Source: Persephonella sp.
Lineage (GTDB): Bacteria > Aquificota > Aquificia > Aquificales > Hydrogenothermaceae
Direction of reading: 5' to 3'
DNA: 46,966 bases
Assembly (NCBI RefSeq): GCF_015487465.1
Contig: NZ_WFPS01000077.1
Coordinates: 1 to 46,966, forward strand
The position numbers were made by a program, and so were the translations under genes. The notes beneath the pieces are model-generated. The model worked only from the letters and a program-made list of their open reading frames with translations. It searched no databases and had not been told where the DNA came from. Positions 1 through 46,966 of this stretch are shown here, piece by piece. Every line of letters starts with the position of its first letter. Within the stretch, counting starts at the first letter, position 1.

Positions 1-60
1 AAAGAAGACTTGGACTGGATTAATCAATGTATGAAATTAAATTTACTAAAACTGCATTAA
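1..60 (+). CDS. Possible 3' end of antitoxin gene (partial, frame uncertain)
   Basis: The toxin gene that follows starts at base 27 without a convincing Shine-Dalgarno sequence of its own, which fits coupling to an upstream antitoxin. All three plus-strand frames are open from the window edge for a short distance. Frame 1 reads KEDLDWINQ and ends at a TAA at 58-60, overlapping the toxin start. Frame 3 ends RRLGLD at a TAA at 21-23, three bases before the toxin ATG. Frame 1 is the more acidic and antitoxin-like, but too little is visible to decide. That an antitoxin is encoded here is inferred from how such modules are built. Confidence 0.3.
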   Translation, partial: KEDLDWINQCMKLNLLKLH

Positions 61-287
61 GAGAACTGAACAGCTTAAATAAGCCTATACAAGAGCTAAT
101 TATAAGAAAATTAGAAATTCTTTCCCAGAACCCAAACCTGTTGAAAAACAATATTAAAGTTCTAAAAGGAAAATATAAAGGCTTAAAAAGATTAAGAGTG
201 GGAAAATACAGAGTAATTTTTGACCAGAAAGATGAAGAATTGATAATTCTTAAGATTAGAGTTGCTTCACGAGGAGAGATTTATTGA
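27..287 (+). CDS. RelE/ParE-family toxin of a type II toxin-antitoxin module
   Basis: An 86-residue basic protein with the RelE/ParE fold pattern: an N-terminal strand (YEIKFTK), a helical hairpin around residues 9-40 (ALRELNSL, IIRKLEIL), then a beta-sheet core with GKYRVIF near residues 58-64 and the C-terminal motif RVASRGEIY. YRVIF and R-x-x-x-RGE-x-Y are the hallmark of RelE-like mRNA interferases, which cleave mRNA at the ribosomal A site, so catalytic-type Arg and Tyr residues are present. ParE-type gyrase poisons share the fold, so the target is not certain. It sits directly downstream of what is probably its antitoxin gene, cut by the window edge. Confidence 0.85.
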   Translation: MYEIKFTKTALRELNSLNKPIQELIIRKLEILSQNPNLLKNNIKVLKGKYKGLKRLRVGKYRVIFDQKDEELIILKIRVASRGEIY

Positions 288-338
288 TTTTTCACATTTT
301 TATAATATCTTTTTCATAAAAAAATCAGAGAGAGGAAA

Positions 339-2330
339 ATGGCAAAAAGTCCTTTTAATATAAAACTGCCCTTTGAACCTGCAGGAGATCAGCCAAAAGC
401 GATAAAACAGCTTTACGATAACCTGAAACAGGGCGTAAAAGAACAGGTTCTCCTGGGAGCAACCGGAACAGGAAAGACCATTTCCTTTGCCTCCGTTATA
501 GAAAAATACGGAAAGCCTGCACTTGTTTTAACACATAACAAAACCCTTGCTGCACAGCTTTACAGGGAGCTGAAAGAGTTATTCCCTGATAATGCTGTTG
601 AGTATTTTGTTTCCTACTACGATTATTATCAGCCTGAGGCTTACGTGCCTGAAAAGGATCTTTATATAGAAAAGGACAGCTCAATAAATGATGCTATTGA
701 CAGGCTGAGACACTCTGCAACAAGAAGCCTCATAGAAAGACCGGACACAATTGTTGTTGCCTCAGTTTCCTGCATATACGGACTTGGAACACCTGAGTTT
801 TACGAAAAACTAAGGCTTCATCTTTTTGTTGGTCAGCAGATGGATCGGCAGGAGCTTTTGAGAAGACTTGTTGAGCTTCAGTATGTAAGAGATGACTTTT
901 CATTCAAAAGGGGAACATTCAGGGTAAAAGGGGATACAGTTGAGATACTTCCCTCACACTCTGAAGACATAATAATAAGGGTTGAGTTTTTTGGTGACGA
1001 GATAGACAGCATAACTGAACTTGATTTGTTTAATAGAGACATAAAAAGGAAGTTAAACACAACTGTAATATTTCCTGCCAGCCACTATGTTATACCGAAA
1101 CCTGATATGGTTGAGGCAATAAAACAGATAAAAGATGATCTTGAAAAAGAGGTTGAGGAATTCAGAAAACAGGGAAAAGAGATAGAAGCAAACAGGCTGT
1201 GGCAGAGAACAAATTACGATATTGAGATGATGCTTGAGCTTGGAACATGCAAAGGGATAGAAAACTACTCAAGGTATTTTGACGGAAGAAAGCCGGGAGA
1301 ACCACCTTACACACTCATGGATTATTTTCCTGATGATTTTCTGCTTATTGTTGATGAATCCCATGTTACGATACCGCAGGTCAGAGCTATGTATAACGGA
1401 GACAGAAGAAGGAAGGAAAACCTCGTTAAATACGGCTGGAGAATGAAATCTGCTTACGACAACAGACCACTGAAGTTTGAGGAGTTTGTCCAGAAGATAC
1501 AGAGAGCCATTTATGTATCAGCTACACCTGCAGACTGGGAGATAGAAAGATCAAAAGGGATAATAGTTGAACAGATCATAAGACCTACTGGTCTTCTTGA
1601 CCCTGAGATAGAGGTAAGACCTACTGAGGGACAGATTGATGATCTAATAAATGAGATATGGAACATAAAAGAAAGAGGCGAAAGGGCTATAGTTATTACA
1701 CTTACAAAAAAGATGGCAGAAAATCTTTCAGACTATCTGGAGGAGAGGGAGATAAAAGCTGTATACCTTCATTCTGAGATAGACACAATAGAAAGGGTAA
1801 AGATAATAAAGGAGCTTAGGGAAGGAAAGTATGATGTAATAGTTGGGGTTAATCTCCTCAGAGAAGGGATTGATATGCCTGAGGTTTCACTCGTTGCTGT
1901 CTTAGATGCAGATAAACAGGGTTTTTTAAGATCAACAACAGCACTTATCCAGATAATAGGAAGGGCGGCAAGGAATATTCACGGGAAGGCTATTTTGTAT
2001 GCTGATACAATAACTCCAGCAATGGAAAAAGCCATAGAAGAAACAAACAGAAGAAGAAAAATACAGCAGGAATACAACGAAAAACACGGTATTACGCCAA
2101 AAACTGTTAAAAAGGAAGTCAAAGATCTTATATCCCTTGAAGAAGTTGGTATTTATGAGTATGCAGAATATCTACCTGAAGATGTGGAAACAGAAGAGGA
2201 CCTTATTAAAAAGATGGAAGATCTGGAAAAACAGATGTGGGAAGCAGCAGAAAACTGGGAGTTTGAAAAGGCAGCTGAGCTTAGAGATCAGATTGAAAAG
2301 TTGAGAAAACTTATCGGGGTTTTCAGTTAG
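339..2330 (+). CDS. uvrB: UvrABC system protein B (excinuclease helicase subunit)
   Basis: UvrB of nucleotide excision repair, the DNA-damage-verifying helicase-like subunit that receives the lesion from UvrA and recruits UvrC. The 663 residues match the family length. Visible landmarks are the Walker A motif GATGTGKT at residues 40-47, the damage-clamping beta-hairpin region [12 protein letters not shown] near residues 93-104, the Walker B-type box VDESH, the helicase motif YVSATP, GREGID-type motif LLREGID and IGRAARN. The C-terminal UVR domain (about residues 624-659) binds UvrC. A good Shine-Dalgarno (GAGAGAGGAA) precedes the ATG. A TATAAT hexamer at 301-306 could be the -10, but I see no matching -35. 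It converges on the CZB gene with an 8-bp overlap. Confidence 0.98.
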
Positions 2331-2682
2331 GATTTTTGATAATCATCTTTAGTCTCAGAAGTTTGCGAATTAGCAGATCAGACATTTTGTTAAGCTGTTC
2401 AAATTTTTCTTGATTTACTTTATCTTTAAAAACGGAATAAGATATGGAATGAAAATCACAATGAATAGTATCTATCTCATTTAGTATATTTTTTACTTTA
2501 GTTGGTAGAGGGTTAATACCTCCTTTTAATTCGTTAAACTTTTTCCCAAACTGACAGGAGTGACAATCTGTAAGTTCTGGGTCTATATTACCGCTCAATG
2601 CCTTTCTCAGTTTGTTCATATAGATAAGATGATAAGATATAAAAATATCAATCTCATTCAAAATATTATTTTCGTCTTTCAT
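2323..2682 (-). CDS. Stand-alone CZB (chemoreceptor zinc-binding) domain protein
   Basis: A 119-residue soluble helical protein that looks like an isolated CZB domain. The zinc ligands of this family are three His and one Cys. The matching residues here are H18 (in [14 protein letters not shown]), C43 in the C-x-F-G-K motif (CQFGKKF), and H74 and H78 in an H-x-x-x-H pair. CZB domains usually sit at the C-terminus of chemoreceptors or diguanylate cyclases and sense zinc or oxidants such as HOCl. Here there is no receptor, HAMP or GGDEF portion, so a partner acting in trans is likely. The ATG follows a strong GGGGAGGT Shine-Dalgarno at 2691-2698. The 3' end overlaps uvrB by 8 bp, convergently. 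Confidence 0.8.
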
Positions 2683-2750
2683 AAATACTTACCTCCCCAT
2701 AAAAAATTTAAAATTTTAATTTTCAGATTGCTACAGGTTTAAAGAAATGA

Positions 2751-2783
2751 TGATTATTTCCGATAATTAACTAAAAATAATCA
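2751..2783. repeat. Inverted repeat, 9-bp perfect arms, 15-nt loop
   Basis: TGATTATTT at 2751-2759 is repeated in inverted orientation as AAATAATCA at 2775-2783. It lies in the divergent gap between the CZB gene and the 44-residue ORF, about 20 bp upstream of that ORF's start, and has no T-tract. It could be an operator or an mRNA 5' hairpin. The gap is AT-rich, so chance is possible. Confidence 0.4.
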
Positions 2784-2801
2784 GAACCTACGGTGATAAA
2801 A

Positions 2802-2936
2802 ATGTTTGTTGAGAATAGATGGGAAATCTTAATGATAATGTTTCTATTTTTGATCTTTGGGTTAATATTTTTCATTGATGCCCAGATGGTTCCGGATTTA
2901 CAGCCTCCCCAGATTAATATAACTATAAATTTTTAG
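2802..2936 (+). CDS. Small single-pass membrane protein (44 residues), unknown function
   Basis: A short ORF of 44 codons starting with ATG. A GGTG Shine-Dalgarno-like sequence lies 6 nt upstream. The product has a short polar N-terminus (MFVENRWE), one strongly hydrophobic helix at residues 9-27 and a polar tail beginning VPDLQPP. This layout resembles the N-terminal membrane anchor of subunit II of ba3-type haem-copper oxidases, or their tiny accessory subunits, but no oxidase gene is nearby and nothing continues the reading frame. It may be a genuine micro-protein or the remnant of a longer gene. Its stop overlaps the stop of the opposite 54-residue gene by 4 bp. Confidence 0.5.
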   Translation: MFVENRWEILMIMFLFLIFGLIFFIDAQMVPDLQPPQINITINF

Positions 2937-3097
2937 ACATAAATGTCCACTTTATTACCCTTTATACCCTCCCCTTTTTTTTCCTCTTTATATTTTTTTT
3001 CTTTTCTTTTTCTGTAAACATTCCACAATCTTCTCTGGGATTTTTCATCTGTAACCGGCTTTATTTTGAAGACATATTCCAGTTGTGGCCAGTCCAT
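2933..3097 (-). CDS. Small lysine-rich hypothetical protein (54 residues)
   Basis: A 54-residue ORF on the minus strand with an ATG start behind a very strong Shine-Dalgarno (GGGGTGGAGGTG) and a plausible promoter upstream at 3120-3148. The N-terminal half looks folded (MDWPQLEYVFKIKPVTDEKS, aromatic and amphipathic). The second half, from about residue 23, is highly basic (RRLWNVYRKRKEKKYKEEKK) and could bind nucleic acid. I do not recognise the family. Ribosome binding site, promoter and non-random composition together make it likely to be real. It ends tail to tail with the 44-residue ORF, overlapping it by 4 bp. Confidence 0.6.
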   Translation of the reverse strand: MDWPQLEYVFKIKPVTDEKSQRRLWNVYRKRKEKKYKEEKKGEGIKGNKVDIYV

Positions 3098-3119
3098 AAC
3101 AAACACCTCCACCCCTATA

Positions 3120-3148
3120 AATATATAGCCTCAAATATATTATTGCAA
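3120..3148 (-). promoter_or_regulatory. Candidate sigma-70-type promoter for the 54-residue gene
   Basis: Read on the minus strand, TTGCAA (3143-3148) and TATATT (3120-3125) are separated by 17 bp, close to the -35/-10 consensus. The -10 lies about 23 bp upstream of the start codon of the 54-residue gene at 3097. AT-rich context lowers confidence. Confidence 0.4.
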
Positions 3149-3160
3149 ATAATTATATAA

Positions 3161-4366
3161 CTATTTTTTTCTTTTTTCCTTTACTGACTGGGGCATTTCT
3201 AATGTGAATACTGTCAAAAGCCAGATGATAGTTATAACACCCAGAAATATAAATACCTGTTTGTGTCCAAAGTGAAGAAGATATCCTGCAACGGCACCAC
3301 CGACAAAAGCACCTAAGAATTGTGCAGTATTAAAAACACCTGAAGCTGTTCCTTTTACCTGCGGTTTTGCGTATCTACTCATAAGAGAGGGCATAATAGG
3401 TTCAAGAACCATAAATCCTGTAAAGTAAACAATTATGGCTATCACTGCAGGAACAAACTGTGTTTCAAACTTCATAAATAATCCAAAAGACAGGATCAGT
3501 ATTAATATGCCCAGTATTTTTACCTCTTTAATCAGTCCCTTTTTTTCGGCTATTATTGTTGTAGGAACCATAAATGTAAGACCTACAAGGAACATAATAA
3601 GATAAACCTTCCACAGATCCTCAACAGCCATAAACTGTTTCAGTATAAGTGGAGCAGACGTGAAAACAGCTGTTAATCCCATGTGGAGGGTAAACATGCC
3701 AAAATCCATCTTTAGAAGATTTTTATCTTTAAGAACTGTTCCAAGATATGATCCTGTAAATTCTGCATCTTCATGGTGAACGATAACCTTAGGTCTTGGA
3801 ATTCCAAAAATTATGTAAGGTAGAGAAAATAAAGCCAATAGGGCTGTAAATCCAAAAACACCCGCTAAACCGTAGTGGGAGGCTATCCAGGGACCCAATA
3901 CCATACCAAAGGCAAAAGCCATTCCAATTGAAGCACCGATTGTTGCCATTGCCCTTGTTCTTATCTCCTCTCTTGTTAAATCTGCTATAAGGGCTATTAC
4001 AACAGATGATACAGCACCCATACCTTGCAGAAATCTACCTATAATCAAAAGGTAAATGTCCTGCTGCAAAGATGCATATGCAGAAAGAAGACTACCAAAA
4101 ATAAAAACTATAGTTGAGAAAATAAGTATGGGAATTCTTCCTATTTTATCGCTCAGTAGCCCGTAAGGGATCTGGAAAAATGCTTGGGTTAAACCGTATG
4201 CACCTATAGCTATCCCCACGAGAAAAGAGGTTGCTCCGGGGAATTCGTGTGCATAAATACTGAGCACAGGCAGTGCAAGGAAAAGACCTAACATTCTGAG
4301 AGAGAATATAGATGCAAGACCAAGTGTTGCTTTTTTTTCCTGATCTGTAAAATCTTTGTCAATCAA
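3161..4366 (-). CDS. MFS transporter, DHA1/YajR-like efflux protein
   Basis: An inner-membrane major facilitator superfamily transporter of about 400 residues with roughly twelve hydrophobic segments in two six-helix halves. The MFS signature between helices 2 and 3 is clear (YGLLSDKIGR), and the helix 4 region (GRFLQGMGA) is typical of DHA1 proton-coupled efflux proteins such as YajR. The extra C-terminal cytoplasmic domain of YajR is absent, so the substrate cannot be named. A Shine-Dalgarno AGAGGTG lies 6 nt upstream of a TTG at 4366. A GTG at 4375 abuts that sequence and is less likely to be the start. A TATAAT lies in the 70-bp gap upstream. It does not overlap its neighbours and seems to be transcribed on its own. 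Confidence 0.88.
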   Translation of the reverse strand: MIDKDFTDQEKKATLGLASIFSLRMLGLFLALPVLSIYAHEFPGATSFLVGIAIGAYGLTQAFFQIPYGLLSDKIGRIPILIFSTIVFIFGSLLSAYASLQQDIYLLIIGRFLQGMGAVSSVVIALIADLTREEIRTRAMATIGASIGMAFAFGMVLGPWIASHYGLAGVFGFTALLALFSLPYIIFGIPRPKVIVHHEDAEFTGSYLGTVLKDKNLLKMDFGMFTLHMGLTAVFTSAPLILKQFMAVEDLWKVYLIMFLVGLTFMVPTTIIAEKKGLIKEVKILGILILILSFGLFMKFETQFVPAVIAIIVYFTGFMVLEPIMPSLMSRYAKPQVKGTASGVFNTAQFLGAFVGGAVAGYLLHFGHKQVFIFLGVITIIWLLTVFTLEMPQSVKEKRKK

Positions 4367-4444
4367 TTTGTGCACCTCTTTAGTTAGTAGATATTAACAA
4401 TTATAATACTACGGTTATAGTTCTATTAAATGAAATATCTCATA

Positions 4445-5047
4445 TTAGTCTTCAATACCAAGAAGCCCAAGTATTTTTTTAAAATTTTCCTCAGTTTTAT
4501 TTTTCTTGTATTCCTTTGCAAGCTCTATAAGTTCGTTTTTATCAAAAGGAGGCAGATATCTGTAACCTTCATTCAGAATATACTGGAGAAACTGGTTCAC
4601 ATTCTGTATATTTTTTCCCATTTTTGATCTTTCAAAATCTATAAGATAAACATTCAAATTTTGATCAACAAGGACATTTTTATAAGGTCTGTGGAATTCT
4701 TCTTTGTTTATACCTAACTTATCAAGTATTCTTGCCTGTTTTAACAGTTTAGATATTATCACTTTGCCGTTTTTCTCATTTATTACCTCATTTAAAGGCT
4801 TTCCCTCAATATAGCTGTAAGCAATAAAATCTTCACCAATAAGAAAAAGCTTTCCACCTATTCTTTCTTTGTTTACTATTTTTAAGATTTTTCCCTCTTT
4901 CTGAATGTTTGGGATAAACTGGGGATCTGAAGCTACCTTGAAAGCAAGATCTTTTCCTTCATAAATTCCCCTGTAGACCTTACCCCTCCACCCTTTCCCT
5001 ATCAGCTTAATATCTTTTATCTTATCTTTTATTTCATCAAATCTCAT
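4445..5047 (-). CDS. Small protein-kinase-like protein (COG2112-type)
   Basis: About 200 residues with the layout of a minimal protein kinase. From the ATG at 5047: glycine-rich loop GKGWRG (17-22), ATP lysine in AFK (K37), a Glu in IQKEGKI (E51), a catalytic-loop-like HRPYKN (119-124) and a DFG equivalent DFE (137-139). The HRD aspartate is replaced by proline, as is common in the atypical, largely archaeal COG2112 group. Activity therefore cannot be assumed. The ATG at 5047 was chosen over a TTG at 5077, which would overlap the preceding LOG gene by 41 bp. With the ATG the overlap is 11 bp (ATGAGATTTGA). It is the last gene of a four-gene operon and its phosphorylation target is unknown. 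Confidence 0.7.
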   Translation of the reverse strand: MRFDEIKDKIKDIKLIGKGWRGKVYRGIYEGKDLAFKVASDPQFIPNIQKEGKILKIVNKERIGGKLFLIGEDFIAYSYIEGKPLNEVINEKNGKVIISKLLKQARILDKLGINKEEFHRPYKNVLVDQNLNVYLIDFERSKMGKNIQNVNQFLQYILNEGYRYLPPFDKNELIELAKEYKKNKTEENFKKILGLLGIED

Positions 5048-5702
5048 ATTCGTATTGTTGTGAATAGAAGTTAACAATTATCTGAACTATCTCATCAAGA
5101 TCATCAACAACCTGAAAAAGACTGAAATCTTCAGGTGATATAAATCCGTTTGTGAGGAGAACATCTTTTATCCACTGGACAAGACCGTTCCAGTATTCGC
5201 TTCCATACAGTATTACAGGAAAAGGTTTTAGCTTTTTTGTCTGTATCAAAACAAGTGTTTCTGTCATCTCGTCAAGTGTGCCATATCCCCCTGGAAACAG
5301 AACATAAGCTGTTGCATATTTGTTAAACATAACCTTTCTTGCAAAGAAATATCTGAAATTCAGGGTCACTGTGGCGTATGGGTTTGGCACCTGTTCCATA
5401 GGGAGTGTTATGTTAAGTCCTACTGATCTTCCTCCTGCTTCTTTTGCCCCTCTATTTCCAGCTTCCATTATTCCGGGACCCCCACCTGTTATTATGGAGA
5501 ACCCTTTGGCAACGAGTTTTTTTGCAAGTTCTCTTGCTGCTTCGTAATACTTGTTTCCTTCTTTGACCCTTGCTGAACCGTAAAATGTGACGGCAGGTAT
5601 AAACTCAGGCATTACCTCAAAACCATCAACAAAATCTCCTATAATTCTAAATAGTCGCCATGCATCTTCCTTTTTTAGTTCGTTAATAAAGTATTTTTCC
5701 AT
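5037..5702 (-). CDS. LOG-family protein (lysine decarboxylase-like Rossmann fold, TIGR00730)
   Basis: A cytoplasmic Rossmann-fold protein of the LOG family, whose characterised members are nucleotide 5'-monophosphate phosphoribohydrolases that release free base, including cytokinins. The first glycine motif, ITGGGPGIMEAGNRG, and the catalytic-site motif PGGYGTLDEMTE are both intact. The helical N-terminus and the YGSARV strand are also typical. The start is placed at the ATG at 5702, directly behind AAGGGTGG. An upstream in-frame ATG at 5738 would run into the preceding TPR gene. It lies 10 bp downstream of the TPR gene and overlaps the kinase-like gene by 11 bp. The bacterial substrate is usually unknown. 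Confidence 0.88.
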   Translation of the reverse strand: MEKYFINELKKEDAWRLFRIIGDFVDGFEVMPEFIPAVTFYGSARVKEGNKYYEAARELAKKLVAKGFSIITGGGPGIMEAGNRGAKEAGGRSVGLNITLPMEQVPNPYATVTLNFRYFFARKVMFNKYATAYVLFPGGYGTLDEMTETLVLIQTKKLKPFPVILYGSEYWNGLVQWIKDVLLTNGFISPEDFSLFQVVDDLDEIVQIIVNFYSQQYEYEI

Positions 5703-5712
5703 CTTTCCACCC

Positions 5713-8325
5713 TTATTTTTTTGTTCTTGCTTTATCAAGAAGTGTAACAGCTTCTTTTATTCCCATTGCTGCAGCTTTTTCAAGATCTTCTATAGCTTTT
5801 TTATACTCCCCTTTTACATAATCACCGTGTTCGTAGTAAAGTTTCCCTCTCAGGTAATATGCCTTAGCATTGTCCGGATTGTATTTTACAACCATTGAAA
5901 GATCATTTATAGCTTTTCTGTAATCTTTAAGCTTCAGATAAGCAAGGGCTCTCAGATAGTATACCTTCTCTTTTTTGTAGCCGTTTTTTATGGCTTCTGT
6001 TAGATAGGCTATTGCTCTTAAATAGTTACCTTTATCATAGTATATCCTGCCTATGTAATAGTAAAGCTCACCGTTTCTATAGCCAAAGTTTTCTGATTTA
6101 AGAAAATACCTTAAAGCTTTATCTGGATCTTTCTCAAAGTGGTAGTAGTAAGCTCCCGTTATAAAGTTGGCAACATCAAGAAATTTTCCTGTTTTTATAA
6201 GATTTTCCGCATATTCTTTTGCCTTTTTCAGATTTCCAAGTTTGGCGTAGATAAGAGAGATTTTTTTCAGTATTTCAGGGGATCCGCCGTAATTGTTAAG
6301 GTAGTATTCGTAGTATTCCAATGCTTTTTTATAATTTTGTTCTTTAAGGTATATTTCTCCCAGATAGTAAACAAGTTTTTTATTATCTTTTTTGATTTTT
6401 TCAGCTTTTTTCAGATAATTAAATGCTGTTTTGTATCTTCCGGAAGAGAAAGCTTTCTCACCAAGTTTCAGATAAGCTGTAAATATTTTGTCTTTTAGTT
6501 TTCCCTGAAGGGTTTTATCAGTATCAACAGCCTTAAGATAGTAACTGAGTGATTTTTCGTAACTTCCCTGCTTCATATATCTGTCGCCAATTTTTATGTA
6601 GCTTGTTGTTAGTTTATCTTTTACTTTATTTATAAGATTTCTGTCTATACTTACTGCTTTCTTGAAGTGTTTTACTGCTGAAAAATAGTTTCCTTTTCTA
6701 AACTCTTTTTCCCCAAGGCTCAGGTATAGCTTTGCTTCTTTTTCTTTCAGTTTTGCAGATTTTATTTTTTTGTAGTAGCTGAGTGCTGTTTTTAGATCAC
6801 CGGATTTTTCATAACAGAAGGCTATATTTTTTATTATCTCAGGTTTGCTTCCAAGATAGCTAACAGCCTTTTTGTAATAGGTTATTGCCTGTTTGTATTT
6901 TTTTTGTTTTTTTAGATTTTCTGCAAATGTAAGGTATATCTGACCTAAATTTTGGCTTACCTCTTTTTTCAGATTTTTATCAATTTTGACTGCCTGCAGA
7001 TAGTATTTTTCTGCACTTTTGTAGTCTCCCAACTTAAAGAATATATCTCCCAATGATTTATAAACTACAGGGTCATCTTTGATCTTAACTGCTTTTAGCA
7101 GATAGCTTTTTGCTTTATGTAATTCTCCAGTAGAGGCGTAAGCCTGACCTAACTTTTTGTAAACTTTAAAAAGTTTGTCTTTGACTTCAGATCTGCTTTC
7201 GGCTTTTTCGTAATAGGATACTGCACCTTCAAGGTCTCCTTTTTTCAGCTTTAAATCTCCTGCCAGTATTATTACATCTATATCATCGGGGGCTTTATTT
7301 AAAAGTTTATTTACAACCTTTTCTGCCTTTGATATCTCCCCTGTATCTATCAGTATTTTTCCGTAAAGTTTCAAGGCAGGAATAAACTGGGGGTCAAGTT
7401 TTAACGCCTTCTCAACAAAATCCTGAGCTTCAGGTATGTCAAATCTTGAGTAGGATTTTTTTGCAAGAGTATAGTAAACATACGGGTCATGTATTTGTTC
7501 TTTCTGTATTTCTTCAAAATCTATTTTTGACAGAACATAATCAATTTTCGGCAGAATATCCTTTCTTTCTGGGAATAGGTTTTTAGCTTTTAAGATAGAA
7601 GACAGGGCTTTTGTGTAATCACCTGTTTCCAGATAGTCGTTATACAGCTGAAGGTAAATATTGAAAAGCTTTTCTTTTATATCTGGGTCTTCTCTGTAGC
7701 TAAGGACAAGCTCATAGTATTTTCCGGCTTTTTTCAGATTTCCCTTTTTTGTGTACTTTTTTGCTGCTTCCTCTGAGAGGAATATTATCTTTCCTATAAG
7801 TTTTTTCTTTATTTCATTAAAGTCTTTGTCATCTTTAAAGGGACTGTTGTTTATCTCCTTCAGAGCGTTCTGGTAGATTGTTATATTATTCTCTATATCC
7901 TCTATAGAGCCGAAAAACTTTGCTGTTTTTAGATAAACATCTATTTTCTGTTTGAGCCTTCTTTTTTCCCTCATTAGGGTTTCAAGTTCTTTTTCGTTTA
8001 CCCATTTTCCGTTGTAGTATATGTATCCTTTTGCTACTTTCTGGAGTATAGGATCTGTTTGAAGTTTGTTTTCAAGCTCTTTTATTTCACCTCTTTTGAT
8101 AATTTTCAGCACCAGAAGATCATTGTATCTTTTAAGAGCCCTATCGTAAAATGTCTTTGCCTTTTTATACTCTTTTTTCTGGTAGTATCTGTCACCTTCT
8201 TCAACCATAGCTTTTGATAATTCGTAAATCTCTTTTTCTTCAATCATATGTATTCCGGCAAACACAAGGAAGGATAATCCCAGTAAAATAAGCAGTAACT
8301 TTGTTGTTTTGTTCAGTCTCCCCAC
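5713..8325 (-). CDS. Large membrane-anchored TPR-repeat protein
   Basis: An 870-residue protein with an N-terminal hydrophobic segment at about residues 9-26 (LLLILLGLSFLVF), an uncleaved signal anchor or signal peptide, so the rest is probably periplasmic. Almost all of it consists of tetratricopeptide repeats, well over a dozen, recognisable by the recurring A-x-x-Y-Y-x-K-A and G-D-Y-x-K-A patterns (for example YYLRGKLYYEHGDY near the C-terminus). TPR arrays are protein-interaction scaffolds, and no catalytic domain is visible. The GTG start overlaps the TAG stop of the upstream lipoprotein gene by one base (TAGTG), implying translational coupling. Lysine and tyrosine content is very high. 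The family is known but the specific role is not. Confidence 0.88.
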   Translation of the reverse strand: MGRLNKTTKLLLILLGLSFLVFAGIHMIEEKEIYELSKAMVEEGDRYYQKKEYKKAKTFYDRALKRYNDLLVLKIIKRGEIKELENKLQTDPILQKVAKGYIYYNGKWVNEKELETLMREKRRLKQKIDVYLKTAKFFGSIEDIENNITIYQNALKEINNSPFKDDKDFNEIKKKLIGKIIFLSEEAAKKYTKKGNLKKAGKYYELVLSYREDPDIKEKLFNIYLQLYNDYLETGDYTKALSSILKAKNLFPERKDILPKIDYVLSKIDFEEIQKEQIHDPYVYYTLAKKSYSRFDIPEAQDFVEKALKLDPQFIPALKLYGKILIDTGEISKAEKVVNKLLNKAPDDIDVIILAGDLKLKKGDLEGAVSYYEKAESRSEVKDKLFKVYKKLGQAYASTGELHKAKSYLLKAVKIKDDPVVYKSLGDIFFKLGDYKSAEKYYLQAVKIDKNLKKEVSQNLGQIYLTFAENLKKQKKYKQAITYYKKAVSYLGSKPEIIKNIAFCYEKSGDLKTALSYYKKIKSAKLKEKEAKLYLSLGEKEFRKGNYFSAVKHFKKAVSIDRNLINKVKDKLTTSYIKIGDRYMKQGSYEKSLSYYLKAVDTDKTLQGKLKDKIFTAYLKLGEKAFSSGRYKTAFNYLKKAEKIKKDNKKLVYYLGEIYLKEQNYKKALEYYEYYLNNYGGSPEILKKISLIYAKLGNLKKAKEYAENLIKTGKFLDVANFITGAYYYHFEKDPDKALRYFLKSENFGYRNGELYYYIGRIYYDKGNYLRAIAYLTEAIKNGYKKEKVYYLRALAYLKLKDYRKAINDLSMVVKYNPDNAKAYYLRGKLYYEHGDYVKGEYKKAIEDLEKAAAMGIKEAVTLLDKARTKK

Positions 8326-9287
8326 TACTTAACCTCGTTAAATACTTTATTGTAGTATTTAAGGTGCTTGTTTTTCTCTTCAATAAATCTTTTTATTATC
8401 GGAGACAGTTCCTGTATTATTTTCCTGTCTTCATCTTTAATATTCATTGCTGTTGAGATTTCTTTGCTGAGCAGTTCTTTTTTTCTAAGGAACATATTAA
8501 AATCATCAATATTAATTCTTATTAGAGCTTTCAGGTTTTCAATAATCTTAAGATAAGCCATCGCCTGACTGCCTGTTACTTTTCCTGATTTAAAGAGACT
8601 GAAATTTCTCCTGACTTCTCTTATAACGTAAGAGTTTCTTTTCATGTCATTTATCAGCTGTCCGAAAGCTTTTTCAAGTTCCTGAAAGTATGTAAGTATG
8701 TATTCCTTATTGGTCATAAATAGCCATGAGTTTTTAATATCTTTTATATTCTTTATGTATAACTGTAGCATTTTTCTTACAACAGAAAATCTATGTATTA
8801 TTTCTTCATCAAGAAGATTTTTTATGTCTTTGGTCAGATAATCAAGAAGAACATCTGTATGTTCAAGGGTGGCGAATATTTTCGAATCATTTTTTAAAAA
8901 TGTGTCAATTACCTCAGTATCTCCTGCCTTTATTGCCCAGAACAAAAAGTAAAGAAAGTCCTTATGAAAGTTTACATAGTTTGATAAATAAAGTCTTTCA
9001 AGTATTTTTGCAGACAAAGTGTCTTCCATTTTGGTGTATGAAAGTTTACAGTATTCAATAGTTTTTGCGAGATACTCGTTTTTTAGATTTCTAATGTAGT
9101 TTTCCTTCAGATATTCTTCCTGATACTTTTTGTAATATTTCTTACACAGAATGGGAAGAACTTTTGGGTCTTGATTTTTTTTGTAAATGATCTCAAGTTC
9201 ATCAGTGTCTAAATTTTCGTAATCAATACAGGAAGATGAGAAAAGGAGAAAAACAACGGTTACGACACCTAAAAATAATCTGCTCAC
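8325..9287 (-). CDS. Predicted lipoprotein of unknown function
   Basis: A 320-residue protein with a signal peptide ending in a lipobox-like FSSSC at residues 16-20, so it is probably lipidated at Cys20 and anchored in the outer or inner membrane. The mature part is helical and charged and has no motif I recognise. Pairs of YKKYQEEYLKENY-like segments near residues 50-65 hint at degenerate helical repeats. The start is a GTG behind GGGGAAGGG. It is the first gene of a four-gene operon with the TPR, LOG and kinase-like genes, and its stop overlaps the TPR start. A function together with the TPR protein in the envelope is inferred from this coupling. Confidence 0.7.
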   Translation of the reverse strand: MSRLFLGVVTVVFLLFSSSCIDYENLDTDELEIIYKKNQDPKVLPILCKKYYKKYQEEYLKENYIRNLKNEYLAKTIEYCKLSYTKMEDTLSAKILERLYLSNYVNFHKDFLYFLFWAIKAGDTEVIDTFLKNDSKIFATLEHTDVLLDYLTKDIKNLLDEEIIHRFSVVRKMLQLYIKNIKDIKNSWLFMTNKEYILTYFQELEKAFGQLINDMKRNSYVIREVRRNFSLFKSGKVTGSQAMAYLKIIENLKALIRINIDDFNMFLRKKELLSKEISTAMNIKDEDRKIIQELSPIIKRFIEEKNKHLKYYNKVFNEVK

Positions 9288-9345
9288 AACCCTTCCCCTG
9301 CAGTTATTAATATTAATATATTCCTTATTTCTTTTATTGTGAACA

Positions 9346-10392
9346 CTATCCTGTTCTCTGTTTAGCTAAACTTCTCAGTTTTTGCTGCTGTTTTTTTACA
9401 TAGTTTAGTATTATGCTTTCTTCTTTAGATTTAAGATTGACAAATTTAATGCCGTAGCAGGTTGTTGTTTTCCTTTCAAGAATGTTTACCACAGTTCCTT
9501 TTAATTTCATATCCTTTCCATCAAGATGAAAGTTCAGCCATATGTCTGTGCCGATCGCAAGGTTCATTTTTGTTCTGAGAGATGAGTGTACGCAAATTCT
9601 TATGCCCCCTCCACTGATGTCCTTAGCATCTGCCGTTATCCATTTGTTTTCTCCAGGATTTGTAAGGGAGATTTTGCTTATGCTTACAGGAAAATCAACC
9701 TCAATTCTACAGTGTTGTCTTCTCTGGATCCTTTTCATCTCTGAATGATGGGGAATTTTCAGGACTGTTTTTCCATTTTCTGTAAAGATGTCTTCAACTC
9801 TGCCTTCAAGTATGTAGATTGCATCATCTCTCCTCAAAAACTGAATTTTAACTGTTTTTCCTTTTATGTCAGATATGTTTTTGCCCTCCATAAGCACCCA
9901 ATACATAAATTTTTCATCTTTGTCGTACAGGGCAACGTCAACAGATTTTCCATCGTATGTGATCTTCCCACTCTGGAAAATTTCTATATCCTTTGTTGAT
10001 GTTAACGGAATAAAAGATGGTATGTAATCAAATCCTAAGTTTTTTCTCATGTTTTTTATCAGTTCCTCATCATAGTCCGGTTCTTCCTGAACATACTGAT
10101 CTACTACCTTTTCAAAAGATGCCTTAACCTCAAGGGATAAGAACGGGTCTCTTCCTAATTTTATTGAGTACTTCCACAGTATCTCACCTGCTTTCTCAGA
10201 AAGGGATTTTTCTTTTATGGTTTTCATAAAAAGTTTTTTCATAAATTTTTGTTTCAATACTTTTCTGAAATTTAGAACCACCAGAAAAACGAGAACTAAA
10301 AATAGGATTATAAAAATTACAATGAGAAGGTCTGTAGCTTCTGTATCTGTTGCGGCTTTAAAAGATCTTATCGCAGCTACTTTATCTTCCAA
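9346..10392 (-). CDS. Membrane-anchored PilZ-domain protein (putative c-di-GMP receptor)
   Basis: A 348-residue protein with one transmembrane helix at about residues 21-41, a cytoplasmic linker, a YcgR-like beta-barrel N-domain (about residues 130-220) and a C-terminal PilZ domain (about 221-345). The two c-di-GMP-binding signatures are present: R-x-x-x-R within RRQHCR (R225 and R229) and D-x-S-G-G-G (residues 258-263). PilZ proteins of this design transmit c-di-GMP levels to flagellar motors or surface machinery. A GGDEF/EAL protein is encoded later in the window. The start is a TTG at 10392 without a strong Shine-Dalgarno, so an alternative start is possible. Confidence 0.85.
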   Translation of the reverse strand: MEDKVAAIRSFKAATDTEATDLLIVIFIILFLVLVFLVVLNFRKVLKQKFMKKLFMKTIKEKSLSEKAGEILWKYSIKLGRDPFLSLEVKASFEKVVDQYVQEEPDYDEELIKNMRKNLGFDYIPSFIPLTSTKDIEIFQSGKITYDGKSVDVALYDKDEKFMYWVLMEGKNISDIKGKTVKIQFLRRDDAIYILEGRVEDIFTENGKTVLKIPHHSEMKRIQRRQHCRIEVDFPVSISKISLTNPGENKWITADAKDISGGGIRICVHSSLRTKMNLAIGTDIWLNFHLDGKDMKLKGTVVNILERKTTTCYGIKFVNLKSKEESIILNYVKKQQQKLRSLAKQRTG

Positions 10393-10456
10393 GGATTTTC
10401 TCGTGTTTTTGAAAATATAGCATAAATGAAAAATACGAAAATATCAATATATATAA

Positions 10457-10472
10457 GGGGGCATAAGCCCCC
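10457..10472 (-). terminator. Rho-independent-type terminator after glnA
   Basis: A perfect GC hairpin, GGGGGC with a four-base loop then GCCCCC, starts 7 bp after the glnA stop. On the minus strand it is followed by TTATATATATT, a partial T-tract. It separates glnBA from the PilZ gene. Confidence 0.8.
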
Positions 10473-10478
10473 GATAGA

Positions 10479-11906
10479 TTAAATATCGTAGTAAAGTTCA
10501 AACTCTTTTGGATGAGGAACAAGTCTTATAGCATCAACCTCTTCCTGTTTTGTTTCTATCCACATGTTGATAAAGTCTTCGTCCATCACACCGCCTTTTA
10601 ACAGGAAGTCCATGTCTTCTTTGAGTGCATCAATGGCTTCCTGAAGTGATCCTGGTGTTTCTGGAATGTGTGCAAGCTCCTCTGGAGGAAGAGCATAAAT
10701 GTCTTTGTCAAGAGGCTCTCCTGGGTGTATTTTGTTCTCTATTCCGTCTATAGCAGCCATCAAGAGTGCTGTAAACGCAAGGTATGGGTTAGAGGAAGCG
10801 TCTGGAAATCTTACTTCTATTCTTTTTGCCTTAGGTGATGCTGATCCCATTGGTATTCTAATGGCTGCTGATCTGTTTCTTGCAGAATAGGCAAGTCTAA
10901 CAGGAGCTTCAAATCCTGGAACAAGTCTGTGGTAAGAGTTTGTCGTTGGATTTGTGAATGCTGCGATAGCTTTTCCATGTTTTATGATACCACCTATAGC
11001 ATAAAGAGCTATTTCTGAAAGACCTGCGTACTGGTCTCCTGCAAACTGGTTCTCGCCTCCCTTCCATATAGAAAAGTGGGTGTGCATACCTGATCCGTTA
11101 TCACCTGCTATTGGTTTTGGAAGGAATGTGACATACTTTCCGTGTCTGTAACCAACATTTCTCAGAACATACTTGTATTTCAGGACGTTATCTCCTGTTG
11201 TTACAAGATCAGAAAATCTGAAGTTTATCTCACCCTGTCCTGCTGTTCCAACTTCGTGGTGTTCCCTTTCTACAGTGATACCGACCTCTTCAAGGGTCTT
11301 CACCATGTCTCTTCTTATATCAAACATTTTGTCAAGCGGAGGAACTGGGAAGTATCCTCTTTTGTAAGGTGTTTTGTATCCAAGGTTTGGCATTTCTTCT
11401 CTGGCTGTATTCCACCAGCCCTCAACAGAATCAACCTCATAATAAGCGATGTTTGGACCATTCACAAACTTAATATCGTCAAAGATAAAGAATTCTGCCT
11501 CAGGTCCAAAGTATGCAATGTCTCCTATTCCGCTTGATTTGAGGAATTCAATAGCTTTTTTTGCGATCTGTCTTGGATCTCTGCTGTAGGGTTCCCTTGT
11601 GATAGGGTCTTCAACATCACATATGAGGGAAAGTGTTGGATCTTCAATAAATGGATCAATAAATGCAGATTTTGGATCAGGAATGAGAAGCATGTCTGAT
11701 TCCTGTATTCCTTTCCACCCTCTAATAGATGATCCATCAAAAGGAACTCCGTTTTCAAAGCTCTCTGCTGAGAACTCATGGGCGGGTATTGTAAGGTGCT
11801 GCCACTGACCAAAAGGATCAGAAAATTTCAAATCAATAAAGGCGATCCCTTTTTCAGAGATAACTCTTAAAACATCGTCCGGTGTCTGGCACTGAATCAT
11901 AGCCAT
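10479..11906 (-). CDS. glnA: Glutamine synthetase, type I
   Basis: ATP-dependent ligation of ammonia to glutamate, the main ammonia assimilation step, by a cytoplasmic dodecamer. The 475 residues match type I enzymes. Visible motifs are the signature [17 protein letters not shown] (metal ligand), [13 protein letters not shown] (ammonia/ATP site) and [10 protein letters not shown] tyrosine in [10 protein letters not shown] (Y404) sits at the position adenylylated in GSI-beta enzymes, so control by GlnE-type adenylylation is plausible. GGAGG lies 9 nt upstream of the ATG. It is the second gene of a glnB-glnA operon, 28 bp after glnB, behind a sigma-54-type promoter, and is closed by a hairpin terminator. 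Confidence 0.98.
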
Positions 11907-11934
11907 TCCAAAAAACCTCCTAAGGTTATTTTAT

Positions 11935-12342
<408 letters not shown>

Positions 12343-12360
12343 TTAAACAGAATTTTAATT

Positions 12361-12377
12361 TGCACAAATAATATGCA
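12361..12377. promoter_or_regulatory. NtrC-like enhancer site upstream of glnBA
   Basis: TGCAC, seven bases, then ATGCA. This differs by one base from the dyad TGCAC-N7-GTGCA bound by NtrC in enterobacteria. The centre lies roughly 73 bp upstream of the predicted sigma-54 start, a workable enhancer distance. A second, shorter-spaced TGCA dyad overlaps it to about 12387. Confidence 0.45.
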
Positions 12378-12393
12378 GATATATGCATACTTT

Positions 12394-13827
12394 TTATTCA
12401 CCAATATCAAAAACCACCACTTTTATCTCAGTGTAATCCTCAATAGCAAACTTTGGACCTTCCCTGCCTATTCCGCTTCCTTTAACACCACCGTAGGGCA
12501 TGTTATCGGCTCTGAATGTTGGTATATCATTTATTATAACCCCACCTACCTCAGCATGCTGGATAAACTTCCATACATTTTTGAGATTATTCGTAAAAAC
12601 ACCTACCTGAAGCCCGTAGTTTGATCTGTTAACAAGCCTGACAGCTTCATCTATATCTTTAAACCTTTTTACTGTTACAACAGGGGCAAACGCTTCCTCG
12701 TAAAAAAGCTTTGTTTCCTCAGGAACATCAACAACTACCGTCGGCTGGAATACAGTTTTTTCTTCTGCACATGATACTCCTCCTGCTTCAACCTTAGCTC
12801 CTTTTTCAACAGCTTCTTTGATCCATGATTGAATTCTGTTTACTTCGTCTATAGCTATTACAGGACCAACATCTGTTTCATCTTTCATAGGATCTCCAAA
12901 CTTTAGTTTTGAAACCTCTTCTTTTAAAAGTTTATGAAATCTGTCAGCAACTTTTTCGTGAACAAGAATTCTCTGAACAGATATGCAAACCTGACCTGCA
13001 ACAGCGAAACCTCCTAAAACAGACTTTTTTGCTGCTTTTTCAAGGTCTGCATCTTCATCAATAACAACAGCTGAGTTTGATCCAAGTTCCATGACTATTT
13101 TTTTCAGTCCTGCCTGTTTCGCTATTATCTCACCTACTTTTAAGCTTCCTGTAAAGGAAACAACCCTGACATCAGGGTGGGTTGTCATAGCTTGCCCCAC
13201 ATCAGCGAAACCGGGTATAACAGAAACAGCTTCTTCAGGAACTCCTGCTTCAAGGAAAATCTCACACAGCATTATAGGAGACAGAGGAGTTCTTTCACTT
13301 GGCTTTAAAACAAAAGGGCAACCTGCTGCTATGGAGGGTGCTATTTTGTGAGCCGTAAGGTTAAGGGGAAAGTTAAAGGGTGTTATCGCTGCAACTATTC
13401 CGGCAGGTTCTCTAAAATAAAAACCTTTTTTACCTTTTCCGTTGGGAGTGGCATCTATATGGACATACTCTCCCTCAATTCTTTTTGCTTCTTCAGCAGA
13501 GAATATAATTGTTGTGATGCATCTTTCCACTTCTGTTCTTGCTTCTCTGATCGTTTTTCCAACTTCATAAACTACCGTTCTGGCAAACTCCTCTTTTCTT
13601 TTCTCAAGAAGAAAGGCGGCGTTCATAAGAATTTTATATTTTTCGTATGAGGTAAGAGCTTTAAGTTTTTCAAGACCGATTTTTGCTTTTTTTACGGCTT
13701 TTTCAACGTCCTGAGGATCTCCTTTTGGAACCTGTCCTATAACCTCTTGGGTGTACGGATAGATAACATCTATTTTTTCTTTTTTTTCTACCTTTTGACC
13801 GCCTATTATCATTGGTAGGTTTATCAT
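12394..13827 (-). CDS. NAD(P)-dependent aldehyde dehydrogenase
   Basis: A cytoplasmic aldehyde dehydrogenase of 477 residues that oxidises an aldehyde to the acid with NAD(P)+. From the ATG at 13827: oxyanion Asn in PFNFP (N152), cofactor lysine in KPSERT (K175), nucleotide loop FTGS (225-228), general-base Glu in MELGS (E247) and nucleophile Cys in GQVCIS (C281). The sequence resembles the lactaldehyde/non-phosphorylating glyceraldehyde-3-phosphate branch of the superfamily, but the substrate cannot be fixed from sequence. The start was chosen because GGGAGG lies 9 nt before this ATG, while an upstream TTG is only one base from it. It is transcribed divergently from ruvA. Confidence 0.92.
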   Translation of the reverse strand: MINLPMIIGGQKVEKKEKIDVIYPYTQEVIGQVPKGDPQDVEKAVKKAKIGLEKLKALTSYEKYKILMNAAFLLEKRKEEFARTVVYEVGKTIREARTEVERCITTIIFSAEEAKRIEGEYVHIDATPNGKGKKGFYFREPAGIVAAITPFNFPLNLTAHKIAPSIAAGCPFVLKPSERTPLSPIMLCEIFLEAGVPEEAVSVIPGFADVGQAMTTHPDVRVVSFTGSLKVGEIIAKQAGLKKIVMELGSNSAVVIDEDADLEKAAKKSVLGGFAVAGQVCISVQRILVHEKVADRFHKLLKEEVSKLKFGDPMKDETDVGPVIAIDEVNRIQSWIKEAVEKGAKVEAGGVSCAEEKTVFQPTVVVDVPEETKLFYEEAFAPVVTVKRFKDIDEAVRLVNRSNYGLQVGVFTNNLKNVWKFIQHAEVGGVIINDIPTFRADNMPYGGVKGSGIGREGPKFAIEDYTEIKVVVFDIGE

Positions 13828-13906
13828 AAATCCCAACCTCCCGACTTTATATTAATTTTAATACAAAAATTGTTATATTTATACTGATTAAAGTTGTGGG
13901 GAAAAC

Positions 13907-14452
13907 ATGCTTGAGTATATAAAAGGCAGAGTTATTAGCAAAGGAGAGGATCATATAATTCTTGAGAGAGGAGGGTTTGGCTTCAGGGTGCTAACCCCAT
14001 CAGTTTTTGATGAAAAAGATGAAGTAAAAGTTTTTACGAGGATAAGCATCAAGGAAGATGAAATAATTGTTTACGGTTTTAGAACAGTTGAAGAAAGGGA
14101 TCTTTTTGATAAACTTCTAACCGTTTCAGGTGTTGGGGTAAAACATGCTTTTTCAATACTTAAAAGATATTCTGTTGGAGAGTTGCTTAAGATTATAGAA
14201 GAAGGTGATGTGGAAGCGCTTACAGATGTTCAGGGGGTTGGGAAAAAAACAGCACAGAGAATAATACTTGAGCTAAAAGGAAAGCTTGATTTTGTTAGTC
14301 TTGAGATTATTGATGACATAGTTGACGCCCTTGTAAATCTTGGTTTTGAAAAGAAGAGTTCTGTCAAAGCTGCAAGGGAAGCTGTTAGAGAGAGTTCAGA
14401 CCTCCAGACAGCCTTAAAAAAAGCACTTCAAAAACTGTCCGAAAAAGGATAG
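13907..14452 (+). CDS. ruvA: Holliday junction branch-migration protein RuvA
   Basis: RuvA binds four-way DNA junctions as a tetramer and loads the RuvB motor. The 181 residues cover the three expected domains: an OB-fold (about 1-62, MLEYIKGRVI ... EIIVYGFRT), a central pair of helix-hairpin-helix motifs (SGVGVKHAFSIL and VQGVGKKTAQRIILELKGK) and a small C-terminal RuvB-contacting domain (VDALVNLGFEKKSSVKAA). Length and order are normal. The ATG lies behind GTGGGGAAA. ruvB is not adjacent, which is common outside proteobacteria. The cysteine synthase gene follows after 44 bp. Confidence 0.97.
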   Translation: MLEYIKGRVISKGEDHIILERGGFGFRVLTPSVFDEKDEVKVFTRISIKEDEIIVYGFRTVEERDLFDKLLTVSGVGVKHAFSILKRYSVGELLKIIEEGDVEALTDVQGVGKKTAQRIILELKGKLDFVSLEIIDDIVDALVNLGFEKKSSVKAAREAVRESSDLQTALKKALQKLSEKG

Positions 14453-14496
14453 AATTTTATAGTTTTATATACAAACATAGATGAAGGTGACGGGAA

Positions 14497-15444
14497 TTGT
14501 GGATTTTAGGAGAGCATGATGAACAGGTCAGGAAAACGAGAACTTCAATACTTGAGCTTGTTGGAAATACCCCTCTGTTAAAACTAAAAAAGTCCCTTCC
14601 AGATGATCTGAAGGATAAACCTGTTGAGATATATGCAAAGCTTGAAGGTTATAACCCTGGCGGTTCTGTTAAAGACAGGCCAGCAACAAGAATGATACTT
14701 GAGGCTATCCAGTCAGGAAAACTGACAAAGGACAAAATAATTCTTGATGCCACATCTGGAAACACAGGTATAGCTCTGGCGATGGTAGGTACAGCTTTAG
14801 GATACAGGGTTGAACTTGCTATGCCGTCAAATGTTAGTGAAGAAAGAAAAAGAATTATTCAGGCATACGGTGCAAAGATACATTATACAGATCCTCTCCA
14901 GAGCACAGATGGGGCTATTATTTTCGTTAGGGATCTTATAGAAAAATACCCTGACAGATACTGCTATATTGACCAGTATAACAATGATGCCAACTGGAGA
15001 TCTCATTTCTATTCAACTGCTGTTGAGATATGGGAGCAGACACAACACAGAATAACCCATTTTATAGCAGGTATAGGAACAGGTGGAACAATAATGGGAA
15101 CAGGTAGAAGACTGAAAATATTTAATCCTGAGATACAGATTATAGGTGTTCAACCTGATAGCCCATTTCATGGAATAGAAGGTCTTAAATATATTGAGAC
15201 TTCCATAAAACCGGGTATTTTTGATGAAAACAGGCTAGACAGAACTATGTTTATCGGAACTGATATTGCATATCAAAGGGCAAGGGAGCTTGCCAGAAAA
15301 GAGGGGGTTTTTGTTGGACAGTCCTCCGGTGCTGCTTTTGAAGCTGCTATTCAGATAGCAAGGGAGATTAAAGAGGGTGTTGTCGTTTTCGTCTGTCCCG
15401 ATGGAGGAGAGAAATATCTTACCACAGCCTTATGGGAGTTTTAG
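14497..15444 (+). CDS. cysM: Cysteine synthase (CysM-like, PLP-dependent)
   Basis: An O-acetylserine (or related) sulfhydrylase that makes cysteine from an activated serine and sulfide with pyridoxal phosphate. Lys59 in GGSVKDRP forms the Schiff base, SGNTG at 87-91 binds substrate and phosphate, and GTGGTIMGTGR grips the cofactor phosphate. The 315 residues fit. An internal GGSVKDRPA plus the shorter C-terminus favour the CysM branch over CysK, though the exact acceptor (O-acetylserine, O-phosphoserine or thiosulfate) is open. The only reasonable start is a TTG, preceded by AAGGTGACGGG; nearby ATGs are out of frame. The 3' end overlaps gpgS by 4 bp, convergently. Confidence 0.93.
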   Translation: MWILGEHDEQVRKTRTSILELVGNTPLLKLKKSLPDDLKDKPVEIYAKLEGYNPGGSVKDRPATRMILEAIQSGKLTKDKIILDATSGNTGIALAMVGTALGYRVELAMPSNVSEERKRIIQAYGAKIHYTDPLQSTDGAIIFVRDLIEKYPDRYCYIDQYNNDANWRSHFYSTAVEIWEQTQHRITHFIAGIGTGGTIMGTGRRLKIFNPEIQIIGVQPDSPFHGIEGLKYIETSIKPGIFDENRLDRTMFIGTDIAYQRARELARKEGVFVGQSSGAAFEAAIQIAREIKEGVVVFVCPDGGEKYLTTALWEF

Positions 15445-16655
15445 GGATCCTCATTATCCGCTTTTACAGCCTGAATTAACTTTTCTGAAATGTCAGGAAG
15501 TGCAGCTCTTACTCTGACCCATGCAGACATCAGTGGAACGCCTATAGGGTCTTTCCTGAAGTCTTCTTCAGCAACCTTTAATGCCTGAACAAAAGCCTCA
15601 ATCGCCTCAATCTCACTGTGTCTGTCATACTCAAGACCGTTTATGAGAGATAGGGCATTGTATTTTTCTATAGCGTATCTTGCTTCCTGAAGGTATGTTG
15701 TTATCAGTGTTCTGAAAAAGCCATTTGAAAAAACAAACCCATCATGTGCCAGAACCCTGAAAAGGGTTTTTGCAATATCAGAAGCCATCTTAACAAGACC
15801 TTCAGAAGGTGTCCCTTTTTTCAGTTTCTGGTGCTTGTGTTCATAAGTTTCCATAACCTCAACCTGGCATACCCTGTTAAAAGATGTGTTGTTGTAAACT
15901 TCGCTCAGCATAGAAACCTCAAGTCCCCATGTTGGGGATATTCTTATACCCCTTGCCAGACTTCTTATGAATGAAAACTCTCCAGATAGTGCATATCTGA
16001 AGCTGTCAAGATATACTAAAAACTGTTTGTAGCCTAATATTTTCATCAAAGCTCTAATAAGCGGAGTGTAAAACAGCCTTGTAACCCTTCCATATAACTT
16101 ATTTGTTACTCTGGCGTAATAGCCTTTTGCAAATTCAAAATCAAGGGCTGGAGATACTACCGGATAAAATAGCCTTGCAGGAAGTTCTCTTGAGTAGTTA
16201 ACGATGTCACAGTCGTGGAGAGCAATGGCATAGGCTTTTATATCCGATAAAATGTATCCTAAAGACATCCATACAGACCTTCCTTTTCCTGGAATGTCCA
16301 CATTAAATCCTGCCTCTCTAAGCAGGTTGTAAAGCTCTTGCATTCTGGGACCGTCGTGCCATATAACATCAACCTGTGTAGGAATGTCTGACATTATTCT
16401 TTTTACCTTTCTAAATTCTTCCTCTGAAGCTCTATCTAAAGAAAGGACTATTTTATACAGGTATCTTATATTTTTTAGTTCTTCTACGATCTTTGGCATA
16501 GCAGGACCTTCAAACTCAGAGTAGAGAGATGGAAGCAGAAGAACCATATTTCTTCTCTGGGCAAAAAGTTCAAGCTCATACTCAAGTTCTTCAAGTGATC
16601 TACTACCTAATTTCTGTAGTGTGGTTATAACACCATTTTGAAAAAAGTCAGCCAT
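15441..16655 (-). CDS. gpgS: Glucosyl-3-phosphoglycerate synthase (GT81)
   Basis: Transfers glucose from an NDP-glucose to 3-phosphoglycerate, giving glucosyl-3-phosphoglycerate, the precursor of the compatible solute glucosylglycerate. It is a GT-A-type transferase of 404 residues. The GKGRSVWMSLG stretch (about 123-133) and the metal-binding D-C-D at 148-150 (HDCDIV) are the nucleotide-sugar and cation sites. The C-terminal half is helical. The identification rests on recognition of the family and the adjacent gpgP and ggs genes; the same three genes are reported in an operon-like cluster in Persephonella marina. AGGAGGG precedes the ATG at an ideal distance. It is the last gene of the long phosphate/solute operon, 9 bp after ggs. 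Confidence 0.92.
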   Translation of the reverse strand: MADFFQNGVITTLQKLGSRSLEELEYELELFAQRRNMVLLLPSLYSEFEGPAMPKIVEELKNIRYLYKIVLSLDRASEEEFRKVKRIMSDIPTQVDVIWHDGPRMQELYNLLREAGFNVDIPGKGRSVWMSLGYILSDIKAYAIALHDCDIVNYSRELPARLFYPVVSPALDFEFAKGYYARVTNKLYGRVTRLFYTPLIRALMKILGYKQFLVYLDSFRYALSGEFSFIRSLARGIRISPTWGLEVSMLSEVYNNTSFNRVCQVEVMETYEHKHQKLKKGTPSEGLVKMASDIAKTLFRVLAHDGFVFSNGFFRTLITTYLQEARYAIEKYNALSLINGLEYDRHSEIEAIEAFVQALKVAEEDFRKDPIGVPLMSAWVRVRAALPDISEKLIQAVKADNEDP

Positions 16656-16664
16656 ATGACCCTC

Positions 16665-17915
16665 CTAATCCCACAATTTTATAAGGTAGTCTTTCATATT
16701 TTCAAACATTTCTGCCTGCTTACTGTAGTATACTTCAGCTTCTTCGTCTGTTTTGTCCCTAAGCTCATTAACAAGAGAAGCCACCCTACCGTTGTATAGA
16801 GGTATCATTGTATCAAGAACTTTAAATTTTTGTCTTGGTGTTGTGTGGAAGTAATCTGCATATCTGTAAACAATTCTGACCCAGGTTTCTATAGGCATTA
16901 TAAAGTTTTCAGGATTTTCTTCCATAAAAAGTTTTTCAATCACTTTGAAATCCTCAGGTTCTAAAATAGACCTCCAGACACCGCCAAAGTTGTTGTAACC
17001 TAATTTGAAGTATTCAATCAAGCTCTGCTGGTCTATCTCAAAAGGTTCCGGTTCTATTCCTACAAAATCTCCAACTATAGGGACATCTTTTGATCCTTTA
17101 ATTTTTTTCCAGAAGTAGTCATAATTTTCCATAAGCCTGAATATTGTTCCAACAACCTCCCTATACATGTGAGAAAGGTCTCTGCCTGGATCTTTTTCTT
17201 GATGTATCTTCGCCCCTAATCTTGCCTGACATATTTTATAGCCGTCAACAATCGCTGTTGTCGTCATCCATATATCAATCCCAAATTTTGCAACATCAGT
17301 CTCCCAAACATCTTTATCTAGGTAATCTTTTATGAGCTTTCGGGACATTCCAAAATCTCCACCTATTGGCTGTCTTATCCTGTAGCCGTATAATGCTCTC
17401 GTAAGATTGTAGGCTATGGTGTTCGTTATTGTTCCGTCAAATTTGTATCTTTTGTAATAAGGGCATACATAATCGTATCCTTCGTAAATCGGCTCTAATA
17501 TATTTTTCACCCATTCTGGTGTTATTGATTTAAGATCTGAATCAAATGTTGCTATGGCTTCAGCTCTTAAAAACTCTGCCGCCTCAAAAACCGCCCTTAA
17601 TGCTGATCCTTTACCGGGTATGCCTCTGTATATGGTCACAATTTTTTCAATGTTATATTTGGATATGTCTATCTCCTGTGCTACCTCTCTTGTGTCGTCT
17701 GTTGAACCTCCGTCGGAAACAAAAATCAGACATTTCTTGTCATTAAAGTATTTATCAAGCCCTTTTGCTACCTGCTCAATAACATGTGATATAGTGAACT
17801 GGCTGTAGTAAGATGGTATTCCTACTACAATATCTGCATATCCTAAGTGTTCTATTTTTTTCCTTGCGTCTTCCCTTAAAGCTGTTGAAAATCTTGCTCT
17901 TGGCAATACTAACAT
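16665..17915 (-). CDS. ggs: Glucosylglycerate synthase (one-step pathway)
   Basis: A GT-A-fold glycosyltransferase of 416 residues. From the ATG at 17915: VSDGGSTDDT at about 66-75 (nucleotide binding), GKGSALRA at 101-108 and the metal-binding DSD at 125-127, followed by the acceptor region IGGDFGMSR. In Persephonella marina the glycosyltransferase lying with gpgS and gpgP was shown to make glucosylglycerate directly from ADP-glucose and D-glycerate, and this gene occupies that place. GGAGG lies 5 nt before the ATG at 17915; the in-frame TTG four codons earlier overlaps it. Only 1 bp separates it from the glycerate kinase stop. Confidence 0.88.
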   Translation of the reverse strand: MLVLPRARFSTALREDARKKIEHLGYADIVVGIPSYYSQFTISHVIEQVAKGLDKYFNDKKCLIFVSDGGSTDDTREVAQEIDISKYNIEKIVTIYRGIPGKGSALRAVFEAAEFLRAEAIATFDSDLKSITPEWVKNILEPIYEGYDYVCPYYKRYKFDGTITNTIAYNLTRALYGYRIRQPIGGDFGMSRKLIKDYLDKDVWETDVAKFGIDIWMTTTAIVDGYKICQARLGAKIHQEKDPGRDLSHMYREVVGTIFRLMENYDYFWKKIKGSKDVPIVGDFVGIEPEPFEIDQQSLIEYFKLGYNNFGGVWRSILEPEDFKVIEKLFMEENPENFIMPIETWVRIVYRYADYFHTTPRQKFKVLDTMIPLYNGRVASLVNELRDKTDEEAEVYYSKQAEMFENMKDYLIKLWD

Positions 17916-17916
17916 A

Positions 17917-19212
17917 TTATCCTCCAATCATCATTATTGTTATGTCCATAACGTTTGTTCCTGTATAGCCTGTTTTTATGCTGTCTCCTGTTTTTGTGAA
18001 AAGGCTATTTGAGTCGTTGTTTTCAAGGTATTTGTATAGATCAACTCCCATTTTTTTTGCTTTTTCATAAGAGCTGCTATCAACTACAGCCCCTGCATCT
18101 TCAGAATTTCCGTCAATACCGTCTGTTCCTCCTGAAAGTAAAACAATATTTTTAGTGTCTTTTATCTCTATTAGAGCAGAAAGACACAACTCCTGATTTC
18201 TACCTCCTTTTCCATTTCCTTTTACTGTCACTGTAGTTTCCCCCCCAAATAAAAGACATACAGGTGGATCAAAGGGATTAGAGCTTTTTTTTATCTCTTT
18301 TCCTATTGAAACTACTGCTTTGGCTACCTCTCTTGCTTCCCCTTTTAGTTGTGATGTCATTATGTATGTTTTTATACTTTTTTCTGCTTTTTCTTTTATT
18401 TTTTTTAGTGCATCTATATTACTTCCTACTATGTAATGTTTTATGTTTGGATTTTCTTTTTTCGGGGTTTCCTTTATTTTACCTTTTGTTCCTTTTAGAA
18501 TGACTTTTTTTACATTTTGTGGTAAATCATCAAATATGTTGTGTTTTTTCAAAATAGTATACGCATCTTTGTAGGTTGATGGATCGTAGTATAAAGGGGC
18601 TGAGCCTATTGTAAAGAGATCATCTCCTATCACATCAGATATGACCAGAACTATTCCTTTTGCTTTTGTGGAATGTCCCAGCCTTCCTCCTTTGATCATA
18701 GAAAGATGTTTTCTTATTATGTTTATCTCTTCAATGGGAACAGAATGTTTTAGCAGTATCTGTGTTGTTATCTGAAGATCTTTGAGTGTTAACGGTGTAA
18801 TAGGTTTTTCTATTAAGGCTGAACTTCCCCCTGATAGAAGATACACAAAAAAGTCGTCTTTTTTCAAAGAAGATATCTCTTTTAGGAGGGTTTCTCCTGC
18901 TTTAAGGCTTTTTTCATCTGGTACAGGGTGGTTTCCTTCTATAACTTTTATTTTTTTAAGTTTTTGTGTGTAGTTGCAGACAACTGTTCCGTCTATGATG
19001 TAGTCTAAGAACATTTTTTCTATGGACTTTGCCATCTCAACAGATGCTTTACCACTGCCGTATACATAAATTCCTTTTTTTAAAGGGTATTTATCACCTT
19101 CTATCTCTATATGGCTGTTTTTTAAAGATATTTTTTCAGGAATCAGGTTTTCTGGTTTTACAGAATTTATCCCGTAAAGGAACAGGTCAATACTTAGCTT
19201 TCTCAAATTCAT
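17917..19212 (-). CDS. Glycerate kinase (MOFRL/GckA family)
   Basis: Phosphorylates D-glycerate with ATP; this family usually makes 2-phosphoglycerate. The 431 residues match the GckA/TtuD type with an N-terminal Rossmann-like domain (YGSGKASVEMA; LLSGGSSAL; GGRLG) and a C-terminal MOFRL domain (LFGGETTVTVKGNGKGGRNQEL, GTDGIDG, GYTGTNVMD). The ATG at 19212 has GGAG 8 nt upstream and overlaps the gpgP stop by 26 bp. The context is telling: the gene lies between the two alternative glucosylglycerate routes, one using D-glycerate and the other 3-phosphoglycerate, so it may balance these acceptors or salvage glycerate released when the solute is degraded. Confidence 0.92.
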   Translation of the reverse strand: MNLRKLSIDLFLYGINSVKPENLIPEKISLKNSHIEIEGDKYPLKKGIYVYGSGKASVEMAKSIEKMFLDYIIDGTVVCNYTQKLKKIKVIEGNHPVPDEKSLKAGETLLKEISSLKKDDFFVYLLSGGSSALIEKPITPLTLKDLQITTQILLKHSVPIEEINIIRKHLSMIKGGRLGHSTKAKGIVLVISDVIGDDLFTIGSAPLYYDPSTYKDAYTILKKHNIFDDLPQNVKKVILKGTKGKIKETPKKENPNIKHYIVGSNIDALKKIKEKAEKSIKTYIMTSQLKGEAREVAKAVVSIGKEIKKSSNPFDPPVCLLFGGETTVTVKGNGKGGRNQELCLSALIEIKDTKNIVLLSGGTDGIDGNSEDAGAVVDSSSYEKAKKMGVDLYKYLENNDSNSLFTKTGDSIKTGYTGTNVMDITIMMIGG

Positions 19213-19999
19213 CAATTAATCTCCACACAACCTCGTTCCAGCCTTTACTTCCCGGATAAGAAGCTCTGATAATACCTTTGATATTGGTTTTTTCATACTC
19301 CTTATTAATTTTGGGTATCAAAACAGGAATGTCAACGACCTGAAGCATAGGAATATCATTTTTGCTGTCTCCTATGCCTACTGTCTTTATACTGCCTATA
19401 TTTTTTCTAAATATATCTGCTGTGAGCTTTACAGCTTTACCTTTGTCCTGATCTTTTCCTATAAGGTGGTAGAACCTTCCCCCTTTTGTAATTTTAAGTC
19501 CGTATTCTTCTGCCTTTTTTTCAAGCAGTGGAAGTTTTGATATGTCTTCTAAAATAAAAGGCTCTGTAAACTCCCTTATTTTTGAGTATTTTGCTTTTTC
19601 AACCGGCAGGTCTGTAAGTTTTGCTATTTCTTCTATGCTCATGTCTCCAAATCCTCTGATTGGTATCTCTTTTTTTACTTTGTTGATAAACTGTCTTATG
19701 TAACTGTAATCTCTGCCTAAAATTAGAGTTCTGTAGCTGTTATATTTTGGTAGGTCAAGTCTGAAGTTTCTGTAGTTCTCAGGGAAAAAAACAGCTGCCC
19801 CATTTTCCACAATAAATGGTTCATTTATCCCGATCTCTTTCTGGAGAAGTTCTATCTCAATTCTTGTTTTGCTTGAGGTGAATATAAGGGGAATTTTTAG
19901 TTTTTTTATTCTGTTCAGTGAAGGAAGGGCATCTTTGTAAGAGTAATCCTCATGGTTCAGAAGTGATCCATCAAGATCTGTAAATATCACTAACATCAT
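19187..19999 (-). CDS. gpgP: Glucosyl-3-phosphoglycerate phosphatase (HAD, MpgP-like)
   Basis: Removes phosphate from glucosyl-3-phosphoglycerate to give glucosylglycerate. A 270-residue HAD hydrolase of the Cof/MpgP type: motif I TDLDGS with nucleophile D8 and acid D10, motif II FTSSKTR, and motif IV GIGDSKND. The cap domain lies at about residues 85-180. The family is shared with mannosyl-3-phosphoglycerate phosphatase; the neighbouring gpgS and ggs, and the absence of an mpgS, point to the glucosyl substrate, as reported for P. marina. Its ATG shares one base with the stop of the PhoR-like gene (TAATG), so translation is probably coupled to it. It overlaps the glycerate kinase gene by 26 bp. 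Confidence 0.92.
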   Translation of the reverse strand: MMLVIFTDLDGSLLNHEDYSYKDALPSLNRIKKLKIPLIFTSSKTRIEIELLQKEIGINEPFIVENGAAVFFPENYRNFRLDLPKYNSYRTLILGRDYSYIRQFINKVKKEIPIRGFGDMSIEEIAKLTDLPVEKAKYSKIREFTEPFILEDISKLPLLEKKAEEYGLKITKGGRFYHLIGKDQDKGKAVKLTADIFRKNIGSIKTVGIGDSKNDIPMLQVVDIPVLIPKINKEYEKTNIKGIIRASYPGSKGWNEVVWRLIDEFEKAKY

Positions 20000-20991
20000 T
20001 AATTAACCGGTAGTTTTACTGTAAATTTTGAACCTTTCCCGATCTGGCTTTCCACTTCAACCTTTCCGTTATGTGCTTCGGTTATGTGTTTTACTATGGA
20101 AAGTCCAAGTCCTGTTCCTCCGACATTTCTGCTCCTTGATTTATCCACCCTGTAAAATCTTTCAAATATTAGCGGAAGGCTTTCTTTAGGTATTCCTATT
20201 CCTGTGTCTGAAACTGTTATTAAAACATATCTATCCTCTTTTTCTGCATTTATCAAAACCGACCCACCATGCTTGTTGTATTTTATTGCATTTTCTATGA
20301 GGTTTTTCAATAAAATACTGAATTTTTTTTCATCAACAAAGACTGTAAAATCTGAAGAAACGGAGTTTTTAATCTTTACCATTTTTTCAGAAGCTATATG
20401 CTGAAGATCATCAATTATCTGGTTTACAAGTCCTTTAAGTTTAACCTTTTTCTTCTGTATTTTTTCCTCTTTTGACTCTAACTTTGCAAGAATGAGCAGA
20501 TCATTAATCAAACTGTCCATCTGGTGTATTCTTTTTTTTGCCTTGTTTAAAAATTCCTTTATTACTTGCGGGTCATTTTCATCTTCCAGCGTTTCAATAA
20601 CACCTTTCAGAACGGTTATAGGTGTTTTAAGCTCGTGTGACACATTGGAAACAAAATCCTTTTTTGCCTGTTTGTAGATCTCAAATGGTGTTATGTCTTG
20701 AAAGTGTATGACCTTATTTCCATTAATGTTCAAAACTTTTGCCAGAAATATGTCCCCGTTTATTACTATTTCTTCCTGAAGCTGGTTTTTGATGTCAGCA
20801 CTTATCAGGGAATATAAGTAGTTGTTTTCAACAACCTGTGAAAACCTTTTCCCTTCAGGATTTTTCACATTAAGAAGTTCTTTTGCATACCTGTTCATAT
20901 ACTGTATATTTTTGTTTTGATCAATAACAATAAGCCCTTCTTTAAGAAAATCAAGAAAACCTACAAGGGTATCCTTGAGAACATTTTCCAT
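19999..20991 (-). CDS. phoR: PhoR-like sensor histidine kinase, soluble
   Basis: A 330-residue histidine kinase: PAS domain at about residues 10-105, HisKA dimerisation domain with phospho-acceptor H119 in SHELKTP, and a HATPase domain with N-box NLIENAIKY, G1 SDTGIGIP, F-box FERFYRV and G2 GGTGLGL. Position at the end of pst-phoU identifies it as the PhoR-type phosphate sensor. Unlike classical PhoR it has no N-terminal transmembrane helices, so it must reach PstSCAB and PhoU from the cytosol. No response regulator gene is next to it or anywhere in the window. The phoU stop and its start share one base, and its stop shares one base with the gpgP start. Confidence 0.85.
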   Translation of the reverse strand: MENVLKDTLVGFLDFLKEGLIVIDQNKNIQYMNRYAKELLNVKNPEGKRFSQVVENNYLYSLISADIKNQLQEEIVINGDIFLAKVLNINGNKVIHFQDITPFEIYKQAKKDFVSNVSHELKTPITVLKGVIETLEDENDPQVIKEFLNKAKKRIHQMDSLINDLLILAKLESKEEKIQKKKVKLKGLVNQIIDDLQHIASEKMVKIKNSVSSDFTVFVDEKKFSILLKNLIENAIKYNKHGGSVLINAEKEDRYVLITVSDTGIGIPKESLPLIFERFYRVDKSRSRNVGGTGLGLSIVKHITEAHNGKVEVESQIGKGSKFTVKLPVN

Positions 20992-21647
20992 TATTCACCT
21001 AAGTTCTGGTGTCTGAGCATCTTTCCTTCTTTCATGTAAATAACTTCTTCTGCAAGGTTTGTTGCAATGTCTGCAACCCTTTCAAGATTTGAAGATACAG
21101 TTATCAGTCTTATTCCAACTTTAATATTTTTAGGATCTTCAACCATGTATGTGTATATCTCCCTTATTATCTGTTCATGTAGGGCATCAACCTTATCGTC
21201 CCTTGATATAACCTCCCTTGCAAGTTCTGTGTCAAGAGTTTCAAGGGATTTTACAGCATCTTTAACCATACCTATAACAATATCAGTCATAACCGGAAGA
21301 TCAACATACTCCTTCAGTTTAGGTTTGGTTAAAATCCTTTCTGCCTGCTCTTTTATGTTTTCTGCATGATCCCCTATCCTTTCAAGGTCTCTATTTACAA
21401 AAAGATCCATAACAAGCATTCTCAGATATTTTGCTTCAGGCTGAAATCTTGCTATTGTTGTTATTATGAGAGTTTCATTTTCAACCTCCATCTGATCAAC
21501 CTGAGGTTCAAGTTCATCAACAACTTTCAGGTATTCCGGATTGTGTTCAATTATAGCTTTGACAGCATTTTCAATCATAAGATCTGCAAGTTCTGCCATT
21601 TTGATAAGTCTGTCTCTTATTTCCTCAAGTCTTGGTTTTAAAAGCAT
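20991..21647 (-). CDS. phoU: Phosphate signalling regulator PhoU
   Basis: A 218-residue all-helical protein made of two PhoU three-helix bundles. It restrains PstSCAB and relays its state to the PhoR kinase when phosphate is plentiful. The family pattern E-x-x-x-D in each repeat is visible in the segments NRDLERIGDHAENI and SSNLERVADIATNLAEEV, which bind multinuclear metal clusters in characterised homologues. GGGGGAAG precedes the ATG. It lies 12 bp after pstB and shares one base with the start of the kinase gene. Confidence 0.97.
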   Translation of the reverse strand: MLLKPRLEEIRDRLIKMAELADLMIENAVKAIIEHNPEYLKVVDELEPQVDQMEVENETLIITTIARFQPEAKYLRMLVMDLFVNRDLERIGDHAENIKEQAERILTKPKLKEYVDLPVMTDIVIGMVKDAVKSLETLDTELAREVISRDDKVDALHEQIIREIYTYMVEDPKNIKVGIRLITVSSNLERVADIATNLAEEVIYMKEGKMLRHQNLGE

Positions 21648-21659
21648 TACTTCCCCCTT

Positions 21660-22427
21660 TTATCCAAATCTTCCACTGACATAATCTTCTGTCAGTTTTT
21701 CTTTAGGTGCTGTAAATATAATATCAGTTTTATCAAATTCAATAAGCTCCCCCAGATACATAAATGCTGTATAATCCGAGACCCTTGCAGCCTGCTGCAT
21801 GTTATGTGTAACTATTATTATTGTTACACTTTCTTTTAATGAAACAACCAGTTCTTCTATCTTGCTTGTTGAGATTGGATCAAGGGCTGATGTAGGCTCA
21901 TCAAAAAGGAGAACCTCAGGCTCTACGGCGAGGGCTCTTGCTATAACAAGCCTCTGCTGTTGACCTCCAGAAAGTCCTGATGCCGGACTTTTAAGCCTGT
22001 CCTTGACTTCGTCCCAGAGGGCGGCTTGCTTCAGGGCTTTTTCAACCCTTTCTTCCAACACATTTCTGTCTTTTATTCCTCTAAGTTTAAGCCCGTAGGC
22101 AACATTATCAAATATACTCATTGGAAATGGTGTTGGTTTTTGGAAGACCATACCTACTTTTGACCTGAGTTTTATAAGGTCATAGTCATCTTTAAGTATA
22201 TTCTCTCCGTCAAGAAGTATTTCCCCCTTGTATCTGTTTCCTGGATATAAATCATGCATTCTATTGAATGATCTTAAAAGGGTTGTTTTCCCACAGCCTG
22301 AGGGACCTATCAGTGCTGTTACCTTTTTTTCATAAACAGGAATATTTATATTTTTCAAAGCAGGGTCCTTTGAACCTGCATACCAGAAGTAAAAGTTTTT
22401 TACCTTTATCTTCTCCTTATCAGCCAT
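21660..22427 (-). CDS. pstB: Phosphate ABC transporter ATP-binding protein PstB
   Basis: The ATPase of the high-affinity phosphate importer PstSCAB, 255 residues. Walker [11 protein letters not shown]-loop [14 protein letters not shown] signature LSGGQQQRL, Walker [12 protein letters not shown] and the H-loop VTHNMQQA are all intact. The [11 protein letters not shown] stretch is characteristic of PstB. It lies 8 bp after pstA and 12 bp before phoU. Confidence 0.98.
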
Positions 22428-22435
22428 TTATTTAC

Positions 22436-23518
22436 CTACCCTTTGTATTTTAGATGTATTATATACCTTGCGACAACGGTAACAAAAAGTATAAAAAATG
22501 TGATAACAAAAGATGCAGCCCATGCTTTCGTATGCCAGTCTTCATAAGGACCTGTAGCATAAACAAATATGGTAACTGTAAGAGAGGATATAGGTTCATT
22601 CATATTTGTCGTAAAGTAAGAGTTGTTAAAAGATGTAAATAGGAGAGGAGCTGTTTCTCCTGCAACCCGTGATATGGCAAGAATAATACCTGTAAATATT
22701 CCTGTCATCGCAGCCCTTATAACTATGTCTTTTATAACATTGTAGTAAGATGCCCCCAGTGCAAAAGCAGCTTCCCTTAAAGACCATGGAACAAGGGATA
22801 GCATATCTTCGGTTGTTCTTAAAACAACAGGTATCATTATAAATGCGAGGGCTGCAGCACCTGCCCACCCATTAAATCCCTGAATTTTATCTACAAGTTT
22901 TGGAAGTAGATACACAAAAAGAAAAATACCGAATAAAATAGTCGTGGTTGTTGTTGCCAGATTGAGAAGTTTGACTGCATTTTCAGAAGACAGTTTTATT
23001 AATTTGAGAATTACATTGGTTATAATAAAATTTAAAACTGACCCAAATACCAATGAAAGCATCGCAGACAAAAAGCCTACCGCAAGAACACCTCCAAGAT
23101 TTATATGTCCGATAGGTTTAACAAGAATTGCATATATAAAAGTACCTACAACGATAGATGGGACGCTTACCATTATGTCAGACAAGATGGAAACAGTTTT
23201 GGCAAATTTTGTTCCCCTTGCATACTCGGCAATGAATATTCCAGAAAGGATACCTATTGGAACCCCTATAATTACTGCAAAAAAGACTATTTCCAGTTGA
23301 CCTATAAAAGCGTTTCTCAGCCCTCCTCCCGGTATGCCCGGAGGTGCAGGATCTTCAGTAAACAACTCAAGACTAAGACCTGATATCCCGTGTCTCAGAA
23401 CATCAAAAAGTATAAAACCAAGCCAGAACAGACCAAGAAAGGCTGCAGCTGTTGATAGAGAGAGAGCAATAAAACTTACTATTTTTCTTTTTTTTACATA
23501 TTTTTCTTCGTATCTCAT
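22436..23518 (-). CDS. pstA: Phosphate ABC transporter permease PstA
   Basis: A membrane subunit of PstSCAB. The 360 residues are longer than the usual 280-300. There is a central hydrophobic insertion at about residues 160-215 (LLNLATTTTTILFGIFLF) between otherwise normal permease segments. The EAA cytoplasmic loop that contacts PstB is present (LREAAFALGASYYNVIKDI), as is SVPSIVVGTF. Roughly seven to eight membrane helices can be counted. Its ATG overlaps the pstC stop as ATGA. Confidence 0.95.
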   Translation of the reverse strand: MRYEEKYVKKRKIVSFIALSLSTAAAFLGLFWLGFILFDVLRHGISGLSLELFTEDPAPPGIPGGGLRNAFIGQLEIVFFAVIIGVPIGILSGIFIAEYARGTKFAKTVSILSDIMVSVPSIVVGTFIYAILVKPIGHINLGGVLAVGFLSAMLSLVFGSVLNFIITNVILKLIKLSSENAVKLLNLATTTTTILFGIFLFVYLLPKLVDKIQGFNGWAGAAALAFIMIPVVLRTTEDMLSLVPWSLREAAFALGASYYNVIKDIVIRAAMTGIFTGIILAISRVAGETAPLLFTSFNNSYFTTNMNEPISSLTVTIFVYATGPYEDWHTKAWAASFVITFFILFVTVVARYIIHLKYKG

Positions 23519-24456
23519 CTTGAATATCCTCTCTCAACTTTGAGGAGGAACAGTTTTGCTACTGCAAGTATTATAAAGCTAAGAACAAACAGAATAAGAG
23601 CAAGGTAGAAAAGAGAAGAAAGGTAAATATCCGAGTCTGCTTCGGTGAACTCATTTGCAAGGGTTACGGTTATGGTTGCTGCAGCATCAAACAAAGATGT
23701 TGTTATCTCATGCCTGTTTCCCAGAACAAATGCAACAGCCATTGTTTCCCCTAAGGCTCTTCCAAGTGCAAGAACAATTCCTCCATAAATTCCAAGTTTT
23801 GCATAAGGTATCATAACATCTTTCACAACGTCCCATTTTGTTGCACCAAGTGCGTAGGCAGACTCTTTCATTAGATCCGGAGTAAGATTTAGAGAATCCC
23901 TTGATATGCTTGCGATAAATGGAATTATCATAATACTTAAAACGACGCTTGCTGTGAAAAGGTCAATTCCCTGAGGTGTTCCTTCAAAAATTTTACCTAT
24001 TAATGGGATCTGTCCCAGTGTCTTCTGAATAGCAGGTTCTATATATTCAGACATGATTGGTGCGAGTGTAAAAAGTCCCCACATTCCGTATATAATACTG
24101 GGTATGGCAGCAAGCATTTCTATAGCTATACCTACAGGTGTTTTTAATATGTGTGGTGAAACTTCAGACAAAAAGATAGCTATTCCAAGGGCTACAGGAA
24201 TAGCAAGGGTCAAGGATAAAATTGTGGTAACAACTGTTCCAAACAAAGGTGCTGCTGCACCAAATACCTGCTTCACAGGATCCCATTCCTCTGTAAATAT
24301 AAAGTTTATTATTCCGAATTTATGTATTGCCAGGGAGGATTCTTTATACAGAACAACAATTACTGAGAAAATGAGAGTTAAGACCAGAAAGGAAGCAGAA
24401 AATGAAATAATTCCAAAAAATATATCCTTTAGAGGAAGTTTTCCTATTTTTTTCAT
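23515..24456 (-). CDS. pstC: Phosphate ABC transporter permease PstC
   Basis: The partner permease of PstA, 313 residues with about six membrane helices. Typical motifs are AAIPSIIYGMWGL, the EAA loop KESAYALGATKWDVVKDV and LGRALGETMAV. It follows pstS after a 108-bp gap that holds a hairpin with a T-run, which probably lowers expression of the permeases relative to the binding protein. Its last four bases overlap pstA. Confidence 0.97.
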   Translation of the reverse strand: MKKIGKLPLKDIFFGIISFSASFLVLTLIFSVIVVLYKESSLAIHKFGIINFIFTEEWDPVKQVFGAAAPLFGTVVTTILSLTLAIPVALGIAIFLSEVSPHILKTPVGIAIEMLAAIPSIIYGMWGLFTLAPIMSEYIEPAIQKTLGQIPLIGKIFEGTPQGIDLFTASVVLSIMIIPFIASISRDSLNLTPDLMKESAYALGATKWDVVKDVMIPYAKLGIYGGIVLALGRALGETMAVAFVLGNRHEITTSLFDAAATITVTLANEFTEADSDIYLSSLFYLALILFVLSFIILAVAKLFLLKVERGYSR

Positions 24457-24493
24457 CTACCCCTACCTGTTTTATATCTTTATCCATTATAAC

Positions 24494-24513
24494 AAAAAAG
24501 GGCGTAAAAGCCC
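24494..24513 (-). terminator. Intra-operon terminator/attenuator between pstS and pstC
   Basis: On the minus strand GGGC, a six-base loop and GCCC are followed directly by six T residues. A short four-base-pair stem suggests partial termination, which would leave excess pstS transcript, as expected for a binding protein. A TATAAT follows at 24486-24491 on the same strand and could restart transcription. Confidence 0.5.
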
Positions 24514-24564
24514 ATGAAAAAGTACTAAGATTAGCAGCAGACCGAACTGAGAATTAACAGCCTA

Positions 24565-25569
24565 TTATGGATTGATTCCTTTTTCTTTCCAGTATGAGTA
24601 TATTTTTTGTTTAAGTTCTTTTGGAAGAGGAACATAATCAAGCTTTTCTGCGATTTTGTCTCCTTTTTCAAAAGCCCACTTAAAAAATCTGTTTACTTTT
24701 TTGTTTGTTTCTGTTTTTTCTCTTGCTTCAAGAATAAATGAAGCTCCTGCTATAGGCCATGCTTTTTTTCCGGGAGCGTTAACCATCCATAAATAGAAAT
24801 CTTTTTTTGGATCAAAATTTGCTGTAGCTCCTGCTGCTTTGAATGTTTCTATACTTGGTGCGACAAAGTTTCCTGCAGGATTTTTAAGAAGGGTGTATGT
24901 TAGCCTGTTTTGTTTTGCGTAAGCAAACTCAACATAACCTATTGAATACTTTAATCTTTTTACATAGTTGGCAACACCCTCATTTCCTTTTCCCCCTATA
25001 CCAACAGGCCATTTTACTGCTTTTCCTGAGCCTACCTTTTCTTTCCATTCAGGACAGGCACCTGATAGGTATGTTGTGAATATTGCTGTTGTTCCTGACC
25101 CATCAGCCCTGTGAACAACCTGTATCTCTTTGTGGGGAAGGTCCAACTTAGGGTTTATTTTTTTGATCTGTTCGTTATCCCAATACTTTATTTTTCCCAG
25201 ATATATGTTGCATATGATTTCTGGATCAAGTTTAAGCTTACCGGATCTTACACCGGGAATGTTAACAACAGGAACAACCCCTCCTATTATCGCAGGGAAC
25301 TGGTATAGTTTGTATTCTTTGAGCTTTTCTGGAGGTAGAGGGGCATCAGATGCTCCAAAATCAACTGTTCTGTTTTTTATCTGCCTTACACCACCGCCTG
25401 ATCCGATAGACTGGTAATTCAGTTTTATACCTGTTTCTTTATAGTACATGTAAGCCCACGCTGCATAAACAGGATATGGGAATGTTGCACCTGCTCCATT
25501 GATAGTTTCTCCAGCAACAGCTATGTTTAACAGTCCTGCTACAATCACACCTGCCGTAATTTTTTTCAT
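24565..25569 (-). CDS. pstS: Phosphate-binding periplasmic protein PstS
   Basis: The periplasmic phosphate receptor for PstSCAB, 334 residues. It has a Sec signal peptide (MKKITAGVIVAGLLNIAVAG) with cleavage before ETINGAGATFPYP. Conserved phosphate-binding segments are GAGATFP, IGSGGG, DFGASDAPL and HRADGSGTT. No lipobox is present, so the protein is soluble in the periplasm. It follows the porin gene after 13 bp. Confidence 0.97.
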   Translation of the reverse strand: MKKITAGVIVAGLLNIAVAGETINGAGATFPYPVYAAWAYMYYKETGIKLNYQSIGSGGGVRQIKNRTVDFGASDAPLPPEKLKEYKLYQFPAIIGGVVPVVNIPGVRSGKLKLDPEIICNIYLGKIKYWDNEQIKKINPKLDLPHKEIQVVHRADGSGTTAIFTTYLSGACPEWKEKVGSGKAVKWPVGIGGKGNEGVANYVKRLKYSIGYVEFAYAKQNRLTYTLLKNPAGNFVAPSIETFKAAGATANFDPKKDFYLWMVNAPGKKAWPIAGASFILEAREKTETNKKVNRFFKWAFEKGDKIAEKLDYVPLPKELKQKIYSYWKEKGINP

Positions 25570-25582
25570 GTCTACTCCTCCT

Positions 25583-26743
25583 TTAATAATGAACTTCTGC
25601 AGTTATCATGTATTTTTTGTAATCTTTGCTGTTATTTTTATCATAGTCTGCTGTTATCCCGTTTACGATCCATGTTACATATTTGTTCATGTGCCATGCT
25701 ATACCGTATATGTACATCTTCCTATCGTATGTATCTTTTTTTGAGTTCCATCTGTCGTATCTTCCAAAGATCGATACCTTGTGTTTCATTATCGGTCTTA
25801 TCTCAAAGTTAAATGAGTATCCATTCCCTTTGTTTTCTGAGCCTTTATACCAATCAGATTTTATGTATTGACCTGCTATAAGGAATAAAGGCTGGTTGTA
25901 AACCCCGTGTATCTGGTAGACGGTAAGATTATCGTCTGATCCTCTATGGTTAAAACTGTTGAGTGCATGGAGTGATACATTTGCATAGGTTTGTGAAAGA
26001 GGCTTAGGTTTTTTCTTTCCACCTCCAAGGATGTGCCATGTTGCCCTGCCCTCAATCATAGGTTTATTTCCTTTACTGCCTTTGTCTTTTCTTCCTATAT
26101 GATCGTATCCTTCCCCATCAAATACACCGTATTCTGCGGAGAAATACTCTGTTTTTGTTTTAAAATCAATCCCTGCATCTGCTGAGGGAAGAAGGTAAGC
26201 ACCATCTTTTGCCTCATAAAATGTTTTTGAGATAGATCTGAACCACCACCCTGAATGCTCTTCATAATCAAGCCATGGTGTATGCGCAATACCAAGCTCA
26301 AATCCTGTTGCAGGGATTATCTTGGAAATATCCTTGTAAAGATAGAGATGTTTTATTTTAAGACTGATCTCATTTCCCTGATTTGGATCTTCATTCTTGT
26401 ACTGTTTTGAAATATCAAAGGTAAATCTGAGGTGGTCTTTTTTATTAAAGAAAAACTTTGTTACAAAGTATCCTCTTCTTATCTCAAAGTTTCCCTCATC
26501 TTTCCCATTGTTTTTGTCTGTGAAGGTGTACCCTATATAAGCCTTACCGCCGAACTTTAATTTTTTTGATTTTGAAGAAACTGGAGTTTCTTTTTTTGAT
26601 AGATCTTTTTCAAGCTGGACAGCTTCTTCTTTTGTTAAAATTCCTTTTTCATAAAGCTTTTTTACAACAGGATTTGATATTTCCCCTGCAAAGACTGATC
26701 CAGCAAGACCAAAAGAAATGGCAGTTAATAAAACTTTCTTCAT
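25583..26743 (-). CDS. Phosphate-selective porin (OprP/OprO-like)
   Basis: An outer-membrane beta-barrel of 386 residues. There is a signal peptide (MKKVLLTAISFGLAGSVFAG), then a short SLH-like/coiled segment with KLYEKGILTKEEA at about residues 29-45, then alternating aromatic strands, and a C-terminal tyrosine as in BAM-assembled porins (TAEVHY). The strand pattern and the YIGYTF, GYFVTKFFF and EGRATWHI motifs match the Porin_O_P family. As first gene of the pst operon, it would let phosphate or polyphosphate cross the outer membrane under starvation. GGGAGG precedes the ATG. TTAAnA direct repeats upstream may be a Pho-type control site. Confidence 0.85.
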   Translation of the reverse strand: MKKVLLTAISFGLAGSVFAGEISNPVVKKLYEKGILTKEEAVQLEKDLSKKETPVSSKSKKLKFGGKAYIGYTFTDKNNGKDEGNFEIRRGYFVTKFFFNKKDHLRFTFDISKQYKNEDPNQGNEISLKIKHLYLYKDISKIIPATGFELGIAHTPWLDYEEHSGWWFRSISKTFYEAKDGAYLLPSADAGIDFKTKTEYFSAEYGVFDGEGYDHIGRKDKGSKGNKPMIEGRATWHILGGGKKKPKPLSQTYANVSLHALNSFNHRGSDDNLTVYQIHGVYNQPLFLIAGQYIKSDWYKGSENKGNGYSFNFEIRPIMKHKVSIFGRYDRWNSKKDTYDRKMYIYGIAWHMNKYVTWIVNGITADYDKNNSKDYKKYMITAEVHY

Positions 26744-26794
26744 TTCTAACCTCCCTGATTTTTTAAAAATTTTATCTTCTCATTTTTTAGCTTT

Positions 26795-26821
26795 TATTAA
26801 ATTTTTGTTAAAATTTCTTAA
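26795..26821 (-). promoter_or_regulatory. Candidate Pho-box-like direct repeats upstream of the pst operon
   Basis: Minus strand: TTAAGA (26821-26816), TTAACA (26811-26806) and TTAATA (26800-26795) are spaced 10 and 11 bp start to start, one helical turn apart. This resembles the TTAACA-type repeats bound by PhoP-class regulators. The first two also form an inverted repeat TGTTAA-N6-TTAACA at 26806-26823. The region is very AT-rich, so this is suggestive only. Confidence 0.35.
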
Positions 26822-26824
26822 CAT

Positions 26825-26852
26825 TTGAAAATATTTTTTGAAAATGTATATT
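26825..26852 (+). promoter_or_regulatory. Candidate sigma-70-type promoter of the ribBA operon
   Basis: TTGAAA at 26825-26830 and TATATT at 26847-26852 are separated by 16 bp, leaving about 23 nt of leader before the ribBA ATG. No FMN riboswitch-like conserved core fits in the 138-bp gap. Confidence 0.45.
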
Positions 26853-26881
26853 TTTACTAAAACAATAAGGCAGGTGGAAAA

Positions 26882-28150
26882 ATGGAATTCAAGTTTAACA
26901 GTATTGAGGAGGCAATAGAAGATATAAAAAATGGAAAAATGGTAATAGTTGTTGATGATCCTGATAGGGAGAATGAAGGTGATCTTGTTATGGCTGCCGA
27001 AAAGGTCACCCCTGATACAATCAACTTTATGGCAAAAGAAGGTAGGGGGCTCATATGTCTATCCCTTACACCAGAAAGATGTAGAGAACTTGATATACCA
27101 TTAATGACAGCAAACAATACAGACCCTAAAGGAACGGCATTCTGTCTTTCTATAGACGCACACCCAAAGTTTGGAACAACAACAGGTATTTCAGCATATG
27201 ACAGGGCTGTAACCATAAAGCTTGCTGTCAGCCCAGATGCACAACCGTCAGATTTTGTTAGACCCGGACATGTATTCCCCCTCATGGCAAGACCAGGGGG
27301 TGTTCTTGAGAGAACTGGACATACAGAGGCATCTGTTGATCTTGCGAAACTTGCCGGTCTTTACCCTGCCGGTGTTATATGCGAGATAATGAAAGAAGAC
27401 GGAACTATGGCAAGACTTCCTGATCTTATGAAATTTGCAAAAAAGCACAACCTTAAGATCATAACAATAGCTGATCTGGTCCAATACAGACTGAGAAGTG
27501 AAAAACTTGTTGAAAGGGAGGCAGAAGCTTATCTTCCAACAAAGTACGGGACATTTAAGATATACGCATACAGAAATAAAGTTGACGGATCTGAGCATGT
27601 TGCCCTTGTTATGGGAGAGATAAAACCAGATGAGCCAGTCCTTACAAGAGTTCATTCAGAGTGTCTCACAGGAGATATATTTGGCTCACTCAGGTGTGAC
27701 TGTCAGTCACAGCTTCATTCAGCTTTAAGGACTATTGCTAATGAAGGAAAGGGTGTTCTTGTTTATATGAGGGGACATGAGGGCAGAGGGATAGGAATTG
27801 TAAACAAAATCAAAGCCTACAGGCTTCAAGATCAAGGATATGACACCGTTGAGGCAAATCACAAACTTGGATTTCAGGCTGATCTGAGGGATTTCGGAAC
27901 CGGGGCACAGATACTTCTTGATCTTGGTGTTAGAAAAATGAGACTTATGACAAACAATCCAAGAAAGATTGTAGCCCTTGAGGGATTTGGTCTTGAGGTT
28001 GTTGAAAGAGTTCCTATCATAATAGAAACAAACCCATACAATAAAAACTACCTCAAAACTAAAAAGGTCAGACTTGGTCATCTTATTGAGGAACTCAAAG
28101 GGGAAACATGCCAGCTTGATTATGAAGAAACAGAAGATAAAGATAAATGA
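26882..28150 (+). CDS. ribBA: Bifunctional DHBP synthase / GTP cyclohydrolase II
   Basis: Catalyses two entry reactions of riboflavin synthesis: ribulose 5-phosphate to 3,4-dihydroxy-2-butanone 4-phosphate, and GTP to the diaminopyrimidine intermediate. The RibB domain is at about residues 1-200 ([25 protein letters not shown]). The RibA domain is at about 205-400, with zinc ligands in [18 protein letters not shown] and the catalytic region [17 protein letters not shown]. Length 422 is normal for the fusion. AGGTGG precedes the ATG. It heads a plus-strand operon with a GNAT gene, hpt and moaC-mogA. Confidence 0.97.
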
Positions 28151-28568
28151 TTTTAAACCAGAACATCTCAATCAGGTAAAAGACATACTTTATGAAAATT
28201 TTGAGTATCCGTGGTCAGACAGCCATATCCTTTCTGAGAACAGTTTCTCAATCAAAAAGGTTGTATTATCAGCAGACAGAATAATAGGTTTTTTTGCAGG
28301 TGAGATAATATTTTCAGAAGGATCAATAACGATGATCGCCTTAAAAAAAGAGTTTCAGAGGAAGGGTATAGGAACTTATCTGCTGGACTGGTTCGTTAAT
28401 CTTTCAAAAGAAAAGGGCGTTAAAAACATATGGCTTGAGGTTTCAAGCAAAAACAAAAAAGCTATCAGATTTTATGAAAACTACGGATTTATTATAGAAG
28501 ACATTAGACCATCTTACTATAAAGATGGCTCAGACGCTCTTATAATGAGATACCCTGTATATCCGTGA
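28122..28568 (+). CDS. GNAT-family N-acetyltransferase (RimI-like)
   Basis: A 148-residue acetyl-CoA-dependent acetyltransferase. The acetyl-CoA pyrophosphate-binding motif is [10 protein letters not shown], followed by the RimI-like segment [19 protein letters not shown]. The pattern closely resembles the ribosomal-protein alanine acetyltransferases, yet no tRNA t6A or S18 context is present, so the substrate is open. The ATG at 28122 overlaps ribBA by 29 bp and lacks a good Shine-Dalgarno, suggesting translational coupling. An in-frame ATG at 28074 would overlap further without gaining domain sequence. Confidence 0.85.
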
Positions 28569-28605
28569 TAAAATAAATTCTGATATTTTTTCATGGGGTT
28601 TATAA

Positions 28606-29136
28606 TTGGAGATAAAAGGAAAGAGAGCAGAAATATTAATACCTGAAGATCAGATTAAAGAAAAAGTAAAACAGTTAGGTCAGAAAATATCTCAAGATTT
28701 CCAGGATAAAGAGCTTCTTGTTGTTGGTATTCTTAAAGGTTCCTTCATATTCATGGCTGATCTTGTCAGACAGATAGAAGGGAAAGTTTATGTGGATTTT
28801 ATGCAGGTTTCCTCTTACCACACAGAAATGGAAAGCAGTGGTGAGGTAATATTTGTTAAGGATATAACAGCAGACATTAGGAATAAAAATGTTCTTATTG
28901 TTGATGACATTATTGATACAGGAAGAACTCTTAAAGCTCTTGTTGAGGCATTAAACCAGAGAAAACCTGCCCAGCTGAAAACCTGCGTTCTTCTCGATAA
29001 GAGAGAAAGGAGAGAGGTGGACTTTGATGCAGATTATGTGGGCTTTGTTATACCAGACAGGTTCGTTGTAGGCTACGGTCTTGATTGGGCTGAAGAAGGA
29101 AGAACCTTAAAAGATATTTATGCTGTGGAGGATTAA
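28606..29136 (+). CDS. hpt: Hypoxanthine phosphoribosyltransferase
   Basis: Purine salvage enzyme that converts hypoxanthine or guanine with PRPP to IMP or GMP. The 176 residues include the PRPP-binding signature VLIVDDIIDTGRT (about 96-108), the flexible-loop region QVSSYHTEMESSGEV and the base-contacting C-terminal FVIPDRFVVGYGLDW. The start is a TTG with GGGG upstream at a workable distance. One base separates its stop from the start of the moaC-mogA gene. Confidence 0.95.
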   Translation: MEIKGKRAEILIPEDQIKEKVKQLGQKISQDFQDKELLVVGILKGSFIFMADLVRQIEGKVYVDFMQVSSYHTEMESSGEVIFVKDITADIRNKNVLIVDDIIDTGRTLKALVEALNQRKPAQLKTCVLLDKRERREVDFDADYVGFVIPDRFVVGYGLDWAEEGRTLKDIYAVED

Positions 29137-29137
29137 G

Positions 29138-30058
29138 ATGGGATTTAAACCTGTTGATGTTTCAAGAAAGTTTGAAACTATAAGAACAGCAAAGGCAGAG
29201 GGGAAAATCTACTTATCTCCTGAGTCTGTCGAGATGATAAGGGAAGGCAGGGTTCCAAAAGGAGATGTTTTGCTTGCGTCCCAGATGGCAGGTCTTCTGG
29301 GGGCAAAAAGAACTCCGGACATTCTTCCATTTTGCCACAACATTATGATAGACCATGTTGTTGTTGATACAGATCTTCATGAGGACGGAGTTTATGTGAC
29401 AGCAGAGGTAAAATGTGTAGGCAGAACCGGTGTTGAGATGGAGGCATTAACAGCGGTGTCAGCTGCACTTCTGAATGTTTACGACATGCTCAAGGCTTTT
29501 GATAAAAACATGGTAATATCAGACATAAAACTTGTGTCTAAAAAGGGAGGAAAGTCAGACTGGGCAGAGGATCTTGCCGGTCTGAAGTGTGCTGTTATTA
29601 CCCTTAGCGACACATGTTATAAAAGTGAGACAGAGGATAAAAGCGGAAAAACGGCGATAGATATAATACAGAATGAGTTTGGCGGGGAGGTTGTTCATTA
29701 CAAGGTGCTTCCAGATGATAAGGATATGATAATTGATGAACTGAAAAATCTAACAGATAAGGTGGATATTATATTCACAACAGGTGGAACAGGTTTCAGT
29801 AAAAGAGATGTTACCCCTGAGGCAACAAAAGAGGTTATAAGAAAAGAGATGATAGGCTTTTCTGAAGCTATGAGGATTGTTGGCATAAAATTTACGCCAA
29901 AATCTCTCCTCTCAAGGGGTGTTTGTGGCATATTGGGAGATTCAACTCTTGTTATAAACCTTCCCGGCTCAACAGGAGGTGTTAAAGACAACATAAGACT
30001 TGTTGCACCTCTCTTAAAACATGCTATAAGAATGGCAAAAGGTGAGAAAAAACACTGA
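29138..30058 (+). CDS. Fused MoaC-MogA: cyclic pyranopterin monophosphate synthase + molybdopterin adenylyltransferase
   Basis: A 306-residue protein that combines two steps of molybdenum (tungsten) cofactor synthesis. Residues 1-145 are MoaC, which forms cyclic pyranopterin monophosphate, with the active-site segments LPFCHNI (63-69), GVEMEALTAVS (98-108) and lysines in IKLVSKKGGKS. Residues 148-306 are MogA/MoaB-like, which activates molybdopterin by adenylylation, with TTGGTGF at 214-220 and LPGSTGGV near the end. GGAGG lies 6 nt before the ATG at 29138; an earlier in-frame start would overlap hpt. The two activities are normally separate proteins, although fusions are known in some lineages. 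Confidence 0.93.
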   Translation: MGFKPVDVSRKFETIRTAKAEGKIYLSPESVEMIREGRVPKGDVLLASQMAGLLGAKRTPDILPFCHNIMIDHVVVDTDLHEDGVYVTAEVKCVGRTGVEMEALTAVSAALLNVYDMLKAFDKNMVISDIKLVSKKGGKSDWAEDLAGLKCAVITLSDTCYKSETEDKSGKTAIDIIQNEFGGEVVHYKVLPDDKDMIIDELKNLTDKVDIIFTTGGTGFSKRDVTPEATKEVIRKEMIGFSEAMRIVGIKFTPKSLLSRGVCGILGDSTLVINLPGSTGGVKDNIRLVAPLLKHAIRMAKGEKKH

Positions 30059-30536
30059 AGCATATCTTGGTTTTGCCCTTATGTGGAGGGAGGAGCATTT
30101 CCTCTCTCTTGCTGAGGATAAGCTGAAGAAAACATACTCAGATTTTTTTATGGAATCTCTTTCTTTTGAACCTCAGTTTTCCAGATACTACCACAAAGAG
30201 ATGGGAAGACCATTATACAAAAAATTTGTTTTAACAAATACAGTTGTAGATAAAAGCACAATAAAAGACATAAAAATAGAAGCTATTAGTATAGAAGACA
30301 GTTTACGGGTAGATGGAAATAGAACAGTTAATATAGACCCATTTTATATGGATAAAGATCAGGTTGTTGTCTCAACATCTAAATATAGGGGGAACAGAAT
30401 ATATCTGGGAGATGGGGTTTTTGTTGAGCTTGAGCTATTTTACCATCATGGATCTTTTCATCCGTTTGTGTGGACATACACCGATTATAAAGATCATATA
30501 CCTTTTTTCAATGACCTGAGGAAGAAGATTAAATAA
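30042..30536 (+). CDS. DUF4416 family protein
   Basis: A 164-residue protein matching the DUF4416 pattern: an N-terminal strand plus LGFALMW, then FEPQFSRYYHKEMGRPLYKKFV, then LGDGVFVELELFYHHGSFHPFVWTYTDY. The family is restricted mostly to thermophiles and delta-proteobacteria-like lineages and has no assigned function. The GTG start overlaps the moaC-mogA stop region by 17 bp, and its own stop converges on the GGDEF/EAL gene with an 8-bp overlap. Confidence 0.82.
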   Translation: MRKNTEAYLGFALMWREEHFLSLAEDKLKKTYSDFFMESLSFEPQFSRYYHKEMGRPLYKKFVLTNTVVDKSTIKDIKIEAISIEDSLRVDGNRTVNIDPFYMDKDQVVVSTSKYRGNRIYLGDGVFVELELFYHHGSFHPFVWTYTDYKDHIPFFNDLRKKIK

Positions 30537-33171
30537 ATCTTTTTTCTATTTCCATCTCGTCTAAAGGTTTTGACAGGTAAAAGCCCTGAATGTAGTCTAC
30601 ACCTATCTTTTTATAGATATCAAGCTGTTTTTTGGTTTCAATCCCTTCTGCAACGGTTTTTATTCCCAGAGATTTTGCTATGTGGATAACACCCTCAATT
30701 ATAGCTTTAGTTTTAGGATCTGAAACAATAGCTTTAGAGAAGGATATATCTATTTTAATAACGTCTGTCTGAATTTCTTTTAGATATGATAAGGCAGAGT
30801 AGCCTGTACCAAAATCATCTATTGATATTCTTATGTTTGGTATGTATTTCATATTTTTGATAAAGCCGTTACCAGAAATAAGGTCTTCCACAAACACCCT
30901 TTCTGTTATCTCTAGGATAACTGGTTTCTTCAGATTTCCTGTATATTTTTCAATTATGTTTATAAATTCCGGTTTTTTGAAAACCGTTCCTGATATATTC
31001 AGGGCTATCGGTTTTTTCCATCTGTTTATCTTTTGAGTCACCTGAGAAAAAGCCCATTCTGTAAATTTCTCAATGTAAGGTGATATCTCAAGGTAGTTTA
31101 TAAACTCTGATGGTAAGTGAATACGGTTTTCCCTGTCAATAATCCTTACAAGAGATTCAAATCCTGCGACTGAAAGATCATTTGCTTTGAAATAAGGCTG
31201 GTAGTAAAGTCTAAACAGATCTTCGCTGAAAGCCTTTTCTATAAGACTTTTGGCGTTGAGTATCTCTCTGGCTCTATTCTCAAGATCTTTGTTGAAAAAC
31301 TTTATAACATCGGCTCCTTCATTTTTTGCGTTATTCAGAGAAAGGTAAGCATTTTCATACAGTTTTCTAAAATTTTCAGCATCTTCAGGAAAGACAGATA
31401 TACCTGCATTGATGTGAAGGTTTATACAGTTATTTTTTATTTTAAAAGGTTTGGAAAATATGTTTTTAAGCTTGTTTTCTATAATAAAAATGTCTTCTTT
31501 TCTTTTTAAGTCAGTGATAAGAACAGCAAACTCGTCAGATCCTATCTTGCTGATAATATCCCTTTCTCTAAAGTTCTTTTTTAACCTATCTGCTACAGCT
31601 TTTAACAGATTTTTTCCGTAATCAATTCCGTAAACTTTATTCAGATAGGTGAAATCTTTGATATCTACAACAACAAGAGCAGCTTTGGATCTGGTTCTTT
31701 TTAGCAGACTTTCTGATTTTCTGATCAGTCCTTCAAAATTCAAAAGGTTTGTTGTCTGGTCAAAAAATCTGAGGTATTTGTTCTCTCTTGCAAGCCTAAG
31801 CTCCTCTGTTATGTCCTTTCCGATGGCAAGAAATCTAATAGTGTTTTCATTTAGTTTGACAGGAATTATCTTTTGCCTCAGATAAAAGAAAGACCCATCT
31901 CTTCTTTTGTTTATAAATGTTGCTTCAAACTCTTTACCTGATGTTATTGTTTCCCACAAATCAGCATAAAAGTCTTCTGAATGAAGTCCCGATTTGAATA
32001 TGTTTATTTTTTTGTTCAGGATTTCTTCTTTTGTGTAACCTGATATATTTGAGACTATTTTGTTGGCGTAAAGTATTTTTCCTTTATTATCTGTAATTAT
32101 TACCCATTCTGTTGATTTTTCTATAGCCTCCCTGAGTATTATGCTTTCTTTAATATTTTCTATCTTTTCCAGCCCAAAGCTCAGATCTCTCCTGATTTCC
32201 TCAAGGAGAGCTACCTTTTCTTTATCAAAAAAATCAGGTTCCTTTGAAAACAGATTTATTACAGCAACATTTTTTCCTTCTTTTGATACAGGTATGGAAG
32301 CTACTGATCTGTATTTTTTTCTCTTGTAATTTTTTACTTTAATCTGGTTTTCTGATATGAGAGGTTTACAGTCAATTTCTTTTTTTCCGAACTCAAAGAA
32401 TGTGTCTTTATTTTTTCCCCCAACCCAGATGTAAGGTATTCCAAGTTCTCTGCTGAGGACTGGACATACTTTTTTTAGAAGATCTTCCTGAGTGACAGCA
32501 TCAATTACAACTTTGTTTATTGAGCTCAAAATTCTGTAAAGCTTTTCGTATTCAATCTCCCTATTTATATCAATAATGTAACTGTAGAGATATACAGGCT
32601 TTTTATTTTTATCAAAAACAGGAACTGTCTGGTTTAATACCCATATCTTTTTCCCGCTTTTTGTTTTTATTCTGTAAGGTCTGTGGATCCAGTAAGGTAG
32701 TTTGCTTCCGCAGAACTTTTTCAACTCTTCAAAAAAAATTTTTTTGTCTTCCTCATGTATAATCTGGGAGTAACCTGATATTTTTGTCAGAAAATCCTCA
32801 GGTTTATAACCTGTTATCTGGAAAATACTTTCAGACACATTTTCAACTGGAAGATTTTTTTCATTTTTTAGCATGATTAGAGCTATCTTCCCCTTTGAAA
32901 ACAGCATTTCTGAGTTGCATTCATTCTCTCTTATCAGAAGGCAGGAACTGTTTTTAACTTTTACAGGGAAAATGTCTCTGCTGACAGGACAGAAGCATTT
33001 TTCCAAGTTGTCGCAAGGTTTTTGCAGACTGTATATGACCTCAAAACATTTTTTTCCTGTTTTTTCACCAAATATTTCTTTTGCCTTTTCATTCATAAAA
33101 ATTATGTTGTAATTTTTGTCAATGAAAAAGGCTGGGTCTTTCAGGTTGTTCAGATAAATAAAGTCCATCAT
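30529..33171 (-). CDS. PAS-PAS-GAF-PAS-GGDEF-EAL protein (c-di-GMP turnover)
   Basis: An 880-residue soluble signalling protein. Domains in order: PAS with a Cys cluster (about 1-75; C43, C53, C59 and C61), PAS (95-205), GAF (210-345), PAS (345-455), GGDEF (470-625) and EAL (645-880). The cyclase signature is altered to GSDEF (544-548), so GTP binding without synthesis is possible. The phosphodiesterase residues look intact: ESL in place of EAL (672-674), ALNISG, DDFGTGYSAL, KIDISF, AEGIET and QGFYLSKP. It is therefore most likely a c-di-GMP hydrolase tuned by its sensor domains. It may act opposite the PilZ receptor encoded at 9346-10392. It is transcribed alone. Confidence 0.92.
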   Translation of the reverse strand: MMDFIYLNNLKDPAFFIDKNYNIIFMNEKAKEIFGEKTGKKCFEVIYSLQKPCDNLEKCFCPVSRDIFPVKVKNSSCLLIRENECNSEMLFSKGKIALIMLKNEKNLPVENVSESIFQITGYKPEDFLTKISGYSQIIHEEDKKIFFEELKKFCGSKLPYWIHRPYRIKTKSGKKIWVLNQTVPVFDKNKKPVYLYSYIIDINREIEYEKLYRILSSINKVVIDAVTQEDLLKKVCPVLSRELGIPYIWVGGKNKDTFFEFGKKEIDCKPLISENQIKVKNYKRKKYRSVASIPVSKEGKNVAVINLFSKEPDFFDKEKVALLEEIRRDLSFGLEKIENIKESIILREAIEKSTEWVIITDNKGKILYANKIVSNISGYTKEEILNKKINIFKSGLHSEDFYADLWETITSGKEFEATFINKRRDGSFFYLRQKIIPVKLNENTIRFLAIGKDITEELRLARENKYLRFFDQTTNLLNFEGLIRKSESLLKRTRSKAALVVVDIKDFTYLNKVYGIDYGKNLLKAVADRLKKNFRERDIISKIGSDEFAVLITDLKRKEDIFIIENKLKNIFSKPFKIKNNCINLHINAGISVFPEDAENFRKLYENAYLSLNNAKNEGADVIKFFNKDLENRAREILNAKSLIEKAFSEDLFRLYYQPYFKANDLSVAGFESLVRIIDRENRIHLPSEFINYLEISPYIEKFTEWAFSQVTQKINRWKKPIALNISGTVFKKPEFINIIEKYTGNLKKPVILEITERVFVEDLISGNGFIKNMKYIPNIRISIDDFGTGYSALSYLKEIQTDVIKIDISFSKAIVSDPKTKAIIEGVIHIAKSLGIKTVAEGIETKKQLDIYKKIGVDYIQGFYLSKPLDEMEIEKRFI

Positions 33172-33240
33172 ATTTTCTTTTTATAATTCCTGTAGTTTAT
33201 TATATAAATCATATCAATAATAATTATCGTCATTGTTTAA

Positions 33241-34071
33241 TCAAAATTTAGTCAAAAGATTTTTTTCAACTATAGATTCCCAGTTTTTTTTGATCACATA
33301 AGGGGGAAGATCCATATTTTTGCTGTCTCGGAAAGGAACAGCGTAAGGGGAGTGTTCCAGTCTGTTTTTTTCTTTTTGGGTTAAAGGGGGGATAATACCT
33401 TTTATCGTTGCTACTGTTGAGTAGCTTTTTCTTCCTATAGGTTCAACAAGACCTATTTTAAAGCCTGCATCTATAAGTCCTTTTCTTACAGCAAGTGAAG
33501 CTGAGTATGTTGACAATATAGCTTCCTGCCTCATCAGTTCTTTTACAGCCTTGAATATCTCAACAGTCCACATTTCTGTATTTACTTTTGGTGAAAATGC
33601 ATCATAAAAAACAGCATCAAATTTTTTTCTTACTGTTTTTAAGATCTGTCTTGCATCTCCAAATAAGATATTTAAGCTGAAATTTTTTCCCTTTGCTCTG
33701 TATATATTTCCTTCAAAACCACCTGACAAAATATGATCATAGATCTCCTTTAAATCTTCAGGAATGTTGAGTTTTTTTATCTTTTCAAACACAGATATAT
33801 CTTTTTCAACTGAGAGTATTTCTACCAAAACATCAGGGTTTTTATCGGTTGCCACCTTTATAGCAACAGCAACGTTATAGCCAAGTCCAAATCCTACATC
33901 AAGTATATCTATCCTGTTTTTTTCCAGAGACAGACTGTCAATTCTGCACGGGATAACAAACTTAAGGAGGCTTTCTGTGTAAGCACCTGCTTTTGTGCTA
34001 TGGTAAGCCTCATTGTATTCCTCATTTAAGAAAGTTTCTGTTCCGTCGGCTGTTTTTATTTTACTTTCCAT
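33241..34071 (-). CDS. mnmD: MnmC/MnmD-like tRNA wobble-uridine methyltransferase (DUF752)
   Basis: A 276-residue SAM-dependent methyltransferase resembling the N-terminal half of MnmC, which methylates aminomethyl-uridine at position 34 of certain tRNAs. The N-terminal TADGTETF and EEYNEAYHSTKAGAYTES, the SAM-binding loop DVGFGLGYN, the FDAVFYDAFSPKVNTEMW motif and the ILSTYSAS strand are all characteristic. The FAD-dependent oxidoreductase half of fused MnmC is absent, as in stand-alone MnmD. It overlaps the FAA-hydrolase gene by 16 bp and is the last gene of the TauE-mqnA-FAA cluster. Confidence 0.85.
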   Translation of the reverse strand: MESKIKTADGTETFLNEEYNEAYHSTKAGAYTESLLKFVIPCRIDSLSLEKNRIDILDVGFGLGYNVAVAIKVATDKNPDVLVEILSVEKDISVFEKIKKLNIPEDLKEIYDHILSGGFEGNIYRAKGKNFSLNILFGDARQILKTVRKKFDAVFYDAFSPKVNTEMWTVEIFKAVKELMRQEAILSTYSASLAVRKGLIDAGFKIGLVEPIGRKSYSTVATIKGIIPPLTQKEKNRLEHSPYAVPFRDSKNMDLPPYVIKKNWESIVEKNLLTKF

Positions 34072-34667
34072 TTTCCTCCAGTAAGGAAAAGGTTTTCTAA
34101 AAAGATCTTTCCTTCAAAGATATCCCCTCTATTAAAAGAGCCTACACCTTCAGGCGTTCCGCACATAAGAATGTCGTAATCATAAAAACTGAAATACTTT
34201 TTAGCTTCTTTTAATAATTGGTCAGGACTGTATATCATGTCTCTTACACTTCCAGATTGTTTAAGATCCCCATTTATCCAGAGTTCCATTCTTAAACTTT
34301 CAACCATGTCAGGGCTTATCCTGATAAATTTTGAAAAAATGGCTGATCTGTCAAAAGCCTTTGCCTTTTCCCAGGGAAGACCTTTTTGTTTTAGTCTGTT
34401 TTGTTCCTCAACGAGTGTAAGGTCTATCCCAAAACCAACACCAACAGGCTGTCCCTTCTCAAAAATAAGGGATATTTCTCCTTCGTATCTGCAAGGTTTT
34501 TCAGGTTTATATATATCCTCAGAAATACTGCTGTTAGGCTTAATAAACAGGACTATTTCTTCAGGATTTTCATTTTTTAGCTCTTGTATATGTTTTTTGT
34601 AGTTTCTACCTACACAAACAACTTTTGAGGGATAAACTTTTTTATCTTCAAAAGTTATATGTTTCAT
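34056..34667 (-). CDS. Fumarylacetoacetate hydrolase family protein
   Basis: A 203-residue metal-dependent hydrolase or decarboxylase of the FAH superfamily. It has VVCVGRNYKKHIQEL at the start of the catalytic domain, the metal ligand site in RYEGEISLIF, FDRSAIFSKFI in the lid region and GTPEGVGSFNRGD near the end. Characterised relatives are acylpyruvases, oxaloacetate decarboxylases and HpaG-type enzymes, so the substrate cannot be stated. GAGGAC precedes the ATG. It overlaps mqnA by 20 bp and mnmD by 16 bp, so it is embedded in an operon. Confidence 0.88.
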   Translation of the reverse strand: MKHITFEDKKVYPSKVVCVGRNYKKHIQELKNENPEEIVLFIKPNSSISEDIYKPEKPCRYEGEISLIFEKGQPVGVGFGIDLTLVEEQNRLKQKGLPWEKAKAFDRSAIFSKFIRISPDMVESLRMELWINGDLKQSGSVRDMIYSPDQLLKEAKKYFSFYDYDILMCGTPEGVGSFNRGDIFEGKIFLENLFLTGGKWKVK

Positions 34668-35439
34668 TTTTGTCCTCTATAAACCTAAAAGTTGGTTTTT
34701 CGTTTATCAAGTTTATTTCTAAAAGATAGTTGCTGAAAAGTTTTAGACTTTTTATATGTTCTTCAGAAAGACAGTAATCAAGATTTTTTAGATAGTTTAT
34801 CAAAAACTGATCCTTAATGTATTTCTCCGGATTTTCAAAAAATCTGTTTTTAGAAGTTTTTAAAACATGATTGAGCTTTTTGACTTTTTCTTTATTTTTT
34901 TCGTAATAATCTTTCCTTACACACCAGAGTGCAAAAACAAAAGGAAGTCCTGTTTTTTTAAACCAGATTTCAGACAGATCGTATCTGTAATTTTTTTTGT
35001 TTGAAAACTTAATTGCTTTGTCTCCTATCAAGAGGACTGTTTCTTTGTTTTTTATATCTTCATCTAACAGCTGTTTATAAACAGGATTTTTTCCCAAGAA
35101 TATTTCAAATATAACCTTCGTAAGATACTGGGAAGTTTTTGACTCTTCTGTCAGATATATCTGGGTTGTTTTCTCTAACGGTTTTTCAGAAAGTATAACA
35201 ACAGATTTCACTTTGTTCAACGAACTTATAGATAGATCAGGCAGAATCAAAAAATCATTAAAGTTTTGTATGTAATGGACTGAAGATATAAAGCCCACAT
35301 CAACCTTTTTTTCAGAGAGAAGTCTGTTTATCTGAGATGGAAAACCTTTAACAAGCTCATGACTAAATCCCAGATCTATGCCAGTTTTTTCAAAATTAAA
35401 AGGCAGAGTGTTAAGGTAATCTATCCAGCCTATTCTCAA
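34648..35439 (-). CDS. mqnA: Chorismate dehydratase MqnA (futalosine menaquinone pathway)
   Basis: Converts chorismate to 3-enolpyruvyl-benzoate, the entry reaction of the futalosine route to menaquinone. The 263-residue periplasmic-binding-protein-like fold is typical, with the start RIGWIDYLNTLPF, the inner site motif DVGFISSVHY and the strand LLIGDKAIK. This pathway supplies the menaquinone-type quinones of Aquificota. The start is a TTG behind GAGG. Only 3 bp separate it from the permease stop, and it overlaps the FAA-hydrolase gene. Confidence 0.9.
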   Translation of the reverse strand: MRIGWIDYLNTLPFNFEKTGIDLGFSHELVKGFPSQINRLLSEKKVDVGFISSVHYIQNFNDFLILPDLSISSLNKVKSVVILSEKPLEKTTQIYLTEESKTSQYLTKVIFEIFLGKNPVYKQLLDEDIKNKETVLLIGDKAIKFSNKKNYRYDLSEIWFKKTGLPFVFALWCVRKDYYEKNKEKVKKLNHVLKTSKNRFFENPEKYIKDQFLINYLKNLDYCLSEEHIKSLKLFSNYLLEINLINEKPTFRFIEDKNETYNF

Positions 35440-35442
35440 TAT

Positions 35443-36489
35443 TCAACCTCTTTTAACTCTTCTTTTCTCAAGATAAATATCAATAATAGTCTTAATTCTG
35501 TGGGCAACCATACTTATTATAGTCCCGGCTATCAAGCTTACAACTATTACGATAAGTGAGTAAATCTCTGGGTGATTATGTGAAAAGTCAGATATAAAGT
35601 TGTGAACTTCCTTCACAGCAGGCTTTGACTTGTTTTTTTCAAAAAATAGCTGATAAAAGCTTAAGATAGATACGAGAGAAACAAGGGAAGCCATTATAAG
35701 TTTTGTTATATCCTTGTTTATTCTCTGTCCCACAGCTGAACCAAAAACAGCACCGAAGGACGATCCTGCCATCAAGATAAGTGCAAGGACTATATCAACG
35801 CCGTGATTAACCGTTCCGTGGAAGTATGTTAAAAAAGCTGTAATAAAAATCATCTGAAAAAGGCTCATACCTACAGCTTTTGTAACAGGGAGACCTGCAA
35901 GGTAAATCAGTGCAGGTATAACCACAAACCCGCCTCCAACACCCATAACAGCTGATAAAAAGCCTGATATAAATCCTATAAAGAGAGGTATTAAAACCGA
36001 AAACTCACCAAACTCAAATCTGTATTTTAACGGCAGGTTGCGTATAAATCTTTCTGTTACTCTATTTTTTTTCTTTTTTTCTTTTTTTAGTATGTCTAAA
36101 AACATCGTTATACCTGTAAAAGCCAGATAAAAAGCGTAAAAAGAAAGCACAAATGTTCTGAAATGACCTGCTTCTTCAAGAATTTTTGTAAGAAGAACAC
36201 CAAATCCGCCACCTACAAATCCGGAAAGGATAAGGAATAAGCCCAGTTTAATATCAACATTTTTTAGCCTTAAATGTGCCAGAAAACCTGAAACTGTAGC
36301 CCCAACCATCTGGGCAACAGATGTTCCTACAGTAACAATTGGAGGAATACCTAATTTAATCAGGGTTGGATTTAGTATTATCCCTCCTCCTATTCCAAGT
36401 AGACCTGAAAAAAATCCGACAATAAGACCAAGGGCAAGAAGGATCAGCACATTTACCTTGACATCAGCAACAGGAAGGTATATTTCCAA
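35443..36489 (-). CDS. TauE/SafE-family (TSUP) sulfite-exporter-like permease
   Basis: An inner-membrane permease of about 348 residues with two homologous four-helix halves, each carrying the family's glycine-rich turn (GLLGIGGGIILNP and GVGGGFVVIPA). TSUP proteins move sulfur-containing or organic anions such as sulfite, sulfoacetate or thiosulfate. That would suit a sulfur-oxidising chemolithotroph, but the substrate here is not shown by sequence. A strong AAGGAGG lies 5 nt before a TTG at 36489, so this start is preferred over the TTG eleven codons upstream at 36522. The C-terminal hydrophobic segment ends in basic residues. It probably leads the mqnA cluster. Confidence 0.85.
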   Translation of the reverse strand: MEIYLPVADVKVNVLILLALGLIVGFFSGLLGIGGGIILNPTLIKLGIPPIVTVGTSVAQMVGATVSGFLAHLRLKNVDIKLGLFLILSGFVGGGFGVLLTKILEEAGHFRTFVLSFYAFYLAFTGITMFLDILKKEKKKKNRVTERFIRNLPLKYRFEFGEFSVLIPLFIGFISGFLSAVMGVGGGFVVIPALIYLAGLPVTKAVGMSLFQMIFITAFLTYFHGTVNHGVDIVLALILMAGSSFGAVFGSAVGQRINKDITKLIMASLVSLVSILSFYQLFFEKNKSKPAVKEVHNFISDFSHNHPEIYSLIVIVVSLIAGTIISMVAHRIKTIIDIYLEKRRVKRG

Positions 36490-36567
36490 AAATTCCTCCT
36501 TTTCAAGAAATACCAGGTTCAAATATATTAGAATATTCTAACTGAAAATTAATAGTAAGAAGGTGGT

Positions 36568-38196
36568 ATGAACAACAAAAATCTTAATGAGCTGTTAAAC
36601 AACAGGTATTTTATTGCTTTGTTTTTGTTTTTTACTGTTTTTGTTTATTTCTGGAATATATGGCTGAATGATATATGGATTCCTAACGAAGCGTTTTACG
36701 CAGAATCTGCGAGGGAGATGCTTGAGTCCGGAAATTTCCTGGACATCTTTTTCAACTACGAACCCAGGTTTAACAAACCCCCTATGACCTACTGGATGGT
36801 GGCTTTATCTTATCTGATTTTCGGTATTAATGAGTTTGCAACAAGAATTCCTATTGTCTTATCTGCTTTAGGATCAAATTTGCTTGTCTATCTTATAGGA
36901 AGAGAACTATACGGCAAAAAAGTAGCTGTTGTATCTGCTGCGGTTATGGCATTCAGCTTCCAGTTTGTTATAAACTCAAGGTATGCTTCCCCTGAGGTGC
37001 CTTTGACATTCTTTTTTACCCTTACCCTTTACTTTTTCATAATAGGATATAAAAGAAAAAAATTCCTGTATATCTTGCTTTCTTACATCTCTTTGGGTCT
37101 TGTTGTTTTAACAAAAGGATTTCCTTATATAGCCGTTATAGGTGGTATTGTTATTGTTTATCTGCTTTTTGAAAACTCTTTTAAAGTAAAAGATTTTCTT
37201 AGGGATCTTAAGTTTATTCATCTTGAGATAGGACTTCCTGTAGTTTTTGTTTTAGGTTTTAGCTGGTATATATACATGTATCTGAAGTTTGGGTCATCTT
37301 TTGTTGAGACCACACTTGAGGAGACTATAAAAAGGGCTGTAGGAAAAAAGTCAAAAGGATTTTCAGATCTGTTTTTTTATGTTATTGCGATACTGTGGGG
37401 TTTCTTGCCTTATTCTTTGTTTTTTTATTACGGGCTTGTCAGATTTTTTAAAGATAGAAAAAAAGAGCTTTTATTTCCTGTTGTATGGTTTGGGGTGATG
37501 TTTGTCATTTTTACCGCTGCCAAAGGGAAAATACCTGTTTACATTATTCAGGCTCACGGGGCGATGTCTTTGATAACTGGATATTATCTTATAAACCACA
37601 GTCCTGTTAGACTTGTAGACAGAATTTTATATTACGGCTCTTTGATGGTTCCTGTCTTCTTAGGTGTTGTTGTAATAGGAGGATTTGTTTATCTTTTCAG
37701 GCTTGATCCTTTCTATTACATAGCAGCTGTATTTCCTGTTTTGTATCTGCTTAGATACAGGGAAATGAAACTTCTTCCGTATATAACGATGGTTGTTCTC
37801 TTTTTTATTTTTACGGTTTCTATTCTTCCTGTTGTTGAGAAGTTCAGACCTTATGACAAAATAGGTCAGGCAGTATCGGACAATGTTCCTGAAAAGGGTA
37901 TTCCTCTGTATGTTGAGAGCTATTTCTGGCATAACCTTCCATTTTATACAAAAAGAAAGGTTTACAGAGATGTTTCTTATAAGAATATCATCTCATTATC
38001 AAACAAAGGTGCAGTGCTTGCACTTATAAAGGAAAAAACATATAAAGATATTAAAAATGCACAGATACTCTGGGAGGGCTATCTATACAGAAAAGGTAGC
38101 GAGTCAAGATTTGCTATTTTTCTTAAATACATACACAAAGCATTAAATGGGGATTTCTCAGGATTTGAGAAAAGATATCTAATATACAAGAGGTGA
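36568..38196 (+). CDS. GT39-type polyprenyl-phosphate-dependent glycosyltransferase (ArnT/PMT-like)
   Basis: A 542-residue integral membrane protein with about ten to twelve hydrophobic helices. The first extracytoplasmic loop has the PMT/ArnT pattern IPNEAFYAESAREMLESGN followed by PRFNKPPMTYW. It resembles enzymes that move a sugar from a lipid-linked donor onto lipid A or protein. The family's loop usually reads DE; here it is NE, so the first acidic residue is missing. A C-terminal soluble domain starts at about residue 425 (VVEKFRPYDKIGQAV). AAGGTGGT lies directly before the ATG. It is divergent from the permease gene. Confidence 0.85.
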   Translation: MNNKNLNELLNNRYFIALFLFFTVFVYFWNIWLNDIWIPNEAFYAESAREMLESGNFLDIFFNYEPRFNKPPMTYWMVALSYLIFGINEFATRIPIVLSALGSNLLVYLIGRELYGKKVAVVSAAVMAFSFQFVINSRYASPEVPLTFFFTLTLYFFIIGYKRKKFLYILLSYISLGLVVLTKGFPYIAVIGGIVIVYLLFENSFKVKDFLRDLKFIHLEIGLPVVFVLGFSWYIYMYLKFGSSFVETTLEETIKRAVGKKSKGFSDLFFYVIAILWGFLPYSLFFYYGLVRFFKDRKKELLFPVVWFGVMFVIFTAAKGKIPVYIIQAHGAMSLITGYYLINHSPVRLVDRILYYGSLMVPVFLGVVVIGGFVYLFRLDPFYYIAAVFPVLYLLRYREMKLLPYITMVVLFFIFTVSILPVVEKFRPYDKIGQAVSDNVPEKGIPLYVESYFWHNLPFYTKRKVYRDVSYKNIISLSNKGAVLALIKEKTYKDIKNAQILWEGYLYRKGSESRFAIFLKYIHKALNGDFSGFEKRYLIYKR

Positions 38197-38201
38197 GAAA
38201 A

Positions 38202-38963
38202 ATGGATCAGATTGTGTTAATCAATGGGGAGGTATATGATGACAGAAGGTTTTTAAGAACATTAATGTTTGGCGAAGGTGTGTTCGAGACGTTCCGTTTT
38301 AATGGAGATCTGCCCTCAAGAATAAAAAAACATTATGCCAGACTAATAGAAGGGGCAAAACTCCTTAAAATTCCTGAAATTCCTTATGAAGACTTTATTT
38401 ATCACATTAAACAGGCTGTGGAAAAATCAGATCAAAAGGATCTTTATGTGAAGGTTCTCCTTCTTTCTGAGGGTAATACAGACTATCCGCTTATCCCCTA
38501 CAAATCTAACATAATGGTAGTGGTTAAGCCTTTTAAACCATTTCCCAAAGAAAGGATTTCACTTACCTTATCCCCTTTTAGGGTTCACAGCAGTAATCCC
38601 CTGCTAAGGGTAAAAACAACAAATTTTGCTGAAAAAGTATTTGCAAAAAGATATGCTAAAGATAAAGGGTTTGATGATGCCGTTTTTCTTAATGAAAACG
38701 GAGAAATAACTGAAACAACATCGGCAAACATTTTCTGGATAAAAGGGAGATTTATGTATACCCCATCTATTGACTGCGGACTTCTTCCGGGAATAACAAG
38801 GGAGGCTGTTATCACAGAGGCGAGGAAACAGGGTTTTAATGTGGTTGAAGGAAGGTTTTATTTGAATGATATAAAAGATGCAGATCTGATTTTCGTTACA
38901 AATGCTCTAAATGGTATAATTAGAGTGGGAAAGTTTGATTTTATTAATCAGGAGGATAATTAA
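38202..38963 (+). CDS. Class IV aminotransferase (aminodeoxychorismate lyase / BCAT / D-Ala aminotransferase family)
   Basis: A PLP enzyme of 253 residues. Hallmarks are FGEGVFETFRFNG at the N-terminus, the PLP lysine in VKTTNFAEKVFA, the ETTSANIFWIKG strand and CGLLPGITREAVI. These fit the fold-type IV family that includes PabC (4-aminobenzoate synthesis), IlvE and Dat. The short length and the lone TTSANIF motif favour PabC, but the distinction is weak. The ATG at 38202 has AGAGGTGAG upstream; the GTG at 38193 would overlap the previous gene. GGAGGATAATTAATTG at its end provides the ribosome binding site of lysC. Confidence 0.88.
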   Translation: MDQIVLINGEVYDDRRFLRTLMFGEGVFETFRFNGDLPSRIKKHYARLIEGAKLLKIPEIPYEDFIYHIKQAVEKSDQKDLYVKVLLLSEGNTDYPLIPYKSNIMVVVKPFKPFPKERISLTLSPFRVHSSNPLLRVKTTNFAEKVFAKRYAKDKGFDDAVFLNENGEITETTSANIFWIKGRFMYTPSIDCGLLPGITREAVITEARKQGFNVVEGRFYLNDIKDADLIFVTNALNGIIRVGKFDFINQEDN

Positions 38964-40196
38964 TTGCCTTTAATAGTTCAGAAATTTGGTGGAACATCTG
39001 TCGGCAGTATAGAAAGAATAAAAAATGTGGCAAATAAGGTTAAAAAAGCTGTAGAGGAAGGAAACAGAGTTGTCGTTGTTTCCTCTGCCATGTCTGGAGA
39101 AACGGACAGACTCTTAGGACTGACCAGAGAGCTTTCCTCCAGACCTGATCCAAGAGAACAGGATATGGTCGTTTCCACCGGTGAACAGGTTGCAATAGGT
39201 CTTTTATCTATAGCCCTTAAAGAGATAGGAATAGATGCTGTAAGCCTTACAGGGTGGCAGGTTCCTATATATACAGATACAGCCCACACAAAGGCAAGAA
39301 TTAAAAGAATAGATACCCATAGAATACATTCAGAGCTTGAAAGGGGAAAAGTTGTTGTAGTTGCAGGATTTCAGGGAATTGATGATTACGGAGATATAAC
39401 AACACTCGGTAGAGGTGGATCAGATACCACAGCTGTAGCTCTCGCTGCTGCACTAAAGGCTGATGTTTGTGAGATATACACAGATGTTACAGGTGTATTC
39501 ACAGCAGATCCGAGGATTGTTGAAAACGCAAGAAAGATACCAGTTATCTCTTATGAAGAGATGATGGAGATGGCATCTCTCGGGTCAAAAGTTATGCAGA
39601 TAAGATCTGTTGAGTTCGCAGCAAAATACGGTGTTAAAATACATGTGAAATCCTCATTTATTGATGAGGAGGGAACATGGATAGTGGAGGAAAATGAAGA
39701 TATGGAAAGGGTGGCAGTTAGAGGAATAAGCCATGAGCTTAAGGAATCAAAAATAACCGTTGTTAAAGTTCCAGATAAACCGGGTATTGCAGCAAAGCTG
39801 TTTAAAGCTCTTGGCGATAACAACATTGTTGTTGATATGATTGTTCAGAATGTATCCCATGAAGGATATACCGACATATCATTCACAGTGAACAAGGTCG
39901 ATGCAGATTTTGCAGAAGAAATAGCCAAAGAGGTTGCACAGGAAGTTGGGGCATCTGGGGTTGAGAGGAACGACAGAATAGCTAAAATCTCAGTTGTTGG
40001 TCTTGGCATGAAAACACATGCAGGAACAGCAGGAAAGATGTTTGAAGTCCTGTATAAAGAAGGTATAAATATTTACGCCATATCAACATCTGAGATAAAA
40101 ATATCATGTCTGATTGATGAGAAATATGCAGAGCTTGCTGTAAGGGCACTACATGAAGCATTTATTGAAAATCAAGAAACAATCGTTATTGATTAG
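38964..40196 (+). CDS. lysC: Aspartate kinase
   Basis: Phosphorylates aspartate, the committed step to lysine, threonine and methionine. The 410 residues consist of a kinase domain (KFGGTSVG at the N-terminus, [37 protein letters not shown]) and two C-terminal ACT domains (about 265-335 and 345-405) that bind lysine or threonine as feedback inhibitors. The start is a TTG directly after the previous stop, with GGAGG 8 nt upstream. It is followed after 9 bp by the biotin carboxylase gene. Confidence 0.97.
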
Positions 40197-40205
40197 GAGA
40201 AAGGT

Positions 40206-41639
40206 ATGAGAAAGAAAAGAATAAAGAAAGTTCTTGTTGCAAACAGAGGAGAAGTAGCAACAAGAATAATAAGAGCGTGTAAAGAGCTTGGGATAAGAAC
40301 AGTTGCGATCTATTCAGAAGCAGATCACAACGGTATATGGGTGAAAAAAGCTGACGAATCTTACATGATACCGGGAGATCCTGTAAAAGCATACCTTAAC
40401 TTCTACAAAATCGTTGATCTTGCAAGACAGACAAGGTGTGATGCTATTCACCCCGGTTACGGATTTTTATCAGAAAATGCAGACTTTGCAAGATACTGCC
40501 AGAAAAGGGGGATCATTTTCATAGGACCAAAACCGGAACATATTGAGCTATTTGGAGACAAAATAAAATCCAAAATAGCGATGAGAGAGGTTGGAGTTCC
40601 TGTCCTTCCTGGAACAGACGAACCAATCATAGATATAGAAAAGGCAAAAAAAGTTGCCAAGGAAATTGGATTTCCTGTTATTATCAAAGCAGCATACGGC
40701 GGCGGCGGAAGGGGAATGAGAATAGTAGAAAAAGAGGAGAATTTTGAAGAACTGTTCAGATCTGCAACAAGTGAGGCTGAAAAGTTCTTCGGGAAAGGAG
40801 ATGTTTTTATAGAAAAGTATGTGAAGAACCCCAGACATATTGAAATTCAGATTATGGCTGACAAATACGGGAATGTGATTCACCTTGGAGAAAGGGACTG
40901 TTCTATACAAAGGAGACATCAAAAAGTTGTAGAAATAGCACCTTCCCCAAGACTAAATGAGGAAGTAAGAAGGGAGCTTTTCAGGGTTGCAGTAAAATCT
41001 ATGTTTAAACTTGGTTATGAAAGTGTTGGAACTTTAGAGTTTCTTGTTGACGAGGAAGATAACTTTTATTTTATAGAGATGAACACAAGACTTCAGGTTG
41101 AACACACTGTAACAGAAACTGTTACAGGCGTAGATCTTGTCCAGAGAATGATTGATATAGCAGAAGGTAAAAAACTACCATTCCTGCAAGAGGACATCAG
41201 TTTCAGGGGTTATGCTATAGAGTTCAGAATAAATGCTGAAGATCCTGAGAAGGGTTTTGCACCATCTCCGGGAAGAATAACATCTTACTATTCGCCAGGT
41301 GGACCGGGAGTTAGGATTGATGCTGCTGTTTACAAAGATTACATAATACCCCCTTACTACGACTCTATGATTGCGAAACTGACGGTATGGGCTCTTACAT
41401 GGGATAGGACTGTAAAAAGGGCAAGGAGAGCCCTTGATGAATTTCAGGTGAGGGGTGTTCCAACAAACCTTCCTCTTCTAAGGCAGATAGTAAGGGATAA
41501 AGATTTTATGGAAGGAAGGTTTGACACAGGTTACATAGACAAAAAACTTCCAAAGTTCAAACTTAAACCTGAAGAGGGAGATCCTGAAGATCTTGCTACA
41601 GTTATAGCGGCAGCGATTGCTGCTTACCACAGACTATAA
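40206..41639 (+). CDS. accC: Biotin carboxylase subunit (AccC / pyruvate or 2-oxoglutarate carboxylase A type)
   Basis: ATP-dependent carboxylation of biotin on a partner carrier protein, 477 residues. It has an N-terminal biotin-carboxylase domain (KVLVANRGEVATRI), an ATP-grasp with KAAYGGGGRGMR, ERDCSIQRRHQK and EMNTRLQVEHTVTE, and a C-terminal domain. The C-terminal tail ending in AAAIAAYHRL resembles the A subunits of two-subunit pyruvate carboxylase and of 2-oxoglutarate carboxylase (CfiB) in Hydrogenobacter. It may therefore serve anaplerosis or the reductive TCA cycle and not fatty-acid synthesis. No carboxyltransferase or biotin carrier subunit gene is nearby. AGGAG precedes the ATG. 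Confidence 0.9.
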   Translation: MRKKRIKKVLVANRGEVATRIIRACKELGIRTVAIYSEADHNGIWVKKADESYMIPGDPVKAYLNFYKIVDLARQTRCDAIHPGYGFLSENADFARYCQKRGIIFIGPKPEHIELFGDKIKSKIAMREVGVPVLPGTDEPIIDIEKAKKVAKEIGFPVIIKAAYGGGGRGMRIVEKEENFEELFRSATSEAEKFFGKGDVFIEKYVKNPRHIEIQIMADKYGNVIHLGERDCSIQRRHQKVVEIAPSPRLNEEVRRELFRVAVKSMFKLGYESVGTLEFLVDEEDNFYFIEMNTRLQVEHTVTETVTGVDLVQRMIDIAEGKKLPFLQEDISFRGYAIEFRINAEDPEKGFAPSPGRITSYYSPGGPGVRIDAAVYKDYIIPPYYDSMIAKLTVWALTWDRTVKRARRALDEFQVRGVPTNLPLLRQIVRDKDFMEGRFDTGYIDKKLPKFKLKPEEGDPEDLATVIAAAIAAYHRL

Positions 41640-41656
41640 AAAGGAGGTTCATATAA

Positions 41657-43331
<1,675 letters not shown>

Positions 43332-43953
43332 AAACTTTTTTATTTGATCTTGACGGAACCCTTATAGATTCTTCCAAAGATATAGCTACCGCTGTCAATT
43401 ATGCCCTTGAAAAGATTGGAAGAAGCCCCCTTCCTGAAGAAGAGATAATAAAACATGTCGGATACGGTGGAAGAAAGCTTATGGAAGGGGTGTTAAAAAC
43501 AGCAGATAAAAAAATGATTGATGAGGGGGTAAGGCTGTTTAGGGAGTATTACTTTAAAAATCCTGCACAGCATACAGTTCTTTATCCTTATGCTGAAGAG
43601 CTTTTGATAAAACTGAAAAAAGAGGGAAAAAAAACAGGTATTGTAACAAACAAATACGAGGATATATCACGAGAGATAATACAAAAGTTAGGCATACAAA
43701 AACTGATAGATGTGATTATAGGTGGTGATACTACAAATAAGAAAAAACCAGAGCCTGAACCTGTTTTGTTCGCCTTAGAAAAACTTGGATCTTTTCCTGA
43801 TACTTCAATTATAATAGGCGACAGTGAAACTGACATACAGGCAGGCAAAAATGCAGGGCTGAAAACAGTTCTCGTCACATACGGTTTTGGGAAAACGGAA
43901 CTTGCTTTGTCCTTTGAGCCTGATTATGTTATCAAAAGTTTAAAGGATCTATT

Positions 43954-44694
43954 ATGGTAGTTTTGATATTTTTATTTGTTTTTGGTTTTACTTTTTCAAA
44001 AGAATTAAAGATCATATTTCCCTCTAAGAACACTGTTTTGATTGAAGGAAGACAGTATATAATAAAATGGAAAGGTGATATAGAAGGAAAAGCATGTATA
44101 TCTGTTTTAATGGGAGGCAAAGAAAGGGGAATTATAAATGACTGTCAGACAGATTTCTCGGAAGGTCGCTACATCTGGAAAATTCCTGAAGGGTTTGTAA
44201 CAGGCTTTGGCATTAATATGGATAAAAATGTAAAAATAGCCATTTTTAAAAAAGAAAACCCCGAAGATATTTTTTACAGCGATTACTTTAAAGTTTCAGG
44301 TTATGAAATAAAAAAAATAGAAACAAAAAGCCCTGAAGAAGCCATAAAACTATTTTTCTCATCTATAAACAAAAAAGATTATGATACTGCATACAACCTT
44401 CTTTCAAAATGCAAAATAACCGTCAGGGAAGATGTTGAAACCTTTTCCTACCTTCCTCCAAAACCATTTATTGAATGGAAAAGATCTATGAAAAAGATCA
44501 GATCTGTAAAGATTTTGGTCATAAAAGATGTTTCATTTTATACAGACAGAGAGTGTGATGGAAAAAAGCTGTTAGGGATAAAAACATTCAGGGTTGATAT
44601 TCTTCTAAACAACAAAAAAACAACAAGATTTTTAGATCTTGTAAAAGGAAGCGATGGAAACTACAGAATACTTGGGATTGGAACAGGACCCTAA
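43954..44694 (+). CDS. Exported protein with Ig-like and NTF2-like regions, unknown function
   Basis: A 246-residue protein with an N-terminal signal peptide (VVLIFLFVFGFTFS). The part at about residues 18-115 has the beta-sandwich look of a cell-envelope Ig-like domain (strong GxxxIIKWKG and GRYIWKIP motifs). The part at about 125-245 starts SPEEAIKLFFSSINKKDYDTAYNLL, the classic opening of an NTF2-like/DUF4878 cone-shaped domain. I know no characterised homologue. The ATG lies within the preceding stop region (ATGGTAG, 7-bp overlap), so it is coupled to the HAD gene. Confidence 0.65.
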   Translation: MVVLIFLFVFGFTFSKELKIIFPSKNTVLIEGRQYIIKWKGDIEGKACISVLMGGKERGIINDCQTDFSEGRYIWKIPEGFVTGFGINMDKNVKIAIFKKENPEDIFYSDYFKVSGYEIKKIETKSPEEAIKLFFSSINKKDYDTAYNLLSKCKITVREDVETFSYLPPKPFIEWKRSMKKIRSVKILVIKDVSFYTDRECDGKKLLGIKTFRVDILLNNKKTTRFLDLVKGSDGNYRILGIGTGP

Positions 44695-44760
44695 TAGTAA
44701 TAAAATCGCTTTTCTTATCATTTTCTTTCATAAAATTTTATCCTCCCTGAAAATAAAGCA

Positions 44761-44774
44761 TTGATAGTAATCAA
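44761..44774. promoter_or_regulatory. Perfect FNR-type box upstream of the cytochrome c gene
   Basis: TTGAT, four bases (AGTA), ATCAA: a full match to the TTGAT-N4-ATCAA operator of FNR and related CRP/FNR-family regulators. Its centre is about 76 bp upstream of the likely transcription start implied by TATAAT at 44832-44837, consistent with a class I activation position. Confidence 0.6.
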
Positions 44775-44831
44775 TCATTGATTCTGATTAGTGAAAGTTC
44801 AGTTAACAAATAATAACTTTTTATTAACAAC

Positions 44832-44837
44832 TATAAT
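44832..44837 (+). promoter_or_regulatory. -10 hexamer of the cytochrome c gene
   Basis: A consensus TATAAT lies 18 bp before the ATG at 44856. No good -35 is found 16-18 bp upstream, as expected for a promoter that depends on an activator such as one bound at the FNR-type box. Confidence 0.5.
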
Positions 44838-44855
44838 TTAATGGAGGGATCTGTT

Positions 44856-45257
44856 ATGAAAAAATTACTGGCAGGGCTTATTGGTTTGGGGCTTATTTTC
44901 AGCATTTCTGCAAATGCTGGATCAAAAAACCAGAAGGAAATAGAAAAACAGATTATTCAGATCACGAGCAAATACGGATGTCTTACATGCCATGACATTG
45001 ACAAACCAAAAAACTCAATACCTTTTAGAGTAATAGCAAAAGAGTACCAGGGTAAGCCTGATGCTGTTAAAAAACTTGTCACAAGCATAAAATATGCAAG
45101 CTTTGCAAAATGGCAGAAGATAGGACCTGAAAAATACGGAATGAAACCAAGAGCTATTTATATGCCAAGGCAGAGATCTATCCCTGTTGAAGAAGCAGAA
45201 AAAGTAGTCAAGCTGATACTCTCACTTGATACAAGCAAAGTAAAAGTTAAAAAATAA
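44856..45257 (+). CDS. Periplasmic mono-haem c-type cytochrome
   Basis: A 133-residue class I cytochrome c. Signal peptide MKKLLAGLIGLGLIFSISANA, haem-binding CLTCH (C42, C45, H46) and a likely distal ligand M103 in YMPRQ. The mature part of about 112 residues is of normal single-haem size, so it is a soluble periplasmic electron carrier. The redox partners cannot be named from the window. GGAGGG lies 7 nt before the ATG at 44856; an earlier in-frame ATG at 44841 has no Shine-Dalgarno. Control by a CRP/FNR-type regulator is suggested by the box at 44761. Confidence 0.85.
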   Translation: MKKLLAGLIGLGLIFSISANAGSKNQKEIEKQIIQITSKYGCLTCHDIDKPKNSIPFRVIAKEYQGKPDAVKKLVTSIKYASFAKWQKIGPEKYGMKPRAIYMPRQRSIPVEEAEKVVKLILSLDTSKVKVKK

Positions 45258-46966
45258 TTATTCCTGAATGTAAACATATTCGCTTTTATACCAGCCCCAA
45301 ACTGTAGGAAAAACATTTTTTAGCTTGTTTTTAACGGCTAAAAGCTCTTCAGGGGCAGCTATAAATATCATAGGCTGCTCCTCCCCTATTATCCTGAAAG
45401 CCTCTTTATAGAGCTGATCCCTTTTTTCAGGATCAAGCTCAACAGCAGCCTTTTGAAATAGCTTATCTATTTTTGCTTCCCAATCTGTTGAAGGTTTTTT
45501 CTGATTTGGATACCACATATGAAGCTGTCCTGAAGAGAGCCATACATTCTGCCCAAAATAGGGATCCATACTTCCTGTTAATCCTATTATTACAGCCTCC
45601 CAGTCATAATTTGACATAAGCCTTGTAACAAGGTTGTTAAAATCTATAGACTGGAAGTTGACTTCTATCCCTATTCTTTTTAGATCGTCTTTTAGTATGT
45701 TTCCTATCGTTTCCCTTTCTTTGTTTCCTGAGTTGGTTATCAGGGTGAACTGGAGTTTATGACCTTCCTGATCATATAGATATCCGTCTTTTCCTTCTTT
45801 GAAACCTATCTCAAGGAGAAGCTGTTTTGCTTTTTTCAGGTTAAAAGGGTATTTAGGGTAGTATTCCTCATCAAAAAGTCTTCTGTTTGCAGGTGTGACA
45901 GCTGTGTAAATGGGATATGCAAGACCGTTATAGGCTATGTTTATTATGCCCATTCTGTCTGTTGCATAAGATATAGCCTGTCTAAACTTTTTATTTCTGA
46001 ACCATTTAAGTTTGTATTTTGGAATAGGTGAATTTGGGTTCTGGTTAAAAACTACAAACAGGGTTGATGGTGTTGCTCCAAGATTATAAACAGTAAAATC
46101 TCCTTTTTTTGCTTTTGGGAGAACCTCAGGAAGATCAGAAGGTCTAACGCCGTAATAATCTATCTCCCCTGATAAAAATTTAATCAGCCTGACATCAGGA
46201 TCTCCTATTATCTGTGCTTTTATTTTTGGGATGTATGGTATTTTCTGTCCTGCTTTGTCCTTCTCCCAGTAGTACGGGTTTCTTTCATAAACAGCATACT
46301 GCCCTATAACATACTCAACAAGTCTATAAGGTCCTGTTCCTATTAGCTCTTCTGGTGGTGTATTAATTCCCCATGCAGATGTGAATGTTTTGTTGTCAAC
46401 ATATTTTTTAAGAATATGCTTTGGAAGTATCGGCTGTCCAACAGCCTGAAGAAAAGGGGCAAACGGTTTTGGTATAACAAACTCAACAGTATGGTCATCT
46501 ATTTTCTTTACATTGAATTTTTTTCCCTCTATAATCAGCATATCCTTTGCTGAAGAAGGAATATCAGGGTTGTAGTAAATCTCATTGTATGTAAAAACAA
46601 CATCATCTGCAGTTACAGGCTTTCCATCAAACCATTTTGCATCTTTTCTGATATAAAACCTCCAGACTGTTCCATCTTTGTTTCTTTCCCACCTCTCAGC
46701 AAGATCAGGCTCAGGGAGGAGAGTTTTCAGGTTTGTTTTTGTAAGACCGTTAAAAAGAACACCGATAACAGCTGTTGATGTTGTTTCTTGCGCCATAACA
46801 GGATTAAATGTTTTAGCATCGCCGCCTAAAGCCCTTTTGAGTATTCCCCCTTCTTTTCCTATCTCAAGTTTGAAGTTTTCAGGATTAACCTTAACAATCT
46901 TTCCTGTTTCCTCTTTTTCCTCTGACGGTGTTATGAGATAAAAGGGAAGAAAAAGTATCAAGATAA
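45258..46966 (-). CDS. ABC transporter substrate-binding protein, family 5 (partial)
   Basis: The periplasmic receptor of a peptide/nickel-type (SBP_bac_5) ABC importer. About 567 residues are visible, and the 5' end continues past the window edge because the frame stays open (hydrophobic signal segment LILFLPFYLI). Family landmarks: KREALGGDAKTFNPVMAQETTS-like opening, RFYIRKDAKWFDGKPVTADDVVFTY, GTGPYRL and QAISYATDR. The ligand cannot be deduced. Transporter permease and ATPase genes are not in the window and are probably upstream. Its stop lies directly after the cytochrome c stop, convergent. Confidence 0.92.
   Translation of the reverse strand, partial: ILILFLPFYLITPSEEKEETGKIVKVNPENFKLEIGKEGGILKRALGGDAKTFNPVMAQETTSTAVIGVLFNGLTKTNLKTLLPEPDLAERWERNKDGTVWRFYIRKDAKWFDGKPVTADDVVFTYNEIYYNPDIPSSAKDMLIIEGKKFNVKKIDDHTVEFVIPKPFAPFLQAVGQPILPKHILKKYVDNKTFTSAWGINTPPEELIGTGPYRLVEYVIGQYAVYERNPYYWEKDKAGQKIPYIPKIKAQIIGDPDVRLIKFLSGEIDYYGVRPSDLPEVLPKAKKGDFTVYNLGATPSTLFVVFNQNPNSPIPKYKLKWFRNKKFRQAISYATDRMGIINIAYNGLAYPIYTAVTPANRRLFDEEYYPKYPFNLKKAKQLLLEIGFKEGKDGYLYDQEGHKLQFTLITNSGNKERETIGNILKDDLKRIGIEVNFQSIDFNNLVTRLMSNYDWEAVIIGLTGSMDPYFGQNVWLSSGQLHMWYPNQKKPSTDWEAKIDKLFQKAAVELDPEKRDQLYKEAFRIIGEEQPMIFIAAPEELLAVKNKLKNVFPTVWGWYKSEYVYIQE

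What the first reader, a model, noticed from the sequence alone, without database searches (positions are those of the whole stretch)
15441..26743. Phosphate-uptake and glucosylglycerate genes fused into one eleven-gene operon
Porin-pstS-pstC-pstA-pstB-phoU-phoR runs directly into gpgP-glycerate kinase-ggs-gpgS. The PhoR-like stop and gpgP start share a base (TAATG), and all other junctions except pstS-pstC are 13 bp or less, or overlap. No terminator is visible between the two halves. Coupling high-affinity phosphate uptake to a compatible-solute pathway whose intermediate is a phosphate ester is unusual. It could make solute synthesis respond to phosphate supply, since GpgP releases inorganic phosphate and Ggs needs none. 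The gene cluster itself is known in P. marina; the linkage to Pst as a regulatory unit is the less described part.
Basis: partly seen in the sequence, partly recalled or inferred. Interest (0 to 1): 0.8.

Follow-up and report, generated by a model that had tools for sequence, protein, structure and literature searches.

The report
Solute genes joined to phosphate operon
In one group of hot-vent bacteria the genes that make a salt-protecting sugar acid sit at the tail of the phosphate-uptake gene cluster; the arrangement is real, but comparison with relatives suggests a lineage-specific accident of gene order rather than a conserved regulatory link.

Summary
The eleven genes are as described, and phoR and gpgP are tightly joined (gap -4 to +3 nt in 12 of 12 genomes; no TATAAT in the 200 nt before gpgP). 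"One operon" needs correcting: the pstS|pstC gap holds a terminator-like hairpin in 20 of 23 relatives and TATAAT in 22 of 23 (shuffles 0.8 and 2.8), so pstC to gpgS is probably a second transcription unit. The one strict Pho-box-like match in this genome lies before the porin.

Comparison does not support phosphate coupling. (1) In four Persephonella genomes 36-40 of 40 window genes keep their order, so the kept linkage is background. (2) 0 of 11 other GpgS-bearing Aquificota genomes are linked; gpgP there often follows other genes, without a Pho box. (3) Elsewhere phoU/phoR is followed by other genes. (4) One Persephonella keeps pst-phoR without the cassette. (5) 0 of 67 GpgS loci not titled Aquificota carry PhoU, PstS, PstC or PstA.

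Best reading: a lineage-specific operon tail, probably transcribed with phoR; phosphate responsiveness is possible but untested.

The parts
26795..26822 (-). Pho-box-like triple TTAANA repeat with 10- and 11-bp steps (GTTAAGAAATTTTAACAAAAATTTAATA)
   Evidence: similar sites before porin or pstS in relatives, including three g9 loci not used for training; strict pattern matches once in G000
25583..26743 (-). putative outer-membrane porin heading the pst cluster
24565..25569 (-). pstS, phosphate-binding protein
   Evidence: TIGR00975 385.4 bits, cut-off 205
24494..24513 (-). terminator-like hairpin GGGC-TTTTAC-GCCC plus TTTTTT between pstS and pstC
   Evidence: (20 of 23 loci); weak 4-bp stem here
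24486..24494 (-). extended -10-like element TGTTATAAT before pstC
   Evidence: TATAAT in 22 of 23, TGnTATAAT in 17 of 23
23515..24456 (-). pstC permease
   Evidence: TIGR02138 301.8 bits, cut-off 196.45
22436..23518 (-). pstA permease
   Evidence: TIGR00974 260.2 bits, cut-off 193.45
21660..22427 (-). pstB ATPase
   Evidence: TIGR00972 394.8 bits, cut-off 343.2
20991..21647 (-). phoU
   Evidence: TIGR02135 178.5 bits, cut-off 130.25
19999..20991 (-). PhoR-like histidine kinase with no transmembrane segment by hydropathy
   Evidence: HisKA + HATPase_c; PnpS 317.5 and PhoR 296.1 bits, both under cut-off; maximum 19-residue hydropathy 1.17 against 2.97 in pstC
19187..19999 (-). gpgP, glucosyl-3-phosphoglycerate phosphatase (start 19999 or 19996)
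   Evidence: TIGR01486 239.4 bits, cut-off 164.75; MpgP structures, best E 1.8e-34
17917..19215 (-). glycerate 2-kinase (DUF4147 + MOFRL)
   Evidence: Pfam; NF041176 304.2 bits, under cut-off 550
16665..17909 (-). ggs, glucosylglycerate synthase candidate
   Evidence: MGS_GT and Glycos_transf_2 over cut-off; weak matches to GpgS and mannosylglycerate synthase structures
15441..16655 (-). gpgS, glucosyl-3-phosphoglycerate synthase
   Evidence: NF040724 344.5 bits over its whole length, under cut-off 700; 62-93% identical to the nine relatives aligned

Best explanation
A portable glucosylglycerate cassette (gpgP-glycerate kinase-ggs-gpgS) became fixed behind phoR in the ancestor of this Persephonella group and g7, extending the pst-phoU-phoR cluster. 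Shown by sequence: a Pho-box-like site before the porin; a terminator-like hairpin and a recurrent -10-like element between pstS and pstC; no promoter-like element between phoR and gpgP. Inferred: transcript 1 (porin-pstS) starts at the phosphate-controlled promoter and largely ends after pstS; transcript 2 (pstC to gpgS) starts at the TGTTATAAT promoter, plus read-through from transcript 1. The solute genes are then made together with PstCAB-PhoU-PhoR, so they are basally expressed and perhaps modestly raised in phosphate limitation, but the link is a by-product of gene order rather than a conserved control. The pathway itself makes glucosylglycerate as recalled for P. marina: a 3-phosphoglycerate route by GpgS/GpgP and a one-step route by Ggs.
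For: Tight junction in 12 of 12 genomes with no TATAAT in the 200 nt upstream. Hairpin and -10 boundary in 20 and 22 of 23 loci. Strict Pho-box pattern: 10 sites in 8 genomes, of which 8 (one per genome) lie before this porin or, in G088, beside ribBA at a contig end, and 2 lie elsewhere (G080, G081); 0 in the reversed control. Persephonella background synteny 36-40 of 40 genes in four genomes, 25 of 40 contiguous in G080. 0 of 11 other GpgS-bearing Aquificota genomes linked; gpgP there sits behind other genes with overlaps or short gaps in several. phoU/phoR elsewhere is followed by other genes. Cassette missing at the same site in G086, nested among linked genomes. 0 of 67 GpgS loci not titled Aquificota with PhoU, PstS, PstC or PstA.
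Against: The junction stays within -4 to +3 nt although phoR and gpgP have diverged (to about 67 and 62% identity in G080), and g7 retains it where synteny further out is lost, which could reflect selection. The hairpin in the window is only 4 bp, and none was found in G089, G085 or G086, so read-through may be large in this species. In g9 and one g6 locus the TATAAT lies at other distances from pstC and is less surprising by shuffles. The terminator rule was chosen after reading most of the gaps. No transcript data exist here.
Confidence: 0.72

Rival explanations
1. Selected regulatory coupling: the gpg genes were recruited into the Pho operon so that a phosphorus-free anionic solute is made, and phosphate released by GpgP, when phosphate is scarce.
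For: Tight junction with no separate promoter seen; Pho-box-like site at the head of the cluster; retained in 11 of 14 genus genomes and in the one g7 genome; weak hairpin in this species.
Against: Retention in the genus equals background synteny; no Pho box at unlinked gpg loci; other upstream partners elsewhere; cassette absent in G086 with pst-phoR kept; terminator/-10 boundary between the Pho-box promoter and the gpg unit. Triggers named in passages of a review are salinity and nitrogen starvation (PMC11009771).
Confidence: 0.17
2. The gpg cassette has its own, unrecognised promoter inside phoR, and responds to salt independently of pst.
For: Non-consensus or alternative-sigma promoters would be missed by the patterns used; in G069 and G123 the gene upstream of gpgP is divergent, so the cassette can evidently be promoted separately.
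Against: 0 of 12 genomes have TATAAT or TGnTAnAAT in the 200 nt before gpgP; no conserved promoter-like stretch stands out in the junction alignment (read by eye).
Confidence: 0.1

Closest known systems
pstSCAB-phoU operon with Pho box (E. coli, Bacillus subtilis, cyanobacteria; recalled, not from a call)
   Same: pstS, pstC, pstA, pstB, phoU order; Pho-box-like repeats ahead; a hairpin after pstS, as recalled for the B. subtilis pst transcript
   Different: phoR-like kinase without membrane segments; a solute cassette follows phoR
Persephonella marina glucosylglycerate genes (Costa et al. 2007, seen only as a reference entry; the single-step Ggs work is recalled)
   Different: this work places the set behind phoR and compares the linkage across Aquificota; whether the original papers note the neighbouring pst genes could not be read
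gpgP-glycerate kinase-gpgS cassettes in Campylobacterota, Flavobacteriia and other bacteria
   Same: same cassette order in many of them
   Different: no PhoU, PstS, PstC or PstA beside any of the 67 loci examined; ggs matched in only a minority

Membership tests
Pst/Pho operon | PstS, PstC, PstA, PstB, PhoU above a curated cut-off | tested here: met
   (one TIGR equivalog each; some other equivalog models stay under their cut-offs)
Pho regulon | Pho-box-like direct repeats at the head of the cluster, conserved | tested here: met
   not found in the two g6 loci; binding itself not testable
Pho regulon | PhoR sensor kinase above family cut-off, membrane-bound | tested here: not met
   TIGR02966 296.1 bits under cut-off 334.2; no transmembrane segment
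Pho regulon | PhoB-type regulator in the genome | tested here: inconclusive
   41 of 41 family genomes have a match to TIGR02154, 0 of 41 over its cut-off
Pho regulon (membership of the gpg genes) | phosphate-responsive expression of gpg genes | not testable with these tools
   no expression data
Glucosylglycerate pathway | GpgS homologue above NCBIfam equivalog cut-off | tested here: not met
   NF040724 344.5 bits, cut-off 700, whole-length match; function inferred from homology and cluster
Glucosylglycerate pathway | GpgP/MpgP-family HAD phosphatase | tested here: met
   TIGR01486 239.4 over 164.75; equivalog TIGR02461 216.2 under 244.35; structures
Glucosylglycerate pathway | Ggs/MGS-type glycosyltransferase | tested here: met
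   PF21969 34.3 bits over 27
Single operon | no terminator or promoter signal inside | tested here: not met
   pstS|pstC boundary, by pattern only

The most novel reading that the evidence does not exclude
In Persephonella and its neighbour genus, synthesis of a phosphorus-free anionic osmolyte has been placed under the phosphate-starvation response by read-through of a weak hairpin after pstS, so that cells short of phosphate shift their anion pool to glucosylglycerate and recover phosphate from 3-phosphoglycerate.
Probability: 0.15. Interest if true: 0.65.

Novelty: new variant of a known kind. Interest (0 to 1): 0.3.

Why it matters
It is a well-bounded case of a biosynthetic cassette attached to different upstream genes across genera of one family, which makes it possible to ask whether such joins change regulation. 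It also cautions against reading function from tight gene spacing in this phylum.

Tried and rejected
Whole-operon selection as the reason for conserved linkage: not accepted, because neighbours outside the cluster (labelled ribBA, cysM, ruvA by me) are as well kept. gpgS decay in G093: set aside, since phoR, ggs, glycerate kinase and cysM also fall into pieces there and completeness is 55%, so assembly error is likelier. G068 as an independent unlinked case: its contig is 99.98% identical over 11 kb to one of G076, so probably cross-binned; without it the unlinked count is 0 of 10. The first genome-wide Pho-box pattern was mis-spaced and its zero result is discarded; one search is the corrected run, on a partly different set of 8 genomes. 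The hairpin rule (4 pairs, 3 G-C, 6 T in 8) is laxer on stem length than that and was set after I had read 17 gaps; the same rule was applied to the shuffles. Literature: four searches listed no paper whose title or abstract start describes a pst-glucosylglycerate link; searches likewise served for background. Two searches on unrelated genes in Aquificales operons gave nothing that I used, so that general statement is recalled only. Passages were seen of PMC4227106, PMC11009771 and PMC10873239; no paper was read whole. Gene labels of the window outside the cluster and trpB- and leuS-like names of neighbours in other genomes are mine by eye; those confirmed by Pfam are.

Full report
Observation. 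On the minus strand from 26743 to 15441 lie a porin-like protein, pstS, pstC, pstA, pstB, phoU, a PhoR-like kinase, gpgP, glycerate 2-kinase, ggs and gpgS. The Pst proteins and PhoU exceed curated cut-offs; GpgS, glycerate kinase and PhoR are homologues that stay under the equivalog cut-offs. The porin has no Pfam match. gpgS ends against a convergent gene (cysM-like, my label) with a 4-bp overlap.

The phoR-gpgP junction. In 12 of 12 genomes with the junction assembled the gap is -4 to +3 nt, taking the start codon nearest the stop, and none has TATAAT or TGnTAnAAT in the preceding 200 nt. The pattern scan shows no minus-strand terminator there. Co-transcription is therefore likely, though not shown.

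The pstS-pstC boundary. In the window the 108-bp gap holds GGGC-TTTTAC-GCCC-TTTTTT running into TGTTATAAT. Over 23 Hydrogenothermaceae loci where both genes were found, a hairpin with T-run is present in 20 (0.82 expected from dinucleotide shuffles), TATAAT in 22 (2.76) and TGnTATAAT in 17 (0.16). The loci are related, so they are not independent draws, and the rule was set after reading 17 of them; but the hairpin sequences differ while the element recurs. In the window the stem is only 4 bp; in G089, G085 and G086 none was found. In the g6 and g9 loci the TATAAT is missing (G078) or at another distance from pstC. The cluster is thus best read as two units, with the gpg genes in the second.

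Pho box. A triple TTAANA repeat lies before the porin (26795-26822 here). A matrix trained on eight sites scores the window site at 37.0 and finds sites before pstS in three g9 loci not used for training (23.8 to 31.2); mononucleotide shuffles give 0.2 hits expected in 0.886 Mb at the threshold of 12. Weaker hits also occur: 13.0 at window 36527-36554, 14.3 and 16.0 in two g9 loci, 19.0 before pstC in G074, 17.1 before the porin in G104, and 12.2 in L040, 11 kb from its gpg cassette. No hit was found in the two g6 pst loci. In loci that include the relevant stretch, none lies in the pstS-pstC gap, between phoR and gpgP, or before the gpg cassettes of unlinked genera. A strict pattern gives 10 sites in 8 genomes: one each before this porin (in G088 beside ribBA at a contig end), and one further site each in G080 and G081.

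Synteny. GpgS occurs in 24 of 136 Aquificota genomes. In the window's genus (14 genomes) the phoR-gpgP link is present in 11, unresolved in 2 (G084, G085, contig ends) and absent in 1 (G086); it is present in the single g7 genome. In the other 11 GpgS-bearing genomes (g2, g3, g4, g5 and f5) 0 are linked (0 of 10 if the cross-binned G068 contig is left out). The control matters most for interpretation: of 40 window genes, 38, 40, 37 and 36 keep order in G081, G082, G083 and G092, with some insertions between them, and 25 are contiguous in G080.

Changing partners. gpgP overlaps an RND efflux gene by 4 bp in G065 and, with its longest reading frame, a 2-hydroxyacid dehydrogenase by 4 bp in G076; in g3 it follows a trpB-like gene and a small ORF, and in G072 and G073 lies on another contig than glycerate kinase-ggs-gpgS; in G077 it follows an HU gene by 41 nt; in G069 and G123 it appears to start its own unit. 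The 2-hydroxyacid dehydrogenase could be related through glycerate, so not every partner is unrelated. phoR overlaps an epimerase gene by 4 bp in G065, G069 and G066; phoU is followed by a murD-like gene in G072 and a ZnuA-like gene in G094. In G086 two small ORFs without a confident family fill the place of the cassette. In a tree of five pst-locus proteins G085/G086 fall inside a fully supported (1.000) clade with linked genomes, which suggests loss; inner nodes of that clade are weaker (0.31 and 0.72). G086 is about 70% complete, so a copy elsewhere is not excluded.

Wider survey. A scan of genome contigs with a GpgS alignment gave 372 relatives, of which the best 80 were kept; 13 are titled Aquificota, Hydrogenothermaceae or Persephonella. 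Of the other 67, 0 carry PhoU, PstS, PstC or PstA matches; a few have weak PstB or PhoR matches (27-38% identity) that I take for general ABC ATPases and kinases, and some loci are short.

Literature. A 2024 review (passages only, PMC11009771) ties glucosylglycerate to salinity and nitrogen starvation. The original P. marina enzyme papers were not held. Searches for a link to phosphate limitation or pst listed nothing on point; this covers only the open library.

Conclusion. The arrangement is real and lineage-specific; the proposed phosphate control of solute synthesis is possible through read-through but not supported by comparison.

Noticed in passing
L137 (G000 contig C87) 3738-5355: A second phoU/phoR pair, 84 and 63% identical to the window's, at a contig end; perhaps a contaminating contig in this assembly.
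   Followed up: partly
L046 (G068) and L045 (G076): Contigs from two binned genomes of different genera are 99.98% identical over 11 kb; probably cross-binning.
   Followed up: yes
L108 9234-9919: Two small ORFs without confident Pfam match replace the gpg cassette between phoR and cysM in G086.
   Followed up: partly
L033, L034, L109: In G083, G092 and G091 the reading frame after the Pho box matches the window porin only over its first 51 residues (55%), about 1.2 kb before pstS.
   Followed up: no
L050 8999-14456: G093 shows broken matches across gpgS, ggs, glycerate kinase and phoR, and in the neighbouring cysM, probably assembly error.
   Followed up: partly
L114 15466-15493: A second strong Pho-box-like site (28.9) in G069, before a stretch that resembles the start of the porin.
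   Followed up: no
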